This document shows positions 1 to 64,000 of a stretch of 64,000 bases of DNA, piece by piece. A program made the translations under genes and the position numbers. The stretch comes from Lentisphaerales bacterium (lineage in GTDB: Bacteria; Verrucomicrobiota; Lentisphaeria; Lentisphaerales; Lentisphaeraceae). The stretch spans positions 62,001-126,000 of the forward strand of contig JAKVBD010000005.1 of NCBI GenBank assembly GCA_022446985.1, read 5' to 3'. Positions within the stretch are counted from its first letter, which is position 1; each line of letters starts with the position of its first letter. The notes under the pieces are model-generated. The model ran no database searches, had not been told where the DNA came from, and saw only the letters and a list, made by a program, of their open reading frames with translations.

Positions 1-220
1 GCTTCGGATAAGCCAATTGCAGTCGATGTTGAGGCCGGTAAAAGTTATTTTTGGTGTGCGTATGGTAAGAGTAAAAAGTAATCTTTCTGCTATGGTGCCC
101 ATAGTGGAAGCGGTTTTACACAGCATGTGTTTAAAGCAGAAGAAAGTCGAAAGGTTATCTTTTGTGCCTGTAAGCAAAATAGTAAGGCCTCCTCTGTGTG
201 ACGGAAGTCACTCTAAGTAA
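1..220 (+). pseudogene. CDGSH iron-sulfur protein, decayed, 5' part outside window
   Basis: Reading from base 1 gives the body of a tandem CDGSH-type protein. A first half-site (WCAYGKSKK, stop, SFCYGAH) is followed by a second Cys cluster (FCACKQNSK). The family binds a 2Fe-2S cluster with three Cys and one His. In the first site two ligands are changed to Tyr (CAY for CAC, CYGAH for CDGSH) and a TAA interrupts the frame at 79-81. A frameshift between about 180 and 195 moves the intact second motif CDGSH (197-211) and the stop (218-220) into another frame. The start lies upstream of the window. The 3' end overlaps the convergent response regulator by 13 bases. Identity rests on motif spacing; the pseudogene call rests on a stop, a frameshift and lost ligands together. 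Confidence 0.8.
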
Positions 221-594
221 GCTTGGCTGTCTGCTGGTATGAGCATTGAATCCAGGGTTTTGATAAAGAGTTTGTGGTTTAGTGGTTTCATAAGAATCTG
301 ATCAAAAGTGCTTAAAGCATTTTTTTCTTCCAGATGGTCCATTCCGACTGCTGTAACAGCAACGATTAATTGACTTGGTTTGTTCTTTTTTATATGCCTT
401 GTAGCAGTTATTCCATCCATGCCCGGCATATTGATATCCATGAGGATAATGTCGTAATCGCAACGCATCGCCATGGACACACCATCTTTTCCATTGACTG
501 CATAATCGATTTCGACAGCTGGATTGTATTTTCGCAGAAATCCAGTGACGACTAGAGCGTTTATCTCGCAGTCTTCGACTATTAATATTTTCAT
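208..594 (-). CDS. Single-domain response regulator (CheY-like)
   Basis: This 128-residue protein is a complete receiver domain with no output domain. The acidic pocket is at E7/D8, the phosphoacceptor is D53 in LMDINMPGMDG, the conserved Thr is T81 and the Lys is K103. Stand-alone receivers act by protein-protein contact, for example on a motor, in a phosphorelay or on an enzyme. Here no kinase lies beside it, so its partner is unknown. A ribosome site (AAGGAAT) lies about 7 bases before the ATG. The 3' end overlaps the decayed CDGSH gene on the other strand. Family assignment is certain; pathway is not. Confidence 0.93.
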   Translation of the reverse strand: MKILIVEDCEINALVVTGFLRKYNPAVEIDYAVNGKDGVSMAMRCDYDIILMDINMPGMDGITATRHIKKNKPSQLIVAVTAVGMDHLEEKNALSTFDQILMKPLNHKLFIKTLDSMLIPADSQAYLE

Positions 595-985
595 TTTTAT
601 ATTCCTTAAAGAGTACCCGTTTTCCCTGAGTAATATATAATACAGGATCCCGGAAACCGATGCAAATTTTTATCGACTCTTCACTTTTAATATTTAGATT
701 TAGTTTAAAAATATGACTTTATTAGTCTTCCCAAAACCGGGCCCTGTGGTCGTGGCCATCTGCTGTAGGCTTTGCCGTTTCAATATGAAATACCGTGAGT
801 TTTCTCTGCTATTCTAGCCCAGGTTATCCTATCATGCTATGTAATTTACTTTATTTCTGTTCACAGTGTTATGAACTAAAAAATCACGCAGAACGGCGCA
901 GAGTTAAGCCTTTTATATTAAGGATTGCTTAGGCTCCCTTTTAGAGAGTAATTCGAAGCCACGTCCTATCGGCATGGATCTTTAC
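595..985. other. Gene-poor stretch with a heptad-type repeat
   Basis: No intact gene is visible. The stretch at about 879-906 contains CACGCAGAACGGCGCAGAG, a degenerate copy of the CGCAAAG/CGCAGAG heptad repeat that recurs near 16795 and, in opposite orientation, at 32161-32313. On the minus strand between about 810 and 735 a short open frame reads TVFHIETAKPTADGHDH and ends at a stop. It looks like the C-terminal scrap of a protein but is too short to assign. Confidence 0.45.
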
Positions 986-2299
986 TCAATCAACATTCTG
1001 ATTGAGTGAAATTTTATACTTACGTATTTTTGAGTAAAGTGTTTGGGGGTTGAGTTGAAGCTTTTCTGATGCACTGTTCACTCCTTGGACTTTCCAATTA
1101 GACTTTTGCAGAGCATTAATAATTATTTTTTTGCATTCGTTATCCCAACTAGAAAATTTCTTTTCAGTTAACTTTTGAGGTAACTGTAGCGAAATATTGT
1201 TCCCATTTGATACGATTAGAGATCTTTCTAAGACATTCTTGAGCTCTCTCACATTTCCAGGCCAATCATAATTCAATAAGTCTTTGTGGAATGATTTTGA
1301 GGTATTGGTAACAGCTACTTTTAACTTTAATGATAGTTCATTTAATAAGCTTTGGCTTAAATCATCTAAATCTTCTTTTCTATCACGAAGTGGTGGTACT
1401 GTGAGTGGGAAAGTATTTAGCCTATAGAGTAAATCTTCTCTAAATAATTTTTCATCTATGAGCGCTTCCAAGTTTTTATGAGTTGCTGCGATGATTCTGA
1501 CATTAACACTATGGGTCTTTATACCGCCAACTCTCTCAAAATCACCATTTTCTAAAACTCTCAATACTTTTGCTTGAGCATTTAAACTTAAGTCAGCGAT
1601 TTCATCTAAGAAGAGAGTTCCCTCATGAGCTCTTTCGAAGAGGCCCAATTGAGTCTTTTCGGCACCTGTGAAAGCCCCTTTTTCATGACCAAATAAGGTG
1701 CTTTCAAGAAGTGATTCTGGTATAGCAGCACAATTGATTTTTAGAAATTGTTTATGTTTTCGAGATGATTCTTTGTGTATAAGGTTGGCAATTAGTTCTT
1801 TGCCAGAGCCTGATTCTCCATGAATAAGTACAGGGGTATCAAAAGGGCTCACTATAGATGCCTGTTCGAGGCAGGCTTTCATTGCAGTACTATGGTGGGG
1901 TATTTGGGGGTAGTTGTCTAGAGTGTTGATTTTTTTATGAGCATCGTGGGAAATTTTAGAAATTTTTGTAGTAAATAAACAGCGTGAGAGTGAAGTTTTT
2001 ACAATGCTTTCTAAGAGACTCTGCTTTTCGCCTGAAATTGAGTAGTTGTGAAAGATAATTTCAAAGTTTTTATAGCTTATACTCAGAGTCTTTGGATAGC
2101 ATGTGGTCGTAGTTTTACTGTAATCATTTCCGTTGTAGAAAAATCTTTCATTAGTAGTTTTATTAAAGATTTCAACTGACCTGAGCCCTTCTTTGTTTAA
2201 GGCTGAGTAGATAATCTTAAGTAGAGGCCGAATTTGTCGAACTTCTATTAACTTTTCTGCTAATTTGATGATCTCTTTCATTATTAAAATTAATAACAT
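986..2299 (-). CDS. Sigma-54-dependent transcriptional activator (AAA+ plus Fis-type HTH)
   Basis: This 437-residue bacterial enhancer-binding protein activates promoters used by sigma-54 RNA polymerase. Residues 1-135 are a sensor region I cannot assign to a known domain. The AAA+ core follows: Walker A GESGSGKE (161-168), the sigma-54 contact loop GAFTGA (208-213), Walker B LFLDEI (229-234), the arginine-finger segment LFREDLLYRL (285-294) and WPGNVREL (346-353). The C-terminus (about 390-430) is a Fis-type helix-turn-helix. No receiver domain is present, so control probably comes from a ligand or partner. A second start at residue 7 is possible; neither start has a clear Shine-Dalgarno. 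It is divergent from the ferredoxin gene, a natural candidate target, though I see no clean -24/-12 site there. Confidence 0.93.
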   Translation of the reverse strand: MLLILIMKEIIKLAEKLIEVRQIRPLLKIIYSALNKEGLRSVEIFNKTTNERFFYNGNDYSKTTTTCYPKTLSISYKNFEIIFHNYSISGEKQSLLESIVKTSLSRCLFTTKISKISHDAHKKINTLDNYPQIPHHSTAMKACLEQASIVSPFDTPVLIHGESGSGKELIANLIHKESSRKHKQFLKINCAAIPESLLESTLFGHEKGAFTGAEKTQLGLFERAHEGTLFLDEIADLSLNAQAKVLRVLENGDFERVGGIKTHSVNVRIIAATHKNLEALIDEKLFREDLLYRLNTFPLTVPPLRDRKEDLDDLSQSLLNELSLKLKVAVTNTSKSFHKDLLNYDWPGNVRELKNVLERSLIVSNGNNISLQLPQKLTEKKFSSWDNECKKIIINALQKSNWKVQGVNSASEKLQLNPQTLYSKIRKYKISLNQNVD

Positions 2300-2444
2300 G
2301 TTTTATTAAATATAATAAAATTATAGATCACTTATTTTTGATTTAAAGTACAACTTATTAATTATCAGCTACTTGATTATAAAAAAATGTTTTAAGCAGC
2401 ATTATTGCAATATGATTTTCAACTTTAATAGAAAGGAGAAAGTT

Positions 2445-2681
2445 ATGGCTGATTTAAATAATGTTCATGAATTAAATGTAAAAGGTACCTTTTTCTGTAC
2501 TGCGCCAGATGTAGATGATGGATGCATTCAGTGTGGTTTATGTCCTTCACAGGTACCAGAAGTTTTTGGTGAAGACGAAGATGGTAGTGCTTATGTTCAT
2601 ACTCAGCCATCAAATGAACATATTGAACTTGTGGAAGAAGCTATTTTAGATTGCCCGGTAGAAAGTATTGGTAAAAGATAG
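2445..2681 (+). CDS. Small [4Fe-4S] ferredoxin
   Basis: This 78-residue soluble electron carrier has one cluster site. Three ligands lie in CIQCGLCPSQVP and the fourth is the Cys of ILDCPVESI near the C-terminus. The acidic composition and the single-cluster layout fit the Fer4_13/Fer4_15 type. I start it at ATG 2445 because a strong ribosome site (GAAAGGAG, 2431-2438) lies 6 bases before it. A longer in-frame reading from 2373 adds 24 unlikely residues. The gene is divergent from the sigma-54 activator and convergent with the metallopeptidase, with a hairpin between them. The redox partner is unknown. Confidence 0.92.
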   Translation: MADLNNVHELNVKGTFFCTAPDVDDGCIQCGLCPSQVPEVFGEDEDGSAYVHTQPSNEHIELVEEAILDCPVESIGKR

Positions 2682-2688
2682 TTCTTCC

Positions 2689-2710
2689 TGGGAGTATTTA
2701 TTTACTCCCA
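2689..2710. terminator. Hairpin between convergent genes
   Basis: Perfect 8-bp inverted repeat TGGGAGTA / TACTCCCA with a 6-base loop lies just after the ferredoxin stop and overlaps the stop of the convergent metallopeptidase. The following bases are T-rich but there is no clean U-tract, so termination is likely but not certain. Confidence 0.5.
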
Positions 2711-3373
2711 AACTTTCTTTAGGAACTCAAACAATTCAGGATCATGTTGTTTGAGTTCAGGCCTGACAAAAGGGTAGAAGTCATTTCTGCCAAAGTAGGC
2801 TTCTGTCGCTTCTGCAAAGTACTCTTTATGATCATTCAAAGCATAGTGTCGTTGTGTTCTTCCTGATATATGAAGGACTTTTTCATAGTGCTTTTTTGCC
2901 TGTGCTTTGTGGAAAATTTTTAGCAGTTCTTTCTGCCGGAATGTTAACACCTGGTGGTGATAAGCATGGGCTAATTCATGAAGAATCATCCAGGGTTGGG
3001 ATTTTGTCCATTGCACAAAGTTCTTGGCGTTGGAAATTTCTATGGTACGGTGTTTTTCAGGAATATAGTTGTTCGCTTTTAACCACTCTGAACTTGGATG
3101 GTAACAGGCTCCTTTGCCAAAGTCATCTTCTACAAAGATAGTGACTGATCGAAAAAACTTCAGGTGCTTATTTGGAACATTCCTGATGATGCGAAGAAAT
3201 TGTAGATCGAGGACTTCTTTCACTTCTGACCACAAAGGTTCATTTTTTAGCAGAGTTTTACGTACCTGTAGAGTCCAGCCGCGTAGTTTTTGTGACTCGT
3301 AGTTATGAATAGAGTTTTCTTGAGCGTCAAGATAAGAGGCCAGAAATAAAAGAGTGACCAGAAGGAATCTCAT
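2702..3373 (-). CDS. Secreted zinc metallopeptidase-like protein (HExxH, gluzincin type)
   Basis: This 223-residue protein begins with a signal peptide (1-17, ending in YLDAQ). The zinc motif HELAH is at 132-136, inside ILHELAHAYHHQ. The segment EYFAEATEAYFG (184-195) can supply the third, glutamate ligand expected of gluzincins. The arrangement resembles the anthrax-lethal-factor-like peptidases seen in planctomycete genomes. Substrate is unknown; it should act in the periplasm or outside. The start codon overlaps the stop of the esterase-like gene by one base, so the two are translated from one message. Catalytic motifs are seen; the family placement is inferred. Confidence 0.8.
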   Translation of the reverse strand: MRFLLVTLLFLASYLDAQENSIHNYESQKLRGWTLQVRKTLLKNEPLWSEVKEVLDLQFLRIIRNVPNKHLKFFRSVTIFVEDDFGKGACYHPSSEWLKANNYIPEKHRTIEISNAKNFVQWTKSQPWMILHELAHAYHHQVLTFRQKELLKIFHKAQAKKHYEKVLHISGRTQRHYALNDHKEYFAEATEAYFGRNDFYPFVRPELKQHDPELFEFLKKVWE

Positions 3374-5367
3374 TATTTACCTTTTTCGAGAAATACCCCA
3401 CTGATGATCATGTCTCCACTGCCCGTAGAAATTTTTAAATCTGAAGCTGACAACCTTTGGCCAAAATAAGCGTCTTTGACGGAAAATCTGGCGTACTTCC
3501 AGGTACCTGTTCCAGATAACTTGATCTTGCCGGCATTTTTATAGGCCTTGGTAGGAAGTTTGGAACCTTTGTCTGCTTTTTCAGAAGAGTCGTAACTTAT
3601 GCTTAAGTAGCCAGGGGTGTTATCAAAGAAAACTACTGTAATATCTGTTTTAGGGCTTTTGCCTTTTTGGAACTCAGGTGACTTAACGGTAAAGAGAGCA
3701 ATGGCCTCTTTTTTAGTCTTTTTAAAGAGAAAGCCACGGCCATTGGCTACATTTTCCGTTTGGATTTTTTGATCTTTAAGAGGTTTTACTTTCATAGACT
3801 CGCCAGATGCAGTTGCCAGGTTTACTGGGGAGGTTGGGAAGGAGCCATCGAAATTCGGTGCCGGAAGCTTATCTGTTCTGAACGGTAACATAGGAAGGCC
3901 GTAACTGTTGCTTACATTTGCCAATGAGAAATTGCTCCAGGCGTAGCGCACATACTTTGGTCTTCTGGCGACTTTTGAGGTGAGCTGAACTCTGGCGCCG
4001 GAGATTTTGGCGGTTGCAGGATGGAAGTTTCCATCTACCCCGGCTATTTCGAAGCCTTTAACTTCTCCCTCTTTGGCAATCAGGGCGGAAGTATCTGTTC
4101 CAGGCGCTTTACCAGGCGCTTTATGTAAACTTACTTGAGAAGCTTTAAGGCCTTTGCCGGCATTGTTAAATTCAACTATAAGGTTTCCGGATCCGGGAGT
4201 GATCTTCTTGAAAGTAGGTCCGAGAACAGGGGTAGACTTTTTGACCAGCCTTTGAGCCCATAAGGCTAGCCTGTGGCCAACTTTGGCAGGTTCTTGAGTG
4301 GCTAAATCTTCAAAACCACCAGTATCTGAGAGTGAGCTTACTCCGGTGTGTGGCATAGAGAGTATACTGGCTTGAGAAACTCTCAGCCAAGCGAGGGATT
4401 CACCTGATTTATCAGTTACGTTACCTTTGTATGGAGCCGTTTGCGCAACAAAAAATGGGAGTGCTGGATTATTCAACCGCTTTCTCCAACTTGAGATAAG
4501 AGTTTTAAGGAGTTTGCCATACTCAACTGGTTCAAGTGAATTGGCGTGGCCGTGGGACCAGAGGACGCCTTTAAAGTTTAGTTGAGTCAGTGGATGAACT
4601 ATGCCATTATAAACTGCAGATGAAGACTTGAGTGAGAGTTTACCATCTTTGTTTTTAATAATTTTCTCTTTATAGCCGGCAGCAAGGTATTCTTCTTTAG
4701 GAATCCAGGCTTCAATTGGAGCCGAATGGGTTACTTCTATCAAGCCGATAGGAAATTTCGTATTTTCCGTAATTTTTTCACCAAAGTAGTAGGCCACAGC
4801 AGAAAAACCCCAGAGAGCATCACCGAATTTGCAGGGCTGCCATTTCTTTTTTGTGGCGTAGTCGTATTCCATTATCGTCTTAGGCGTTGCTGAAGTTGTT
4901 TTTTTAATAGCAGTAAATTTTAGACCCTGGTTTTCAATTTCTAAAAGCTTAGATTTTACATGCGGAAACTTGCTGATCGGTTCGTCCATGTTTTCTTGTC
5001 CGGCACAGATCCAAACGTCGCCGATAAAAACATTTTTAATTTCGCGGTAAATCTTATCTTTATTGTACTTTATCTCTGATTGAATGGTGTGCTTAGCAAA
5101 GCCGCCTTTCATCGGCTTAAAATCGGCTTCCCAGTTGCCGTCTTTATCTATTTCAGCATAAACAGATTTTCCTGCAAAGCTGATTTTTAGTTTGCTTTTG
5201 AGGTCGCCGACAGGAACGGATTCAGTTCCAAAGATTTTTATAGGCACCCCTTGTTGGATAACCATGTTATCGGTGAAGAGCGGATGAAACCGGACTTCAG
5301 AATAAGCATATGAATAACTGAGAAACAGTATAATAACTGTAAATAAACTGAGTGAATTTCTTTTCAC
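3373..5367 (-). CDS. Sialate O-acetylesterase-family protein lacking catalytic residues
   Basis: The 664-residue protein has a signal peptide (about 1-23) and the overall order of the SASA/sialate O-acetylesterase family: an N-terminal beta domain, the block GDVWICAG (116-123), the block GVLWSHGHAN (267-276) and VGHRLALWA (363-371). The catalytic positions are altered. The family's GQSNM reads GQENM, so the nucleophilic Ser is E125. WYQGESN reads WSHGHAN. The DIHP-type His motif reads DLATQ (354-358). About 170 C-terminal residues form an extra, probably beta-rich domain. It is followed, one base overlapping, by the metallopeptidase. I infer a non-hydrolytic, carbohydrate-binding role. Fold family is confident; loss of activity follows from the motif changes. 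Confidence 0.85.
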   Translation of the reverse strand: MKRNSLSLFTVIILFLSYSYAYSEVRFHPLFTDNMVIQQGVPIKIFGTESVPVGDLKSKLKISFAGKSVYAEIDKDGNWEADFKPMKGGFAKHTIQSEIKYNKDKIYREIKNVFIGDVWICAGQENMDEPISKFPHVKSKLLEIENQGLKFTAIKKTTSATPKTIMEYDYATKKKWQPCKFGDALWGFSAVAYYFGEKITENTKFPIGLIEVTHSAPIEAWIPKEEYLAAGYKEKIIKNKDGKLSLKSSSAVYNGIVHPLTQLNFKGVLWSHGHANSLEPVEYGKLLKTLISSWRKRLNNPALPFFVAQTAPYKGNVTDKSGESLAWLRVSQASILSMPHTGVSSLSDTGGFEDLATQEPAKVGHRLALWAQRLVKKSTPVLGPTFKKITPGSGNLIVEFNNAGKGLKASQVSLHKAPGKAPGTDTSALIAKEGEVKGFEIAGVDGNFHPATAKISGARVQLTSKVARRPKYVRYAWSNFSLANVSNSYGLPMLPFRTDKLPAPNFDGSFPTSPVNLATASGESMKVKPLKDQKIQTENVANGRGFLFKKTKKEAIALFTVKSPEFQKGKSPKTDITVVFFDNTPGYLSISYDSSEKADKGSKLPTKAYKNAGKIKLSGTGTWKYARFSVKDAYFGQRLSASDLKISTGSGDMIISGVFLEKGK

Positions 5368-5635
5368 ACATCGCTCCTTTTCAAGTCCAACCTTAAGTGC
5401 CCGCCAGTTTCTAAGTGAGTTTCAGGGCTAGTGAAGAAACATAACTTGAGTTTCTTTTTTAACCAATTTGTTGCACGGATTTTCATGAAGCTCTTGTGGA
5501 AAACTGTGCCTTTAGGAGGAGAAACCGGGTTGTTAATTATTAAATATTAGCAAATCAATAACTTATACAATTGTTATCACTTATGTAGCTTTGTATATTT
5601 ATCTTTAGAGACACACTAAAAATGAGGGTCAAACA

Positions 5636-6112
5636 ATGATCGAAAGGCGCTTAGACTTACTGCAGCAACTACCCATTTTTGGGGGTGTTACAGATAAAAT
5701 TCTTGGGCGTATTCTTGCTCGCTGTGAGTGTGTGAGGGTTTTCAAAGGTGAACTTTTTTTTAAGGAGAATGATCATCCAGATGGTATGTTTGTTCTTGAA
5801 ACGGGTTCTGTTGATATTTTTAAAACCCATCAGGGAGATAAGTACTATCTGTCGCAATTAAATGAGGGGGATTGTTTTGGGGAGATGGCCCTTATAGACA
5901 TGAGCTTTAGGAGTGCTTCAGTGCGAGCTATAAATGATTGTCAGGCAATTAAAATCCCAACTAAGACCTTCACTGAGATTGCCGTTCATGATCTTGAGCA
6001 GTTTGCTTTAATTCAAATGAATATGGGACGTGAAATCTGCCGGCGGCTTAGAATAGCCGACGACAAACTATTCAATCAATTAGTTAAGAATCATCAAACT
6101 ATTGCAAGTTGA
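5636..6112 (+). CDS. Cyclic nucleotide-binding domain protein (CRP effector domain only)
   Basis: This 158-residue protein is a single cNMP-binding domain. The phosphate-binding cassette is visible as FGEMALID (81-88) followed by R92-S93-A94, the Glu and Arg that contact the ribose and phosphate in CAP/PKA domains. There is no DNA-binding helix-turn-helix; only about 45 helical residues follow the barrel. It therefore probably signals to a partner rather than acting as a repressor or activator. A good ribosome site (GAGGG) lies 9 bases before the ATG. It converges with the dienelactone hydrolase, three bases apart. Partner and ligand are unknown. Confidence 0.88.
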   Translation: MIERRLDLLQQLPIFGGVTDKILGRILARCECVRVFKGELFFKENDHPDGMFVLETGSVDIFKTHQGDKYYLSQLNEGDCFGEMALIDMSFRSASVRAINDCQAIKIPTKTFTEIAVHDLEQFALIQMNMGREICRRLRIADDKLFNQLVKNHQTIAS

Positions 6113-6115
6113 TTT

Positions 6116-6859
6116 TTACTGATTTTTAAGAGTGCTGTTTAACATATTGACAACTAAGCCGTAGCAATCTCTAGCCAGGCTTGGATTGTAGCGTTCGCCT
6201 TCATCGCGCATAAAAGCATGTACGGCATTGAACTCGTGCCAGGTAAAATTGATTTCTTTGTCACAAAGCTCGTTATAAATTTTTTGCCTTCCTGCTGTCG
6301 GAATATGAGGATCCTGGCGTCCCCACAACATCATCACTTCCCCTTTTATCTCATCGATTCTATCAAATGTATCGCATGCTTGGTTTGTACCGAGGGTTCC
6401 ACTGTGAATATCTGTTGCGTAAAAGCAAGCAGTCGCTTCAATTTGTGGATGTAAGGCAGCTCTGAATGCCAAGTGACCTCCAAGACAAAAGCCTACAGCA
6501 CCGAACCTCTGGTTACATGCAGAATATGTCTTCATGTAGTCGAGAATTGCGACAACTCCTTCATCGTAGCTTTCGATACGGGTCTTATTTTTTAAATCGT
6601 TGCCGATATTTTTCCCGGCATCGTCATAACCCAAAACTGTTCCGGCTGCGAGATGTTCGTGATAAACTTCAGGAACGGCAACTATAAAACCATGGCCTGC
6701 CATGCTTGCAGCAGAACGCATAATTGGGCCGGTCAACTGGAAAATTTCTGAATAAAGTATGAGGGCCGGATACTTTCCCGGTGCTTTTGGAGTGAGAATT
6801 GCGGTGTTCATACCGCCACTTGGTGTGGGAATAGCAATTGTCTGTTCTGTAAAGTTCAT
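6116..6859 (-). CDS. Dienelactone hydrolase family protein
   Basis: The 247-residue alpha/beta hydrolase has the dienelactone hydrolase signature. The nucleophile is C125 in GFCLGG rather than Ser, the acid is D183 in GRQDPHIP, and the base is H214 in NAVHAFMRDEG. E38 in LYSEIF corresponds to the Glu that holds the Cys in the resting state in this family. It is cytoplasmic, with no signal peptide. The classical enzyme opens the lactone ring of dienelactones in chlorocatechol degradation, but many family members act on other esters, and nothing nearby points to aromatic breakdown. The substrate is therefore open. Confidence 0.9.
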   Translation of the reverse strand: MNFTEQTIAIPTPSGGMNTAILTPKAPGKYPALILYSEIFQLTGPIMRSAASMAGHGFIVAVPEVYHEHLAAGTVLGYDDAGKNIGNDLKNKTRIESYDEGVVAILDYMKTYSACNQRFGAVGFCLGGHLAFRAALHPQIEATACFYATDIHSGTLGTNQACDTFDRIDEIKGEVMMLWGRQDPHIPTAGRQKIYNELCDKEINFTWHEFNAVHAFMRDEGERYNPSLARDCYGLVVNMLNSTLKNQ

Positions 6860-7082
6860 GTAAAGGCTTCGTCCTGATATACAAAATACTTAACTAACAT
6901 AGACCAGTACAAGAAAGAGAAAAGTAGTAAGAGAATGAAAAAAAATTTCATTTCACACCAGTGAAGGACTATTGTAGAAATAGTCATCCTAAATTTTTTG
7001 AGGGGGGTGTTAGTTTTTACAGCTTAATATATAATGATAGGCTAAAGTTTGTTAATAGACTATAAGATTACCGGGAGATAAA

Positions 7083-7958
7083 ATGAATCAAACATTTATA
7101 GCTGTTGCAATTATGCTTTTTTTGGCAGTGTTTATGTTCTATGGGCAGTTGCAGTTTAAAAAGCATAAGCAGACATGGGGAAAGTTCATTACGGTTTTTT
7201 GCGGATTTATTATCATCGGCATTGCTATATGGCTGAATTTATTTCGTAGCAAGGTGGATAATAAAGCCATAGAAAGAGAAAAGCTTTATCAAAACTCACA
7301 AGCGATGATTCTCGCGAATACCTTGGTAAATCAGTATGAAGGAAATGGTAAATGCCTTGTTGTTCATCATCCTGTTGATGTGCGCAATACCAAAGACATC
7401 GACCGTCTAATCTTGGCTTTTAAAGATGGTTTTGAAACTAAGGTTTCAGATGTTAAGTCAGTGCCGATCAAAGAGTATGATATGTCACTTGAAATGCCTG
7501 AAGAAGCCATGATGGAAAATACTGCTGAAGATTTTAATACACTTCTGGCTAAGTATCCTGATTACGACATGGTTATTTTTATGGTTCCTTTGCCTTACTC
7601 TAAAGAGGAATTGGGCAAGATTGATATTTTTTCTATGGTTGAAGCGGAGAGAGAAGATGGTTCTATTACTTTAATTAAGGACCCAGATAAAAAGTATCCA
7701 TTAGTTGGTATTTACAATGGATACATAGGCAATCTTGAAGAACTTTTTGCTGCAGATATGATTGGCGCTATGTCTCTTTGGAAACCAGACCCAACAATTG
7801 ATGAAAAAGCCGTTCCGGATAATGTTTTAGATGCTTTTAATAAGCGTTACTTAATTATTACTCCTTCCGCGATGGAAGGAATTAAAGAAACTTACCCGAA
7901 GCTTTTTCCCAAGTCCAAAAAGGAAGAGAAGGTCATCAATTCAGATCTTCCTAAATAA
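7083..7958 (+). CDS. Membrane-anchored protein of unknown function
   Basis: I do not recognise this 291-residue protein. It has two hydrophobic helices (about 5-21 and 37-54) separated by a short basic stretch, then a hydrophilic domain of about 235 residues with alternating beta/alpha character (for example CLVVHHP, MVIFMVPLP, YPLVGIYNG, LIITPSA). The fold may be Rossmann-like or a periplasmic binding-like domain. No catalytic motif stands out. The ribosome site GGGAG lies 6 bases before the ATG. It is a single-gene unit ended by a strong terminator 25 bases downstream. Confidence 0.8.
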   Translation: MNQTFIAVAIMLFLAVFMFYGQLQFKKHKQTWGKFITVFCGFIIIGIAIWLNLFRSKVDNKAIEREKLYQNSQAMILANTLVNQYEGNGKCLVVHHPVDVRNTKDIDRLILAFKDGFETKVSDVKSVPIKEYDMSLEMPEEAMMENTAEDFNTLLAKYPDYDMVIFMVPLPYSKEELGKIDIFSMVEAEREDGSITLIKDPDKKYPLVGIYNGYIGNLEELFAADMIGAMSLWKPDPTIDEKAVPDNVLDAFNKRYLIITPSAMEGIKETYPKLFPKSKKEEKVINSDLPK

Positions 7959-7983
7959 GTTTTCCTATAGCCTACAGAAAAAT

Positions 7984-8012
7984 CCTCAAAGTTTAAGCTT
8001 TGAGGTTTTTTT
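7984..8012 (+). terminator. Rho-independent terminator
   Basis: The stem CCTCAAAG / CTTTGAGG with a 6-base loop (7984-8005) is followed by seven T and preceded by an A-run. It ends the membrane-anchored protein gene. Confidence 0.9.
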
Positions 8013-8191
8013 ATGCCATTTATGGACAATTTTTATGATCCGAAATATTGTCCGTAAAGGATGATTTTATGGTGTCTTTGTTTTTTTGTGTATGATGTTA
8101 CTTTTTCATATATAATAACTTACATTTTTCTTGCTGGCTTGGATACTGTTTTGCTTTTAAATTTGGTTAATGGTATCAAGAGTAGAGAGAG

Positions 8192-8601
8192 ATGACCGAA
8201 GAAGAAATGACACAAGTTATAACGAGTTTTGGAAGATGTGTAAATAACGGAGATTTATTTCAGACTTTTTACGACATTTTTTTTAAGAGTGATCCGCGCT
8301 TAGCGCCAACGTTTGCAAATACCGATTTTAAGCAAAAGGGTCTCATGAAACAAGGAGTGAATTGGGCTTTGATGTTTGCTGATGAAAATGTAATCGGCCA
8401 AATTGGCTTAAAAAGCTGTGCAAAAGCCATTCTATAAATGAGGTGAATATAGATCCACAACTTTACCCTTTATGGATTAGCAGTTTCCTGAAGGCAGTTG
8501 AACAGATGGATCCTACAATAACTCTAGAGCTTTCAGGCTTGTGGAAATCTGTTTTAACAAAGACTGTAGATTTCATAAAGGCTGCTTATAACGAAGTCTA
8601 A
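8192..8601 (+). pseudogene. Single-domain globin, interrupted by one frameshift
   Basis: Residues 1-75 in the first frame carry the globin pattern FYDIFFKSDPRL, FANTDFKQK and GVNWALMFA, typical of bacterial single-domain globins. The frame ends early at 8435-8437. In another frame the rest is intact: KSHSINEVNIDPQLYP, FLKAVEQMDP, then SGLWKSVLTKTVDFIK, with a stop at 8599-8601. The proximal haem ligand is the His of KSHS. The two halves join if one A is restored in the AAAA run at about 8419-8422, giving a protein of about 136 residues. Either the gene is freshly broken or the A-run is a sequencing error. The role would be haem-based binding of O2 or NO. Confidence 0.82.
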
Positions 8602-8964
8602 AGTATAGTCGATTAGACTCTAAAATGGTAACCGGCAGATCTTCTCCAGGCTTCCGTCTTTCATGAAGTGCTTTGCTTCACTTTCCATATTCTCTTCCGA
8701 GAATATCCATAAAATTTTTTTCGCCGCGTGTAAGAATCTCATTTTTTATAAAATCAATGCAAGTAAGTCTTTTCTCAGTAAACTTCGATTAATACAGATT
8801 CTTTAATAAAAGTATGCAAATTTTATCAAATTAGTCATATTTTATCAAGCTAGAGAGTATTTCCTATAAATATGTTTGATTGAATATTTTAAATATGTCT
8901 ATTTGCCTATTTTTCAACGTAGCATTGTTTGTTGAGTTTTAATCAACAGTATTAAGGAGTTTAT
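8602..8964. other. Gene-free stretch with a hairpin
   Basis: No coding remnant is visible. A perfect hairpin ATATTCTC / GAGAATAT with a TTCC loop is at 8687-8706, followed after eight bases by a run of T (8715-8721). It may end transcription of the globin gene. The rest is A+T-rich and probably holds the promoter of the PhoD operon. Confidence 0.5.
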
Positions 8965-10581
8965 ATGACTAAAAAGGTGATCTTTTCGTTATTGTTGGCA
9001 GGAGTTGTAAGTATTGCCCCTGCTCAAAAGAAAAAAGGCATTGGTAAGAAAAACCAATATAAGAAGCAAAATCGCGATCGTATTTCAGAAATAGTTCAGG
9101 ATAAGGAAAAACAAGTTGAAGAGTACTTTTTAAAGTACCTCAAGAAATCTCCAGACGATCTCGAAAGCATGTATGGTTTGACTTTGTCCTATACAAAGCA
9201 AGGCAAGATTCAAGATGCAGTGAAGTATATTCAGCTTTCACTTGAAAAAGGTTTAGACTTCTCTCGTTACATCGCCGGGCCTCGAAATATGTTAACTGCT
9301 CTCTATCAAACAAAAGAGTATAAAGCAGCCTATGCAGCTTACACTAAGCCGGTTATTCATGGGCCACTTGTCGGCAGTACCGGCAGTGACTTTACGTCTG
9401 TGTGGATGCGTACGGACAAAGAGCGCGAAGTTATACTACAAGTTTCAGATAAGCAGGACTTTAGTTCTATTATAACTGAATCAAAAGGGACTTCCTCACA
9501 AGCAGATGACTACACTCTGGTTATCAAGGTAAATGGTCTAAAAGCCTCAAAACAGTACTTCTATCGCTTACTGGTCGATGGCAAAGTACAGGAAACCCGT
9601 GGTGAGCAAAAAGTAAAAACTTTTCCTGGTAAAGGAGAAAAAGTCAAGTTCTCAATCGTTTTTGGTGGTGGTGCTGGTTATACTCCACAGTTTGAAAGAA
9701 TGTGGGATACGCTGCGTTCTCACAATCCAACAGCAATGCTTCTCCTTGGTGATAATATTTATATTGACACTCCAGAGATTCAGGAAACTCAAAAGTACTG
9801 TTACTATCGCCGGCAGTCTCGTCCAGAGTACAATGCTTATGTTGCCCAAACTCCTATTTATGCAGTTTATGATGATCATGATTTTGGTGACAATGACTGT
9901 TATGGCACGCCGAGTAAAGACTTCCCTTCTTGGAAAAGACCAGTTCTTAAGACATTTCAGGATAACTGGGCTAACCCGGCTTATGGTGGTGGTCAGGAGA
10001 ATCCAGGTGCGTGGTTTTCTTTCAATATTGGTGATGTCGATTTCTTCCTGATGGATTGCCGTTACTATCGCGATGAACAGCTAGAGGAAAAGCCTGGTAA
10101 AACCATGTTGGGTGAGTATCAAAAAGCCTGGTTGAAAGATCAAATCAAAAACTCCAAAGCAAAGTTTAAAGTGCTTTGTAGTACAGTGCCTATGGCTTAT
10201 GAAACGAAGCCTGGGAAAGCTGGTTTCGATACCTGGGATGGTTATAAAGATGAACGCAATGAGATCTTTAATTTCTTAGCCGAAGAAAACATAGAAGGTC
10301 TTTTCATTGCATCTGCTGACCGTCATAGATCAGATGCCTGGTTAGTAGAACGTCCAAAAGGTTATGCTTTACATGAATTTATGAGTTCGCGTTTAACAAA
10401 TATTCATACTCACGCAGTTCAGAAAAACAGTCTCTTTGGTTACAGCGATAAATGTTCATTTGGTAAACTGAACTTTGACCTCACTAAGAAAGATCCGACG
10501 GTGACATACGAAATCTTTAATATCGATAATGAAAAGATTCACGATTTAACTCTTAAACTCAGTCAACTAAAAGGTAAATAA
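8965..10581 (+). CDS. PhoD-like alkaline phosphatase with N-terminal TPR region
   Basis: The 538-residue exported protein has a signal peptide (1-21, APAQ) followed by a very basic stretch (KKKGIGKKNQYKKQ). A TPR-like helical region (about 50-125) precedes the PhoD N-terminal beta domain (about 135-220). The metallophosphoesterase core shows LGDNIY (261-266) and YDDHDFGDND (302-311), the Asp/Asn/His metal ligands. PhoD enzymes hydrolyse phosphodiesters and monoesters at the cell surface with Ca/Fe. The TPR extension is unusual for the family. The gene opens a three-gene operon with two sulfatases (the next ATG follows its stop directly). The ribosome site AAGGAG lies 8 bases before the start. 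The last residues are basic (LKGK). Confidence 0.9.
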   Translation: MTKKVIFSLLLAGVVSIAPAQKKKGIGKKNQYKKQNRDRISEIVQDKEKQVEEYFLKYLKKSPDDLESMYGLTLSYTKQGKIQDAVKYIQLSLEKGLDFSRYIAGPRNMLTALYQTKEYKAAYAAYTKPVIHGPLVGSTGSDFTSVWMRTDKEREVILQVSDKQDFSSIITESKGTSSQADDYTLVIKVNGLKASKQYFYRLLVDGKVQETRGEQKVKTFPGKGEKVKFSIVFGGGAGYTPQFERMWDTLRSHNPTAMLLLGDNIYIDTPEIQETQKYCYYRRQSRPEYNAYVAQTPIYAVYDDHDFGDNDCYGTPSKDFPSWKRPVLKTFQDNWANPAYGGGQENPGAWFSFNIGDVDFFLMDCRYYRDEQLEEKPGKTMLGEYQKAWLKDQIKNSKAKFKVLCSTVPMAYETKPGKAGFDTWDGYKDERNEIFNFLAEENIEGLFIASADRHRSDAWLVERPKGYALHEFMSSRLTNIHTHAVQKNSLFGYSDKCSFGKLNFDLTKKDPTVTYEIFNIDNEKIHDLTLKLSQLKGK

Positions 10582-12093
10582 ATGAAAGTAGTGTGGTGTC
10601 TTTTTTTGCTGATTTTCTGTGTAAGTGCTGCAGAGAGACCGAACATTTTGTTTGCGATTTCAGATGACCAAAGCTGGCCGCATACGTCAGCTTATGGTGA
10701 TAATATAGTCAAAACGCCGGCTTTTGACCGTGTTGCAGCAAAAGGTGTTCTGTTTGATACCGCTTTCTGTGGGGCTCCACAATGCAGTCCGTCACGAGCT
10801 GCAATAACCACGGGACGTCAAATATGGCAGCTGCAGGAAGCTGGAGTTCACGCCAGCTATTTCCCCAAAGAGTATAAGACTTACCCGAAAGTTCTTCAGG
10901 ATGCCAGTTACCAAGTTGGGTACACCGGTAAAGGTTGGGGGCCTGGTGATTACAAGCACTATGGCCGCCAAGAAAATCCAGCAGGACCTGTATGGAAGAA
11001 CAGAAAGTTAAAAAATCCTGCCAGGGGAATTTCAACGACTGACTATACAGGAAACTTCCTCGATTTTATGGCAGCCAAAAAAGATGGTCAGCCATTTTGT
11101 TTTTGGTATGGAGCTCATGAGCCGCATAGATCTTACGAGTTTGGAGTTGGAGCAAAGAATGGTAAAAAGCCGGAGGACGTCAACGTCCCGCCATTTCTTC
11201 CGGATACTGAAGTTGTTCGCAAAGATATCCTCGATTATGCCTATGAAATTGAATGGTTCGATAAGCATCTGGGGAATATGCTCGATCACCTTGAGAAGAT
11301 TGGTGAGCTCGATAATACATTGATAATTGTAACAGCCGATAACGGCATGCCATTTCCACGGGCGAAAGCCAACCTTTATGAACTTGGGGCTCACATTCCT
11401 CTGGCTATTTGCTGGGGTAAAAACTTTAAAGGCGGCAGTCGGGTTAAGACGCCGGTTTCAACGGCTCAGGTATCGGCTACTATTTACGATGCCGTTGGTA
11501 TAACTAAACCGGCAACAGTTACTCAGCCTAGTCTTATGCCTTTACTCAAGGGACAGGATGTAACACAAGTTGTTTTCACAGGTCGCGAAAGACACACTCA
11601 TGCTCGCTACAATAACTGGACATATCCTTGTCGTGCGATTCGGACTGATAAGTTTTTATTGATTCACAATATGAAGCCGGATCGCTGGCCTGCTGGTGAC
11701 CCCAAGGGCGATAAGTTTTATGATATTGATAGTTGTCCTTCGAAGACTGAGATCCTCAAAGAAAACGGTCCATTTCTAGAACTCTCAACTACTAAGCGTC
11801 CAGAGTTTGAGTTGTTCGATGTTACTAAAGATCCATATGCGATGAAGAACCTTGCCGAAAATCCAGAGTACAAAACGACTGTGGCTGAACTGACAAAACA
11901 GTTGCATGAGCAGTTGAAGAAAGATGGCGACCCGCGCTTCAATGGCTATGGCGATATCTTTGAAAGTTACCCGCGTATTTCAAAGATGAGACCGATCATG
12001 GGCGGCTTCCATGAAAAGGGAAAGTATAACCCGGAATACCTACAGCCAAATCAAAAAGTAGATCAAAATAAAATAGGAAAACCTGTTAAATGA
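10582..12093 (+). CDS. Secreted sulfatase (S1 family, sulfamidase-like)
   Basis: This 503-residue formylglycine-dependent sulfatase has a signal peptide (about 1-17). The metal-binding SDD is at 27-29 and the catalytic motif C68-S-P-S-R72 sits in QCSPSRAAITTG. C68 is the residue oxidised to formylglycine by a sulfatase-modifying enzyme (none in this window). The early YGDNIVKTPAFDRVAAKG segment and the overall length fit N-sulfoglucosamine sulfohydrolase-like members. The precise substrate is not readable. It lies second in the PhoD operon and overlaps the next sulfatase by 4 bases (ATGA). Export and motif are seen; a substrate such as a sulfated polysaccharide is inferred. Confidence 0.93.
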   Translation: MKVVWCLFLLIFCVSAAERPNILFAISDDQSWPHTSAYGDNIVKTPAFDRVAAKGVLFDTAFCGAPQCSPSRAAITTGRQIWQLQEAGVHASYFPKEYKTYPKVLQDASYQVGYTGKGWGPGDYKHYGRQENPAGPVWKNRKLKNPARGISTTDYTGNFLDFMAAKKDGQPFCFWYGAHEPHRSYEFGVGAKNGKKPEDVNVPPFLPDTEVVRKDILDYAYEIEWFDKHLGNMLDHLEKIGELDNTLIIVTADNGMPFPRAKANLYELGAHIPLAICWGKNFKGGSRVKTPVSTAQVSATIYDAVGITKPATVTQPSLMPLLKGQDVTQVVFTGRERHTHARYNNWTYPCRAIRTDKFLLIHNMKPDRWPAGDPKGDKFYDIDSCPSKTEILKENGPFLELSTTKRPEFELFDVTKDPYAMKNLAENPEYKTTVAELTKQLHEQLKKDGDPRFNGYGDIFESYPRISKMRPIMGGFHEKGKYNPEYLQPNQKVDQNKIGKPVK

Positions 12094-13622
12094 AATTAAT
12101 AATTGCTACACTTTTAATGGCACTTGGATTAACCGCTCAGGAAAAACCGAATATCATTTTGATGATGGCAGACGATATGGGCTACTCAGATATCGGTTGC
12201 TATGGTGGTGAGATAAAAACCCCAAATCTTGACCGTATGGCCAGGGAAGGAATCCGTTTTCGCCAGTTTTATAATAATGCCAAGTGTACAACTACCAGAG
12301 CGTCAATTACGACTGGCCTTTACCCGCAGAGAGATAATGGCGGTATTGAAATGCTGGATAACTCCATGTTTACAATAGCAGATGCCATGAATAAAGCTGG
12401 CTACTTCACTTTCATGAGTGGTAAGTGGCACCTTGGCTCTAAGTCGGGGCACCGTCCGATTGATCGCGGTTTTCAGGAATACTACGGCCTTATGGATGGC
12501 TGTGCAAATTTCTTCAATCCAGTACAGCGCGATCCAAAATTCAAAGGTGGGAAAGTCCGTGTTTTTGGTCATAATGACAAATTGATTAACGAGTTCCCGG
12601 ATGATTTCTACCAAACCGATGCTTTCACAGATCACGCCGTAGAGCAGATCAAGAAAGCAGTTGCAGCACAGAAGCCATTCTTTGGCAAAATTATGTACAC
12701 TGCACCACACTATCCACTGCACGCCAAGCCAGAAGACATCGCCAAGTATAAAGGTCGTTACAAAGATGGCTGGCATGTTTTACGCAACGAGCGTTACCAG
12801 CGTCAATTGGAAATGGGCGTAATCGACAAATCGACTAAACTTCACCCAGAAGATCCACGTATGAAAGATTGGGATTCCCGTAAGAATAAAGATTGGGATC
12901 AGGCTCTGATGGAAGTTTATGCTGCAATGGTTGACTCCATGGATCAGAACATAGGTAAGATTCTGAAAGTTCTCGATGAAACAGGAACTGCAGATAACAC
13001 TTTGATCCTTTTTATCTCTGATAATGGCGGTTGTGCTGAAACTCCAGGCGGAGATAATAACATTTCACATTCCCCAGGGCCTAAAGAATTCTATACGGCA
13101 TGTGGCCCAAGTTGGGCAACAGCTCAAAATACGCCATTTAAAAGACATAAAGTCAATATGCATGAAGGGGGAATCAATACTCCATGTGTTGTTCGCTGGC
13201 CGGCAAAAATTAAGCCAAATACCTGGACAGACTCTGTTGCTCATATCATCGACCTACAACCAACTTGCATGGCCATGGCGGGGCTTGATCCTGTAAAAGA
13301 TATTCCTGCCGATAAACGTCAGCTTGATGGCGAAAATATCCTGCCGATTTTTGAAGGTCAGCCTTTTAAACGCCAGAAACCTTTATTCTTCGAATTCGCC
13401 AGTACACGCGCAGTTCGCGATGGCGACTGGAAAGCCGTTTATGAAAAAGAATGGCTGCTTTATAACATCGCTGAAGATCGGACAGAGATGAATAATGTCG
13501 CAGTTCAATACCCTGAGAGATTAGCCTCCATGAGTAATTCCTGGGATGAATGGGCTAAGAAGACTGGTGCACCAACTGATGCTAAGAAGTCTAAAAAGAA
13601 GAATAGGAAGAAAAAGAAATAG
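12090..13622 (+). CDS. Secreted sulfatase (arylsulfatase-like, CTTTR motif)
   Basis: This 510-residue sulfatase has a signal peptide (1-16). MADD (26-29) supplies metal ligands and the active segment is C66-T-T-T-R70 in AKCTTTRASITTGLYP. The usual Pro/Ala at the third position is Thr. This variant occurs in some planctomycete arylsulfatases and still keeps the Cys and Arg. NTLILFISDNGG and FKRHKVNMHEGG supply further conserved segments. The last 12 residues are nearly all Lys/Arg (KKSKKKNRKKKK). It is the last gene of the PhoD operon, overlapping its neighbour by 4 bases. Downstream lies the intron remnant. Confidence 0.92.
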   Translation: MKLIIATLLMALGLTAQEKPNIILMMADDMGYSDIGCYGGEIKTPNLDRMAREGIRFRQFYNNAKCTTTRASITTGLYPQRDNGGIEMLDNSMFTIADAMNKAGYFTFMSGKWHLGSKSGHRPIDRGFQEYYGLMDGCANFFNPVQRDPKFKGGKVRVFGHNDKLINEFPDDFYQTDAFTDHAVEQIKKAVAAQKPFFGKIMYTAPHYPLHAKPEDIAKYKGRYKDGWHVLRNERYQRQLEMGVIDKSTKLHPEDPRMKDWDSRKNKDWDQALMEVYAAMVDSMDQNIGKILKVLDETGTADNTLILFISDNGGCAETPGGDNNISHSPGPKEFYTACGPSWATAQNTPFKRHKVNMHEGGINTPCVVRWPAKIKPNTWTDSVAHIIDLQPTCMAMAGLDPVKDIPADKRQLDGENILPIFEGQPFKRQKPLFFEFASTRAVRDGDWKAVYEKEWLLYNIAEDRTEMNNVAVQYPERLASMSNSWDEWAKKTGAPTDAKKSKKKNRKKKK

Positions 13623-13626
13623 TTTT

Positions 13627-13776
13627 TTAAGGCCGCCCTTTGACCTTAAAAGGCGCTTCACTTTCAGTTTTCAGGTTACAAGGAGCACCGGTGCCCTCGT
13701 CGGTATATTTCTTTCTTGGATATTCGAATAATAACTTTCCCCCCAGAGGACTTAGATGCTCCCAGTTATGGATCGC
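13627..13776 (-). pseudogene. Possible C-terminal gene remnant
   Basis: On the minus strand an open frame of about 45 codons with protein-like composition (segments such as GGKLLFEYPRKKYTDEG and LKTESEAPFKVKGRP) ends at a TAA just after the sulfatase stop. Its upstream part is broken by a stop close to the start of the group II intron. It may be the 3' end of a gene cut by the intron insertion or by the later rearrangement. I cannot name the family. Confidence 0.3.
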
Positions 13777-13797
13777 TGAGCATCAGCTCGGCTTCTA

Positions 13798-15041
13798 GTG
13801 CGCCAAGCCGTTTACGATGTTAGAGACAGATTAACCTGTTAAGCCTGTAGTATAACTGCGTTACAGGGATGTGGGGTTGGAAGCAACACAAGACGAATAG
13901 CCGGTTCGTAGGATGACGAACCCGCTTTGGTCTGGTCGGTCAGTGAAACGAGCCTTCGAGTGTATGGTGAAGTTTAGAATTAAGTTATGACGCTGAACAT
14001 AATCGAACAGGAGTGTAAAAGCGGTCATATCTCACTGCCAGATGGTTAGGCATGGAACGGAACGGTTATAATGGTATCGTGCGTGGACTTTGGGAGATCT
14101 GTATGGATCAGCGACTTGTCTATGCAGAAGCCGGGGCCTTCATAAGAGTTTTGATGCTGATGAAAGTCAGTCGAGCAAAGGGAGGCAGGAAAGTGAATTA
14201 CGTAAAGTCAGAAATAAGGAATGGTCAGAGTGATCGTTCGATCTATACAGACAATATTTTCTCCATTTGTCTGGACTAAGCGTATGTTGAATGCTCTAAG
14301 TAATGGCGTAAAACGACACACCTGGTATAGCCTTTATGATTAAGTTTTCTCGAAAGTTAATCTTCGAGAATCAGCTTTCTCCGTTATTGATAATAAAGGT
14401 AGTCATGGAGTCGATCAGGTTAGTGTGAATCGCTATGGATCTCAGCTGAATCACAATCTTAAAGTTCTTCGAACAAAGCTTCAGAATAATACTTACGAGC
14501 CATGTTGTATTCGTCGGTTCTACATTCCAAAAGCCGGAACAGATGAAAAGCGTCCGCTGGGAATTCCGACAGTCAGTGATCGTATTGTAAAACCGCTTTG
14601 TTAAATGCCATTGAACCGATTTTTGATGATCTATCTTCCACAAGGAGATTAGGCTTTCGAAAGGGTTTGGGGTGCAAAGATACACTTCGAACTGCAGTGT
14701 CCGAAATGAATAGTGGGAGAATGTTTGTAGTTGATGTTGATATCAAAAGTTATTTTGATGAAATAGATCATGATATTCTCATAAACTTAGTCAAGACCAA
14801 AATAAGCGATAACAGAATTCTTAACTTAATCGAGATGTTCCTCAAGCAAGGAGTGATAGAAGAAATCGATCCTGACAGAGGTTCTCCTCAAAGGGGTGTG
14901 ATCAGTCCTTTTTTGGCGAAAATCTACCTTGATCCTCTGGATAAACTTCTCGACTCACAGAATCTGCATCTGATAAGTTATGCGGATGACTTTCCAATTA
15001 TGTGTGAAAGTCAGGAAGAAGCAGAAAAGGCACTCACTTAA
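13798..15041 (+). mobile_element. Group II intron, 3'-truncated
   Basis: The sequence starts with GTGCGCCAAGCCG, a bacterial group II intron 5' end. About 450 bases of structured, non-coding RNA-like sequence follow, with the AGAGACAGATTAACCTGTTAAGCCTG-type domain I pattern seen in chloroplast-like introns. A decayed reverse transcriptase follows. The element stops inside the reverse transcriptase at 15041, where sequence of a DUF1592 gene on the opposite strand begins. The maturase, domain V and domain VI are absent, so it cannot splice as it stands. Confidence 0.8.
14284..15041 (+). pseudogene. ltrA: Group II intron reverse transcriptase, frameshifted and truncated
   Basis: The first part reads KRHTWYSLYD, a TAA, then RESAFSVIDNKGSHGVDQ, RRFYIPKAGTDEKRPLGIP and TVSDRIVK, the RT-0 to RT-2 blocks. 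One missing base in an A-run near 14590 shifts it into the frame that carries LNAIEPIFDD, VVDVDIKSYFDEIDHD, GSPQRGVISPFLAKIYLDP and the catalytic ISYADDFPIM (YADD). The open frame ends six codons later than AEKAL at 15041, where the intron is cut off. The thumb, X and endonuclease domains are gone. The product would be inactive. Confidence 0.85.
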
Positions 15042-16732
15042 ATTGGCGTTGTTGAAGCTCCATCGGCAGTAGCCAACATAGTTCCAGCTTGCGTCAATAG
15101 TCCGCCACGTTCTTTTGTAGTGTTCTTGATGACTCGTAATTCCGGGCCAACCACTCCTGAAATTTTATAGTGCTTTGCCAGTTGATTATTGACAATTATA
15201 AAGTCAGATTCGATGATGTTCTGAATGGGTAAATATTTTTCGTAAAGATGCTTCATAAAAGCAATGCTTTCTTTCGTCATGGATTGGTTAAAAAGAGTAT
15301 CGAATTCAGGATAAAGTCTTGCGACACTTTTCTTAAATTGTCTTAGCGCAGCCACTGGGTCGTAAAGCATTTTATGAAGCAATCGACTTTTGAAGAGTTC
15401 ATGAGAAGATCTACTCCTCCTGATAACTTGCCATTATAGGCAGACTGTAAAAGCTTAGTATCTGGAGTCGAACGCCAGAGAAAGTAAATCAGACGACTGG
15501 CATAAGCAGAGTTGTCTTTTCTCGAAAGATCGTGATAAAGGAAATTTGGGGAAGATAAGATGGCTTTAAAAGTTTCTTTTGCAGCCATAAGAAAATTGCC
15601 ATTCGCATCAAAGTAGTTTTCGGCCAGTTCATAGAAGTCTTTTAAGGATTCTTGATTTAATTTCTTTCTGAAAGCTCTCTGAGCAAACTGCTTGATGGCT
15701 AATTTAAGTTGTGCATTCGTGCCAGACAGCTTAAATGAACTTTTTGTAGCTTGTACTCTTACTCCTGGAAATAATGTGGAAACTCTTTTTAGCGGCCATT
15801 CCGTTGTTAGTGGGCCAGTAATTTCTACCGGATTGTCGATGATGACCTGTCGTTCAGCCAGAGTTGAGAACCCCAGTTCATTTCCTTTTTGAGATAGACT
15901 CTGAAAGTATGAATTCTTTTCTCTTTAATTTCTGTGATGTCGATGGTTCTGGGTTCTTTATTGACTAGAGCGCCATCTTTATAATAGGGACCGGCGAAAA
16001 CCAGTACTGTCGCAACTTTTGCAGATTGAGCTGTTTAGGAAATGTCATAGTAGCCATTTTGTTGGCATTTATAGTCTTCGCGGAAGTAAGGGAATGATAG
16101 ACCTTTTACAGTTCTTGCTTGGCCTTTAATTAAAGTAGCTGGACCGTCTGTTTTAATTTTTGGTCTTCTGGCATGCTTTTCGTAGGTGAACTTCTTACTT
16201 AAGAACTCTTTTGATTCTGGATTAGCAGGATTTAAAGCTTTCTCAACGATGGAGTTGATGGCATTCGGGTAAAGTTGTAGATGGATTTCACTGAAGCCAA
16301 GGTTGCCAATGGTATTAAATTCACCTTTAGCAGAATCTTCGGGTAGCTCAGCAACCCAATATGGCTGAATTTCGAAATCAAGTAAATCACTGTTAGTGTT
16401 GACGAACTCTAATTTTATCAGGCGTTTTCTTTTAACTTTGTCTGTGTGGTAGATATGCTTCGTCAACAATTCGATCATCTCAGAGCGTTCAGAATCTGTC
16501 ATTTTATTTTTTTCGATGGTGGCATCTCACCACTGCGAACTTGCAGAAAAGCCTTTTCTAAAAGTTGATGATCACCGAAAATATCTTGATCGAAACGAAC
16601 ATTGCCTTCATTCATGCCTTCATAGTGACAATCGACACAGCGTTTTTCGATCAAAGCCTGCAGTTTCTTATCTTCTGCAAGAAGAGTTGAACTACAAAAA
16701 TTTATTAATAAATAAGTTAAAAATTTTCCCAT
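15042..16732 (-). pseudogene. DUF1592-type planctomycete cytochrome protein, decayed and 3'-truncated
   Basis: Spread over several frames is a protein like the intact one at 36745-38631. There is a signal peptide and heme-c motif CVDCH with GEMPPSKK (16732-16499), then DUF1587-like sequence (to about 16035). RKKLNQESLKDFYELAENY, FLYHDLSRKDNSAYASRL and IYFLWRSTPDTKLLQSAYN come from DUF1592, and RLYPEFDTLFNQSMTKE and ATADGASTTPI from the start of DUF1588. The coding match stops exactly where the truncated group II intron ends. The final DUF1588/DUF1585 part with its second CxxCH is missing. Several frameshifts and stops make it nonfunctional. No DUF1552 partner is beside it. Confidence 0.85.
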
Positions 16733-16794
16733 AAAAACCTCGCTTGCTGAATACTATCGCTGCAGCGAGAGATCATCAATCCTCTAAAATTATT

Positions 16795-16822
16795 AAAAAA
16801 GTCACGCAGAGTATCAAAGTTA
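16795..16822. repeat. Degenerate heptad repeat copy
   Basis: AAAAAAGTCACGCAGAGTATC resembles the CACGCAAAG(G)CGCAAAG-type repeat seen at 879-906 and in opposite orientation at 32161-32313. Only one and a half units are recognisable. Confidence 0.4.
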
Positions 16823-16929
16823 TTGCTCGGTGTTTAAAATTTTAATAATATCGGTTTTTTTGTCAAAAAGGCGAATTTCAGAGCATACTGTTGTAAATAA
16901 TTAACATATATGAAAATAAGGTAGTTGTT

Positions 16930-18336
16930 ATGATCCGTGTGTTGTTGTTCATAATTTTTAGTTTAACTCTTTCTGCAAAAGATAAGTACAATGTACTTTT
17001 TATTATCTCTGATGACCTAACAGCTACAGCGCTTTCCTGTTATGGAAACAATGCCTGTAAAACACCAAATATTGACAGTTTGGCTGCTGAGGGCACTCTA
17101 TTTAATAGAGCCTATTGTCAGGCGACCTACTGCGGGCCTTCGCGAGCATCGCTTATGTCTGGATATTATCCGCACACCACTAAAGTCTTTGGTTATGTGA
17201 GTGGTCGCAAGGCAATTGGCAAACGCGAGATGTGGGCTGAGTATTTTAAGAATAGAGGTTACCATACGGCACGGGTCAGTAAGATTTTCCATATGGGAGT
17301 CCCTATTGGTATTGAGAAAGGGACTGATGGTTCAGATGATCCTGCCTGCTGGGTTGAAAAGTACAATAGTCAGGGCCCGGAGTGGCGCGCTAAGGGTGAA
17401 GGTGAAACGCTACAAAAGAATCCTTATGGCAAGAAACCGGTCGTTGGCGGGAATACTTTTGTCTATGTTAAAGGCGAAGATGATCTTGAGCACTCTGATT
17501 ATAAAACGGCTGTAAAGGCTTCTGAATTATTGGCGAAGTATAAAGACCTGGAGAAGCCGTTCTTTTTAGGCGTTGGTTTTGTGCGACCACATGTGCCTTT
17601 TGTAGCTCCAAAGAAATACTATGAACCTTTTCCATTTGAGGAGATGGTATTGCCTAAAAAGGTGAAAGGGGACTGGAAGGATATTCCAAAGCCGGCGATC
17701 AATTACTGTACGTCTGAAAATATGCAGATGGATATACTGAAACAGAAGAAATCAGTTGCAGCTTATTATGCATCGGTTGCCTATATGGATGACATGACAG
17801 GTCAAGTCCTTAAGGCTCTTAAGGATAATGGCCTGGAGGACAATACTATTGTGATTTTCACAAGTGATCATGGTTATCACCTGGGTGAACACGATTTCTG
17901 GGCGAAAGTCAGTTTGATGGATGAGTCAGTTAAGGTGCCGCTTATTATAAAAGTGCCAGGTAAAAAGGCTGCAGTCTGTGATTCTTTTGTAGAGCTCTTA
18001 GACCTTTTCCCAACGACTGCCAGTTTGTGTGGTTTGGGAGTGCCAAAAAGAATTCAGGGAAAAGACTTAAGGCCCATATTTGATAACCCGCAGCACTCGG
18101 TCAAGGGGGCTATTGTTTCAGCAAATGGCAAAGGAGTGCTTATTCAGACTAAGGAGTGGGCTTATATGGAGTACAAGAAGGGTGGTGCGATGCTTTACGA
18201 TATGCAGAAAGACCCTAAGCAGTATACCAATCTTATTGGTAATCCTGAATACAAAAGGGTTCTCGAAACCATGAAGAAGAAACTGGCTGCTAAGTTGGTC
18301 GAGATAAAGGCCAATGACTTGGGGAAAGGGAAGTAA
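16930..18336 (+). CDS. Secreted sulfatase (iduronate-2-sulfatase-like)
   Basis: The 468-residue sulfatase has a signal peptide (about 1-16), metal ligands in ISDD (26-29), and active-site C68-G-P-S-R72 in TYCGPSRASLMSGYYPH. GYHTARVSKIFHMG, GVGFVRPHVPFVAPKKYY and TSDHGYHLGEHDFWAK are characteristic of iduronate-2-sulfatase-like members (S1_7 type), which remove 2-O-sulfate from uronic acids. The real substrate here is probably an algal or animal sulfated glycan. It has its own intergenic region of about 200 bases and stands as a single gene. The C-terminus is basic (LGKGK). Confidence 0.93.
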   Translation: MIRVLLFIIFSLTLSAKDKYNVLFIISDDLTATALSCYGNNACKTPNIDSLAAEGTLFNRAYCQATYCGPSRASLMSGYYPHTTKVFGYVSGRKAIGKREMWAEYFKNRGYHTARVSKIFHMGVPIGIEKGTDGSDDPACWVEKYNSQGPEWRAKGEGETLQKNPYGKKPVVGGNTFVYVKGEDDLEHSDYKTAVKASELLAKYKDLEKPFFLGVGFVRPHVPFVAPKKYYEPFPFEEMVLPKKVKGDWKDIPKPAINYCTSENMQMDILKQKKSVAAYYASVAYMDDMTGQVLKALKDNGLEDNTIVIFTSDHGYHLGEHDFWAKVSLMDESVKVPLIIKVPGKKAAVCDSFVELLDLFPTTASLCGLGVPKRIQGKDLRPIFDNPQHSVKGAIVSANGKGVLIQTKEWAYMEYKKGGAMLYDMQKDPKQYTNLIGNPEYKRVLETMKKKLAAKLVEIKANDLGKGK

Positions 18337-18463
18337 ATTTCTGCGTTCCGTATTAGATGTTCAATATTCAAAATAGATCAGTCACTGATAGCTCTATAAT
18401 AAATTAGTATTTAAAATCCTTATTGATCTTTTTATAATGTGCTTAGCAATAAGTGAGTGAATA

Positions 18464-18907
18464 ATGGCGTCATTTGATCTTAGATTTGCAACTGAAAAAG
18501 ACATTTATCGTCTCTTTGAAATTTATAAAGAGGTATTTCGTTGGCGTATTGATCGCCTCTTTGTTTGGGCAGATGTCTGGCAAGAGAAGCGTTTCTTGTC
18601 AGAGTGGCCAAAGTATCTCACTGAAGTTGTAGAAATAAAAGGTGAAATTGTCGGTTTCATGCAAACCGAAGAAGACGAAAAAGGCCTTTTCCTGGCGAAC
18701 ATTGCTCTTAGTAGTGAGGCTCAAGGTAAAAAAGTGGGTGCGCAATTAATTGAGCTTTTAAAAAGGCGTTCAATTGATACTTCGCAAAGACTCCACTTAA
18801 GTGTTTTTAAAATCAATGAGCGAGCGCAGAGTTTTTATAGGTCTCATGGTTTTACTATGTATCTAGAGACAGATGACACTTATAAAATGGAATGGATTAA
18901 GAAATGA
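18464..18907 (+). CDS. GNAT-family N-acetyltransferase
   Basis: The 147-residue protein has the GNAT fold order. An N-terminal strand/helix (DLRFATEKDIYRLFEIYKE) precedes the central strand GEIVGFMQTEED, then LANIALSSEAQGKKVGAQLI with the acetyl-CoA pyrophosphate loop (Q-G-K-K-V-G), and finally INERAQSFYRSHGF, the usual C-terminal strand-helix. It transfers acetyl from acetyl-CoA to an amine; the acceptor is unknown. It is convergent with, and slightly overlaps, a broken membrane protein gene. Confidence 0.9.
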   Translation: MASFDLRFATEKDIYRLFEIYKEVFRWRIDRLFVWADVWQEKRFLSEWPKYLTEVVEIKGEIVGFMQTEEDEKGLFLANIALSSEAQGKKVGAQLIELLKRRSIDTSQRLHLSVFKINERAQSFYRSHGFTMYLETDDTYKMEWIKK

Positions 18908-19473
18908 TTTGGTTTTAGAGATGAACTTCATTTTCATTAAGACAGTTTGTAAATTTTTGCATACTTGGAACTCTATTATTTTCAGCAAGTAATCGTTTGT
19001 TTTTGTAACGTATACAGCTTCTTTGGGACGAGGGTCAGGAGAAATATCAGGTACACTTTGTTTACCATGTTTGTCAAAACTGGAGTTATCATACCCCAGT
19101 AAAATCTCAATTTCTTCAAGTTTATACGAAGTGTGAGGTGCTTTATTTCTTTGGAAAATTAGCTGGTTACTTTTTACTTCAAAGCTACGAGTATCTCTGC
19201 CGTAATTTTGAAGGCGGAGGCTTTCCCTATTGATTAGAAACACTCCAATAATCAAGAATGCAGCTCTGCCACAGGACTGGCAAGAGGCTCTTTTTTGAAG
19301 TCTATGCAAAAGAAAGTAATCGAAACACATAGAAAGATAACAGCTAAGAAAACCATATGTTTGTTTATCTGAAAAAGATATAGAAATTTTTTCTTGTTGA
19401 TGACTAACTCATAATCACCAGGTTTACCAAAGGATATTGAGTCAGGAAAATGAATTAAAGGTTGCTTGCACAT
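18863..19473 (-). pseudogene. Two-helix membrane protein, frameshifted
   Basis: The start at 19473 gives about 70 residues: a hydrophilic lead, then a hydrophobic helix (KHMVFLAVIFLCVSITFF). Near 19255 the reading moves to another frame, which supplies a second helix (AAFLIIGVFLIN) and a beta-rich tail (DTRSFEVKSNQLIFQR, KLEEIEILLGYDNSSF). Two close helices plus such a tail look like small bacterial PH-like membrane proteins. One base change would join the halves to about 190 residues. The 3' end runs into the GNAT gene. Family is a guess; the frameshift is clear from complementary coding character. Confidence 0.55.
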
Positions 19474-19521
19474 TTAAGGATGTTAGTTTGGGCTATAATT
19501 CTTTGATCATTATCTTTGCTT

Positions 19522-20820
19522 TTATAGGAAACCACGGCCTTTAACTTCAAGGTACTTATTAACGAGTTTGGCCGGTAGTTCTTGAGGTAGAGTATCAACG
19601 GCCATGACTTTCTGTTTTGATAGTTTGTTAAATATTTCTGTACGCTGCTTAAAGTATTTACTGACAGCACAATAGTTCAGGGCATCCTCAGTAGTATTTA
19701 TTTCTTTATTCAGAGTTTCATCGAGACTGTTTTCGCGCATTCCGGCAAATACAATTAGGTGTCGTTTACCAATTATCTTGAGAGCTCGAGTGAGATCTTC
19801 ACTGGCTTCTTCTCTGAGGTTAGAGATAACTACTACGAGGGCTCGTTTTTTGAGAAGTGTGAGGCTTTCAGTGGCGGCAGTGAGGTAATCTGGAGGATCT
19901 TGTGAAGGCTGAATGTCATAGACTGCATTTAGCAGGCGTTTTACATTTCCAATGGATTTTTGAGGTTTGAGCCAACGCTTTTTTCCTGCAAAAGTCATTA
20001 GACCAACAGCGTCACCCTGCCGCACGGCGACGTAAGTTAGCAAAAGCATAGCATTCAGGGCATTGTCAAAATGTGAAAGTTGGCCATCATGTGCCCGCAT
20101 GTTTCTACCACAATCGAGCAGAAAGAAAATTTGCTGATCCTGCTCTTGTTGATAATCTTTGGCAATAACTTTTTGAATACGACTGGTAGCTTTCCAATCG
20201 ACGCGGTTCAAACGATCCCCCTGACGGTACTCTCGCAATTGATTGAAGTCTGTGCCTTCACCACGTTTACGTTGTTTTAGGATTCCCATTTGAGCAAGTC
20301 GTTGTTCTGCGGCAAGTAATCCATATTTAACCACCTCTGCGTAATTTGGGTAAACCTTTATGGAAGATTGAACATCAAATTGACGATAAATATCCCAAAA
20401 GCCAAATTTTGATTTCAGTTTTATCTCGGTTTTTTCAAAATTAAATTCACCACGAGAATTTGGTATAATGGTATAGTCGATATAAGCATGTTGACCATAA
20501 TTCAGTTCTATCTCACGTGGTAGTTTAAGAGCACTCATGGAAGCTGGATAATGGTCTATAACTTCAAATTTTTGAAGCCAATCAGATTTATTTGTTATTT
20601 CTAGCTGAACCGGAGATTTAACACCAACAGGTAGAGTATGATTTATACTGCGAACTATTGAGAAATCGACATTTTTGCTTATATGGCGATCAACAAGTAG
20701 GACTATGACGTATATCAGAACAAGCCAGATGAAGCCCTTTTCTGCACTGAGTGCAGTTAGCAAAAATGCCGTAAGGGTCATCAGAAGTATTAAATTAATG
20801 GCTTGTCTGGAGGGTCGCAT
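19522..20820 (-). CDS. DUF58 domain protein
   Basis: The 432-residue protein has two N-terminal hydrophobic helices (about 8-25 and 28-43) and a beta-rich domain (50-150). The DUF58 core GTDFNQLREYRQGDRLNRVDWKA (short form: REYRQGDR..DWKA) is followed by a VWA-like fold with FLLDCGRNMR as the degenerate metal site. DUF58 proteins are partners of MoxR ATPases in envelope or complex assembly. Its start codon abuts the MoxR stop. It is the last gene of the seven-gene minus-strand operon. Confidence 0.92.
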   Translation of the reverse strand: MRPSRQAINLILLMTLTAFLLTALSAEKGFIWLVLIYVIVLLVDRHISKNVDFSIVRSINHTLPVGVKSPVQLEITNKSDWLQKFEVIDHYPASMSALKLPREIELNYGQHAYIDYTIIPNSRGEFNFEKTEIKLKSKFGFWDIYRQFDVQSSIKVYPNYAEVVKYGLLAAEQRLAQMGILKQRKRGEGTDFNQLREYRQGDRLNRVDWKATSRIQKVIAKDYQQEQDQQIFFLLDCGRNMRAHDGQLSHFDNALNAMLLLTYVAVRQGDAVGLMTFAGKKRWLKPQKSIGNVKRLLNAVYDIQPSQDPPDYLTAATESLTLLKKRALVVVISNLREEASEDLTRALKIIGKRHLIVFAGMRENSLDETLNKEINTTEDALNYCAVSKYFKQRTEIFNKLSKQKVMAVDTLPQELPAKLVNKYLEVKGRGFL

Positions 20821-21869
20821 TAAGATCTCGGAGCTTCGATTTTATCGAGTAAGTTTTCGAGGACCTGTTTTTTGGTTTTACCTTCAATTTCCAGTTCAGG
20901 TGTCAGACATATACGGTGAGTTAAACAAGGTATAGCCATTGATTTTATGTCATCTGGAGTGACAAAGCTTCTACCTGCCAGTAGTGCAGCTGCTTTGGCA
21001 ACGCGAATAAGAGAAATGGCTCCGCGCGGTCCTGCTCCAATGCTGATCCCAGGGAAGTCTCTTGTCGCTCTTATTATACGTACAGCATACTCAACTACCT
21101 GACGATCAATCAGTAGTGATGATGTGACTTTTTGGAGTTCTAAAATATTTTCCGGGCTGATAATTTGCGAGACTTCTTCAATGTGCAGCCCTTCAACACT
21201 ACGGCCAGTAGTGATATGTTCTACCATTTGTACTTCAAGGGCTTCTTCAGGGTAAGTAATGTCTACCTTGAGAAGGAAGCGGTCAAGTTGAGCTTCCGGT
21301 AAGGGGTATGTACCTTCCTGTTCAAGTGGATTTTGAGTAGCTAGAACCATAAATGGCGGCTCGACTTTGTGAGGTTCACCTTCAATTGTAACTTGTAACT
21401 CCTGCATAACTTCGAGCAGTGCAGCCTGTGTCTTTGCTGGTGCACGGTTTATCTCGTCTGCGAGGAGAAGGTTGGCAAATACAGGACCTTTGCGGATGAT
21501 AAACTCTTGATCTTTCATATTGTACATGGCATGTCCCATGACATCTGTCGGCATAAGGTCGGGCGTGAATTGAATTCTGTTAAAAATACCTCCAAAAGTT
21601 TTGCCAAGTGCATTTACCATAAGTGTTTTTCCCAAGCCGGGAACACCTTCTACCAATACATGACCGGCAGCTAAAAGAGCGGCCAGTATATGCGTGACGA
21701 CTTCATCTTGGCCAATGAGAGCTTTGCCAATTTCCCGACGAATATTTTGCACTTTGTTATACGCTTCTTGTACTTGACTGTCATCTATAGTTGGTGAAGA
21801 CGATGCCGTGAGTGACTCAGCAGCATCAAGGTTATGCTGTTCCTGGAGGCTTTCATTCAGTGAATTCAT
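20820..21869 (-). CDS. MoxR-family AAA+ ATPase
   Basis: The 349-residue ATPase has Walker A GVPGLGKT (75-82), Walker B LLLADEIN (134-141), sensor LATQNPLEQEGTYPLPEAQ and the C-terminal lid. The first 30 residues are a Ser/Thr-rich extension not seen in the second MoxR of this window. MoxR proteins act as chaperones that assemble or activate complexes, usually with VWA proteins. It overlaps the DUF4350 gene by 4 bases and abuts DUF58, so the set is co-translated. Confidence 0.95.
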   Translation of the reverse strand: MNSLNESLQEQHNLDAAESLTASSSPTIDDSQVQEAYNKVQNIRREIGKALIGQDEVVTHILAALLAAGHVLVEGVPGLGKTLMVNALGKTFGGIFNRIQFTPDLMPTDVMGHAMYNMKDQEFIIRKGPVFANLLLADEINRAPAKTQAALLEVMQELQVTIEGEPHKVEPPFMVLATQNPLEQEGTYPLPEAQLDRFLLKVDITYPEEALEVQMVEHITTGRSVEGLHIEEVSQIISPENILELQKVTSSLLIDRQVVEYAVRIIRATRDFPGISIGAGPRGAISLIRVAKAAALLAGRSFVTPDDIKSMAIPCLTHRICLTPELEIEGKTKKQVLENLLDKIEAPRS

Positions 21870-22999
21870 AAGTATCTCCTTAAATTTTGTAGAGTTTGTG
21901 TCGCTTCAGCGAGATTAAGTTCTTTTACCGGAGCCGTAAGAGCATTTGAAACTTCTTCTTCGTTCATACCGGTTAATTTAGACAATTCCCGGCCTAGTGC
22001 CCGGTGTTGAATGTGTGGAAAACTTTTTGAAAGATTATCAAGAACTGTTTGACGAAGTTCGGCATACAGACTATGACCATTATCAAGACGATGATAAAAA
22101 TGAGCTGTAGCTTTTATATGCTCCATAAGCTGTCGTCTAGATGTTAGATTTTTTACTAAGATTGGACCAAAACGGCGTGAACGGTTGGTGATGTACATGA
22201 TGACTAATAAGGTCAGGCAGAGGATTCCACTCATGGCATTTTTCCAAAGCCAGGAGTAAAGGCTTTCAACATTTTGTCCATAATAACAGTAGATATTCAT
22301 ATCTTCATAGTTATCTGGGCCAATCACTAGTTTGTATAGAAGAGAGGCATTTTTACCATCGTCAACTTTCTTGTTTTCAAATATGCCAAAGTCAGTAAAG
22401 AAGCTGATTAAACCTTCTCCAACATAAGTTTCGTAGAAGAGTGTTATGCCTTTATCTTTGATAATCAGATTATTTGCCTTTGAGCTTTTCAAATCTGGTA
22501 TCACACTATGAGTTGGTTCAAGCTCAGTTTCAAATTTCAGATCAGCAGAGAGATTATGGATAGTCGTTTGGATTGTGTCTTCGTATGCATCTGGAATTAT
22601 TTCTTTAACTTTTAAGAATCTTTTTAATTCTTCAGGAAAGGTATCGCTGTTGATATAACCCTTTTGTCTTATGCCAGTAATCAAGTGACCGCCAAGTTCC
22701 AGCCATTCTTCTAAGAACTCGATCTCCACTTTAGTTTTAGGCAGTGCCGAGATTGGACAGATAATGACACTGACATAATCTTCTTGCAGATGTGCCATAG
22801 AGAATGTACTGGATGATTGAACTCTATGACCAGTGTGCTCAAAGAGTTCTCCTGCAGCCAATAGCGAATTAATTCGAGCTTCTCCTTTAAAGCCAGTATA
22901 GACTCGTTTTGTTTTTGGAGAGAAGTTACTTACCAGGTACGCTATTATACCAATGGCAATTATACTAACTGCGGCGATGCCCCACTTTTTAGGAGTCAT
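21866..22999 (-). CDS. DUF4350-containing membrane protein
   Basis: The 377-residue protein has an N-terminal helix (about 7-24) and a GATase-like extracytoplasmic domain of the DUF4350 type (FKGEARINSLLAAGELFEHTGH, then SVIICPISALPKT and LEEWLELGGHLITG). A second helix (about 253-271) follows, then a cytoplasmic tail with LTSRRQLMEHIKATAHFYHR. DUF4350 proteins occur between DUF4129 and MoxR genes in this operon type. They are thought to serve in the envelope, but no activity is known to me. It overlaps its neighbours by 11 and 4 bases. Confidence 0.88.
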   Translation of the reverse strand: MTPKKWGIAAVSIIAIGIIAYLVSNFSPKTKRVYTGFKGEARINSLLAAGELFEHTGHRVQSSSTFSMAHLQEDYVSVIICPISALPKTKVEIEFLEEWLELGGHLITGIRQKGYINSDTFPEELKRFLKVKEIIPDAYEDTIQTTIHNLSADLKFETELEPTHSVIPDLKSSKANNLIIKDKGITLFYETYVGEGLISFFTDFGIFENKKVDDGKNASLLYKLVIGPDNYEDMNIYCYYGQNVESLYSWLWKNAMSGILCLTLLVIMYITNRSRRFGPILVKNLTSRRQLMEHIKATAHFYHRLDNGHSLYAELRQTVLDNLSKSFPHIQHRALGRELSKLTGMNEEEVSNALTAPVKELNLAEATQTLQNLRRYL

Positions 23000-24425
23000 T
23001 TAGATTCTCCTTGGTAAATAAGGTTTTCCAGGAGAGGCACAGGTTTTCGGAGGTAACAAGTTCTGGTTGACTGTGAGCATAAGCCAATTTTTGCCAGTTA
23101 AGAGTCAATTCTCTAAAGAAATCAACCACAGCAGTAGAACTGACTTGTTGAGTAACTGAGCGTAAACAATCTTCTTCTGTAAAGCCATTTTTCAGTTTAC
23201 AGTTGTGATTGTGAATCATGTTAGAAAGTGTAGCCCGGTATAGTAGTGAATAGGCTTCTCTGACTTGGCCATTTTTCAGTAGTTGCATTGAGCGTGCATA
23301 GACATCTTTGGGAATAGATTGCTTGCGTATATCCATGCCCATTATTCTTTCAGGAAGTTCTTCTTTATACTCCTGCTTTATTGAAGTCCTTTTGATTTTT
23401 GTTGCGCTATAAATGAGCCAGGCGATCAAACCTGTAAAAATAAGGATAGCCAGGATTTTAATTACAGAGGCGAACCACTCAGGCAAAACGGGGTCGTTGT
23501 CTTTATCTTGCTCTAGAAACCATTCGCTTTTATCTTCATATTCGCTGTATTTTTTATCAGCTTTGATTTCTTTAATTATTTTTTGTGGATCTTTGTTCTG
23601 AGCCATTATTTCCGAAGGTGTAAACAGGATTAGAGCCCCGAGAAAAAGCGGGAGTATCTTTGCTGTTTGTTTTAAGAATCGGTTAGCTAGACTTTTGAAT
23701 TGTAGTTCTATATCCCAGCCTTCTAAGTCAATGCGGCGATTGAGATAAAGACTAAAGCAAGCAGAACAGTAAAAAGGACGAATGGAAGCTACGATTATAA
23801 AGTATGAAATATAGCTTGTGTGGTAAAGAATCATTGGTAGCTCACCATAGACCATAGCATCTAGAGAACTTTCATCAAAACGTGTGTCTTGAAGCCTGAC
23901 AGAAAAAACTTCGCTTAGAATTAAGAGGCTGTATATGAAGATCCATTCAAAATGAACAAAGATTAAGCCGAAATTATTTGCAGTAGAAGCCGTTCGACGT
24001 TTTAATATTTCGATCCGCTGACTTTCCTTTTTCCCACTTAGGCCCTCGAGCTGCCATACCGGAAGTAGATAGGCCCGGCCCGGAGAAAAGCGGTGGATAA
24101 ACAGTTGCTTGAAGAAGCCTTTGTGCCATTCTTCCCCTAAGGCTTTTAAAGTAGTTCGGCAATCGGGTGGAGAGTTAAACACAGTACGGCTTACAACATA
24201 AAGAACAATTCTTTCTGCTACAGGAAGAAAAAACCAGAAGACGAAGCCAGCCAATGTTGGAGATATGTAAAATAATGGATAGCAGGCAATAAAAAGAGCA
24301 GTGCAAGCTATGAGCCAAGGTTTGTATATACTTTTAAAGTAGTTTCTGGTCATAGCAAATCCCAAATCTATGCTTTCCCAGTTTGTTCTCTTTCGTGCAG
24401 TTATATCAAGCTTGTCGAGTTCCAT
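22989..24425 (-). CDS. DUF4129-containing membrane protein
   Basis: I start this 478-residue protein at ATG 24425 because AGGA lies 7 bases before it; an upstream TTG would add 41 residues antisense in character to nothing known. Several helices in residues 20-250 are followed by a helix just before a DUF4129-like C-terminal domain (REAYSLLYRATLSNM, GFTEEDCLRSV, VVDFFRELTLNWQKLAYAH). It overlaps the upstream SpoIIM-like gene by 20 bases and the DUF4350 gene by 11 bases. Function is inferred only from the conserved operon: an envelope-associated MoxR complex. Confidence 0.85.
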   Translation of the reverse strand: MELDKLDITARKRTNWESIDLGFAMTRNYFKSIYKPWLIACTALFIACYPLFYISPTLAGFVFWFFLPVAERIVLYVVSRTVFNSPPDCRTTLKALGEEWHKGFFKQLFIHRFSPGRAYLLPVWQLEGLSGKKESQRIEILKRRTASTANNFGLIFVHFEWIFIYSLLILSEVFSVRLQDTRFDESSLDAMVYGELPMILYHTSYISYFIIVASIRPFYCSACFSLYLNRRIDLEGWDIELQFKSLANRFLKQTAKILPLFLGALILFTPSEIMAQNKDPQKIIKEIKADKKYSEYEDKSEWFLEQDKDNDPVLPEWFASVIKILAILIFTGLIAWLIYSATKIKRTSIKQEYKEELPERIMGMDIRKQSIPKDVYARSMQLLKNGQVREAYSLLYRATLSNMIHNHNCKLKNGFTEEDCLRSVTQQVSSTAVVDFFRELTLNWQKLAYAHSQPELVTSENLCLSWKTLFTKENLNDS

Positions 24426-25380
24426 ACCCACGTCCTGCAAATATGAAATAGAGAAAGACAAGAAGCCACAACAAGGCTCCCACTGTATATTTAGTACTGG
24501 CTGGTACTTGTGTTTGTGATGACCAAAAGGCTTCGATGAAAGAAGCAAGGAAAATCATAAATGAGGCTCCATAGAGCAGTCTCAAGCCATCTTTAGCGGA
24601 GTTCTTGAGACTTTCCATCCTGGTATGATTTCCGGGAGATATAATACCGTGGCCAAGCCTAAGCCCTGCAGCCCCGGATAGTAAAATACCGGTAATTTCA
24701 AGAGAACCATGTCCTATAACAAATGACCAGAAAGGCTCGATGTAGCCAACTGCTGTTATGTGGCCGGCAACAGCGCCTATGAAAATACCATTGAAAAGCA
24801 TGAAAAAAATCGAACCGACTCCAGCCAGAATTCCTCCCGCAAAACAGCGAAAGCTTATGCCTACATTGTTCATGATGTACAAACCCCACATCATGACTTC
24901 AGAATCAATATCAGAATCTTTGCCAAAGCGTTCTGCTGCCGGGTTGTACATAGCCTCGTACTCAGCGGCTTGCTCAGGAGTAACGATCATATAAGCCACA
25001 TGCGGATATTGTAAAATAACAAAAATCATGGCAATAAATGGAATGAAAAATAAAAGACTGGATAGAGTGACAAAACGCCATTCTTTTCTAACTAAGGCTG
25101 GAAAATCGCGAAGAAGATAAGCTGCGATATGATCGAGGGCTCTGTTGTCTGTTGAATAAAGCTGCTGGTGGCCACGTTGAGATAAGCTGCCAAGGTAATC
25201 AATCAGTTGTTGGCCATAACGCCTTTTTCTGGCTAAAGAGAGGTGCTGACATATGATTCTGTACTGAACAGGGAACTCTTGTAGCATTGAGTTTTGTTTA
25301 CGGTTTTCCAGAGACTCAAGCATTTGCTCAAAAGACTGCCACTGATCAGTGAAGGTAGTTTCAAATTGATTTTGCTTCAT
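24406..25380 (-). CDS. Stage II sporulation protein M family (DUF95) membrane protein
   Basis: The 324-residue protein has five or so helices and the family's signature run GISFRCFAGGILAGVGS followed by FMLFNGIFIGAV and FVIGHGSLEITGILLSGAAG. The name comes from a Bacillus engulfment protein; in non-sporulating bacteria such as this one the homologue travels with RDD, DUF58 and MoxR genes. I choose ATG 25380, which has AGGGAC 6 bases upstream; a start 8 codons earlier is also open. It overlaps RDD and DUF4129 genes by 20 bases each, a strong sign of translational coupling. Confidence 0.9.
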   Translation of the reverse strand: MKQNQFETTFTDQWQSFEQMLESLENRKQNSMLQEFPVQYRIICQHLSLARKRRYGQQLIDYLGSLSQRGHQQLYSTDNRALDHIAAYLLRDFPALVRKEWRFVTLSSLLFFIPFIAMIFVILQYPHVAYMIVTPEQAAEYEAMYNPAAERFGKDSDIDSEVMMWGLYIMNNVGISFRCFAGGILAGVGSIFFMLFNGIFIGAVAGHITAVGYIEPFWSFVIGHGSLEITGILLSGAAGLRLGHGIISPGNHTRMESLKNSAKDGLRLLYGASFMIFLASFIEAFWSSQTQVPASTKYTVGALLWLLVFLYFIFAGRGYGTRQA

Positions 25381-26062
25381 CGTGTCCCTGTATTCCTGCA
25401 GCATAGGCTTGTATGGATATTACAGCCTGAGGGCCCTCTTTCATATGAAGTGGCTGTAGTAGGTTTGCCAGTTCTTGTTGTCTGGCTTTTGAAAGTTGGT
25501 TCAGTTTTTCAGCATAAGCGAGAATTGCGCCTTCTTCAGAATAGGTGAGTTGAATAGGTGCAAAATCTGGCTCGATCTGTGGAATCTTCTGGCCTTGTTT
25601 TTGGTTTTCTGAGTAAACGACTATTGTCCCCGCAGCAAGGTCTCCGAGTCTTCGTGAAGATTTATCGATAAAGCTGGATAGCAGAGCAAAACCATAAAAG
25701 AATGGAAGGAAGTCGACAAAGCGCAAGAAATTTCGAATAAAGGAAGATTGCCAGCCAACAGCAACACCATTTGCTTCTATCACTTTTATAGCCAGTCTTT
25801 TTTTACCAGGTGTTTGGCCGTCATGTAAGACTTCAAAATAAATCGGGTAAAACCACTCAAGTAAAAACATGGTAATCATCATTAAACCTGTAGCTACACC
25901 CTCTGAAAATATGATAAAAAACAGAATAGCGGCAGGAAAGTAAATGGCACAGCGGATCATGAGATCTATGAACCAGGCCGCTGACCTGGCACTACAGCCC
26001 GACAAGCGGAAGTGAAGTAAGATTCCTTCCGGTGTCTCTACTTTATGAATTGTGTCGATCAA
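25361..26062 (-). CDS. RDD family membrane protein
   Basis: The 233-residue protein carries an RDD-like domain: SARSAAWFIDLMIR (the Asp helix), a second helix pair, then DGQTPGKKRLAIKV, which is the conserved GKR loop, and FLRFVDFLPFFYG. A cytoplasmic tail with SEEGAILAYAEKLNQLSKARQQ follows. RDD proteins are small membrane proteins, some with ion-exchange activity. Here the gene belongs to the MoxR operon, overlapping both neighbours (ATGA with the upstream gene). Confidence 0.9.
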   Translation of the reverse strand: MIDTIHKVETPEGILLHFRLSGCSARSAAWFIDLMIRCAIYFPAAILFFIIFSEGVATGLMMITMFLLEWFYPIYFEVLHDGQTPGKKRLAIKVIEANGVAVGWQSSFIRNFLRFVDFLPFFYGFALLSSFIDKSSRRLGDLAAGTIVVYSENQKQGQKIPQIEPDFAPIQLTYSEEGAILAYAEKLNQLSKARQQELANLLQPLHMKEGPQAVISIQAYAAGIQGHDEAKSI

Positions 26063-26526
26063 GCAGCAGTTTCTGCGTCTATGAGTTTATTTATCTTATG
26101 TTGTAGGTAGAATGCACTTAAAAAGAATACTCCTACACCGCTATATGGGGATTTGGATACACTTTCTAGACGATTCGCAAATTTAAAGAACCAGACAACA
26201 AGTAGTATGTAGATTGGCAGGTTAAGTAAATTAAGAGTTTGAACTAGATCCTCATTACCAGTGAAACCTGCAATAAAGCCGCCGGCAAATAGTACAATGT
26301 AGGCAATTGTCACAGTGAGTGTAAAGCCACTTGGAATAGCTTTTTCAGGAATCAATTGATTGAGAATTTTTGTTCTGGTTACAACCCAGTAAAATGGATA
26401 TACTCCAAATGTCACTATAGATAGTAATATGACTAGAAGTACAGATTTACGTTTAAATGATGAAACGGCTCTGTTTTCGTTTTCGATACTTGGATCTGCT
26501 TCAGATACAGCATATGGATTAGACAT
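26059..26526 (-). CDS. DUF4234-like small membrane protein
   Basis: The 155-residue protein starts with NPYAVSEAD, an N-terminal pattern frequent in small PVC membrane proteins. Four hydrophobic segments follow. ILLSIVTFGVYPFYWVV resembles the YPIYW signature of DUF4234. It is the first gene of the MoxR/DUF58 minus-strand operon and overlaps the RDD gene by 4 bases. Family match is by the single motif, so function is open. Confidence 0.7.
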   Translation of the reverse strand: MSNPYAVSEADPSIENENRAVSSFKRKSVLLVILLSIVTFGVYPFYWVVTRTKILNQLIPEKAIPSGFTLTVTIAYIVLFAGGFIAGFTGNEDLVQTLNLLNLPIYILLVVWFFKFANRLESVSKSPYSGVGVFFLSAFYLQHKINKLIDAETAA

Positions 26527-26678
26527 ATGAAACCCTTGTTTGTTTATTTATATAAAATGTCCCTTTGACAGGAAATAAATTCGGTTGGACTGTATGATTT
26601 TCAAATGCTGTCTATGGCATTTTTCGATATAAATGGAAATAAAATTTCTGTTGTACGTATTATTTTATCTACAAAATA

Positions 26679-26708
26679 AAAAAGGACGCCGGTTAAAGCG
26701 TCCTTTTT
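26679..26708 (-). terminator. Rho-independent terminator (works on either strand)
   Basis: The stem AAAAAGGACGC / GCGTCCTTTTT with an 8-base loop lies just downstream of the sulfatase stop (minus strand). It separates the sulfatase pair from the DUF4234-first operon, whose promoter must therefore lie between about 26527 and 26678. Confidence 0.9.
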
Positions 26709-26729
26709 AAGATTAATTTACTTAAGAAA

Positions 26730-28142
26730 TTATTTCTTTTTCTTTTTTCTTGCTTTTGGTCTGTCACCTGGATTGTCGATATCCAGATCATCGCCCATTT
26801 GCTTTTGTAGAGCTTTGAATTCAGTTTTGAGCCTGGATACAACAGAGGCGTACTCTGGGTTATCGATCTGGTCGTACATTTCGTCTGGATCTTTTGCCAG
26901 GTTGTAAAGACGCAGCTTTTTCTTAGCATAAGGGTACATGATCAGCTTCCAGTTATCTTTGATCACCATACGCTGCCAGTTGATGTACTTACCATAAACG
27001 CTTTTTACGTTGGTTGTTTTTTTGCCATTAATGATTGGCATAAGACTCTGGAATTCGACGTAATCAGGCTTGTCTGCCCTTGCTAGATCAAGGGAAGTTG
27101 CCATGGCATCTTGAAGATAGATTGGCTGTTCAATTTTTTTGCCGGCTTCAATGCCCGGGCCAGTAATCATGAATGGAACTCTCATAGAGTGGTCGTACAT
27201 GTTTTGCTTACCAAGTAGACCGTGGTGACCAACACCCAGACCGTGGTCAGCTGTGAAGATGATGTAAGTGTTATCTCTCATACCCGATGCATCAAGCGCA
27301 TCAAGAATACGACCGATCTGTTTGTCCATGAAAGTAAGAATAGCATAGTACTCTTGACGGTGAACGTTTACGGCAAATTCTGTACGTGGGAATGGCGCTA
27401 GACGCTCATCGCGAAGTGAAGGAGAACAGCCGATGTCATCTTTATAAGGGTACTCAGCCAAGTAGTTTTTAGGAAGCTCCATTTTGTCGAGTGGGTACAT
27501 GTCGACATAGTCTTTTGGGGCTTGGCGAGGATCGTGTGTCGCATTGAAAGCCAGGTACATGAAGAATGGTTTGTCATCTTTCTTAGCCTGCTCGATGAAT
27601 TCGATACTGTTGTTAGCATGTACTTCACTCCAGTGAGTGCCACCTTCCCAGAATCCGCCTTCAGCTTTATCCCAGGGTTTCCAACCGGTTTCGTAGTGCT
27701 CTTTACTTTTTGGACGGTCATAGCCTGAACCTTTTGGCATACCGCCACGCTTGTCTTTTACGATGTCGAAGCGAGGGTTGCCAGGAACGTGCCATTTGCC
27801 AGTCATGTAAGTTTTGTAACCGGCATCTTTCATGAGTTCTGACCAGTGCGGCTTTTCATTTATGGCTTTTTGAGCGCGGTTAACATAGGCTCCTGAGTTG
27901 AGCATCGCACGGCTGGCCGCACAAACAGCACCACCCCAGGCACCCATGTTATAGGCATGTGTAAAGTGGGCGCCCTGATGAACCAATTTGTCCAGGTTTG
28001 GAGTTTTGGCTTGAGTTTTACCAAGATAGCTGAGCATTTCAAAATTCAGGTCATCTGCAAAGATGAACATGATGTTTGGCTTTTTATCTTGTCCGGACAC
28101 CGAAAGAACCAGTGCCAGAAAAGCAATCAGAGCGTACTTCAT
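26730..28142 (-). CDS. Secreted sulfatase (CAASR motif)
   Basis: The 470-residue sulfatase has a signal peptide (1-17), FADD (28-31) metal ligands and active motif C74-A-A-S-R78 in AVCAASRAMLNSG. Cys-X-Ala-X-Arg is a recognised variant of the formylglycine consensus. Further conserved pieces are YKTYMTGKWHVPG, FFMYLAFNATHDPRQAP and FTADHGLGVGHHGLLGKQN. These features resemble iduronate- or choline-sulfatase-like S1 members. The C-terminus is a run of Lys/Arg (ARKKKKK). It is the second gene of a two-sulfatase operon, seven bases after its partner. Confidence 0.92.
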   Translation of the reverse strand: MKYALIAFLALVLSVSGQDKKPNIMFIFADDLNFEMLSYLGKTQAKTPNLDKLVHQGAHFTHAYNMGAWGGAVCAASRAMLNSGAYVNRAQKAINEKPHWSELMKDAGYKTYMTGKWHVPGNPRFDIVKDKRGGMPKGSGYDRPKSKEHYETGWKPWDKAEGGFWEGGTHWSEVHANNSIEFIEQAKKDDKPFFMYLAFNATHDPRQAPKDYVDMYPLDKMELPKNYLAEYPYKDDIGCSPSLRDERLAPFPRTEFAVNVHRQEYYAILTFMDKQIGRILDALDASGMRDNTYIIFTADHGLGVGHHGLLGKQNMYDHSMRVPFMITGPGIEAGKKIEQPIYLQDAMATSLDLARADKPDYVEFQSLMPIINGKKTTNVKSVYGKYINWQRMVIKDNWKLIMYPYAKKKLRLYNLAKDPDEMYDQIDNPEYASVVSRLKTEFKALQKQMGDDLDIDNPGDRPKARKKKKK

Positions 28143-28149
28143 AAATTAC

Positions 28150-29667
28150 CTATTTCTTCTTTATCTTATTTGATTTTGGTTTGTTTTTGTAAACTTCAGG
28201 ACCACGCCATGTTTGCTGCATGCGGTCAAATGATTCTTTGCCGTACTCGGTGCCTTCAAAGCTTGCTTTTGTTGAATCGCGCCAAGCCAGAGCCTGCTTT
28301 TTCATTTCAGCAACGACTTCTGGATATTGGCCGGAAAGATCTTTGGCTTCGGCGACATCATTTATCATGTCGTAGAGTTGGTATGTCTTACCACCATCAT
28401 ATGAAACAAGTTTGAACTTATTGTCAGTGAAGGTGATGCGGTTGTTGAACATGTGGCCGATAAGCTGCTCGCGCTTAGTCATTTTACCTTCCATAAGTGG
28501 AATAAGGCTGACACCATCCAGAGTATAGTTTGATTTTGGGTGATCAATGCCAAGAGCATCAAGAACAGTTGGAACATAGTCAGAGGTTACACATGGAACA
28601 TCTGTCTCAATTCTTTGTTTGATTTTTGCCGGCCAGACCATAACTCCAGGAACTCGAACACCGCCATCGTAAAGGTCTCTTTTTCTACCGCGCAGAGGAC
28701 CTGCAGAACCGTTGTTTGGATTTTCTTTTGATTCAGGACCGTTGTCTGAGCAGAACCAGATCATGGTATTTTCATCGGCACCAATGGCTTTTAGGTGAGC
28801 ACGCAAGCGGCCAATCTGTTCGTCCATGGCTGTAACGCAACCAGCATAATTGCGGCGTTCAAGAGGATATTGCTTGAACATTTCCTGATGTTTTGGACCG
28901 GCGACACAAGGCCAGTGTGGAGTGTGGAACCAGATTACTGATATGAAAGGCTTCTTTTCAGCAACAGCCTGGTCAATAAACGGGATAGCGCGATCCATGA
29001 TGACTTTACTGTCATCGCCATCGAGATTATCAGTGACTTTATTGCCATCGATATCCCAGTAAGCCGTACCATAAGGAACTTTTTCCTGACCTTCTTTTAT
29101 GTATGACCAGCCAATTTTCAAGCTTTCATCCTCAGCGAAATTCTTTGGTTTCCACATAGGATCATAAGTCGGCACTTTGGACTCTGTTACAAAAGCATTG
29201 TCATAACCGTGAATTTTAGGAGGGTTAAATTCTTTAGTATTTCCCGGACCACCTCGGTTGGCATCCTTCTCTTTAGTCGTCAAAGTTCCCAGGTGCCATT
29301 TGCCAAAGTGGCCGGTTGCGTAACCCTGTTCTCTAAGAATTTCAGGAAGGGTTATTTCTTCTGGTCTTAGAATGCCGACGTTCGCAGTAAAAATCCCGGT
29401 TCTGTAAGGATTTCTACCGGTTAAGCAACTGGAACGGGTAGGAGAGCAGACTGAAGAAGCGCTGTAGAAACGATTCATCTGTAGACCTTCCTGAGCCATT
29501 TTATCTAAATGTGGTGTCTTGATAATGGGATTGCCATTGTAGCCGGTATCACCCCACCCTAGATCATCTGCCATAATCAAAATGACGTTTGGTTTATCCT
29601 GAGATAAACCACTGACTGTCAGACCGATTAGCAATAAGACACACAGTTTGTTGAAAATTCTTTTCAT
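28150..29667 (-). CDS. Secreted sulfatase (CSPTR motif)
   Basis: The 505-residue sulfatase has a signal peptide (about 1-22), MADD (32-35) metal ligands and C74-S-P-T-R78 in VCSPTRSSCLTGRNPYRTG. YATGHFGKWHLGTL supplies the substrate-site Lys/His. WFCSDNGPES and GPLRGRKRDLYDGGVRVPG complete the arylsulfatase A-like pattern. The C-terminus is basic (SNKIKKK). It leads the two-sulfatase operon. A hypothesis is that this exo-type sulfatase and the CAASR enzyme act one after the other on the same glycan. Confidence 0.93.
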   Translation of the reverse strand: MKRIFNKLCVLLLIGLTVSGLSQDKPNVILIMADDLGWGDTGYNGNPIIKTPHLDKMAQEGLQMNRFYSASSVCSPTRSSCLTGRNPYRTGIFTANVGILRPEEITLPEILREQGYATGHFGKWHLGTLTTKEKDANRGGPGNTKEFNPPKIHGYDNAFVTESKVPTYDPMWKPKNFAEDESLKIGWSYIKEGQEKVPYGTAYWDIDGNKVTDNLDGDDSKVIMDRAIPFIDQAVAEKKPFISVIWFHTPHWPCVAGPKHQEMFKQYPLERRNYAGCVTAMDEQIGRLRAHLKAIGADENTMIWFCSDNGPESKENPNNGSAGPLRGRKRDLYDGGVRVPGVMVWPAKIKQRIETDVPCVTSDYVPTVLDALGIDHPKSNYTLDGVSLIPLMEGKMTKREQLIGHMFNNRITFTDNKFKLVSYDGGKTYQLYDMINDVAEAKDLSGQYPEVVAEMKKQALAWRDSTKASFEGTEYGKESFDRMQQTWRGPEVYKNKPKSNKIKKK

Positions 29668-29848
29668 TTTCTACCTTCTGAAAGATTAAAATTTTATTCT
29701 TTAAATCCTCAGCGACACGTACAAGTTTTTATTTCTCACACTCTAGGAGCGCGTGCTGATTGGAGTTTTGGATGTCTCTTTTAAAAAATTCTAAACTTAT
29801 TTGGAAATGGGCTCAATTGAATGGGGAAAATGATTTAGGAAATGGAGT

Positions 29849-31891
29849 TTACTTTTTTACGTCTGTGATCTTAAAGTTGTCTTTGAGAAGATCCATTTCG
29901 ACTTTAGAGATGTAGTTGCTGTCTAAAATAATTTCTTCGACTTGGTTGTCCTTGAGCATGTTGATCCGGCTTTTATTGAATGGATTTGTTCGGCAGCCAA
30001 CGATAATCAGTTTTTGAAAAGTCAGGCCGCGTAGTTGGATGAACTCAAAAAAACTTGTGTGGCTTAGGTCGAGAGTGTGAAATTTTAGAGGTTTGAATAT
30101 ATTCAGATTATATTCAGCGAGTCTAAATGTATGATAGTTCTTGGGGAGTAATTTGAGAACACCATCTTTGTAATGGACTTTGTTCAAACCAGCTTTTTTG
30201 TCCCAAAGGTTATTTAAAGCATTCAGCATGACGGAAGAACTTTGTAAGTAATCTTCAGGCAGAGCATTTTTGTCAGAATAAAATTGCATATGCTTGGCAT
30301 AGAAAGCTTTCATTAACTCAAGAGAGCCAGCTCCGCTAATTTGCCACATAAGCTCACCGATTTGTTTTTCTGTCAGTTTATCAGCTTCACCTTTAACAGA
30401 AAGGGCCCACTCAGATACTTTAATTAAGTGATCTATCCCTTTGGCTTTGGTGCATTGCTTAAAGGAGTCAATTGATTGTTGAAATTCCTGAATAACGAAG
30501 TGCAGAACTGATTTTTTCTTAAGCATGGCATTGATCTTTTTTTGTTTTGTTTCGCGGCGAATCCCTTCATTGAGAAGGTCAATTTTTCTTCTGGCGGAAC
30601 TTAGATCCGGACTTTCGACAATTTCTATAAATAACAAACTGATTTCATCGCGAAGTTCGCTACTTATTTTTTGCTCTTCCTGTAAAAGCTTGAAGTTATT
30701 TTCGGCAATATTTTTTTGTTTCACAGCTTCATTTTTGGCCGTAACGGCCTGTTCGCGTTCTGTTTTGATTCTCTCGAAGGATGTATAGACAGTAATGGCG
30801 ATGAAAATGAAAATAAGGCCGATCACTGAAAGGGGCTTTTTGTTACGCAGGATGAGTAATTGAAGTTGGGTAAGAAAGCCGGCATTTTCAGCTGCTGTTG
30901 CAAAGCCGTGGATGAAATTGTCTAAGTCAGCTTTTAATTCAAGAACATCTTGGTAGCGGTCTTTTTTCTCTTTTGAAAGACTCTTGGTGACTATGGCTTG
31001 GATACTCTTGGGCACTTCAGGGAAGGTACTAATTGGGATTATTTGAGCTTCTTTAGTTTTTTCTAACAGGGTATCGATCGTGTCCCCCTGAATGGGAGAT
31101 TGACCTGTGAAAATAGTGTAGAGAATAGCGCCGAGGGCATAGATGTCGGAACGGGTATCTTTATCACCATAGGGAGTCGCCTGCTCTGGAGCCATGTAAC
31201 CCGGGCTACCTTTTATACGGCCATTGATCGTAGCATGGTTAAGGATATTTGGATCGAGATCTTCATCGATGTCCATGTCATCATCATCAGTCAATATTTT
31301 TGCCAGGCCCCAATCACACAGGTGAACCTCTCCGTATTCTCCGATCTGGATATTATCAGGTTTTAAGTCCAAGTGGATTATTTGTCTTGAGTGAGCATAG
31401 GCTACGGCATCGCAAATCTTGTTAAAAACATTGAGTAGTTGATTTTGGCTTAAAGATTTTTCTTTGATGATTACGTGGAGGTTTTTACCGCCAAGAAGTT
31501 CCATAGTGAAGTAGGGCGAGTCATTTTCATCAAAGCCTAAACCATAGATGGAGATGATATTTGGGTGTTGTAAACAGGCCGTCAGTCTGGCTTCTCTCAG
31601 AAAGCTTTCGGTAGATTCGCGCCCCGCGTCCTTTTTGAGCTTTGCCATGGCAATACTTTGCGATGCTTTGAGGTCGGTTACTTTGAAGATTTCTTTCATG
31701 CCGCCACGACCAATGAGTGATGGGGCTTTGTAGCGTTCAGAAAGCTGTTTTAGCTCAGTCTGAATGGGATAGGCCATCTGCAGGTCTTCTTCGCTGATGT
31801 CATTCAGTGTCATCGAGCAGTAATTGCGCAGGGTATCGCGCATACTGTCGAAGAAATCTTCTTCTTTCTTATCGCTTTCTTGAGATGCCAT
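29849..31891 (-). CDS. Transmembrane Ser/Thr protein kinase with LRR-like C-terminus
   Basis: The 680-residue kinase has its catalytic domain at about 55-335: glycine loop IGRGGMKEIF, the ATP Lys in SIAMAKLKK, the catalytic loop IIHLDLKPDN (HLD for the usual HRD) and LCDWGLAKIL (DWG for DFG). SPGYMAPEQ is the activation segment. A helix at about 354-370 crosses the membrane and a coiled coil follows. The outer part ends with leucine-rich motifs (KFHTLDLSHTSFFEF, QVEEIILDSNYIS). HLD kinases lack the Arg that senses activation-loop phosphorylation, so it may be constitutively active. It is divergent from the ECF sigma gene, an arrangement typical of PVC kinase-sigma modules. Confidence 0.92.
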   Translation of the reverse strand: MASQESDKKEEDFFDSMRDTLRNYCSMTLNDISEEDLQMAYPIQTELKQLSERYKAPSLIGRGGMKEIFKVTDLKASQSIAMAKLKKDAGRESTESFLREARLTACLQHPNIISIYGLGFDENDSPYFTMELLGGKNLHVIIKEKSLSQNQLLNVFNKICDAVAYAHSRQIIHLDLKPDNIQIGEYGEVHLCDWGLAKILTDDDDMDIDEDLDPNILNHATINGRIKGSPGYMAPEQATPYGDKDTRSDIYALGAILYTIFTGQSPIQGDTIDTLLEKTKEAQIIPISTFPEVPKSIQAIVTKSLSKEKKDRYQDVLELKADLDNFIHGFATAAENAGFLTQLQLLILRNKKPLSVIGLIFIFIAITVYTSFERIKTEREQAVTAKNEAVKQKNIAENNFKLLQEEQKISSELRDEISLLFIEIVESPDLSSARRKIDLLNEGIRRETKQKKINAMLKKKSVLHFVIQEFQQSIDSFKQCTKAKGIDHLIKVSEWALSVKGEADKLTEKQIGELMWQISGAGSLELMKAFYAKHMQFYSDKNALPEDYLQSSSVMLNALNNLWDKKAGLNKVHYKDGVLKLLPKNYHTFRLAEYNLNIFKPLKFHTLDLSHTSFFEFIQLRGLTFQKLIIVGCRTNPFNKSRINMLKDNQVEEIILDSNYISKVEMDLLKDNFKITDVKK

Positions 31892-32044
31892 AAAGTGAGC
31901 TGTTTACTTTTAAATGATTTCAGGATAGTATACAGTAATTTTAAGCGTGAGAAGTGGATCAGTCCACAGGTAACGCAAATTATGTGTTTAAGCAGTAAGT
32001 GAGAGTTGATGTTTTTGAAGTTTGGGATGGTGGAGAATAGTGGG

Positions 32045-32354
32045 TTTTTACCACCGGGATGGTGGTGTTCCCAGGGTTTTTTTGCCGCAAGGGATTGCGG
32101 CGCTCCCAGCATATTTTCTTTCATCCTTGTATTTTTGCGTGATACTTTGGCTTTCCTAATCTCTGCGCCCCTGCGCCTGTGCGTGAGATTTTACACATTT
32201 TTTTCGGCGGAGCGCTTTTCCCGGAGATGGCTGCGGTGTTCCCAGATTATTTACCGGCGGGTTGCCTATGTTCCTATGGTTTTTCTTTGCGTCTTTGCGC
32301 CTTTGCGTGAAACCTTAGGATTTTTACCATCGAGACGGTGGCGTTCCCAGGGGG
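32045..32354. repeat. Composite array: five hairpin units alternating with two heptad repeats
   Basis: Five units share a short stem-loop followed by GTTCCCAGG or a variant: 32045-32076 (CCACCGGGATGGTGG), 32082-32110 (GCCGCAAGGGATTGCGGC), 32220-32245, 32252-32279 and 32325-32354 (CCATCGAGACGGTGG). Two heptad stretches sit between them: 32161-32190 (CTCTGCGCCCCTGCGCC...) and 32285-32313 (CTTTGCGTCTTTGCGCC...). The order is unit, unit, heptad, unit, unit, heptad, unit. Base pairing in the stems is kept while the bases differ, which points to selection on structure. The last unit runs straight into the ECF sigma start codon. Confidence 0.75.
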
Positions 32355-32358
32355 TGTT

Positions 32359-32964
32359 ATGAATCAGACTTACTCAACGCGTTACACCTTGCTGGAAAGA
32401 GCTAAGAGTCAAAGTGATGCCAAAGCCTGGGAAGAACTGATTGGTTTTTACCGTCGTTACATCTATGTCATTATACGTTCTCAAGGCGTCAATGAAGATG
32501 ATACTGAGGATGTACTGCAGCAGGTTCTTGTTGAGCTTTGGAAATATCTTCCCGGTTACAATTATGATCCTAAAAAAGCAAAGTTTCGTTCGTGGGTCGC
32601 AACTGTAACGCGTAATCAAGTTATTAGCTTTATTCGCCGCCAGCAATCCCATGCCAAGAAACTGGATAAAGCACAACAGGAGTCTCAGGAGTCCTATTTA
32701 AACTCTATCAATACTCCAGAAGTTGAGGAGATTGCGACAAAAGAGTGGGAGCTTTTCTTATCGAATACAGCTTTGGATAACGTGGCTAAACATTTTTCCC
32801 CTAAAGCATTGGAAGCCTTCGAACTCTTTGCCAAAGGTTTCAAGGCAAATGACATAAGTAAGCAGTTAGATGTTAAGGCTGATTCTATTTACAAATATAT
32901 CAGCCGTATAAAAGTAAAGCTTGTGGAAGAAATCCAAAACCTGAAACGGGAATTGGATTTCTGA
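32359..32964 (+). CDS. ECF-type RNA polymerase sigma factor
   Basis: The 201-residue protein has sigma region 2 (AWEELIGFYRRYIYVIIRSQG, EDVLQQVLVELWKYLPGY, KAKFRSWVATVTRNQVISFIRR) and region 4 (LEAFELFAKGFKANDISKQLD followed by SIYKYISRIKVKL). I start it at ATG 32359 because GGGGGTG from the adjacent repeat unit forms its ribosome site 5 bases upstream; a GTG 7 codons earlier would read into the repeat. No anti-sigma gene follows; the divergent transmembrane kinase is the likely regulator, by phosphorylation as proposed for planctomycete ECF-kinase pairs. It converges with the exported globin, 6 bases apart. Confidence 0.93.
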   Translation: MNQTYSTRYTLLERAKSQSDAKAWEELIGFYRRYIYVIIRSQGVNEDDTEDVLQQVLVELWKYLPGYNYDPKKAKFRSWVATVTRNQVISFIRRQQSHAKKLDKAQQESQESYLNSINTPEVEEIATKEWELFLSNTALDNVAKHFSPKALEAFELFAKGFKANDISKQLDVKADSIYKYISRIKVKLVEEIQNLKRELDF

Positions 32965-32970
32965 TAAGGG

Positions 32971-33426
32971 TTACTTATTGATCACTTTGTTTTTGAGGCT
33001 GCCTACGAGAGTCATAACTTGCAAAGTGAGTTTTGGGTCGACTTTGAGTTCATTTAGAGTCGCCTGTAAATGTTCGGCAATAACCATGAAGTGTTCTACT
33101 TTGAGGTTTAGGCCTTTATGAGCTTTTTCCATGGTTTTGCCTTCATATTTAATGGGGCCACCGAGGACAGATCTTAAAAATTGCTTCTGCCTTTTTACCT
33201 GTCTTTTCATATTTATATCTTCGAAGAAATGGTTAACTTTTTTATCTGCTAAAACTTTCTTATAAAATAGGTCAACGGCGGCATCAATAGCCTTTTGTCC
33301 TCCAATTTGCGTATAAAGTGATTCTTTTACAGCAGTAGGTTTGTTTTCGATCTTGTTGACAGTTTGAGACTGTGCAGTGAAAGTTAAGATAAATAGTAGT
33401 GCAATGAGGCTTGTCCAGAGTTTCAT
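32971..33426 (-). CDS. Exported group I truncated hemoglobin
   Basis: The 151-residue protein has a signal peptide (1-20, TFTAQSQ) and a truncated-hemoglobin domain from about 35: SLYTQIGGQKAIDAAVDLFY (helices A-B), VNHFFEDINMKRQ with the FF pair (67-68), and KAHKGLNLKVEHF with proximal haem His H103. Most truncated hemoglobins are cytoplasmic, so a signal peptide is unusual. It would place NO or O2 chemistry in the periplasm. Ribosome site AAGGAAA lies before the ATG. About 90 bases upstream is an NsrR-like palindrome, which fits nitric-oxide control. Confidence 0.9.
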   Translation of the reverse strand: MKLWTSLIALLFILTFTAQSQTVNKIENKPTAVKESLYTQIGGQKAIDAAVDLFYKKVLADKKVNHFFEDINMKRQVKRQKQFLRSVLGGPIKYEGKTMEKAHKGLNLKVEHFMVIAEHLQATLNELKVDPKLTLQVMTLVGSLKNKVINK

Positions 33427-33506
33427 GTGTGTTTCCTTTTTTAAAGGTGTATTTATATTGCATGTTTAATATATGGTTCTGGCTGCCCTAAAGTAAAGGT
33501 GCGTCT

Positions 33507-33541
33507 TATTAAACATGTATTTTAATTACATATTTAATTAG
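33507..33541. promoter_or_regulatory. NsrR-like palindromic operator
   Basis: ATGTATTTTAATTACAT (33515-33531) is nearly a perfect palindrome, and its flanks (TTATTAAAC and ATTTAATTA) extend the symmetry to about 35 bases. It resembles the NsrR/Rrf2 consensus (ATGYATTT..AAATACAT). A related half-site GCATGTTTAATATATG lies at about 33459-33475, closer to the globin start. Position upstream of a globin gene fits repression lifted by NO. The identity of the regulator is inferred. Confidence 0.6.
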
Positions 33542-33584
33542 TTTGTTCAAAGTTGAGCATCATAAACAACTTCATAAAATAACA

Positions 33585-33604
33585 AAAGGAGAGAAAAAAT
33601 GTAA
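33585..33604 (+). other. Orphan ribosome site followed by ATG-TAA
   Basis: AAAAGGAGAGAAAAA is directly followed by ATG TAA (33599-33604). A strong Shine-Dalgarno with a start-stop suggests that a gene divergent from the exported globin, sharing the palindrome, lost its body, possibly when the IS4-like element entered just downstream. Up to 33795 I see no other coding remnant I can name. Confidence 0.4.
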
Positions 33605-33795
33605 TCAATCGTCTTAACTTGAATTCTGGTATTTTGTGACCAAAGCTGTGTTTCATTCAGTTCTGAAGAGCAGGTTACAATTAGTAAAATTAAAGTACAA
33701 TAGTCCCACACTTTTAAGTTCTATGTCTTTTCAACATTAATCTGTGCTCAGGTTTTTCACGATTTTATTCATAAAGATTTTATTTTTTACTCTAT

Positions 33796-35020
33796 CTACC
33801 CATATCGAATTGATTTGAATCCTGGTAAGTAGAGCTGTTGTGGTACGGTAACTATTCGATTTTTATGTTTTGCTGTCCCACAAAATTTTAGGAATGAGTA
33901 TAGATCAATCCTACTCCACATCACTTCTCTAATCACAGTGAACAGCCTTGTGAATGATGCTTTCCATTTTGATTGATATGAAATAAATCTCAAGATTACG
34001 TAGGTCAATAGTGCCGTCCAGATCTGCCATCTAACTGCATTCTCATTATACCCGAGAAAGTCTGCGAGTTGTAGGTTTTGCTTTATCTCCTTAAACAAAG
34101 ACTTCTGTAGCCCATCTTGATTTGTCCAGATCGGTAATAGACTGCGCCGCCCATTCAAAATTATTTGAGATAAAGCTCATAAGCTTTTCTTTGCCATCAA
34201 CGATAACTTTTACTTCGACTAATCTGAGCTCCCGGGGATAACCTTCAAATGACTTTTTAATACTAAGTTTTATTCGTTGATCTCGGATAATATTGCCTTT
34301 TGGAGCTGTATGTTGTCCGATAACTTCATACTTCATATTTGTCTTGGATCGGCTAACCCAATAAACACCGCGACCATTTAGATAGTCTGGGTGTTTGTAG
34401 TCAACATAGGCTTTATCAAAGACAATGATTTCTCCAACTTTAACTCCAGCACATAATTCCTTGGCTTCGATTGAGTCGTGACTTCCTGCTGATTTAACGA
34501 TTGCAAATGAAGGGAGAAAACTCTGTAGGCCTAATCTCATATTGCATCTTACTGCGGCTTTATGTCGACGGTACTTAGCCCAATCAAGAAATTAGCTGCC
34601 AAGCTAATAGCAGTTGAATCAACTGAATGAATCGTGCGTCTAAAACGATGAGGAAAGCCACAATAATTACGGCCTAAACCAAAGTCCGGGCACTGCACTT
34701 GGAAAGACCTTAAAACGATCCAGAAAAGCTCTTCTGCCTTATCTCCATTTTGGGTGCGAATCGCATAAAAAAGACCATTATGGCTTGGAGGATTCACTCC
34801 GCGAATTGTTATTAAATCGCCGGAACGGTATTGGAGGCAGTCACAAATATCATTCAGACTAACACTGTAAAGAGTTGACAATGAATTAGTGATACAAGAT
34901 GGCTCTAAGGTGAAAAGCTGCGGCTGGCGACGTCATATTTCTTAGAAAGTTTAGGCACTAAGTTAGGTGGAATGTGTTCGCATACTTGCTTTAAGATACT
35001 AAATTTTATATTTCGTTGGC
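33796..35020 (-). pseudogene. IS4-family transposase, decayed
   Basis: Read from right to left across at least four frames, the sequence gives an IS4-type DDE transposase. It shows ILKQVCEHIPPNLVPKL, a TAG, then VSLNDICDCLQYRSG and RFRRTIHSVDSTAISL (first Asp), IIVFDKAYVDYKHPDYL (second Asp), SISNN-type spacer, and SRWATEVFFKEIKQNLQL (Glu of YREK-like motif). Frameshifts lie near 34890, 34580 and 34110. Imperfect inverted repeats may flank it: TATTTTGTGACCAAA near 33630 and, inverted, TTTGGTCGAAATAAAATA near 35045. The element is dead; it could move only with a transposase supplied in trans. Confidence 0.85.
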
Positions 35021-35125
35021 TTTATATCATTTCGTTTTTGTTTTTTGGTCGAAATAAAATAATGGAATGGAAGCCAGCGTCCATTCTATAGACTAATTCT
35101 TGTCTATTTATGGGATCATTGTTAA

Positions 35126-35382
35126 ATGAAAGTTAATAATACAGATAATTTTGAAGAAGTACAGAGTCCGGAGAAAGCGGTATTATAGCTCTCCTACCTT
35201 ATGTTGCAGGAGGTGAAAATAGGCCATCTGGACAACAGAAAGATATGGTTTGTTTTGTTTCAATTGACAAGTGGGCGACTTGGCCGGTATCAATAATCTG
35301 GACCGTAGCTCAATCGTATATAGATGCAGAGTGGGTAAATCAAAAGGACGCAGTCTACAGGTATGAACTGCCCAAGAAATAG
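35126..35382 (+). pseudogene. Small unknown gene, frameshifted
   Basis: An ATG at 35126 opens MKVNNTDNFEEVQSPE. The frame then stops at about 35186, but a neighbouring frame continues with coding character (SGIIALLPYVAGGENRPS, SIDKWATWPVSIIWT, WVNQKDAVYRYELPKK) to a TAG at 35380-35382. One indel near 35170 would make one protein of about 85 residues with a central hydrophobic stretch. I do not recognise the family. Confidence 0.45.
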
Positions 35383-35422
35383 AGAGGGCTATCCGGAGTT
35401 TTGGCTTTGGATAGTTAAGCTG

Positions 35423-36748
35423 CTAAATTTTTGCTAAGCGTCCGTTGCTATCGCCAAAGTTTTTCACTGGCGTTCCGAAAACATCCAACATATTTACAAA
35501 GAGATTACACATAGGTGTATCGTCGTATTTTCTGTGGAAGCCTGGAGTCAGTTTGCCATTTGCATGACCTGCTAACAGTACTGGGAGATCGTGATGAGTA
35601 TGTTTGTTACCATCGCTTGTAGCACAGCCATAAAGGACCATTGATTGCTGTAGAAGTGATTTACCGCTAACTGTTCTTTCATCCAGTCTCTTAAGAAAAT
35701 GAGCCAGGCGTGAAGTATAGAATAAATCGATTTTCTCGAGCTGAGTAATTTTTGCAGGATCGTTTTGATGATGACTTATACTGTGGTGACCGCCTTCAAT
35801 TCCCAATTCAGGAAAGTTTTGGTTACTGCCTTCATCGGCAACAATCATAGTACAAATACGTGTTGCATCTACTTCCCATGCCAAGGCCATAAGATCCATG
35901 TGAGCTTCAATCTTGTCTTTATAGCTTTTGGGGTCAGTTGAGAAATCGCGCATGAGCTGGCCAGTTTTGACTTTTGGTTTTGGCGTCAGTGCTTTACGCT
36001 CAAATTCGCGCAAGTTGGTGAAGTACTGATCGAGTTTATCGATGTCTTCTTTTGCCAATTTTTTCTTGATGCTTTTAGCTGAGTTATTCAGGAAGTCCAG
36101 GACGCTCTTGTCACTCTGTGAAGCTTGACCTTTATTGGGTTTTTTAGGATCCCAAGCAGTGAACATGCGTTTGAATGCTGCTGCAGGAGAGGACTCCGGC
36201 ATGACAGGTTCAGTTTCATTTTTCCAGGCCAGGTTAAACTGGTACATACAACTGTAACCGATGTCACAGGCTCCTGAAAGACGGCCTTTATTTGTCGAAA
36301 GTTCGAGTGAAGGCAGGTAAGTTTGTTTCCCGGCTCTTTGTGCCGCAACCTGGTCGACTGATATACTGTTTTTCGCTTCTTTAGTCGATTTATAAACCTG
36401 TGTGCCGGTGAGAAATGTTCCTTGCGCTCTGGCATGATCACCACCGCCATCGCCATTTGATTGAGCGTGGTGATGTTTAAGGCCAGAGATGACCTGTATG
36501 TCATTTTTAAACTTTGCCAACGGTTCAAGAGTTTGAGTTATTTCATACTTCCTTCCATAACTCTTTGGCTTCCACTTATTCATGATCTTGCCATTTGGAA
36601 CGTGAAGAAAAGCCATGCGAGTAGGCGCTTCATAAGCTTTGTCTCCTGCAAATGATGCCATCTGTGGAAGCAATAGTGAAACACCGGCTCCCTTGAGGAA
36701 AGAGCGGCGATTAAAGTCATTTTTTATGTATGAATCAAAATTTTTCAT
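35423..36748 (-). CDS. DUF1552 protein with Tat signal
   Basis: The 441-residue protein begins with a twin-arginine signal (NRRSFLKGAGVSLLLP), so it is exported folded. The DUF1552 body includes MAFLHVPNGKIMNKWKP, DHARAQGTFLTGTQ, SVDQVAAQRAG, CTMIVADEGSNQNFPELG and QQSMVLYGCATSDGNKHTHHDLP. DUF1552 resembles the sulfatase/phosphatase-related DUF1501 proteins. It is always found with DUF1592 heme proteins in planctomycetes and relatives; the pair is thought to act in periplasmic carbohydrate or redox chemistry, unproven. Its start overlaps the DUF1592 stop by 4 bases. Confidence 0.93.
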   Translation of the reverse strand: MKNFDSYIKNDFNRRSFLKGAGVSLLLPQMASFAGDKAYEAPTRMAFLHVPNGKIMNKWKPKSYGRKYEITQTLEPLAKFKNDIQVISGLKHHHAQSNGDGGGDHARAQGTFLTGTQVYKSTKEAKNSISVDQVAAQRAGKQTYLPSLELSTNKGRLSGACDIGYSCMYQFNLAWKNETEPVMPESSPAAAFKRMFTAWDPKKPNKGQASQSDKSVLDFLNNSAKSIKKKLAKEDIDKLDQYFTNLREFERKALTPKPKVKTGQLMRDFSTDPKSYKDKIEAHMDLMALAWEVDATRICTMIVADEGSNQNFPELGIEGGHHSISHHQNDPAKITQLEKIDLFYTSRLAHFLKRLDERTVSGKSLLQQSMVLYGCATSDGNKHTHHDLPVLLAGHANGKLTPGFHRKYDDTPMCNLFVNMLDVFGTPVKNFGDSNGRLAKI

Positions 36749-38631
36749 TTAGCTGCAGTCTCCTGGGGTAAAAGTCTGTATTGAAATGGAGTACTCTGAA
36801 TGAGAGCCATGAAGACATCGTGAAAGCGACTGTCTGGCTTATCAACTTTTTCAACAATTCTCTGAGTCGTTATGCGATCCTGAATTTCGAGCCCACGACC
36901 GAGGGCGAAGCTCATAAGTTTTTCGGTGAAGCAGCTGATAAATTCGGTGCGGTATTCGCCAATCATCAATTGGTAGAGGTCATCAAACTTATTAATTTTA
37001 TGACCACGCCATTCAGTGGTACTATCGATTGCTTTACCTTTATCTTGAGTCCTCCAACGGCCAACGGCGTCGAAATTTTCCATGGCAAAGCCAAGCGGGT
37101 CCATCATGTCATGGCAGGAAGCACAAGCTTTGTTGTCACGATGTTTTTCAAGTTTCTGGCGGAAGGTAAGCTTTTTCTCACCTGGTTTTTTTTTGTTAAA
37201 CTCTGAAACATCGACATCTGCAGGAGCAGGTGGTGGCGGCATGCCCAGGAGGTTTTCTAAAATCCATGTGCCGCGCTTTACTGGAGAAGTACGGTTTGGG
37301 TCCGAAGTGACGATAAGTACGCTTGGCATAGTCAGAATACCGCGACGATTGCTTTTTGCCGGCATAGTGACTTTGCCAAATCCATAATTTACCTTTGGAG
37401 CCGGGACTCCATAGAGGCTGGCCAGCCTTTTATCGACAAATGTCTCTTGGGAACTGAAGATTTCATTAATCGGTTTGTTATTTTGAAAAATGTAGGTCAG
37501 AAATTCATCTGTCTCTTGCTGCATTTGCCTTAAATGAACTTGTTCAAAGTTTTTAATGATTCGTCGGCTTGGAAGATTATTTTGCAAATACTGAATACCC
37601 AACCAGTGCTGACCAAAGGAGCTGATAGAATGTTTAAAGCGTTGATTCTGGATCATTCTTTGAACTTCTTCGTGAAGATTCTTACGCAATTTATTGATAT
37701 AGGCTGCGTAGAGAAGATGCGTGTCCGGAGCGGAATTCCATAAGAAGAATGAGAGCCTTGAAGCTAAGGCGAATTCATCCAGTTTAGCGATTTGACCTTC
37801 AGTATTCTCTATACCAAAGAGTTCTGTTCGGAATAAGAAGTTTGGAGAAATAAGTAATGATTTTATACATTCTCTTAGAGCATCTCTGTGACCGGCCATC
37901 TTTTTGCGCTCTACATAGATTTTTTTGATGCTCTGAACTTCTGCGACAGTAGGAATTCGGCGGTAGGCTTGAAGGGAAAGCTTTCTCAGAGCCTGAATAG
38001 TTTTCTGAATGTCTTTGCCATCTCCTGTCATTTTGAGTATCTGTTTGCCGCGTCCCTTTGCTCCTCGATCCCTGGAAGTGTCGGAGAACATCGCTTCGGA
38101 AATTTCATCCGCCAATTTTGCATAAATTTCAAAGAGAAGTGGCGAAATGTTCAGCGTTGATGAAACATTGTTAAAACTTCCACTGGTTGGGTCAAGTGGC
38201 ATTCTATTACTCAGGTTTGCCCAAGTCCCTGTAAAGTCTTTCACTGTATTGACGTATTGTTCGTTACTCATGCGAACGAGCTCAATCTCACCAGCATACT
38301 TTTGTGAACGCTCAATTGAGAAGATCTTTTGTTCAAGAGTGATCATCATTGTTTCACGCTCTTCTTGAGTGGGCTGTTTCTTTTTGTTGGCAGGAGGCAT
38401 TTGATGTTCTTCAATAACATCCCAAACCTTGTGCCAGGTATTTTTGCTGGCGGCGGATTTCGGATCGAGTTTTAGCAATTTATCAAATTCAAAATTGCCT
38501 TTATCGACGCCATCGGAATGACAGTCAAAGCAGTACTTTTCGAGAAGCTGAAGACCAGGTTTTTCCAGGGCTGTGATTTGGGGGCCAAGGAGCAGGCACA
38601 AAACAACCAGAAGCTTATTTAAAAATCTCAT
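36745..38631 (-). CDS. DUF1592/1588/1585 planctomycete cytochrome-type protein
   Basis: The 628-residue exported protein has a signal peptide (about 1-22) and a first heme-c motif C34-F-D-C-H38. Then come DUF1587 (NEQYVNTVKDFTG), DUF1592 (FALASRLSFFLWNSAPDTHLL), DUF1588 (RRGILTMPSVLIVTSDPNRTSPVKRG) and DUF1585 near the end. A second heme motif, CASCHDMMDPLGFAMENFD, follows DUF1588. It should bind two c-type hemes in the periplasm. It forms a two-gene operon with DUF1552. The decayed relative at 15042-16732 shows that the locus type was once duplicated in this region. Confidence 0.93.
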   Translation of the reverse strand: MRFLNKLLVVLCLLLGPQITALEKPGLQLLEKYCFDCHSDGVDKGNFEFDKLLKLDPKSAASKNTWHKVWDVIEEHQMPPANKKKQPTQEERETMMITLEQKIFSIERSQKYAGEIELVRMSNEQYVNTVKDFTGTWANLSNRMPLDPTSGSFNNVSSTLNISPLLFEIYAKLADEISEAMFSDTSRDRGAKGRGKQILKMTGDGKDIQKTIQALRKLSLQAYRRIPTVAEVQSIKKIYVERKKMAGHRDALRECIKSLLISPNFLFRTELFGIENTEGQIAKLDEFALASRLSFFLWNSAPDTHLLYAAYINKLRKNLHEEVQRMIQNQRFKHSISSFGQHWLGIQYLQNNLPSRRIIKNFEQVHLRQMQQETDEFLTYIFQNNKPINEIFSSQETFVDKRLASLYGVPAPKVNYGFGKVTMPAKSNRRGILTMPSVLIVTSDPNRTSPVKRGTWILENLLGMPPPPAPADVDVSEFNKKKPGEKKLTFRQKLEKHRDNKACASCHDMMDPLGFAMENFDAVGRWRTQDKGKAIDSTTEWRGHKINKFDDLYQLMIGEYRTEFISCFTEKLMSFALGRGLEIQDRITTQRIVEKVDKPDSRFHDVFMALIQSTPFQYRLLPQETAAK

Positions 38632-38835
38632 AAATTACACACCATTAGTAAATTTTTGCCGAATCAATCTCTGATTGAAGTCGGACTAATTTTTCTCTTA
38701 TACGACAATTCAGTCAGTTAGTTGACCGAAATATTCAAAAAGGTAAGAAAATGATTCAACCCACCAATTGTCATTTTCTTCTGATGTATCTATAGGAGTA
38801 AGCAGGTGAGAGTTGACTGTGTTCAGCGTAAAAGT

Positions 38836-41128
38836 TTAAAAATTCTGTGGCTTTTTATATTCTACGATCTCATTTTTTGAGCTGTCTTTAAACTCTATTT
38901 GGATGAAAATTTTCTCTGTAGTCTTAGGGATATCTATGTAGACGCTTTCATAGGGGTTTTGCTCATCAAAAGGGAATGTTTTATCTAATCTATTGTGATT
39001 TAGTGAGTAATGGATTGCTTTTAGCGTAAGTCAGTATGGATGTAAAATAGACTAACAATCTGTTGTCGAAATTTCGATACATTATCCAACTATTTTTATT
39101 GTGGTTAAGAATACTTTTGGTTGTCGAAATTTTTTCTTTTGTAATATCAAAGAGGAACTTAAATGGGCCATTTGTATATCCTTTGGCGTCTTCATATTTG
39201 ATTAAGATGTCTGCCGCTTTATCATGATCCTCTATGTGAAAAAGAGGGTTAGGGTTTAAAGAGTTAGTCGTCAGGTTTCCAGTATCTTTGAAAGGGCCTT
39301 CTTGTTGAAATGCGTAAAAAATTTTGCGAGTATGCTGATACTCAAGTATCGAAACATTTATTTGCAGCATGTGCTTTTTGTTGAATTGCCACCGATGATA
39401 ACTGATGGATTGTTTGGTGCGGAGGGAGCTATGAGTTGAAGCCTGATTGGTTGTTGTAACTGTAGCTTTTTGCCGTTAGTACATCAAGTCGATTGAAGGC
39501 TTTGTTAGGGAAATCTTCGGCAATTTGTTTATTTATGAAGTACTTAAGAAACTGGCCTTTTCCATTCAGCTCTTTAAATTTTTCGAGGTAAGTGTGTTCC
39601 TGGTTTTTCTTATAAAAAGTCTGCGATCAAGGATACTTGTTCCAGGCAAGTTCGGCGAAGTTAAAAGCCGGGGCAAATTCAGGGTGCTCAGTGCTTATAC
39701 CTGCCATTGCTCCGCAGGTGTTTTGTTCAACTTCTGATTATAGGTTTCGCGAGCACCTTTTAAGCAAGGCGGAAGAGTTGAGGTGAATGCCGATGAGATT
39801 ATCATCTTGAGTAAGGAGTGTTTCATAATGTTTCCCGGAGATAAAAAATTGTCCCCCGGCCTTGGCTGCTTGTGTTGTCTTAAAGACTACCGCTGGAGCT
39901 AAAGAATTTGAATTTTTTTCGTTATTTACCGAATCTTCAGATTTCTTAAAATTAGCAATTATTAGAATTGTAGCGACTACAGCCAGTAAGGCGACGACTA
40001 TTTTTAATCCAAAGTTAGCAGTCTGTTCTTTTACCTGATTCGCAATAGCATTCAGTTTACTCTCACTGAGGTTGTTTTGAAGGGGAGAGATTTCCTGAGA
40101 AATTTCAGACATTGACTGGTAGCGGCTCTCAACTTCCTTTTGCATTATTTTCTGAATCATATTTGAGAGCTCGTTAGGCATTTCAAGATTACTCTTCTTG
40201 GGATCTGGAACAGGCTCATTCAGGTGTTTGTTAACGCTATCGAAACTATTGCGCCCTTTAAATGGAACGGTACCGCAAAAAATTCTGAAGAAGGTACAAC
40301 CGAGAGAATAGATGTCGGCGCGGTGATCAACATTTTTGGAGCTGATTGCCTGCTCTGGAGATATGTAATAAGGAGTGCCCATAGATGACATGGTGTTGGT
40401 CATACTTTGATCTTCGTTGAGATCTTTAGCGAGCCCCAGGTCTTCAACTTGGGCATTTCCTTGTTTATCCAGAAAAATGTTCCCTGGCCTCAAATCTCGG
40501 TGAATGATACCATTTTCGTGAGCATATTCTAAAGCCAGGGAGATTTGTTGAATTAACTTCAGGGCCTCATGCATGGGGAGATTAAATGGGTTCGAAAGGA
40601 CTTCTGCGAGGTTTTTACTTTCGACATATTCCATAACCATAAAGTACAAGTCATTTTCATATCCGGCATTGTAAGCTGTGACGATGTTCGGATGCTTAAG
40701 TCTGGCGACAACACGGGCTTATTTGAGAAAGCGTTCGACGACTTCAGGTCAGCGTTCAGCAAAACCTTTATGAAGTAATTTTATTGCGACTGGAATGTCG
40801 AGGGTTATGTCTTGGGCAAGGTATACACAGACCATACCACCTTTGCCAATTTGTTTGTTGATACACAACCGCCTATTGGCATATTCAGAAGAGAATCACC
40901 TGGCTTTAAAGCTCGAGATTTGGCAAACTCAGGTGTGGCAATGACGGTTTTTTCGTCGCTTACAGTTGGATTAACTGCCTCCAGAGTGGCATCCAGTTCG
41001 GTGGCTTCAGGATTTGCGATTTCAGTCACTTCCACGCTCAGGGTGAAGTTGAGCTTTGAGCCACAATTCGGGTACTCGGATTCATGGCCGGTTAGTTTCG
41101 AATCACAAACTTTACATTCTTCCGCCAT
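38836..41128 (-). pseudogene. Ser/Thr protein kinase with zinc ribbon, extensively decayed
   Basis: Several open pieces are one gene. From 41128: a zinc ribbon (ECKVCDSKL, YPNCGSKL), a Thr/Glu-rich linker and PGDSLLNMPIGG from the glycine loop. Then in another frame DITLDIPVAIKLLHKGF (ATP Lys), with stops after AER and FLK, and LKHPNIVTAYNAGYEND. The longest open part (40649-39738) has the catalytic loop HRDLRPGNIF, DLGLAKD, GTPYYISPEQ and a membrane helix (about NFGLKIVVALLAVVATILII). Beyond its stop, coding sequence continues through FAPAFNFAELAWNKYP, stop, QTFYKKNQEHTYLEKF, then ASTHSSLRTKQSISYHRW and finally IPKTTEKIFIQIEFKD to a TAA at 38836. The extracellular part was therefore about 400 residues. 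At least three stops and four frameshifts. Confidence 0.85.
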
Positions 41129-41218
41129 TTATGTACCTTATCCTTCTTGGGCTTTAGCATAAAGACTCAAGTAGAATAAGTGAATGTGAAGTGTTAAGAA
41201 TCCTTTTAAATATCGCTT

Positions 41219-41911
41219 TCAGCGATCAAAAAGAGCATTCCATATAGCCGGGTCATTGTGGCGGATGCTTACAGCCCGACCTCGAGCCGATGAGCCAAAT
41301 TGGGCTCTATCTCTAACCCAGACAACACTGCTGTCAGCATAGAGAACATTGAAGCCGTCCGGACCATGGGTGATGAGAGGAAAGCGTTCACCTTTAAAAA
41401 GCATAAAGAGGTCTGAGACTATGGCATAGTCGCTGTTGAGTTCATTTAAGGTGTACATACTTTGATCGTTGAATTTTCGATAAGCATAACCTGCGTTACT
41501 AAAGCGCCCCTGTTCAAATCTAGGCGCATTGTACTCATAGGAAAAATTGCGCCCCCGACTATTGCCAATGTTTCTATCTGGAACACTGGGACAGAAGAAG
41601 GTTTCGATGGTATCGTACATTTTCGCAACTTTGCCTATCATAAGATTCCCTTTTTTTCGAGTAGACATGGTGGTACACCAATTGCCGGTTCTCTCTGGTA
41701 AAAACCCGTTACAGTCATCGGCATAAATATTTATGGCATAGCCGTTTTGCTTAAGGTTATTTTTACAAAAGGCGCGTTTGCCTTCTTCTCTGGCTTTAGA
41801 GATTGCTGGTAGAGTTATTGAGGTAAGAATGCCAATTATGGCTATGGAGACCAATAACTCAATCAATGTGAAGTTATGGATTCCAACAGCGGTTGTTGCT
41901 TTTTTAGTCAT
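41219..41911 (-). CDS. Prepilin-like protein (type II secretion/pseudopilin, PVC type)
   Basis: The 230-residue protein has the type IV prepilin N-terminus: a basic lead, then [19 protein letters not shown] (from residue 14) with the conserved Glu at +5. The residue before the cleavage point is Asn instead of Gly, as is common in Lentisphaerota. The body has [20 protein letters not shown] and [15 protein letters not shown], and near the end [14 protein letters not shown], the pattern of the large PVC family of DUF1559-related pseudopilins. Such genes exist in dozens per genome and their role is unclear. It stands alone, with no secretion genes next to it. Confidence 0.9.
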
Positions 41912-42497
41912 TTTAAAATGGTTTGTCCTTAGATGTTAATTACTTCGAAAAAGAAACTCATTTCTTACGCCAAAAAAATCTTTTTAAAGTCGATTTTAAA
42001 AGCCTGTACTCAAACTTTTGTAGAGAGTGGTTTATAGGGTATTTTTGGAGTTTTAGCGTTTGGTCAAGGATGAGTTATATATTTTTTGCTCTTATCCAGA
42101 GATAAGATATTAATGGCTAATTTTGTAGATGCTCAGCTTGGGGCGGAGATTATGTCATTTGGATATGTTTTGATAGTGGTAAGTTGTGAGCTCAGGAAAT
42201 GCAGAATTCACTGGGTAAGCTGTAAGTTGTTCGGGTAAAATTTAAGATATTGTTAATTATCTCAGCGACAAGGAGTAAGTTTCTTGCGAGGGTTCCGGAA
42301 TCTCTGCATAATAAATTTAGAGCTGAAATAGGATTGAATTAAAGGAACTTAATATTTCTACGTGACTCTGGTATTTAAGTTGCGTTGTGAATACATTTAC
42401 TTGAGCGTTAATCCATTTATAGCAGTTGAGTTCAAATTCTGGACAGAGATACACTGCTAAATAGAAGAATTTAAAATCGAACACGAGGATTCCGGGA
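41912..42497. other. Gene-free stretch before the MoxR operon
   Basis: I see no coding remnant. A short hairpin CTTATC / GATAAG lies near 42090-42106 without a clear T-run. The 3' part should contain the promoter of the seven-gene operon starting at 42498; I cannot point to convincing -35/-10 boxes. Confidence 0.45.
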
Positions 42498-43499
42498 ATG
42501 TCAGATGCTGCCAATCAGGATGATGTCAAAGCTATTGACGAGTTGAAAGCCACCTACGATAAAATCACCGCAGAGATGAAAAAGGTCATTCACGGCCAGG
42601 AAGATGTAATCGAAAAATTGTTAATTTGTATTTTTGCACAAGGTCACGGATTGTTGATGGGTGTTCCTGGATTGGCAAAAACTTTGATGGTTCAATCTCT
42701 GGCAAAAACGATGCACCTTGATTTCAGCAGAATTCAGTTTACTCCAGACCTTATGCCATCGGATATTACGGGTACAGATATCCTTCAGGAAACTGAAACC
42801 GGCCGTCGTGAATTTCACTTTGTTAAAGGCCCAGTATTCTCAAATATCGTTCTTGCGGATGAGATCAACAGGACATCAGCTAAAACTCAGGCGGCTTTAC
42901 TTGAAGCCATGCAGGAACACAAAGTGACAGTTGTTGGTCGGACTCACGATCTTCCTTTGCCATTTTTTGTCTTAGCGACACAAAACCCGATTGAACAGGA
43001 AGGTACATACCCGCTTCCAGAAGCTCAGCTTGACCGTTTTATGTTCTTCATTGAAGTCGGTTATCCATCTAAAGAAAACGAATTGAATGTTGCTAAGAAG
43101 ACGACAGGTGGTGATAGGCCCGAACTAGAGTCAGTCATTACTGCTGAACAGATTATGAACTTCCAACAACTTGTTCGTCGCATTCCGGTTCCGGATCACA
43201 TTTATGAGTATGTTGTAAATTTAGTGCGTTTCTCTCGTCCGGGTGAAGGTGCACCGGATTGGGTCAACAGCCTGATCAACTGGGGTGCTGGTCCACGTGC
43301 GGTGCAGTATCTTATTCTTGGCGCAAAAACTCACTCAGCTCTTAACGGTAGTTACATGGTCCGTATGGAAGATATAAATGCCGTCACTGAAGAAGTTTTA
43401 GTTCACAGGTTACAATTGACATTCCAAGCAGAAAGTGAAGGCATAACGGCCAGTGAAGTCGTACGTCGTTTGGTTCGGGAAGTCAGTGGCAGTAACTAG
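42498..43499 (+). CDS. MoxR-family AAA+ ATPase (second copy)
   Basis: The 333-residue ATPase has Walker A GVPGLAKT (55-62), Walker B VLADEINR and sensor LATQNPIEQEGTYPLPEAQ. It lacks the Ser/Thr-rich N-terminus of the MoxR at 20820-21869 and is more like the MoxR copies paired with Bat proteins. It opens a seven-gene operon and shares one base with the DUF58 gene. Role: ATP-driven remodelling of partner complexes, most often through VWA proteins such as the two encoded downstream. Confidence 0.95.
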   Translation: MSDAANQDDVKAIDELKATYDKITAEMKKVIHGQEDVIEKLLICIFAQGHGLLMGVPGLAKTLMVQSLAKTMHLDFSRIQFTPDLMPSDITGTDILQETETGRREFHFVKGPVFSNIVLADEINRTSAKTQAALLEAMQEHKVTVVGRTHDLPLPFFVLATQNPIEQEGTYPLPEAQLDRFMFFIEVGYPSKENELNVAKKTTGGDRPELESVITAEQIMNFQQLVRRIPVPDHIYEYVVNLVRFSRPGEGAPDWVNSLINWGAGPRAVQYLILGAKTHSALNGSYMVRMEDINAVTEEVLVHRLQLTFQAESEGITASEVVRRLVREVSGSN

Positions 43500-44404
43500 T
43501 GAAAGAGATCAAGCAAAGAGATTTCCTTGACCCTGATCTGTTAGCGAAATTAGGACGTTTGACAGTTGAAGCGCGTCGCTTTATGGAGGGCGGTTTTGCC
43601 GGTCGCCACAAAAGTCCGCACCGTGGTTCGAGTGTGGAGTTCTCTCAGTACAGAAAGTATGTTCAGGGTGATGATATCCGCAATATCGACTGGCGCGTTT
43701 TTGCGCGGACAGAACGCCACTTTGTCAAAGAATTTGAAGCCGATACCAATCTTAGAACTTACATGGTTTTTGACTGTAGTGGTTCTATGGGCTTTGCAGG
43801 AGACGATGGTACAAAATTTCAGTTTGCGCAAAAACTCATTGCTACTTTGGCACAGCTTCTCGTCCAACAGGGAGACTCTGTTGGCCTCCAGGCTTTTAAT
43901 GATGAAATGATAAAAGACTTACCACCGCGAACAAGTCCAAAACATCTTTATGCCATATACGAAACTCTTAATGATTTGAAGCCAAATGGTCAGACAGATC
44001 TTATTACGACTTTGCATAATCTCGCCGGCAAGATTCGTCGCCGTGCTCTGGTGATTATATTCTCTGATTTTTATTCAGATGTCGATAAGTTGATCGATTG
44101 CTTTTCACACTTGCACTTTAAAAAACACGATGTTGCTGTTTTTCACCTGATTGATCAAGCCGAAATGAAGTTTGAGCTTTCTCGCCCAGTTCGTTTTGAA
44201 GATATGGAAGGTGGTGATTCTCTCATTGCGGATCCAGCCTCGATCAAAGACCGTTATCTTACTGAATTTAACAAGTACCTCAAAGATTTTCACGATGGCT
44301 GTTTATCTCACAATGTTGAGTATCATTTAGCAGTCCCGGGCAAAGGTGCTGAAGGCATACTTTCAACATTCCTTCTGGATAGGATTCGGGGAGCCAAAAA
44401 ATGA
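43499..44404 (+). CDS. DUF58 protein with intact VWA metal site
   Basis: The 301-residue soluble DUF58 protein starts at GTG, overlapping the MoxR stop by one base. The segment GFAGRHKSPHRGSSVEFSQ and YVQGDDIRNIDWRVFARTE is the DUF58 core. It is followed by VFDCSGSMGF, a complete DxSxS metal-ion site, which the DUF58 of the other operon lacks. The protein probably binds a partner through Mg2+ after MoxR action. It overlaps the next gene by 4 bases (ATGA). Confidence 0.93.
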   Translation: MKEIKQRDFLDPDLLAKLGRLTVEARRFMEGGFAGRHKSPHRGSSVEFSQYRKYVQGDDIRNIDWRVFARTERHFVKEFEADTNLRTYMVFDCSGSMGFAGDDGTKFQFAQKLIATLAQLLVQQGDSVGLQAFNDEMIKDLPPRTSPKHLYAIYETLNDLKPNGQTDLITTLHNLAGKIRRRALVIIFSDFYSDVDKLIDCFSHLHFKKHDVAVFHLIDQAEMKFELSRPVRFEDMEGGDSLIADPASIKDRYLTEFNKYLKDFHDGCLSHNVEYHLAVPGKGAEGILSTFLLDRIRGAKK

Positions 44405-46356
44405 CGTTTATCGAACCACTTTTATTTTGGCTTTTTGTGCCGTTTATTCTACTGCCGATTATTATTCACCTGATAAATCGCATGCGTTATACGCCGATTA
44501 AATGGGCGGCAATGGATTTTCTTTTTAAAGCTAAACGCAGTTCGACGAAGTTTGCCCGGATTCGCGAATGGTTGATTTTAGCTTGTCGTTGCCTGGCGCT
44601 ACTTTTTCTGGCATTCACTTTAGCGCGACCTTTGAGTGGCGGCTGGTTAGGCTGGGCTTTAAGTGGCAGTTCAGATACAGTTATTGTTTTGCTCGATCGC
44701 TCTTCAAGTATGTCGACTTATGATGAGTCCGGTCAGGTGAATAAAGTGCAAAGAGCAGTAAAAATGGTGCGCCAATCGGCTGAGAAGATGCCAGCTGGAA
44801 CAAAATTTGTAGTGATCGACAGTGGGTCTTCAAAAGCTATGATTATCGATGATCTGGCCAGGCTGGAAGATCAGGTTCTTTTTGGAGTGACCGATGGTGG
44901 CGTCAGCATGAAAGACATGCTGAAGACTGCTTATCAATATATCGAGACAGCCAATCCGGGTAATTGTGAAATTTGGTTGACCAGTGATTTACAAATGTCG
45001 AGTTGGCAGCCGGGGAGTGAGGATTGGCAGACTTTAAATGCCGATTTTAAAAAGTTGAAGAGCCAGGCCTCTTTCAGAGTTCTTGGTTTAAGTCACCAAC
45101 CGGCAAAAAATATTTCGATAAGTGTTAAAAGTGTCCGGCGCTTTCAAGAATCCGGTAAATCTAAACTTCTCGCCTCTATTCAGTTAAGTCGTTCTTACAC
45201 AGGTCCGGAAACGGTTCAGATTACTGTGAATATGAACGGTTCAGAAACAGCCCGACGGATCAAAATAACACAAGAGTCTCTTTTGTTTGAGCACAAATTT
45301 AAATTGCCTGAAGGAGATACAGGAGGCTATGGTTTTTTTAGGTTACCAGAAGACCGTCAGCCAGGAGATAACATAAGTTATTTTGCCTATGGACCGGGTG
45401 TTGATGTAAAAACCGCAATTGTTTCGCAACAGAAATATGCCAAGCTTTTGAGTCTTGCGGCGGCACCGCCAAGAGGACAGCAAAGTCAGGCTCATGTGGT
45501 GGATAAAAATCAGGTAGCTGGTAAAAATGTCCGGCAGTATTCTTTGGTGATTCTGGATAATCAGGACATAAATGATAAAGAAGAAGCTCAGCTACTTAAA
45601 TACGTTGAAAAAGGTGGCCAGCTTTTGGTCTTTCCACCTGTGAGAAAAGGCAAAAGACTACTGAAGTTTATTGATCCTGACGAAGTCCAAAGGGCAGAGA
45701 AAGATTATAGAGTTGCCAGTTGGGATGAGTTCCAGGGGCCTTTAGCCAATACTTTACAGGGAGAAAGTTTGCCTTTGAATAAATTGTCTATTGTAACTCG
45801 TCAGCTGAGTAAGGACCCAGGCCAGGTGTTGGCAGCATATGAAGATGGCCAGCCATTTTTAAGCCGCTATGGATTGGGAAAAGGCTCTTTATACTATTGC
45901 TCCAGCAGTGTTGCTGCCGATTGGTCAGATCTTTACAAAGGACCGATTTTACTTCCCATGTTAAATCGTTTAGTTCGCGATGGAGCAAAAAAGTTCAGTA
46001 CTGTCAGTACAGAGAATTGTCGTTATGAAGAGGCTGGAAAAGTACTGGAAGTTTTACTTGGCGATAAAAGTCAGGCTATTAAGTCTCTCCATGCAGGAGT
46101 TTATAAAAGAGGTGATGAGATACTGGTTTTGAATCGTCCGGCATTTGAAGACAGTATGACCATGGTAGACGAAGAGAAAATTAAAGATCTCTTCGATGGT
46201 TTAGAGTTTTCTATGTTTAATCAAAGTTCAGATAAAACCGGGAGTGAAACCCAGAGTGAACTGTTTTCGATATTTGCAGTCCTTATGCTGGTTTTACTGG
46301 TGATCGAAGCTTTCATGACTTTGAATAAGCCTCTTAAGCGGGAGGAAGCAGTATGA
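44401..46356 (+). CDS. BatA-like membrane protein with VWA domain
   Basis: The 651-residue protein starts with the N-terminal double-helix domain of the BatA type (FIEPLLFWLFVPFILLPIII, then KRSSTKFARIREWLILACR). A VWA domain has VIVLLDRSSSMST (intact DxSxS). A GATase-like beta/alpha region (LVILDNQDINDKEE, GGQLLVFPPV) and a C-terminal helix (LFSIFAVLMLVLLVIEAF) complete it. The bulk lies outside the cytoplasm. Overlaps of 4 bases on both sides and a good ribosome site GGGGAG indicate coupled translation. Confidence 0.92.
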   Translation: MTFIEPLLFWLFVPFILLPIIIHLINRMRYTPIKWAAMDFLFKAKRSSTKFARIREWLILACRCLALLFLAFTLARPLSGGWLGWALSGSSDTVIVLLDRSSSMSTYDESGQVNKVQRAVKMVRQSAEKMPAGTKFVVIDSGSSKAMIIDDLARLEDQVLFGVTDGGVSMKDMLKTAYQYIETANPGNCEIWLTSDLQMSSWQPGSEDWQTLNADFKKLKSQASFRVLGLSHQPAKNISISVKSVRRFQESGKSKLLASIQLSRSYTGPETVQITVNMNGSETARRIKITQESLLFEHKFKLPEGDTGGYGFFRLPEDRQPGDNISYFAYGPGVDVKTAIVSQQKYAKLLSLAAAPPRGQQSQAHVVDKNQVAGKNVRQYSLVILDNQDINDKEEAQLLKYVEKGGQLLVFPPVRKGKRLLKFIDPDEVQRAEKDYRVASWDEFQGPLANTLQGESLPLNKLSIVTRQLSKDPGQVLAAYEDGQPFLSRYGLGKGSLYYCSSSVAADWSDLYKGPILLPMLNRLVRDGAKKFSTVSTENCRYEEAGKVLEVLLGDKSQAIKSLHAGVYKRGDEILVLNRPAFEDSMTMVDEEKIKDLFDGLEFSMFNQSSDKTGSETQSELFSIFAVLMLVLLVIEAFMTLNKPLKREEAV

Positions 46357-48530
46357 ATCGATTTACGACCAGTATTGAGTCATTCGATGTCATAGTGGCA
46401 GTTCTGACTGTGGGGCTTTTCATGTGGTTTTTTATACATAACGTTCGACATGCGACAAATAAGACTTCGACGACAATCGTTGAGACACTGCGCCTGTTAC
46501 TGGTCATTATGATTCTGGGAACATTGTTCGAACCAGAAATAGTTAAAACAGAAGAACGCAAAGAAAAGCCTCAGTTGAAAATTGTCTACGATGTATCTGG
46601 CAGTATGAAGACTCAAGATGTTTTAAGTGAGACAAAAATAATAAGTCGCGATGAGCAGGTCAAAGAAATTCTTGATTCAGGAGTTCATGAAAAGCTTTCC
46701 GAGCGCTTTCAGGTGACTGCTGAAAGTTTTGCCGGTGATCAGAATAATGTCAGCTCAACAGATATCAGTTCTTCACTGATGACGACTTTAGATAACTCGG
46801 AGAAGCTGCGTTCTGTAATTTTAATTTCAGACGGTTCATGGAATGAAGGCGCTAACCCTCTCGATGCTGCTATAAAATATCGCTCAAAAGGAGTTCCGGT
46901 ATTTACTCTTTCCAGTGGCCGTGATCAGTACCTTCCAGATCTGGTAATCGAAAAAGTCGATGCTCCGACTTTTGGTTTGGTGAATGAAAAAATCCTAATT
47001 CCATTTAGCATTCGAAATTATCTGAATCGCGATTTGGCAATCACCGTTACACTTAAAAATTCTCGTTTGGTACGTTTGAATAAAACTTTAAGGATTCCAG
47101 CCGGTCAATTAGTCAGTGATTCAATTGTCTGGCAGCCGAAGTTTGAAGGTAAGTACGACTTTGAAATCTCGGTCCCTGAGTATGAGGAAGAGATCAATAA
47201 GCTCAATAACAAAAAAGTCTTTTCGATCAATGTCCGTCAGGAGCAGCTAAAGGTTTTAGTGGTTGATACTTTGCCCCGTTGGGAGTATCGCTACTTGAGG
47301 AACGCTCTTATGCGTGATCCGGGAGTTACGGTTCATACTTTGCTGATGCACCAGATAGATATGAAGCAAGGTGATGGCGAAGGCTACTTAACGGCATTTC
47401 CAGAAAGTCGTGAAGAGTTGTCTTCATACGATGTCATCTTTTTAGGAGATATAGGAACCCGTCAAAAGCAGCTCAAAAAAGAACACTACGAAATGATTCG
47501 TGCTCTTGTAGAAAAACAGGGCAGTGGAGTTGTCTTCATGCCGGGAACCAGTGGTCATCATTTGACAATGTTAGATACGGCTTTAGAAGATTTGATTCCG
47601 GTTATTTACGATGAAAAGTCGCCTTACGGAAAAGCTTTCCAGGTTGAATCTAAGTTGCTTCTGACAACGGAAGGCCGTGATCACTTATTGACTTTACTAA
47701 GCGATACCCCTTCAAGTAACACAGCTTTATGGAAGCAGCTTCCGGGCTTTTACTGGAACACAGCAGTGAAGAAGGCCAAAGTCGGTTCTAGTGTTTTGGC
47801 AGTTCACAGCAGTTTGCGTAATGAGTGGGGCCGTATTCCTCTTTTGGTTACCCGCCCTTATGGCAATGGTAACACTCTTTTCCTTGGAACGGACAATGCC
47901 TGGCGCTGGCGTAAAGGTGTCGAAGACAAGTATCACTATCGTTTTTGGGGACAGGTTGTTCGTTGGATGGCCAATAAACGTCACATGTCTTACTCCAAAC
48001 AGGTGCGTTTGTTTTATAATCCAATGCGTATTACAAAAGGCGATAAAGTCAGTCTTCAGGCGACTATTTTGGATAAGGCCGGTTTTCCCAAAAACGATGG
48101 CGAAATTATCTGCAGTATAATTGGACCAGATAAGAGTGAACATCAGTTCCAAATGAAGGAAGAAGATGGCGGCTGGGGTCTTTATAAAGGCGAATTTGAA
48201 GCTGAAGAGTCTGGAACTTATGAGGTTAAGATTGGTTCAAAAGACAAGATGGTTACCTTTGAAACGACTTTACTGGTCTCTGGAGAGACAGTTGAGAAGG
48301 TTGGTAAGCCGGCCAATTTTGATGCTTTGAAAGATATTGCCCGTATTTCAAATGGGGCCTTTCACGATGTCAGTAAGATGGGCGAAGTGGTTTCTTTGAT
48401 CGAACAATTACCGGAAGACAAGCCACGTGAGCTGCGCTTGCGAATTTGGAATCAATGGTGGTGGGGTGCTATAATTGTAGCACTTGCCGGTTTGTACTGG
48501 GTGACGCGTAAAAAGATGGGCCTGGTGTGA
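46353..48530 (+). CDS. Large VWA/GATase-like membrane protein
   Basis: The 725-residue protein has N-terminal helices (about 9-27 and 38-53) and a VWA-like domain with IVYDVSGSMKT and VILISDGSWNEGANPLDAA. Then come two beta-sandwich regions, a class I GATase-like domain (LVVDTLPRWEYRYLRNAL, DVIFLGDIG, GSGVVFMPGTSGHH), another beta region and a C-terminal helix. The GATase-like fold lacks a catalytic triad that I can recognise, so binding rather than catalysis is likely. Partner of the preceding BatA-like protein by operon and architecture. Confidence 0.9.
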   Translation: MNRFTTSIESFDVIVAVLTVGLFMWFFIHNVRHATNKTSTTIVETLRLLLVIMILGTLFEPEIVKTEERKEKPQLKIVYDVSGSMKTQDVLSETKIISRDEQVKEILDSGVHEKLSERFQVTAESFAGDQNNVSSTDISSSLMTTLDNSEKLRSVILISDGSWNEGANPLDAAIKYRSKGVPVFTLSSGRDQYLPDLVIEKVDAPTFGLVNEKILIPFSIRNYLNRDLAITVTLKNSRLVRLNKTLRIPAGQLVSDSIVWQPKFEGKYDFEISVPEYEEEINKLNNKKVFSINVRQEQLKVLVVDTLPRWEYRYLRNALMRDPGVTVHTLLMHQIDMKQGDGEGYLTAFPESREELSSYDVIFLGDIGTRQKQLKKEHYEMIRALVEKQGSGVVFMPGTSGHHLTMLDTALEDLIPVIYDEKSPYGKAFQVESKLLLTTEGRDHLLTLLSDTPSSNTALWKQLPGFYWNTAVKKAKVGSSVLAVHSSLRNEWGRIPLLVTRPYGNGNTLFLGTDNAWRWRKGVEDKYHYRFWGQVVRWMANKRHMSYSKQVRLFYNPMRITKGDKVSLQATILDKAGFPKNDGEIICSIIGPDKSEHQFQMKEEDGGWGLYKGEFEAEESGTYEVKIGSKDKMVTFETTLLVSGETVEKVGKPANFDALKDIARISNGAFHDVSKMGEVVSLIEQLPEDKPRELRLRIWNQWWWGAIIVALAGLYWVTRKKMGLV

Positions 48531-48540
48531 GGAGGAAATT

Positions 48541-51500
48541 GTGAAACTGGATAAAATGAACTTGCCGGATGAACTGGCACAAAAGTTACACAAAGTTGAG
48601 AAGCGTTGGTTAGCTGTAGAGTCGACTTCTACATCCTTAATCAGTCTATCGATTTTCCTTTGCTCCTTGGTCATAATGTATCTTTCGGACAGGCTATGGG
48701 ATACTGCACCGGCTGTTAGACTAATACTTCTTTCTGTAACACTCGTAAGCTTTATTTCTTATGTTGTCGTGCATTTGAAGAAGCGTAAAGCTTATACAGA
48801 TTCGCCCTTTAAAATTATTGATTTAGTGCAAAAGCATTACCCTCAATTGGGGGATTCTTTGCAAGGGGCGGTTGAGTTATCTGATGAAAGCACCAGACCG
48901 GATAATATATCGCCCGAGCTGTGCCGAGCAGCTGTTGCTCAAGTTGCACAGGGAACTTCAGAATTAGACTTTGGCGCTTCTGTACACACTGACCAGCGAA
49001 ATAAATACAGTCGTTTATTTGGCCTTGCTGTTCTCATGATTATTGTTTTTTCGAGTCTAGATAATCAGGCCTTATTAAGTTCTGTTCAGCGTTGGTTAAA
49101 TCCATTCAGTCAGACAGAAAGATATACCTTTGTTCAGTTGAATGATCTTCCTGAAGAAATGATCGTTCTTCATGGTGAAGCCTTTGAGTTGGAAATAAAC
49201 TTGAAACCGGAATCAAAAATGAAGCCGGAGGCGATAAGCTGGAATTTCCTCGGTTTACCAGAGCAGCGTACTTCGCTTGTAAATGGCAAAACGACTCTTC
49301 TGTTTCCGGGACAAACAGCAGAAACAGTTTTGTATGTCTTTGCATTTGACTGTGTGAGAAAAGTCAAAATTATTCCAGTACACAGGCCAGCCATAACCGA
49401 GCTTCAAGCGCATGTCAAAATGCCAGATTATTTACAGCATAAAGATTTGGCTCTCGAACTTTCCGGTAATTCTTTGGAATTGATTCAGGGTAGTGAACTG
49501 ACGATCAAGGGTATTAGTAGCAATGCTCTTGCTTCAGTCGGTATTTACCAGCCAACTTTAAAGGAAGTTGCAGAAGTGATGAAAGCTCCGCTTGAAGAAC
49601 GCAAGCAGCTACTAACTGATATTTTCAAAAAGTATCAGTCTTCTGGAAAATCTCTGACTGGATCTGTCTCTGGAGATAAATTCAGCAGTCGCGCCATAAA
49701 AGTTGAGAATGAAGATAAATTTTACATTACCTGGCAGGACGAATATGGCTTTAAAGAGAAAGAACCATTTAGCTTACAGATTCAAACTGTAGAGGATGCA
49801 GCGCCTCAGGTGGAATTTGAAAATGTCAGTCGGGCTTTTGCTCTGTTGGTTTCAGAAAATATCCCATTGCCGATGAATGCGACTGATAACTTTGGGGTGA
49901 AATACCTTAAGATAAACTATGAAGTCCAATCGCCGACAAATGAGAATTTTTCAAAGACATTCAACCATCTGATTAAGAAAGGTGGACCTGACCAGAGGAG
50001 TGTTTCCGGCGAGTTTATTTTTGCGCCATCGCAACTGGATATCCCAGAGGGAAGCGTGGTAAAAGTTTGCGCTTTAACTAATGATTACCTGCCAGGAAGA
50101 AAAGACTCTATTTCGGCAGATTACAAAATATTCGTTTTGAGTAAAGAAGAACATGCCAAGCTTATTCAGGATCGCTTTGATTCGTTGGGTTCAAAGCTCG
50201 AGGGCATAGGTATGCAGGAAGACGAGAACTTACAGAAGAATCTGCAGATGGCTGATATGGAGTTGGACGACTTAAACTCTCAAGAAGGTCAGGATGCTTT
50301 GGAAGAATCTTTGGCAGCTGAAAAAGCCAATGCTAAGCGTTTAGAGCAGATGATTGATGAAGGCATGCAGTTAGTCGAAGAGGCTTTGAAAAATGATGAG
50401 TTTGGTGAAGATCAGTTGCGTGAATGGACAGAGATGCTCGATGAACTGAATGAGCTGGCTGAAAATGAGATGGCTGAAATTCAAGATGGCTTAGCACAAG
50501 CAAGTCAGGAAGAAAGTGCCAATTCAGGTCTACGTATAGAAGGGCTAAAAGGAGCCATTCAAAAGCAGCAGGAAGTTATGCGTAAGTTGCGCCGTTTATC
50601 GAAAGATTTCGATGAAAATATGAAGAAAGCGACCCTGCGAAACTTTGCTGCCCGCTTGCGAAATATGTCCAAGAAAGAAGCTCAGGTTGCCGGTCTATTG
50701 CAGAAGTTGTTTGTTCAATCTGTGGGACTAAGTTTTGAAAACCTGCCGGATGAACTGAAGCGTTTAAATGACAAAGTTTTGATTCTTCAAAAGAAAGAAA
50801 TCAATGTCGATATAGGCCTTATAAAACAGGAAATCAGTAGCTTCTATGCACGGACTAAAATAGAAAAGTACCGTGAAGTTACCGATGACATGGATAAGAA
50901 GAATGTGAATGATGAGCTGAAAGAATTGGCTTATCTCATAGAGCTGAATAAGGCCAGTGCCAGTATTAAACCTGCTCAGAAATGGGCCAAGCAGTTTAAG
51001 GAATGGTCTGAAATGCTTGATCCCAAACCGAAAGACGATGAAAATCAGAATCAGGATCAAAACGAACAGCAGAACCAGGAACAAAATATGGAGATGCTGT
51101 TGGCCATTATCCGGGTGATTGAAGAGGAACAGGATATTCACAGCGAAACCAAGTTTTTGGAATGGCAGAGAAATACCAAAGAAGAACTTTCGGAAGAAGA
51201 TAAAACTGCCAAGAAAGAAAAACACGAAAAGGCAGCGACTTCTTTAGCGGATCGTCAGAAAGAAAATATCGATAAACTTAAAGAGATCCGCGAAAAGCTC
51301 AAAGAGTCAAAAGTCACCAAGTTGATGGATGACGCCGAAAATGCCATGGATGAAGCCGAAAGACGCTTACGTAAATTTGATACTGGCAAGAGCACTTTAG
51401 CTTCAGAGGCCGCCGCTGTGGAACTTATGATTGCTATATTTGAAGCCTCTAATCAAGGTGGTGGCAGCAGCTCGTCGATGATGTCGATGATGCAACAAAT

Positions 51501-51720
51501 GATGCAGCAGGGTCGTTCATCCGGAGGAAATCAATCTGGTGGCAGCAATCAAGGCGGCCAGGCATCTGTACCAACAGAGGTCAAAGGTTCAGGAGATGGC
51601 GAAAAACTTGCGGACAGAAATCCGGATAAACACAGCGGAGTATCTATGGAAGAGGTTCCTGTGGAGTTCCGGGAAGCCTTGGAGTCCTACTATAAAGAAG
51701 TGGAGAAGAGCCTTGAGTAA
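48541..51720 (+). CDS. Giant DUF4175-like membrane protein with coiled coils
   Basis: The 1059-residue protein starts at GTG behind a strong ribosome site (GAGGAGG). Helices lie near 33-50, 58-76 and 160-175. A long periplasmic beta-rich part (200-540) is followed by an acidic, Gln/Glu/Lys-rich coiled-coil stretch (540-980) with runs such as NQNQDQNEQQNQEQN. The tail is Gly/Ser/Gln-rich (SSSMMSMMQQMMQQG, GGNQSGGSNQGGQ). DUF4175-like proteins accompany MoxR/DUF58/VWA genes in several phyla. I infer a scaffold spanning the periplasm. The next gene starts inside its last codons. Confidence 0.88.
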   Translation: MKLDKMNLPDELAQKLHKVEKRWLAVESTSTSLISLSIFLCSLVIMYLSDRLWDTAPAVRLILLSVTLVSFISYVVVHLKKRKAYTDSPFKIIDLVQKHYPQLGDSLQGAVELSDESTRPDNISPELCRAAVAQVAQGTSELDFGASVHTDQRNKYSRLFGLAVLMIIVFSSLDNQALLSSVQRWLNPFSQTERYTFVQLNDLPEEMIVLHGEAFELEINLKPESKMKPEAISWNFLGLPEQRTSLVNGKTTLLFPGQTAETVLYVFAFDCVRKVKIIPVHRPAITELQAHVKMPDYLQHKDLALELSGNSLELIQGSELTIKGISSNALASVGIYQPTLKEVAEVMKAPLEERKQLLTDIFKKYQSSGKSLTGSVSGDKFSSRAIKVENEDKFYITWQDEYGFKEKEPFSLQIQTVEDAAPQVEFENVSRAFALLVSENIPLPMNATDNFGVKYLKINYEVQSPTNENFSKTFNHLIKKGGPDQRSVSGEFIFAPSQLDIPEGSVVKVCALTNDYLPGRKDSISADYKIFVLSKEEHAKLIQDRFDSLGSKLEGIGMQEDENLQKNLQMADMELDDLNSQEGQDALEESLAAEKANAKRLEQMIDEGMQLVEEALKNDEFGEDQLREWTEMLDELNELAENEMAEIQDGLAQASQEESANSGLRIEGLKGAIQKQQEVMRKLRRLSKDFDENMKKATLRNFAARLRNMSKKEAQVAGLLQKLFVQSVGLSFENLPDELKRLNDKVLILQKKEINVDIGLIKQEISSFYARTKIEKYREVTDDMDKKNVNDELKELAYLIELNKASASIKPAQKWAKQFKEWSEMLDPKPKDDENQNQDQNEQQNQEQNMEMLLAIIRVIEEEQDIHSETKFLEWQRNTKEELSEEDKTAKKEKHEKAATSLADRQKENIDKLKEIREKLKESKVTKLMDDAENAMDEAERRLRKFDTGKSTLASEAAAVELMIAIFEASNQGGGSSSSMMSMMQQMMQQGRSSGGNQSGGSNQGGQASVPTEVKGSGDGEKLADRNPDKHSGVSMEEVPVEFREALESYYKEVEKSLE

Positions 51721-52702
51721 AATACTATTATTTATATCTATGACCTTTCTTACAGTCAGCACAGCTCAAGCTCAGGTGTTTGGTAAAACCATTGGCGAGC
51801 CGGTACCTCCTGAAGTGGAGCGTATGTATAAAAAGGGGCTCAACTATCTTGTAAAGAATCAACAACCAAATGGAACCTGGGGCAGCGACTACTACTCGCG
51901 AGAACCCGGTGTTGTCGGTCTGGCTATATTGGCACTCCTCGCTCATGGTGAAGACCCTAACTACGGGCCATATGCTTCGACTGTAAAAAAAGCGATCGAT
52001 TATATTCTTAAGCAACAGAATAGCAGTACCGGCATGATCGGCTCTTCTATGTATAATCATGGTTTTGCAGCGTTGGCTTTAGCGGAAGTTTATGGTGCTG
52101 TAAATGATCCAAAAATCGGCCCGGCTCTTGAAAAAGCTGTAAAGTTGCTGTTATCTTCTCAAGCACGTAATCCTTTTAATTCCTGGCGTTACAGCCCTTC
52201 GGGAAGAGATGCCGATACGACTGCAGCAGGAGCTTGTATGGTTGCTTTGTTTGCTGCTAGAAATGCCGGAATCGGTGTTCCGCAATCAGCTCTGGACAAA
52301 GGGATGTATTACTATAAAAGATGTCAAAGTACAGATGGAGGGTTTGGTTACACAAGTCCAGGTGGTTCGAATACACCAAGAACAGCGATAGGAACGTTAG
52401 TTTACGCTTTAGGAAAGAAAAAGAAGTCACGGGTTTGGAAAGATGCTCTTGCTTATTTAAAGGGAAGAGGTTACGACTCAGATCATTATTATTACTACTA
52501 TCTGTACTACATGCCGCAGGCTCTTTTTCAGTCAGATATTGAACAGTGGAAAAAATGGAATAAAATCAATATAAAGGCGTTAACTTCCAGGCAGGCACCA
52601 AATGGATCCTGGAGTGGTAGCCACGGTGTAGTTTTTTCAACGTCAACAGCGTTGTTGTCGTTGGCTTTGAATTATAGATTTTTGCCAATTTACGAACGAT
52701 AA
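51713..52702 (+). CDS. Exported alpha/alpha-toroid (prenyltransferase/squalene oxidase repeat) protein
   Basis: The 329-residue protein has a signal peptide (LLFISMTFLTVSTAQAQ). Repeats of the squalene-cyclase/prenyltransferase type follow, for example GLNYLVKNQQPNGTWGSDYY, YILKQQNSSTGMIGSS, YYKRCQSTDGGFGYTSPGG and LTSRQAPNGSWSGSHG (QxxxGxW pattern). No cyclase DxDD motif is present, so it is probably a binding toroid. I start it at TTG 51713, with GGAGAAG 4 bases before it; the longer in-frame reading runs antisense to nothing and would bury the signal peptide. It overlaps the coiled-coil gene by 8 bases. Confidence 0.88.
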   Translation: MSKILLFISMTFLTVSTAQAQVFGKTIGEPVPPEVERMYKKGLNYLVKNQQPNGTWGSDYYSREPGVVGLAILALLAHGEDPNYGPYASTVKKAIDYILKQQNSSTGMIGSSMYNHGFAALALAEVYGAVNDPKIGPALEKAVKLLLSSQARNPFNSWRYSPSGRDADTTAAGACMVALFAARNAGIGVPQSALDKGMYYYKRCQSTDGGFGYTSPGGSNTPRTAIGTLVYALGKKKKSRVWKDALAYLKGRGYDSDHYYYYYLYYMPQALFQSDIEQWKKWNKINIKALTSRQAPNGSWSGSHGVVFSTSTALLSLALNYRFLPIYER

Positions 52703-52715
52703 AGAGAGGTAGAAT

Positions 52716-54116
52716 ATGTTATCGGAAAAAATACTTGCGTTCACCTCAGCCCTGTTAATCAGTGGTTCCCTGATTGCGCAGCTGGAAATTAATGAAGCAG
52801 AAAAGAGTGAAGTTAAAAATGTTATAGAAGTTGCCGGTCCTCAGGAAGATGGCGAGGCTAAGCGCGCTAAAGCAGATGATTTAAAATTTATAAGCGGAGA
52901 TTACTTCAAAGGCAGTCTTGTATCGATTACAGAAGAAGGCCTGAAGTGGTCACACTCTGAAGCGAAATCAGAAATTGTTTTCAGACCGGATAATCTCGAT
53001 AAACTTTCCTTTGGCCATATTCCAGTCAGCCTGCGCAGATCAGGTGTGACGGATATCACTCTGACCAATGGCGACAAACTTTTCGGTTTGATTGATCAAT
53101 TGAACGAAGATTACCTTGTACTCGATACTTGGTATGCCGGCAAGCTGCAGATCGAACGTCCGATGATTCAGGCAATCCACTCAGGTGGTGGAGAAAGTAA
53201 AGCCATCTTTGAAGGTCCAAATAGTCTGGATGAATGGCAAGTCGCTAATCGCGGTAGCTGGTCTTTTAAAGATGACTACCTTTACAATACGCGCCAGTAT
53301 GGCGGTGTCGGTAAAGACGTTAAACTACCAGATAAGTCCAACCTTGAATTTACTATTTCATGGAAGAGCCGTTTAAACTTCCAGGTACATTTTTATACAG
53401 ATAGAGTTCATAGCTCAGGTGGTAACTGCTATCAGCTTGTTATGAACAACCGTTATTGCTATGTTCAGCGTTACAGCAACCATGAAGGCAGTGACCAGCT
53501 TGGATCATTTAATTTGAGCAGTTTAAATGATAAATTTAAAGTTTCTATTCGGACTGACAAAGAGAAGAAGAGTATCCTGATCTTGATTGACGACAAAGTT
53601 GTTAAACAGATCAACGACCCGAGTAACTTTGCCGGTAAAGGAACAGGTGTCCTTTTCTACTCACATCAGGGTGATATTCGCTTATCGAACATTCGCGTTA
53701 ATCAGTGGAATGGTGCAGTGGGTAACACAGCTAAACAGGAAATCAAGAGTAAGGATTCTATCCTGTTCGTGAATAAAGATAGTGTTACCGGCGAGCTAAA
53801 AACAATTAAAGACGGAAAAGTTGTCTTCGATACTCCTTTCGCTCCTTTGACGATTCCAATTGGTCGTATATCTTCCATAGTGCTTGGCGAAGAAGGTTAT
53901 GAGAAGCCGCGGCGAAATGCCGGTGACGTTGAAGGCTTTTTTGCGAATGGTGCTGGTCGCTTAACTCTGAAGCTGAAATCTTTTGTTGAAGGTAAGGTGA
54001 ATGGCAGTAGCGAAAACTTTGGAGATGGCGCCTTCGATGTCAGAGCATTTGAAAAGGTCTTTTTTAACATTTATACAGACAAGAAAAAAAGTGGCGAGGA
54101 ACAGGGAGATTGGTAA
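52716..54116 (+). CDS. Secreted LamG/DUF1080-like protein
   Basis: The 466-residue exported protein has a signal peptide (about 1-21), a small barrel-like region with repeated patterns (GDYFKGSLVSITEEGLKW, NGDKLFGLIDQLNEDYLVL) and a concanavalin-like domain. The latter is seen in GPNSLDEWQVANRGSWSFKD, GNCYQLVMNNRYCYVQRY and GKGTGVLFYSHQGDIRLSNI, the ending usual for DUF1080. A C-terminal part resembles the N-terminal barrel. It likely binds polysaccharide or another envelope polymer. Ribosome site GAGAGG. Last gene of the operon. Confidence 0.82.
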   Translation: MLSEKILAFTSALLISGSLIAQLEINEAEKSEVKNVIEVAGPQEDGEAKRAKADDLKFISGDYFKGSLVSITEEGLKWSHSEAKSEIVFRPDNLDKLSFGHIPVSLRRSGVTDITLTNGDKLFGLIDQLNEDYLVLDTWYAGKLQIERPMIQAIHSGGGESKAIFEGPNSLDEWQVANRGSWSFKDDYLYNTRQYGGVGKDVKLPDKSNLEFTISWKSRLNFQVHFYTDRVHSSGGNCYQLVMNNRYCYVQRYSNHEGSDQLGSFNLSSLNDKFKVSIRTDKEKKSILILIDDKVVKQINDPSNFAGKGTGVLFYSHQGDIRLSNIRVNQWNGAVGNTAKQEIKSKDSILFVNKDSVTGELKTIKDGKVVFDTPFAPLTIPIGRISSIVLGEEGYEKPRRNAGDVEGFFANGAGRLTLKLKSFVEGKVNGSSENFGDGAFDVRAFEKVFFNIYTDKKKSGEEQGDW

Positions 54117-54157
54117 TTCCCACTGCGATCACTTAAACATGGGAGCAGCTGATTTTT

Positions 54158-55333
54158 ATGTCGCTTAAAGGTGAACTTTCCAAGTGGCTTGGTGAATTTA
54201 AAAGTTGGCGCCACCATATTCACGCCAATCCAGAAACTGCGTTTAATGAATTTTCCACTGCAGCTTTTGTTGAAGAAAAGCTGCAGAGTTTTGGTGTAGA
54301 TGAACTACACACAAAAATGGCCGCCACCGGTATAGTCGCAGTTATCAAAGGCAAATATCCTAGCGATAAGTCTATTGCTCTGCGTGCTGACCTCGATGCG
54401 CTGGACATCCTCGAAAAAAATACTTTTGACTACTGTTCTCAAAATGCCGGTAAGATGCATGCTTGTGGCCACGATGGTCACACAAGCATGTTGCTTGGAG
54501 CAGCAAAGTATTTATGTAAGCATCGCGGCTTTTCAGGAACAGTTTATTGTATTTTCCAGCCTGCAGAAGAAAATGAAGGCGGCGCAGGGGTCATGATTGA
54601 AGAAGGCTTGTTCGAGAAATTCCCTGCAGAAAGAGTTTATGGTATGCACAATTGGCCGGGTTTAGAAGCCGGTGCGATTGCCATTCACAAGGGGCCGGTT
54701 ATGGCAGCTGCAGATCGTTTTGATCTGGTCGTTAAAGGAAAAGGCGGACATGCCGCTATGCCGCATTTGACTAATGATCCTTTGGTGACGGGAACTTTAC
54801 TGGTGAATGCTCTGCAGCAAATTCATTCGCGTATTATGAACCCGCTTGATCAAGCCGTTATTTCAATTACCCAATTTCACGCTGGAGAAGCGTATAATGT
54901 GATTCCAGATGAAGCGGTTATTCGCGCCTCAGTCCGTACCTTTAAACCTGAAGTTAAGCAGATGATTATTGAAAAAATTCATCAGATGGCCGAAGGAGTG
55001 TGTCAGTCCAATAATTGCACTTATGAACTGAATTATCGAGACGGTTACCCATCAACAGTAAATACTGTAGAAGCAGCAGAGATTTGTACACAGGCAGCCC
55101 TTCAGACGGTTCCAGATGAAAAGGTTTTGTTAGACTTACCACCAAGCCTGGCAAGCGAAGACTTTGGGATGATGCTCAATGAGAAGCCTGGTTGTTATGT
55201 ATGGCTTGGAAATGGGCCGGGAGCGAGTGGTTGTATGCTGCACAATCCTCACTACGATTTTAACGATGAAATTCTCGTAACTGGAGTCTCCTACTGGGTT
55301 AACCTTGTCAAAGCTGAGCTTCCAGTTAAATAG
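54158..55333 (+). CDS. M20-family amidohydrolase (hippurate hydrolase/IAA-amino acid hydrolase type)
   Basis: The 391-residue cytoplasmic metallohydrolase has HACGHDGHT (101-109) with metal ligands C103 and H105, PAEENEGG with E137/E138, and H164 in GMHNWPG. This is the M20D pattern (Cys instead of Asp). Substrates of the family are N-acyl amino acids or N-acetyl-diaminopimelate. The gene stands 40 bases after the operon end and may be transcribed with it. Acceptor chemistry is not readable. Confidence 0.93.
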   Translation: MSLKGELSKWLGEFKSWRHHIHANPETAFNEFSTAAFVEEKLQSFGVDELHTKMAATGIVAVIKGKYPSDKSIALRADLDALDILEKNTFDYCSQNAGKMHACGHDGHTSMLLGAAKYLCKHRGFSGTVYCIFQPAEENEGGAGVMIEEGLFEKFPAERVYGMHNWPGLEAGAIAIHKGPVMAAADRFDLVVKGKGGHAAMPHLTNDPLVTGTLLVNALQQIHSRIMNPLDQAVISITQFHAGEAYNVIPDEAVIRASVRTFKPEVKQMIIEKIHQMAEGVCQSNNCTYELNYRDGYPSTVNTVEAAEICTQAALQTVPDEKVLLDLPPSLASEDFGMMLNEKPGCYVWLGNGPGASGCMLHNPHYDFNDEILVTGVSYWVNLVKAELPVK

Positions 55334-55514
55334 GCATAGATTTTGCTCTAAAAGTACTTTACCATTAGTGCTAAATTCAGCTGACTTTTTTGGGTGGCGA
55401 AATTCTTATTGGAGGACCTGCAAAAGCAGGCACAGCAGTCAAGTTGAAAAAAGATAACGACATAGAAGTCAATCTTCCGGCAACTCAAACGGGCAATTAA
55501 GTTGGTTTTCGGGA

Positions 55515-56701
55515 AATGTTTCCTCTTAAAAAGGGGAGTGGCCAGTCCATTCGTAACTCTGTAAATGCCGATAACTTTTAGGAAACCATCTATTTTAAAA
55601 GATTTAGCAAGTCAGTTCTTCGCCGTTTATAGATATCTGCTGTCTCAGCTTTGGGTATGGCCTTAATTGGTTTGTTTATTCTCGACCCTTTGTTTAATGA
55701 TGATGAAAGCTATACAGCCAGCACACACTTACTCCACAAGGAGTATAAACGAGAAGGTGGTAGTTTTAGTGTAAATACCGTGAAAGGTATGATTATTATG
55801 TCGCAGAACTGTAAGGCAGTGAAGACTATTTTGAATATTGATTTATAGGTTGATACAATTCAACGCATGTGTCGGGTGACGGTTAATCGAAAATCAAACT
55901 TTTTAGTTCTAAGTGCGACGGCAAAGGATGCAGATTTAGCTAGAGATATTGCTAATACACTTGGAGAAATGGCCGTTAAAACAACCTGGCATTTTATCGG
56001 CAGAAAGCAGAAAACGGCCGCAATTCATTGAGAACACAAGCAGATGCTGCACGCCTAAAAGCCAAAGAAGCCGACACAGCTTTGGTGAAATTTCAAAGTG
56101 CAAACAAGATAGTGGATATGGAAATTACCAGACGCCGCTTGATTGAGTCAATTGCTGACCTTGAAGAGAGATTTAAGGAAAGTGATAACATGATCACTGC
56201 GAGAAAGGTAGAGCAATAAGCAATTCAGGGAGAGTTGAAAATAATCCCTAAGGAGATTAGCAGCACAGTTAAAAAGCAGGACTTTTTGGTATTTGAGTAT
56301 CAGGCATTGAAGCGTAAATACATCGAGTTAGTTTCTGAATATGGTGAGAATAACCATAAAGTTTTAAAGGTGAAAGAAGAGCTGGAGAAAATTAAACGCT
56401 CTATTGAGACAGGCGAAGACTCTGCCAAAGACACTCTCAAAGCGCGCAATCAGCTGTACGATGCTCTTAAATTGAAAGAAACAGAAATTCAGATTAATCT
56501 AGATAAATCAGTGAAACTAAATGCTGCTGTTGGTGAAATTTTTAAAGAGAAGCAGGCCTTTGTCCAGAGACTTCCAGAGTTACAAATTATTTTCAGTCGA
56601 TTGCAACAGGAAAAAAAGAAGCCGTGAAACTGTTAGAAGCTTTACACCAGGGAATAGGTCAGGCTTCATTTGAGTCTTTATCTGTTTTAAGAAACCTCTA
56701 G
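55515..56701 (+). pseudogene. GumC/Wzz-like exopolysaccharide chain-length protein, decayed
   Basis: One frame from 55515 gives MFPLKKGSGQS, TAG, ETIYFKRFSKSVLRRL, TAG, a helix (LGMALIGLFILDPLF), then KTILNIDL, TAG, VDTIQRMCRVTVNRKSNFL and TAKDADLARDIANTLGE, the classic GumC/Wzz pattern. Frameshifts near 56010 and 56620 carry it into other frames with the coiled coil (AKEADTALVKFQSANK, then ALKRKYIELVSEYGENN). A TAA lies at 56217-56219. The expected C-terminal helix and kinase-like part are absent or unrecognisable. Such proteins control polymer length in the inner membrane. A short open piece before it (about 55395-55498, VKLKKDNDIEVNLPAT) may be the tail of another lost gene. Confidence 0.8.
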
Positions 56702-56717
56702 GTAACAGGAAGAGATT

Positions 56718-58292
56718 TTGAAAAGGCTTTTCACATTCAAAAAGTATTTTAAAGATCAATTTTCTCTTAAGATTGCTCGCGGACTGTTATACATTCAAGC
56801 GGATAAAATGATACAAGCTCAAGCATACTTAGAGAAGATTCATGAAAGCATTCCGGTGACTGGTAGACTTGAAATAGAAGAACTTCTTGCCCGCGTTTAT
56901 TTGCAAAGTATCCAGCCTGCTCAGGCATTAGAGCTTATTAAAGACCGCAACAGCTTGAGCTTATTGAAGGCTGGAGTGTTGGTGGCCCTCAAACCTTACC
57001 TTGAAGCAGAAGTGATATACCGGGAAGAGTTTGCCAAGCCACCGACATCAATAAATGCCAAGCAGCTGACATTTTATTTGATTGCTCAAAATAAGATAGA
57101 TGATGCTCTTAAGATTATTGCTCAAGCAGCAAAATTCGAAAATTGCCAAGGTTGGATAGCCCTTGCCCGAGCTTCATTGGCGTTTGCTGAAAATAAGTAT
57201 GAGACAGTAGCGAAATTCCTGGCTATAGCGAAAGAAGATAAGGGTTTAAACTCCCAGGTATTGTACCTTGAAAGTGAACTTTACTTTGCACAAGGTCGCC
57301 TTTTTCAGGCACTGAATAATTTAAATGATTTGAGTTTACTTATACCAAAAGATTATCGTGTGTATCACTTTAAAGGCCGTTGTTATTTACAGCAAAATAA
57401 ATTTTCTGAAGCGTTATCAAATATAGAATAAGTATTGGCTTTAAAGCCAGCTTTAGAGATTTTGAAATTAACGCAAAGCGAGATTCTGTTAAGACTGAAT
57501 GAAGATGAGAAAGCTGAGTCTGTTGCAAGAGAATTATTGAGTAATACATCTCTAAACCTACCTGCCTTAAGAGTGGTCTTGAAGGCTTTGGAGCGGCAAA
57601 AGAAGTTTAGCGAAGCACAAATGGTACTTAAGAAGTTCAGTGGCTTAGATAGAGCGGAAAGTCTGAGCCTTCAAGCCGATCTGTTAGCTGCCCAAGGAGA
57701 GGTTAAAGAGGCAATTCATATACTCCAGGAAGTAGGACAAAGCAGACAGGTAAGATTTAAAATATTAAAAATGAAAGCGGAAGCTTCTTTAGATTTAGGT
57801 GGCTTCCAAAATCACGGTTTGAGCTTTCAAAATTGGCTTGTATTAGCAGAAAAACTGGTGCGTCAAAAAAGTTTTACTAACGCTCCACCCTGCTATAAAA
57901 AGTCTTTAGAGTTGCAGTCTGGAAATGCATCGGTTTTGAATAATTTAGCCTGCTGTTTGTATAAAAGTGGAGAGGATGAGAAAGCTGAATCTGTTGCAAG
58001 GAAAGCATACTCATTGGCAAGTAGAAATAATGAAATCATTCATACCTTAGCTTTGATTTTAATAAAAAATGAAAAGTATAAATATTGTGAAAACCTGTTG
58101 TCTCCAACAACTGCCCGCACAGACGCAGATGTGAGGCACCATTATTATTTGGGTGAAGTTCACGAAAGGCTTGGTAATTCTCGAGAAGCGCGATTTCACT
58201 ACCGTCAGTCGTTGTTAAAAAGTTCGTCTAAAAATTGGAAGTTACCCCTAGCTAATAATGAACTCGAACACAAAATTCAGTCCTTGCAGTAA
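56718..58292 (+). pseudogene. TPR-repeat protein of exopolysaccharide locus, one nonsense codon
   Basis: One reading frame runs from 56718 to 58292 with a single TAA at 57429-57431 (after EALSNIE, before VLALKP). TPR-like helical pairs occur on both sides, for example AQAYLEKIHESIPVTGRLEIE, YHFKGRCYLQQNKFSEAL, YKKSLELQSGNASVLNNLAC and YYLGEVHERLGNSREARFHY. No signal peptide is at the present start, and the true start may be further upstream. It resembles the TPR proteins found beside GumC/Wzz in PEP-CTERM-type exopolysaccharide loci. The stop may be a recent mutation or allow two half-proteins. Confidence 0.75.
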
Positions 58293-58294
58293 AA

Positions 58295-58603
58295 ATGAGT
58301 TTCTTTGATATAAGAGACTTAAATCTTGAAGAGGAAAGTTTTAAAGAGTTGCTGAATACAGGTAATTTTAAAATTGAACGGATAGTTTCCAAAGGGCATA
58401 AGTCGCCAGACGGGTTTTGGTATGATCAAAATGAGAATGAGTGGGTGTTACTGACGCAAGGAACTGCGGAAATTGAATTTGAAGATGAAACCGTTAATTT
58501 GAAGCGTGGAGATTATGTATTAATCGTGAAGCATCGCAAGCACAGGGTGATTTCTACTTCAAGAACGCCAGAAGCTATTTGGCTTGCGGTATTCTTTTCT
58601 TAG
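58295..58603 (+). CDS. Small cupin-domain protein
   Basis: The 102-residue protein is a single cupin barrel. EWVLLTQGTAEIEFEDETV and LKRGDYVLIVKHRKHRV contain the two conserved motifs, with H139-type ligands replaced by the second-motif HRKHRV and no clear first-motif His pair. Metal binding is therefore doubtful. It starts two bases after the TPR gene stop. Cupins of this size serve as isomerases, sensors or storage-type binders; the role is open. Confidence 0.85.
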   Translation: MSFFDIRDLNLEEESFKELLNTGNFKIERIVSKGHKSPDGFWYDQNENEWVLLTQGTAEIEFEDETVNLKRGDYVLIVKHRKHRVISTSRTPEAIWLAVFFS

Positions 58604-58772
58604 CAGGAGATTCTTGTGAGCTTCGTTCTTTTGTGAACGGTTCGTTCATAAAGTTTTCTGCCCAGTCAAGCATAGCTTTTTGACCAAGGTCGCAACCAGC
58701 CTTTTCTGACTCAATCCACTTGTGACGATCCATCTCTTGAATCTGTTGTTCAATCAAAGCTTTTGTATCCAT
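58575..58772 (-). CDS. Small conserved-looking protein of unknown function
   Basis: The 65-residue protein is hydrophilic and helical, with the line DRHKWIESEKAGCDLGQKA that looks like a conserved core, and a basic tail. I start it at ATG 58772, with GGAAGG 4 bases upstream; a GTG 12 bases earlier would overlap the ribosome site. It overlaps the 3' end of the cupin gene on the other strand by 29 bases. I do not recognise the family with certainty. Confidence 0.65.
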   Translation of the reverse strand: MDTKALIEQQIQEMDRHKWIESEKAGCDLGQKAMLDWAENFMNEPFTKERSSQESPAKKRIPQAK

Positions 58773-58857
58773 AATACCTTCCACATTAATAGAATTCTTT
58801 TAAAGATATGTAATAACCTATAGAAATAAAAGCCTTTATAAAAAGAAAGTTGAGATT

Positions 58858-59259
58858 TTAACGGTTAATCATCCAAGGGCTAAAGCCGCGAAGGAAATTA
58901 ATAAATCCAGGAAGATGCTCTTCTGGAAAGTTGTATTTCTCGGAGGCGTTGGATAACGTTTTTTCAAAACATTCCAGCCAGACGTCTTTTGCAGTTTCGT
59001 CGATTGGAAATGGCATATGCCTCGCTCGTAAGCGTGGATGACCATATAATTGATGGTACAGAGGCGGGCCTCCGCATAAACCGATAAAAAAAGCCGCCGA
59101 CTTTCTCGATGCAGTTTTTAAATCTTCTGGAAACATGTCTTTTATACTGGATTCTCCCAATTCCATATAAAAGTCTTCCAGCATTTGGACGATGTTTTCT
59201 GAGCCCATTACTTCAAATATTCCAGCATTAGGCGGGTCGACCTGTGGAGGGCCAAACAT
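58858..59259 (-). CDS. Group II truncated hemoglobin
   Basis: The 133-residue globin has the group II pattern. IVQMLEDFYMELG is helix B, IKDMFPED ends helix C, and GLCGGPPLYHQLYGHPRLRA is helix E/F. H81 in RARHMPFPI is the proximal haem ligand, and W94 in DVWLECF is the conserved G8 Trp of TrHb2. I start it at ATG 59259 with AGAGGA 9 bases before it; an upstream TTG would add 26 residues. These proteins bind O2 tightly and are linked to oxidative or nitrosative stress. No signal peptide, so cytoplasmic, unlike the exported group I protein at 32971. Confidence 0.92.
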   Translation of the reverse strand: MFGPPQVDPPNAGIFEVMGSENIVQMLEDFYMELGESSIKDMFPEDLKTASRKSAAFFIGLCGGPPLYHQLYGHPRLRARHMPFPIDETAKDVWLECFEKTLSNASEKYNFPEEHLPGFINFLRGFSPWMINR

Positions 59260-59545
59260 ATGTACTTTTCCTCTAAACCTTGAATTTAAGCTGAAATATA
59301 TCGCTTCTTTCAAAACTACCACGGCATTTTTGTTCAAAGTCTTAAATTTTTACATAAAGTTTGTAGAAAGGTTGTTGTTTGCGTAGTAATTACAACAGCT
59401 TCCCTTCTTAGTAGTTGTTGTGAAATGGGTGTATTGTTGGCCTATAACTCAAATCAGATGGATTTGTTACAAATTTTGAGCAGTAATATATCGATCATTA
59501 ACTTATATTGATAATAATCATTGAATAAACAAGAAAAATATCAAC

Positions 59546-59974
59546 ATGAAACTTTGCCTTAGTTTAGTTACCTTTCTCCTATGCTCCTGCAGTTCACTTT
59601 CCTGGTTGGGTTTTGATGAGGAAGAAGAAAAGTCTGATTATGAGAAAATGAATGACGCCGCTTGGCAAAATGCTCTTGCAGCCAATAATCCGGTTCGTAT
59701 AAAAAATAATACACAGGTCCTCGACAAAGTTGATTTTAGTATCGGGACAGCTAAAGTTGTCGATATAGACCCCAAAAAAGTAGAGGCTCTAAAGAAAAAG
59801 GCCATGCAGGGTGATCTCTATGCGCAGTATCAAATGGGGCTTTGCTATAAGTACGGTTATGGCATGAAATACAGTAAAAAATCAGCCTTATACTGGTTAA
59901 AAAAGTCAGCAGATCAAGGCCACTTACAGGCTAAAAAAGTTTACTTTCACCTGCTTAAATCTCCTACAAGGTAA
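59546..59974 (+). CDS. Lipoprotein with Sel1-like repeat
   Basis: The 142-residue protein has a lipobox (LLCSC, Cys at about 14), an acidic linker and one Sel1-like repeat at the C-terminus (MQGDLYAQYQMGLCYKYGYG followed by SALYWLKKSADQGHLQAK). Sel1 repeats bind proteins. A lipid-anchored partner of an unknown envelope complex is likely. It is a monocistronic unit preceded by an A+T-rich intergenic region. Confidence 0.88.
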   Translation: MKLCLSLVTFLLCSCSSLSWLGFDEEEEKSDYEKMNDAAWQNALAANNPVRIKNNTQVLDKVDFSIGTAKVVDIDPKKVEALKKKAMQGDLYAQYQMGLCYKYGYGMKYSKKSALYWLKKSADQGHLQAKKVYFHLLKSPTR

Positions 59975-59983
59975 TCCTGTCGT

Positions 59984-60010
59984 TTGACAAATTCTTAATC
60001 GGTATTAAAT
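59984..60010 (+). promoter_or_regulatory. Possible promoter of the Cys-rich protein gene
   Basis: TTGACA (59984-59989) matches the -35 consensus, and TTAAAT (60005-60010) is a fair -10 after 15 bases. It lies just before the ATG at 60019, leaving almost no leader, so the true start may be the ATG at 60040. Confidence 0.3.
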
Positions 60011-60018
60011 GTGCCGGC

Positions 60019-60528
60019 ATGAATAGACTGGCACGACATATGAAGTTAATAACTTTATTTCTCTCATTGGTATATGCTTGCAGCTTAACCGGAATGGGTT
60101 CAGTTGTAGTGTGGCTTGCCAATGGTGCGGAGAGTCAATTTTTCTTCCTATGTAAAGGCAATGGCTGTCACTGTGATCAAGCAGGTAGAGAGTTACTAAA
60201 CTGTCGTTGTGATCGCAGCTCAGATGAGTCTGAAGATTCTTGTTGTTCAGAACCGCAAGACGCTCCATTACTTGAAACTGTAGTAGAAGATTCATACTGC
60301 AGTACAGAGAGTTCGGAACCTTCTTTAGTAGATATTCTACAAGCCAGTGGTTGTGGAGGTATTGAAGATGAGTCTGCCCTTAACCTTCTGAAGCATTCGC
60401 TGCTCAAAGACTTGCCGGTAAAGTCTAGAAATCATAACCTTTCTCAGGTATTTAATTCTTCAGGACCAAAGAATTATAGCTTTTGTTTTACCTTTAAGCT
60501 TTTAAAAATCCCCATAGCTCTCTCTTAA
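60019..60528 (+). CDS. Exported Cys-rich protein of unknown function
   Basis: The 169-residue protein has an N-terminal hydrophobic segment (LITLFLSLVYACSLTGMG) and about 14 Cys residues, many in clusters (CKGNGCHCDQ, NCRCDRSSDES, DSCCSEPQD). It is acidic in the middle. The clusters look like metal-binding or disulfide-rich segments. It lies 60 bases before a His/Met-rich outer-membrane-like protein and is probably transcribed with it. I do not recognise the family. Confidence 0.7.
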   Translation: MNRLARHMKLITLFLSLVYACSLTGMGSVVVWLANGAESQFFFLCKGNGCHCDQAGRELLNCRCDRSSDESEDSCCSEPQDAPLLETVVEDSYCSTESSEPSLVDILQASGCGGIEDESALNLLKHSLLKDLPVKSRNHNLSQVFNSSGPKNYSFCFTFKLLKIPIALS

Positions 60529-60589
60529 ATTATTCCCCCTTTTATGCCCACTTGGGCCTGCATATTTAATAATTTTATAGAGAAAACAC

Positions 60590-61663
60590 ATGAAAAATAT
60601 TTTCTTATTCACATTTCTGCTAACATTTGTTGTACAAGCAGAAGAGACCAATTCATTGAAGCACCATGATCATGAGGCATGCGAGCACGGACCTCACGAT
60701 GAAGCTTTTAAACTTGCTCCAATTGGAGTTATGGGCAGTCATGTTCATGGAGAAGGTGAACTGATGTTCTCATACCGTTTCATGTTCATGGAAATGGAAG
60801 GATTGCGCGATGGTACTGGTCGCAAAGGCCAGAGTGAAGAACTAGGCCATATGATGCTTATGCCAGCTGAATCGTACGGTATGCTGCCTAGAAGAATGAC
60901 TATGAAGATGCATATGCTTGGTGCGATGTATGGTCTGACAGACGATTGGACTATGACTTTGATGGTTCCCTGGTTGGAATATGATATGGACAGCTCAAGT
61001 CGTATGATGGCGATGAGTGGGGTAAATAAATTCTCTACTCAAAGTGAAGGCTTCGGAGATGTTAAAATTGGTTCATTATACAGATTTCACAAAGCGGAAG
61101 ATTATGAGCTTATTTTTAATATGACTTTGAGTTTACCTACTGGTAGTGTTGATGAAGATGACGATACCCCAATGGGAAATCAGCGTCTTGGTTATACCAT
61201 GCAGCAAGGTTCAGGAACTTATGATCTTATGCCTGGTATTACCTTAACAGGTCACAACGATGTTTGGGGTTATGGCGCTCAGGCAATCGCGACACTTCGT
61301 TTAGGACGAAACAGTGAAGATTACAGCAAGGGTGATTCTGTCATGTTGAATACCTGGTTATCTAGAAAGATTACTAAGAATTTTAGTACATCTTTGAGAA
61401 TCGAGCTGAATTCCTGGAAAGATTACGATGGGCACGATGATGAACTTGTTGGCCGCAAGAATATGATGCCTACTGCAGATGAAGATCTGCGTGCCGGAAC
61501 TCGTGCAGACGCTCTTCTTGGTTTTACTTATCTATTTACTGAAGGTGCTTTGGCTGGCAATAGTATTGGTCTAGAAGCAGGTATGCCTTTCTATCAGGAC
61601 ATCGACGGTCCTAACCTTGAAACAGACTATACTGTGACACTTGGTTGGCAAGTTAGGTTCTAA
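60590..61663 (+). CDS. His/Met-rich outer-membrane beta-barrel-like protein
   Basis: The 357-residue protein has a signal peptide (about 1-17) and a His-rich start (LKHHDHEACEHGPHDEAF). A Met-rich stretch follows (MFMEMEGLRDGTG, GHMMLMPAESYGM, TMKMHMLGAMYG). The rest shows alternating strands with aromatic belts and ends in WQVRF, the terminal Phe of outer-membrane barrels. The pattern resembles the phenol-degradation MetA-like transporter family often linked with copper efflux. The His/Met bias suggests Cu or Ag handling. Substrate is inferred. Confidence 0.75.
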   Translation: MKNIFLFTFLLTFVVQAEETNSLKHHDHEACEHGPHDEAFKLAPIGVMGSHVHGEGELMFSYRFMFMEMEGLRDGTGRKGQSEELGHMMLMPAESYGMLPRRMTMKMHMLGAMYGLTDDWTMTLMVPWLEYDMDSSSRMMAMSGVNKFSTQSEGFGDVKIGSLYRFHKAEDYELIFNMTLSLPTGSVDEDDDTPMGNQRLGYTMQQGSGTYDLMPGITLTGHNDVWGYGAQAIATLRLGRNSEDYSKGDSVMLNTWLSRKITKNFSTSLRIELNSWKDYDGHDDELVGRKNMMPTADEDLRAGTRADALLGFTYLFTEGALAGNSIGLEAGMPFYQDIDGPNLETDYTVTLGWQVRF

Positions 61664-61674
61664 TGCAGTATGTT

Positions 61675-61704
61675 TAGCTCCCATTTTGTTATGGGGGCTA
61701 TTTT
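61675..61704 (+). terminator. Terminator or attenuator hairpin
   Basis: TAGCTCCCAT / ATGGGGGCTA forms a 10-bp stem (one G-T pair) with a 6-base loop at 61675-61700, followed by TTTT. It lies between the beta-barrel gene and the zinc-ribbon gene. Confidence 0.75.
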
Positions 61705-61727
61705 GAAAACTTTTTAAGAGAAACTTT

Positions 61728-62186
61728 ATGTCAGCTACAGCAAATATTGTCAGTCATGGGCCGCTACTTAAATGCAAATGTCCGGGTTGTAAAGAAAATC
61801 AGGAATTTCACTTAACTGAGAAAACTACTCAATCTTCATTATTAAAGAAGATGATGTTATTTGGTGATCGTGAAGAGTGGAACCTGGTTTGTCAAAGCTG
61901 TGATTATCACCACAAAGTTCCTAAACCTGAAGGTTCAGCTGTTCTCCATGCTTTGATGCCTTTGAAAGAAGAGAACACTCCTGAAAATCTTCAGAAGTTT
62001 GAAACAACTATGAATCAGATGAGCTTTCTGGCTGAGTTGTTTAATGACAGCATGAGCTGGATTTGTGCAAAGTGTAATGAAACCGTTGCGCATAACTTTC
62101 AAGCTTGTTGGAATTGTTCGGCACCTCATCCGGGTTATGAAGGTGGTGACGAGCCCCCTCGCTTTATTCCACCGATGGGCGGTTGA
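61728..62186 (+). CDS. Zinc-ribbon protein of unknown function
   Basis: The 152-residue protein carries three Cys clusters: CKCPGC (16-21), CQSC (55-58), and CAKC with CWNC (113-116 and 127-130). The last two form one zinc ribbon of the rubredoxin-like type; the first two may form another. The middle is helical. It is cytoplasmic. Such proteins mostly bind nucleic acids or proteins. It follows a terminator and is ended by a strong one. Confidence 0.85.
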   Translation: MSATANIVSHGPLLKCKCPGCKENQEFHLTEKTTQSSLLKKMMLFGDREEWNLVCQSCDYHHKVPKPEGSAVLHALMPLKEENTPENLQKFETTMNQMSFLAELFNDSMSWICAKCNETVAHNFQACWNCSAPHPGYEGGDEPPRFIPPMGG

Positions 62187-62218
62187 CGCATTTAGTACTT
62201 TCGTAGGTCTACGATTTT

Positions 62219-62253
62219 GGCGAATGACTTTATGGTCATTCGCCATTTTTTTT
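62219..62253. terminator. Rho-independent terminator, shared by convergent genes
   Basis: GGCGAATGAC / GTCATTCGCC (62219-62228 and 62235-62244) with a 6-base loop is followed by eight T. It lies between the zinc-ribbon gene and the convergent coiled-coil gene. Confidence 0.92.
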
Positions 62254-63484
62254 ATCTAGCAGCTACAGCAGTATTTCCTTTTACTGGAATTTTTACAGGT
62301 GATAGGGCTCCTGGATTTGGGAGAATATCACATACGGCTTTATCTTTCAGAACTTTAGATATACGGGCTTTGCAGATATACTGACCATTATTATGAATCA
62401 GGAGTTCTGCTTGAGCCATTAAGCCATTATCCCGGCCTTTGTTAATGACCAAAAAATTGAAACGATCGTTGACTTCGACGACTTCTGCCTGGATGTCGTC
62501 AGGAATACTGACAATTTCTCGTTTTTTGTAATCTGCCAGTTGTAGGCTGATACGCTGAATCTGTGCGTTTTGACTGCCATTGATGTTTTTAAGTTGGTCA
62601 TTTTCGCGATTGATTTCTTCAATGACATTATCCTTTACTGCAAGTTGTGTGCGCTGTTCTTCAACCAGTTTATTGGCAACTTTGAGTTCATAAAGCCTGG
62701 TGTTTAGTAATTGAAGGTCTTTGATTATCATCTGGAAACCACGGCGCATTTCGGCAGTGTCAGCTTTTATAAAATCAATCTCAGTCCAACTTGGAGAGAA
62801 AAGTGTTTCGCCATCTTTATCCTTGTCAAAATTTTCAGCTAAAGCTTGCACGTTTTTAGCCAGTAGTTGCTGTTTGTTGTAGAGCTCAGCGGAGTGCTTG
62901 ACAAGTTGCGAAATATCTGACTTTAGACGCTTGTTTTCAGGTAATTTATCAAAGATTTTTTCATAATTTGTGGCCCGGGCCAGCTCATTTAAGCCTGTTT
63001 GTAGGTTCTGCTTCTGTTCTTTAAAATAAGAGATTCGATTAGTTATTTTATCGATTTGGGAATCAACAGTCAGAGTGGAGTTCAGAGCTGCTTTATCGCC
63101 TTCTTCAATTGGAAGGTCAACTTGTTGAGAAATGGTCAAAAATTGTTCTGCCATATTTTCTTTCATTGTGATGATTTTTTCTGCTGCAGCAGGGAATTGA
63201 TCTACATTCTGTTCCCATTTGGTATATAAACCCTGTTCATTCCTGGCGGCCTTATAACTTTTCCAGTTAAGTGTTTCCTCATTGATATGAGTGGATATAT
63301 CCATCTCAGTGGCGAGTTCTCCTTGGCTGTCCAGAACTTTGGCAGTTTTGGCTGTAACCTTCGATAGGTAGTCGGCTCTGTTGCGCAGCTCGATTCGTTG
63401 TTGGTACAAGAGTGTAGATAGTATACACGCAGCGATTGCAGTGAGTAAAATCAGACCACTGAGGATTTTATTGATGGTTGACAT
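62252..63484 (-). CDS. Membrane-anchored coiled-coil protein
   Basis: The 410-residue protein starts at ATG 63484 with AAGGAG 9 bases before it; an upstream start would add 21 residues. One helix (about 7-25, ILSGLILLTAIAACILS) anchors it. Two coiled-coil stretches follow (about 140-240 and 250-330). A C-terminal beta domain has VEVNDRFNFLVINKGRDNGL and PVKGNTAVAAR, similar to the small beta domain of MreC-like or envelope-spanning proteins. A role in envelope organisation is inferred. No named family is assigned with certainty. Confidence 0.75.
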   Translation of the reverse strand: MSTINKILSGLILLTAIAACILSTLLYQQRIELRNRADYLSKVTAKTAKVLDSQGELATEMDISTHINEETLNWKSYKAARNEQGLYTKWEQNVDQFPAAAEKIITMKENMAEQFLTISQQVDLPIEEGDKAALNSTLTVDSQIDKITNRISYFKEQKQNLQTGLNELARATNYEKIFDKLPENKRLKSDISQLVKHSAELYNKQQLLAKNVQALAENFDKDKDGETLFSPSWTEIDFIKADTAEMRRGFQMIIKDLQLLNTRLYELKVANKLVEEQRTQLAVKDNVIEEINRENDQLKNINGSQNAQIQRISLQLADYKKREIVSIPDDIQAEVVEVNDRFNFLVINKGRDNGLMAQAELLIHNNGQYICKARISKVLKDKAVCDILPNPGALSPVKIPVKGNTAVAAR

Positions 63485-63754
63485 GTTGGTACTCCTTGTT
63501 AATGACCTTGGTTTTCCCATGCAAATGCACAGGCTTAATGTCCGCAAACTTGTTGCGGTTAAGATTAAAACTCCGGAGTTTTATAAGAAGAAAAAAATCA
63601 GCTATTCTCTCTTTTTGAAAATTCCCTTCTCATGTAAGCTTAAACGGAGATGGATTGCAATCCTGTCATAAAAACTTTAGATTTTGCTGTAGTTGAGTCA
63701 CAAACTTGTTGGTCTATACGTATAATAATAAAGAATATTTAAGGGCAATATATC

Positions 63755-64000
63755 GTGAAAGTTTTTGTATTTGTTGGTGTCGTTTTTTTCGGTTTCATGT
63801 TTTCACAGAATTATTTTGGGGGCAACACAAGCAGTCAAAAAAAGGCAGCTGCTGAATATGTGAAAATGGTCAAGATAGGTGTGACGCAATTAAAAAGTAA
63901 TCCTATGCTGACTGCGGCTTTTACAGATATAACCGTCTCTGAATATAAGAATAAAAATGGCGTGACTTACCGTTATTACTTTAAGCCTGGAGTCCCTTAC
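63755..64000 (+). CDS. Exported protein of unknown function, 3' part outside window
   Basis: A GTG at 63755, with AAGGG 10 bases before it, opens a frame that stays open to the window edge (82 codons). A signal peptide or membrane helix (VFVFVGVVFFGFMF) is followed by a hydrophilic part with KKAAAEYVKMVKIGVTQL and TYRYYFKPGVPY. Too little is present to name a family. Confidence 0.6.
   Translation, partial: MKVFVFVGVVFFGFMFSQNYFGGNTSSQKKAAAEYVKMVKIGVTQLKSNPMLTAAFTDITVSEYKNKNGVTYRYYFKPGVPY

Follow-up and report, generated by a model that had tools for sequence, protein, structure and literature searches.

Organization of the kinase/sigma locus and its repeat array

The window, i.e. the whole stretch of 64,000 nucleotides that was analysed, carries a repeat array of 310 bases at positions 32045-32354. 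The array lies inside the promoter gap between a Ser/Thr protein kinase gene and, divergent from it, a sigma factor gene, both of which are host context outside the array (Table 1); the sigma factor orthologue at locus L183 is 80% identical. All units (hairpins, tags and heptads) run in one direction and read on the minus strand, where a hairpin starts with TGGGAAC or TGGGAGC and a heptad is CGCAAAG or CGCAGAG. An earlier reading of this DNA (referred to as the sequence-only reading) had described hairpins, a GTTCCCAGG-type tag (reverse complement CCTGGGAAC) and heptads, and these were all found where it had placed them. Of its five stem-loops with kept pairing, covariance-model scores and folding leave three (37.7-40.1 bits, E 1e-6 to 5e-6, computed in 0.8 Mb), the other two having decayed.

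Table 1. Repeat units, intergenic gap and flanking host genes at the array (positions in the window).
Feature	Position	Strand	Basis
Ser/Thr protein kinase, flanking host gene	29849..31891	-	Pfam PF00069, 147 bits; orthologues in family
Kinase/sigma intergenic gap, 467 bp	31892..32358	.	Array plus ~90 bp of other sequence vs ~90 bp in relatives
REP-like hairpin 1, CCTGGGAAC + ACCACCA/TCC/CGGTGGT, then AAAAA	32045..32075	-	R1 39.8 bits, E 1.6e-6
REP-like hairpin 2, GCTGGGAGC + GCCGCAA/TCCC/TTGCGGC	32079..32110	-	R1 40.1 bits, E 1.3e-6
Decayed heptad array CACGCAAAAATACAAGGATGAAAG	32115..32142	-	Unit positions; alignment to C122
Heptad array CGCACAG-G-CGCAGGG-G-CGCAGAG, TCTCA before it	32161..32183	-	Pattern match C217:94161-94183, 2 mismatches
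Degenerate hairpin CTGGGAACACCGCAGCCATCTCCGGG	32215..32246	-	R1 15.3 bits, E 0.91; poor fold
Decayed hairpin TAGGAAC + ATAGGCAACCCGCCGGT	32253..32278	-	Head at 32276-32270; aligned to intact C1/C122/C195 hairpins
Intact heptad array CGCAAAG-G-CGCAAAG-A-CGCAAAG	32285..32307	-	0-mismatch matches, two patterns
REP-like hairpin 3, CCTGGGAAC + GCCACCG/TCT/CGATGGT, one stem mismatch	32321..32351	-	R1 37.7 bits, E 5.1e-6
Sigma-70 region-2 (ECF-type) sigma factor, flanking host gene	32359..32964	+	Pfam PF04542, 43 bits

As single-stranded DNA, hairpin 1 folds with -5.6 kcal/mol and hairpin 2 with -8.6 kcal/mol (z -2.98), and hairpin 3 is positioned 7 bp off the sigma factor ATG. Two heptad triplets are intact (32285-32307 and 32161-32183); a third, at ~32115-32142, has decayed and lies ~8-9 nt ahead of hairpin 2. 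The head of the decayed hairpin at 32253-32278, which now folds poorly, is located exactly 8 nt past the heptad array 32285-32307. Related heptads had also been noted at two other places in the window; the place near 879 comprises two units (887 CGCAGAA, 897 CGCAGAG), the one near 16795 a single unit (16805). No Rfam family was detected at the array or at sampled loci, and the array has no convincing terminator or promoter signal and no terminator-like site. A structured RNA comprising the entire array was considered and rejected, the whole-array fold being no better than shuffles (z -1.27).

The flanking kinase gene belongs to a large expansion with 79 matches in its own genome at E<=1e-30, and at several of the best-matching kinase loci a related sigma gene adjoins the kinase gene, as at the array. 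Approximately 1.7 kb from the array (34091-34540, minus strand) is an apparently broken DDE transposase remnant (PF01609), unrelated to the RAYT and GxxExxY genes discussed below, with open frames at 34549-34881 and 33796-34158 (-) beside it.

The orthologous kinase/sigma gap measures 84-94 bp in the nearest relative and three further genomes (L183-L186) compared to 467 bp here, and since the gaps of the relatives are only ~90 bp, the array is, judged by this comparison of gaps, a lineage-specific insertion. The gap of one relative, G002, is array-free, and its kinase-side stretch resembles that of the genome under study (TTTACTTTT...TATACAGTA).

The hairpins constitute a REP-like family cognate to a RAYT type

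To follow the hairpins we used a covariance model, R1, trained on 30 copies from the array and elsewhere (RAYT loci were left out), which describes a TGGGA-N-C foot and a 7-bp stem. In the genome carrying the array (6.34 Mb in 271 contigs) R1 gave 107 matches at E<=1, i.e. approximately 100 copies, mostly intergenic and with stems that vary in sequence while their pairing is kept. A hairpin pattern had 36 matches in the genome vs 0 for its reversed version. Stem covariation among the copies was 0.654 vs 0.215 when shuffled, and 93% of the stem cells were paired vs 24-41% with the partner slid (32-40% for a shift of a single base); the set of copies was partly found by a pattern that fixes some stem positions, with the inner, freest-varying pairs left unfixed. 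The units are thus not unique to the array and pairing is kept in other copies, in line with the sequence-only reading.

Each of the six family genomes carries between 14 and 69 hairpins. Outside the family, at least 143 were counted in a single genome from a different family of the same class, and hairpins are absent from most of the remaining genomes in that class. At G011:C1:227941-228227, in a genome that belongs to the class but to a different family, hairpins form a tight tandem array with 32-bp spacing. Adjacent hairpins are mostly on the same strand (16 same vs 4 opposite pairs), i.e. the opposite-orientation neighbours of classical REP dimers are not the rule. Moreover, hairpins often follow genes and are biased towards the sense orientation of the upstream gene (21:4), a bias that could contribute to the same-strand concordance of hairpins and heptads reported below.

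Nineteen Y1-transposase matches were identified in the genome, and one group of these, L012-L015, is of the RAYT type. The L013 protein (P0001) scores 104 bits against NCBIfam NF047646, REP-associated tyrosine transposase (cut-off 80), and 43.6 bits against PF01797. Its motifs NHVH, WQKEYW and YILNNP agree with the pattern NH[IFV]H, WQ and YIxNNP tabulated for TnpA-REP subclass 2.4 (PMC6006769). Two hairpins lie just 5' of the L013 ATG, one inverted hairpin lies in frame ahead of the WQ motif, and L014 and L015 have several hairpins within their coding spans; the L013 and L014 frames are open and L015 has a stop. Hairpins of the same family thus both flank the RAYT genes and occur in frame inside them, and a passage of PMC6006769 gives REP insertion within the gene with the frame intact as unique to subclass 2.4. 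The RAYT-like frame of L014 (G000:C79:16757), of 314 codons, is open across at least six hairpin copies, which add AASESGAPS-type peptide repeats to the protein.

At 30 RAYT loci from several genomes we scored 47 hairpins (>=19.3 bits) where 1.7 were expected, and 22 hairpins were scored inside the RAYT gene span. Their direction depends on the side of the gene, with 31 sense and 5 antisense copies on the 5' side and 1 and 28, respectively, on the 3' side (p 3.5e-12, neighbouring copies and loci of the same genome being not fully independent). A RAYT gene is present in all seven genomes with at least 14 hairpins compared to 6 of 23 others (p 8e-4, not phylogeny-corrected; six of the seven belong to one family). 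The foot (TGGGA-N-C in alignment A1) differs from GT[AG]G, the unpaired foot of the GTAG superfamily, so the hairpins, which as short, covarying, high-copy palindromes are REP-like and cognate to a known RAYT type, are not GTAG REPs.

Four other RAYT-like genes, L001-L004, were considered as the direct source of the hairpins and rejected; they encode other Y1 transposases and their flanks lack matching hairpins. Just past the window end (G000:C217:126298-126519) lies a further Y1-transposase-like frame, which falls in a different subgroup and has close copies at C3 and C121.

The heptads belong to a class of repeats that bracket GxxExxY genes

Approximately 27 heptad loci were identified in the genome. 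A strict heptad pattern gave 18 matches vs 0 in the reversed control and a looser one 47 vs 14, and as the 14 control matches show, the looser count includes chance matches at two mismatches. On contig C239, heptads bracket a GxxExxY gene, L070, in inverted orientation, and the CGCAAAG triplets there are of the same sequence class as that at 32285-32307. The arrays in the window are one-stranded with no gene between them instead of an inverted pair around a nuclease gene, and the array heptads are therefore at most solo copies of the repeats that bracket GxxExxY genes.

The L070 protein matches the PD-(D/E)XK family profiles TIGR04256 (140.8 bits) and PF13366 (139 bits), and in 46 GxxExxY proteins D67 and K79 are invariant and E77 nearly so. 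An AlphaFold model (pLDDT 95.9) gave weak PD-(D/E)XK matches in Foldseek, the best in the PDB being 4ic1 (SSO0001; E 0.026), a Cas4 nuclease of the PD-(D/E)XK superfamily; by sequence, no GxxExxY relative was found in the PDB.

We then collected 80 related (L070-type) loci from named genomes. Heptads lie within 300 bp of the GxxExxY gene at 73 of these, in at least 15 phyla and mostly as inverted pairs. The density of CGC-type arrays is 2.7-2.9/kb within 250 bp of the gene vs ~0.1/kb beyond; such arrays are present at 49 of the 80 loci, and it is on counting CACAGAG-type units as well that the number becomes 73. At 51 loci a sense array upstream is combined with an antisense array downstream, and L309 has a long, near-identical inverted array pair around the gene.

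The type of repeat follows the type of protein. L070-type loci have heptads at 73/80 and GACAGGAT repeats at 2/80, while sister L071-type loci have heptads at 0/31 and GACAGGAT repeats at 25/31. In a maximum-likelihood tree of 115 GxxExxY proteins the repeat labels need 16 changes compared to 56.6 when shuffled, and the two repeat types split across a supported branch, the heptad side of which spans at least 15 phyla. Because protein clade and repeat type go together, the nuclease probably recognises its own repeat and, with host repair, spreads it.

In the genome under study heptad-class arrays are found at only two or three of the eight GxxExxY genes. By eye, the flanks of the four-helix-bundle (PF05635) genes and of most remaining GxxExxY genes carry different short-period repeats, with GACAGGAT, GTGGTCAGTGGTCAG, TTGACGTAGG and CGTTCTCGTACC among those at L071 and L073-L081. 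A search for cassettes on plasmids and phages, which might provide empty sites, gave one plasmid and no phage. The sequence-only reading had asked for target duplications; a clean empty site was looked for in G002 at the kinase/sigma gap and at L070 and found at neither: the gap has diverged in G002, and at L070 a rearrangement accounts for the synteny break.

The two repeat families are separate yet partly fused

Whether there are two families or one duplicated composite had been left undecided in the sequence-only reading, and both turn out to hold in part, in that the families are tied to different genes and a phased composite exists nevertheless. Thus, 98.8 kb of RAYT loci contain no heptad and 573 kb of GxxExxY loci a single hairpin head. 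Yet 8 of the 27 heptad loci in the genome have a hairpin at most 200 bp away, all on the same strand, whereas 2000 simulations in which intergenic regions were modelled gave a null mean of 0.48 and a maximum of 5, so the co-occurrence exceeds chance. In a sample of six large contigs (0.8 Mb including the window) a heptad lies no more than 150 bp from each of six hairpins, which fall in three loci, against a null mean of 0.85.

The spacing is also constrained. The gap from the last heptad to the hairpin head is exactly 8 nt in the window and at C1, C122 and C231. At C79, C122 and C195 it is 27-28 nt. Spacers are common to C1, C195, C250 and C100. The window block that contains 32115-32142 aligns over 95 bp with an intact heptad and hairpin block at G000:C122 (72% identity, E 1.3e-10). 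The fixed gaps, same strand and common spacers indicate that composite copies were duplicated as units. A search of the other family genomes did not reveal the phased pattern, and the fusion therefore looks recent or local.

At L346 and L347 (G000:C10 and C91) we noted a ~160-bp unit consisting of a hairpin, a ~75-bp spacer and CCACGAAAG-type repeats, and in one copy of this type of unit heptads replace the CCACGAAAG repeats.

Origin of the array

On balance we consider it probable that non-autonomous copies of RAYT-cognate hairpins and GxxExxY-nuclease heptads, which partly share a composite, piled up to form the array. That no mobilising enzyme is nearby, as claimed in the sequence-only reading, holds for related enzymes at the array itself; elsewhere in the genome there are candidates for both families, and from the sequence comparisons both families appear to be mobile. 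A RAYT (TnpA-REP, subclass-2.4-like) encoded elsewhere would act on the hairpins in trans and, by analogy with known TnpA-REP enzymes, would recognise the single-stranded TGGGA-N-C foot together with the hairpin, cleave, rejoin and so spread copies. While the hairpins are linked to RAYT genes, their cleavage and movement are thus suggested by that analogy. The heptads would be solo copies of those short-period repeats which enclose GxxExxY genes in the form of inverted terminal arrays. Bracketing, orientation and co-variation of protein and repeat are observed; we infer that the nuclease recognises and cuts its own array and that repair of the cut copies it. The composite (three heptads, 8 nt and a hairpin on the same strand) has been duplicated at several loci, and arrays would accumulate at sites where insertions are nearly harmless, such as this promoter gap, and decay there.

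One alternative is that hairpins and heptads make up a single composite element, in which RAYT mobilises the whole repeat, heptads forming its body, and the link to GxxExxY genes has no bearing on how the heptads reached this locus. The phased 8-nt gap, the same-strand arrangement at every shared locus and the spacers common to four contigs are what such an element would give, but 19 of the 27 heptad loci are more than 200 bp from any hairpin, heptads are lacking at most of the 67 hairpin loci and at every RAYT locus, and the phased pattern was not found elsewhere in the family. Hence we regard a single element as unlikely. Slightly less likely still is that the heptads are pre-existing host repeats into which GxxExxY cassettes home, rather than cassette ends. 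There are indeed 27 solo-array loci in the genome for two GxxExxY genes with CGC-type heptads; against homing, the inverted arrays on both sides at 51 of the 80 loci are as terminal repeats would show, the near-identical pair at L309 encloses the gene, and the repeat type tracks the protein clade across phyla.

Could the array instead have been selected to regulate the sigma/kinase pair, as an attenuator, terminator or RNA switch? It lies directly upstream of the sigma factor ATG and changes the promoter gap, and hairpins often sit 3' of genes in the sense orientation. However, it is missing from the orthologous gaps and copies occur at many unrelated places, which makes a regulatory origin very improbable. 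A chance or low-complexity pattern might account for the degeneration of two of the five stem-loops and for the lone unit near 16795, but the reversed-pattern controls (36 and 18 matches vs 0) and the strong stem covariation refute this, and we give chance next to no weight.

Returning to the pile-up of non-autonomous copies, we tentatively propose an extension of it, to which we assign somewhat less than an even chance. CGCAAAG-type heptads and GACAGGAT-type repeats may be the terminal recognition repeats of phylum-spanning minimal mobile elements, each consisting of one GxxExxY PD-(D/E)XK nuclease gene and clade-specific short-period inverted arrays. The array heptads would then be non-autonomous copies that hitch-hike with REP hairpins in a fused unit. 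The nuclease link, together with a sister clade having another repeat, makes the heptads directly testable by binding and cutting. Furthermore, the hairpins extend the RAYT/REP system in this lineage to a non-GTAG foot, and the existence of fused, phased copies suggests that a pair of unrelated repeat parasites can merge into a single spreading unit.

Comparison with known repeat systems

Among known systems, the hairpins are closest in description to the REP/RAYT system of subclass 2.4 (Bertels group 4; PMC6006769), with which they share the RAYT motifs NHVH, WQ and YI[LH]NNP, REPs that flank the gene in inverted orientation, ~100 dispersed and mostly intergenic copies, and stems that vary with pairing kept. 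They differ in the foot, TGGGA-N-C instead of GT[AG]G, in the mostly shared strand of adjacent copies, and in the fusion of some copies, at a constant spacing, with repeats of a second family. The GTAG REPs of PVC bacteria, e.g. GTAG-20 of Opitutus terrae (PMC3733652), are likewise high-copy palindromes with a family-variable foot tag, and, by their description, are set apart by the tag sequence.

The array heptads are of the class that brackets L070 and most related GxxExxY genes (TIGR04256/PF13366), also in other phyla, but they have no nuclease gene between them and are all on one strand. Although heptads of the CGCAAAG type span many phyla, we found in the open-licence papers and full texts searched no published source for them, no paper on heptanucleotide repeats flanking GxxExxY genes and no description of the heptad/GxxExxY link. 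The TAACTGA heptanucleotide repeats of Beggiatoaceae (PMC4679880) are also intergenic short-period direct repeats; their heptamer is another one, and for these a regulatory role was proposed, not linkage to a nuclease gene. Finally, the array resembles BIMEs in being an intergenic mosaic of palindromes and other conserved motifs, with the difference that the second motif here is the companion of another gene family and not a REP linker.

Follow-up and report, generated by a model that had tools for sequence, protein, structure and literature searches.

The window, a stretch of 64,000 nucleotides from a contig of a Lentisphaerales bacterium (G000:C217:62001-126000) whose genome also looks Lentisphaeria-like by gene content and kin, carries a gene for a putatively exported group I truncated haemoglobin, two NsrR-like palindromic sites upstream of it and, on the opposite strand, the remains of a lipoprotein gene interrupted by an IS4-like insertion. 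The coordinates of these features are collected in Table 1.

Table 1. Features of the haemoglobin locus, in positions of the window.
Feature	Position	Strand	Basis or remark
Group I truncated haemoglobin, putatively exported, 151 aa	32971..33426	-	PF01152, PDB relatives, tree
Proximal NsrR-like site	33446..33464	.	11/14; first base 38 nt before the haemoglobin start
Distal NsrR-like palindrome	33514..33532 (core 33515-33531)	.	11/14; flanked by the divergent starts
Shine-Dalgarno AGGAGAG of the decayed gene	33587..33593	+	Sequence
Decayed lipoprotein gene, 5' part	33599..33695	+	ATG-TAA start, further in-frame stop; DNA alignment
Left copy of 9-bp target duplication (AAATTAAAG)	33687..33695	.	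Comparison with IS ends
IS4-like insertion, 1428 bp	33696..35123	-	PF01609; ends as in the G003 copies
Right copy of target duplication (AAATGAAAG), one difference	35124..35132	.	Comparison with IS ends
Decayed lipoprotein gene, 3' part	35124..35382	+	Internal frame change, stop 35380-35382; tblastn and alignments

The haemoglobin matches the Pfam family Bac_globin (PF01152) with 70.9 bits, and its closest solved relatives in the PDB are group 1 truncated haemoglobins, bearing out the group I identity first read from the sequence. H103, the proximal histidine, is invariant in a 12-row globin alignment and occupies what we take to be the F8 position. The N-terminus, MKLWTSLIALLFILTFTAQSQ, resembles a Sec signal by eye, and the N-termini of its relatives are signal-like too. 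In a tree of 23 globins, L107 included, the 15 exported ones lie on one side of a branch (92/99), and the window haemoglobin stands beside that of L038 (87/73), within the exported Verrucomicrobiota clade. In many of the relatives the globin is preceded by a YHS-like stretch that scores below the Pfam cut-off and that the window haemoglobin lacks; the exported globins of L043, L044 and L040 are examples. The family genomes G001-G005 contain no close match to the exported haemoglobin, so the gene was either acquired by transfer or lost in those genomes.

Other globins were met in the course of the analysis. The window encodes one more truncated globin, at 58858-59337 (-), which is of another type. 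On contig C221 of the same genome (G000), a 405-aa protein joins three group I globin domains in tandem, 87-90% alike (L020:6101-7318), with an NsrR-like box 32 bases before its start; it is the only case of three globins in one frame in 288 genomes. One PF00042 globin lies within a 1084-aa open frame (G000:C35:5164-5469, L123), and a globin match was found within an 835-aa open frame of G346 (C47:256850-257233, L113).

The intergenic region was scored against the published NsrR consensus gATGyAT-N5-ATrCATc (PMC1274295), which has 14 letters. The distal palindrome, ATGTATTTTAATTACAT, has matching arm pairs at 7/8 positions in the 17-mer and at 9/11 in the 23-mer, so the near-perfect palindrome with extended symmetry described in the earlier note was confirmed. 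It carries 11/12 core letters of the NsrR motif, with one core position deviating. The same note had reported an accompanying half-site; an additional site is indeed present, and it proved to be near-complete, both sites matching the consensus at 11/14 letters. Such a maximum was reached in the same region with P = 0.03 in Markov resamples; since 3% of resamples reach 11/14, a lone site is weak evidence. The conservation of the candidate sites and their placement in the genome, described below, lift them above chance. The proximal site has the same position as the single sites of the C227, C221 and G001 globins (-31, -32 and -38) and probably serves the haemoglobin. The distal site is nearer the middle, and the lipoprotein gene, or the two genes together, may once have been under its control. 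A promoter scan was uninformative, with three promoters found and 2.3 expected.

A scan of contigs yielded 13 loci with relatives of the haemoglobin, 61 to 49% identical. Most are titled as Verrucomicrobiota MAGs; two bear the names Klebsiella pneumoniae and Proteobacteria, perhaps as misnamed bins. An Rrf2 gene adjoins the exported haemoglobin in nine of these loci (L038, L040, L041, L043, L044, L045, L047, L048 and L050), a count that is effectively about 8/12, L045 and L048 being near copies. It does not adjoin the haemoglobin in L039, L042, L046 and L049, of which L046 and L049 contain little upstream sequence, so that an adjoining Rrf2 gene could be missed there. In the nine Rrf2 loci, in the order given, the best box scores 13, 12, 13, 11, 11, 10, 12, 10 and 12 of 14, that is, at least 11/14 in seven and 10/14 in the other two; the four loci without an adjoining Rrf2 gene score 8, 9, 8 and 8. 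Among 176 upstream regions taken from these loci, all three scoring at least 12 belong to globin or Rrf2 genes, as do six of the 12 scoring at least 11; this set excludes genes with fewer than 200 upstream bases, with non-ATG starts or shorter than 150 aa, and several target promoters are therefore absent from it. Eleven additional regions were covered, L097 and L098 in detail, L107 in the tree and eight by a tblastn screen only. The box scores 13/14 in L097 and 9/14 in L098, each with an Rrf2 gene nearby and one gene intervening. L098 (2378-3502, G223) has two adjacent globin genes beside its Rrf2 gene, one cytoplasmic-like and one exported.

An NsrR-like regulator of the Rrf2 family, on whose presence the earlier reading depended, was found in the genome. 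A PF02082 profile search returned two Rrf2 genes, on contigs C227 and C216. The C227 regulator scores 110 bits with PF02082 (cut-off 30), consistent with the Rrf2 fold, and its top model is NsrR, with 124.6 bits against 76.9 for RirA. The NsrR score lies below the NCBI equivalog cut-off of 182 bits (NF008240), and we therefore call the protein NsrR-like rather than NsrR. Alignment to Streptomyces coelicolor NsrR (5n07) showed that Asp8 and the three cluster cysteines are all conserved, following the Fe-S ligand numbering given in PMC9338935. A group I globin gene lies divergently to the C227 gene and is followed by a 2Fe-2S/FAD reductase gene (L021:7513-9440); the same layout of nsrR-like, globin and reductase genes occurs in G001 (L022:10030-11955), where the site scores 12/14. 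The second Rrf2 gene, on C216, precedes a gene that is sufB-like by eye. A different account would have the C216 protein, or a factor outside the Rrf2 family, control the haemoglobin, which would then answer iron or Fe-S status and not NO. Among the Verrucomicrobiota regulators, RirA and NsrR models do score about equally (116.3 vs 116.5 in L043, 110.2 vs 109.0 in L045), but NsrR stands well above RirA in this genome and in G001, the C216 protein at sufB scores as a SUF/IscR type, and the box fits the NsrR consensus. We regard control by such a regulator as rather improbable, and favour the C227 protein as the candidate repressor.

On the side opposite the haemoglobin, the Shine-Dalgarno sequence leads into ATG-TAA at 33599-33604. 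The earlier note had taken this for an orphan start; the ribosome site and the ATG-TAA are as described, but they open a decayed lipoprotein gene that runs on to 35382. The 97 bases before the insertion and 250 bases after it match, in order, one intact lipoprotein gene on C221. The 97-base 5' part matches the first third of that gene with a DNA score of 38, the best of 1000 resamples being 33, and the 3' part scores 56 at the DNA level (best of 1000, 34) and 108 at the protein level (45). The N-terminal peptide alone gives a modest match, equalled by 9/1000 shuffles. In a tblastn search with the C221 lipoprotein, the only matches in the genome were the intact gene itself and window 35215-35346 (E 2.3e-7).

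The intact C221 gene encodes 112 aa. It overlaps the three-globin gene, which has an NsrR-like box, at that gene's end. By eye, the C221 protein and its relatives share a signal with a lipobox-like Cys and the motifs LPG.GN.Y and W..SI.W..PQ..IDA; no Pfam or NCBIfam family was found over cut-off. Its distribution is patchy: at E 0.001, 7 of the phylum's 387 genomes gave hits, the present one included. Relatives of the protein occur in G006, G015, G079, G158, G219 and G234. No globins were found among its neighbours in the loci examined in other genomes. Both copies in the present genome adjoin globin genes that have NsrR-like boxes, and this placement is the sole hint that the lipoprotein may act in the same response as the globins.

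In Verrucomicrobiota relatives, the usual divergent neighbour of the exported haemoglobin is an Rrf2 gene, which raises the possibility that the gene lost here was nsrR itself and that the lipoprotein remains are unconnected with the ATG-TAA start. We consider this very unlikely, and the DNA alignments with the lipoprotein gene led us to reject it: the 97 bases counted from the ATG match the lipoprotein gene (38 vs 33), the far side of the insertion continues the same gene, and PF02082 gives no Rrf2 match on contig C217. The divergent pair, with a lipoprotein gene as its lost member, is thus well supported. That a divergent gene once stood here, as first proposed, agrees with the remains on either side of the insertion and their match to the C221 lipoprotein gene.

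The insertion is assigned to the IS4 type, with a DDE transposase, terminal inverted repeats and a target duplication, on the basis of PF01609 and of copies in G003. The latter relatives, of about 1424 bp and with 9-bp duplications, were used to set its ends. Its transposase is degraded into three frame fragments, one of which matches PF01609 (4.1e-8), and because the transposase is broken the insertion is probably not recent. The decayed gene has two stop codons before the insertion and a frame change after it. Loss through the IS4 element, suggested earlier, therefore holds in that the element splits the gene, 97 bases in; with stops and a frame change also present, it need not be the first cause of the loss.

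Comparison with a close relative was possible on one side. G001, the one same-genus genome searched, retains the gene order found left of the haemoglobin (window 26730-32964), with a pair of sulfatase-like genes, a kinase gene and a sigma-factor gene, and at the corresponding place there is no haemoglobin, no IS and no lipoprotein gene. The divergent partner could not be read from G001, in which haemoglobin and lipoprotein are both absent; with no haemoglobin there, the comparison is uninformative on the ancestral state and neither supports nor refutes a divergent pair.

The box was then considered across the 6.34-Mb genome. Allowing at most one mismatch to the core, 45 places match, against 27 for a reversed-pattern control. 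Of the five PF01152 genes, three have one of the 45 matches at their promoter, those for the exported haemoglobin, the triple globin on C221 and the C227 globin; the chance expectation is about 0.0018 matches per 250-base promoter (hand calculation). The best site of the remaining two PF01152 globins (window 58858-59337 and a broken gene on C198) scores 10/14. A narrower pattern modelled on the palindrome, ATGTATNTNANNTACAT, with at most one mismatch, is not enriched (12 vs 25 for the control, by strand). Enrichment across the genome is thus weak (45 vs 27, and 12 vs 25 for the narrower pattern), and only the placement of the matches is informative. Thirteen further candidate sites were inspected; no NO gene was recognised by eye at any of them, and several lie inside reading frames. 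A PF03063 profile search found no hcp. The NsrR core occurs without a mismatch just once in the genome (L084:2071; G000:C79:45070-45086), 88 bases ahead of a gene that is sigma-factor-like by eye. The search for further copies of the palindrome, then, found it again at two other globin promoters, and also in relatives. That the palindromes are chance products of A+T-rich DNA without function, as the single-region P of 0.03 would allow, is scarcely credible against this recurrence at two other globin promoters of the genome and at promoters of the relatives.

We conclude that the region is probably a divergent NsrR-type operator, joining the C227 repressor, the exported haemoglobin, the former lipoprotein gene and release by NO. 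The two sites, the regulator and its conserved ligands, the recurrence of the box at sibling genes and in relatives, and the lipoprotein remains can be read in the DNA itself, and from them we infer the following course. By analogy with known NsrR proteins, the C227 repressor would bind one or both palindromes while its Fe-S cluster is intact, silencing the haemoglobin and, formerly, the lipoprotein gene on the opposite strand. NO would damage the cluster, as in those proteins, and the repressor would release the promoters. The derepressed haemoglobin, if exported as its N-terminus suggests, would remove NO outside the cytoplasm, and the lipoprotein may have had a part in this.

The closest parallel is the glbN-lpg2536 pair of Legionella pneumophila, encoding a cyanoglobin and a ferredoxin reductase under predicted NsrR control (PMC1274295). 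There too an NsrR box precedes the gene for a truncated group I globin, the one target predicted in that account, and the C227 locus, with its globin and 2Fe-2S reductase, has the same layout with a regulator gene added. The window haemoglobin differs from the Legionella case in its putative signal sequence, the lack of a reductase partner and the divergent lipoprotein gene. With the NsrR-hmp pairs described for proteobacteria, bacilli and streptomycetes (PMC1274295) it would share an Rrf2 repressor, a palindromic operator and a globin target, although the target here is a small, putatively exported globin and not a flavohaemoglobin. In cable bacteria, truncated-haemoglobin domains are fused to pentahaem cytochromes and have been proposed to be periplasmic (PMC11976967), which would likewise place truncated globins outside the cytoplasm; in contrast to the window protein they are cytochrome-fused and proposed as an oxidase, and the passages describing them mention no link to NsrR (PMC11976967). 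MAGs of Hydrogenedentota and Sumerlaeota carry nsrR and glbN, and so unite NsrR with a group I truncated haemoglobin within a genome (PMC10866078), but the haemoglobin is described there as intracellular, and the passages describing these genes contain no operator analysis (PMC10866078). The open-access literature searched yielded no account of an exported truncated haemoglobin under NsrR control.

It is conceivable, as a tentative generalisation, that some Verrucomicrobiota and the present genome rely on exported truncated haemoglobins, frequently with a YHS-like front, as an NsrR-controlled first line against external NO. Here the lipoprotein might be an envelope partner, and the three-globin fusion would be a protein behind an NsrR box with the same lipoprotein following it. 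The predicted NsrR regulon would thereby take in truncated haemoglobins that are exported, in a phylum for which the open papers searched contain no such analysis. NO defence beyond the cytoplasm could be tested at this locus, which would also be a case of a regulon member lost while its operator persists.
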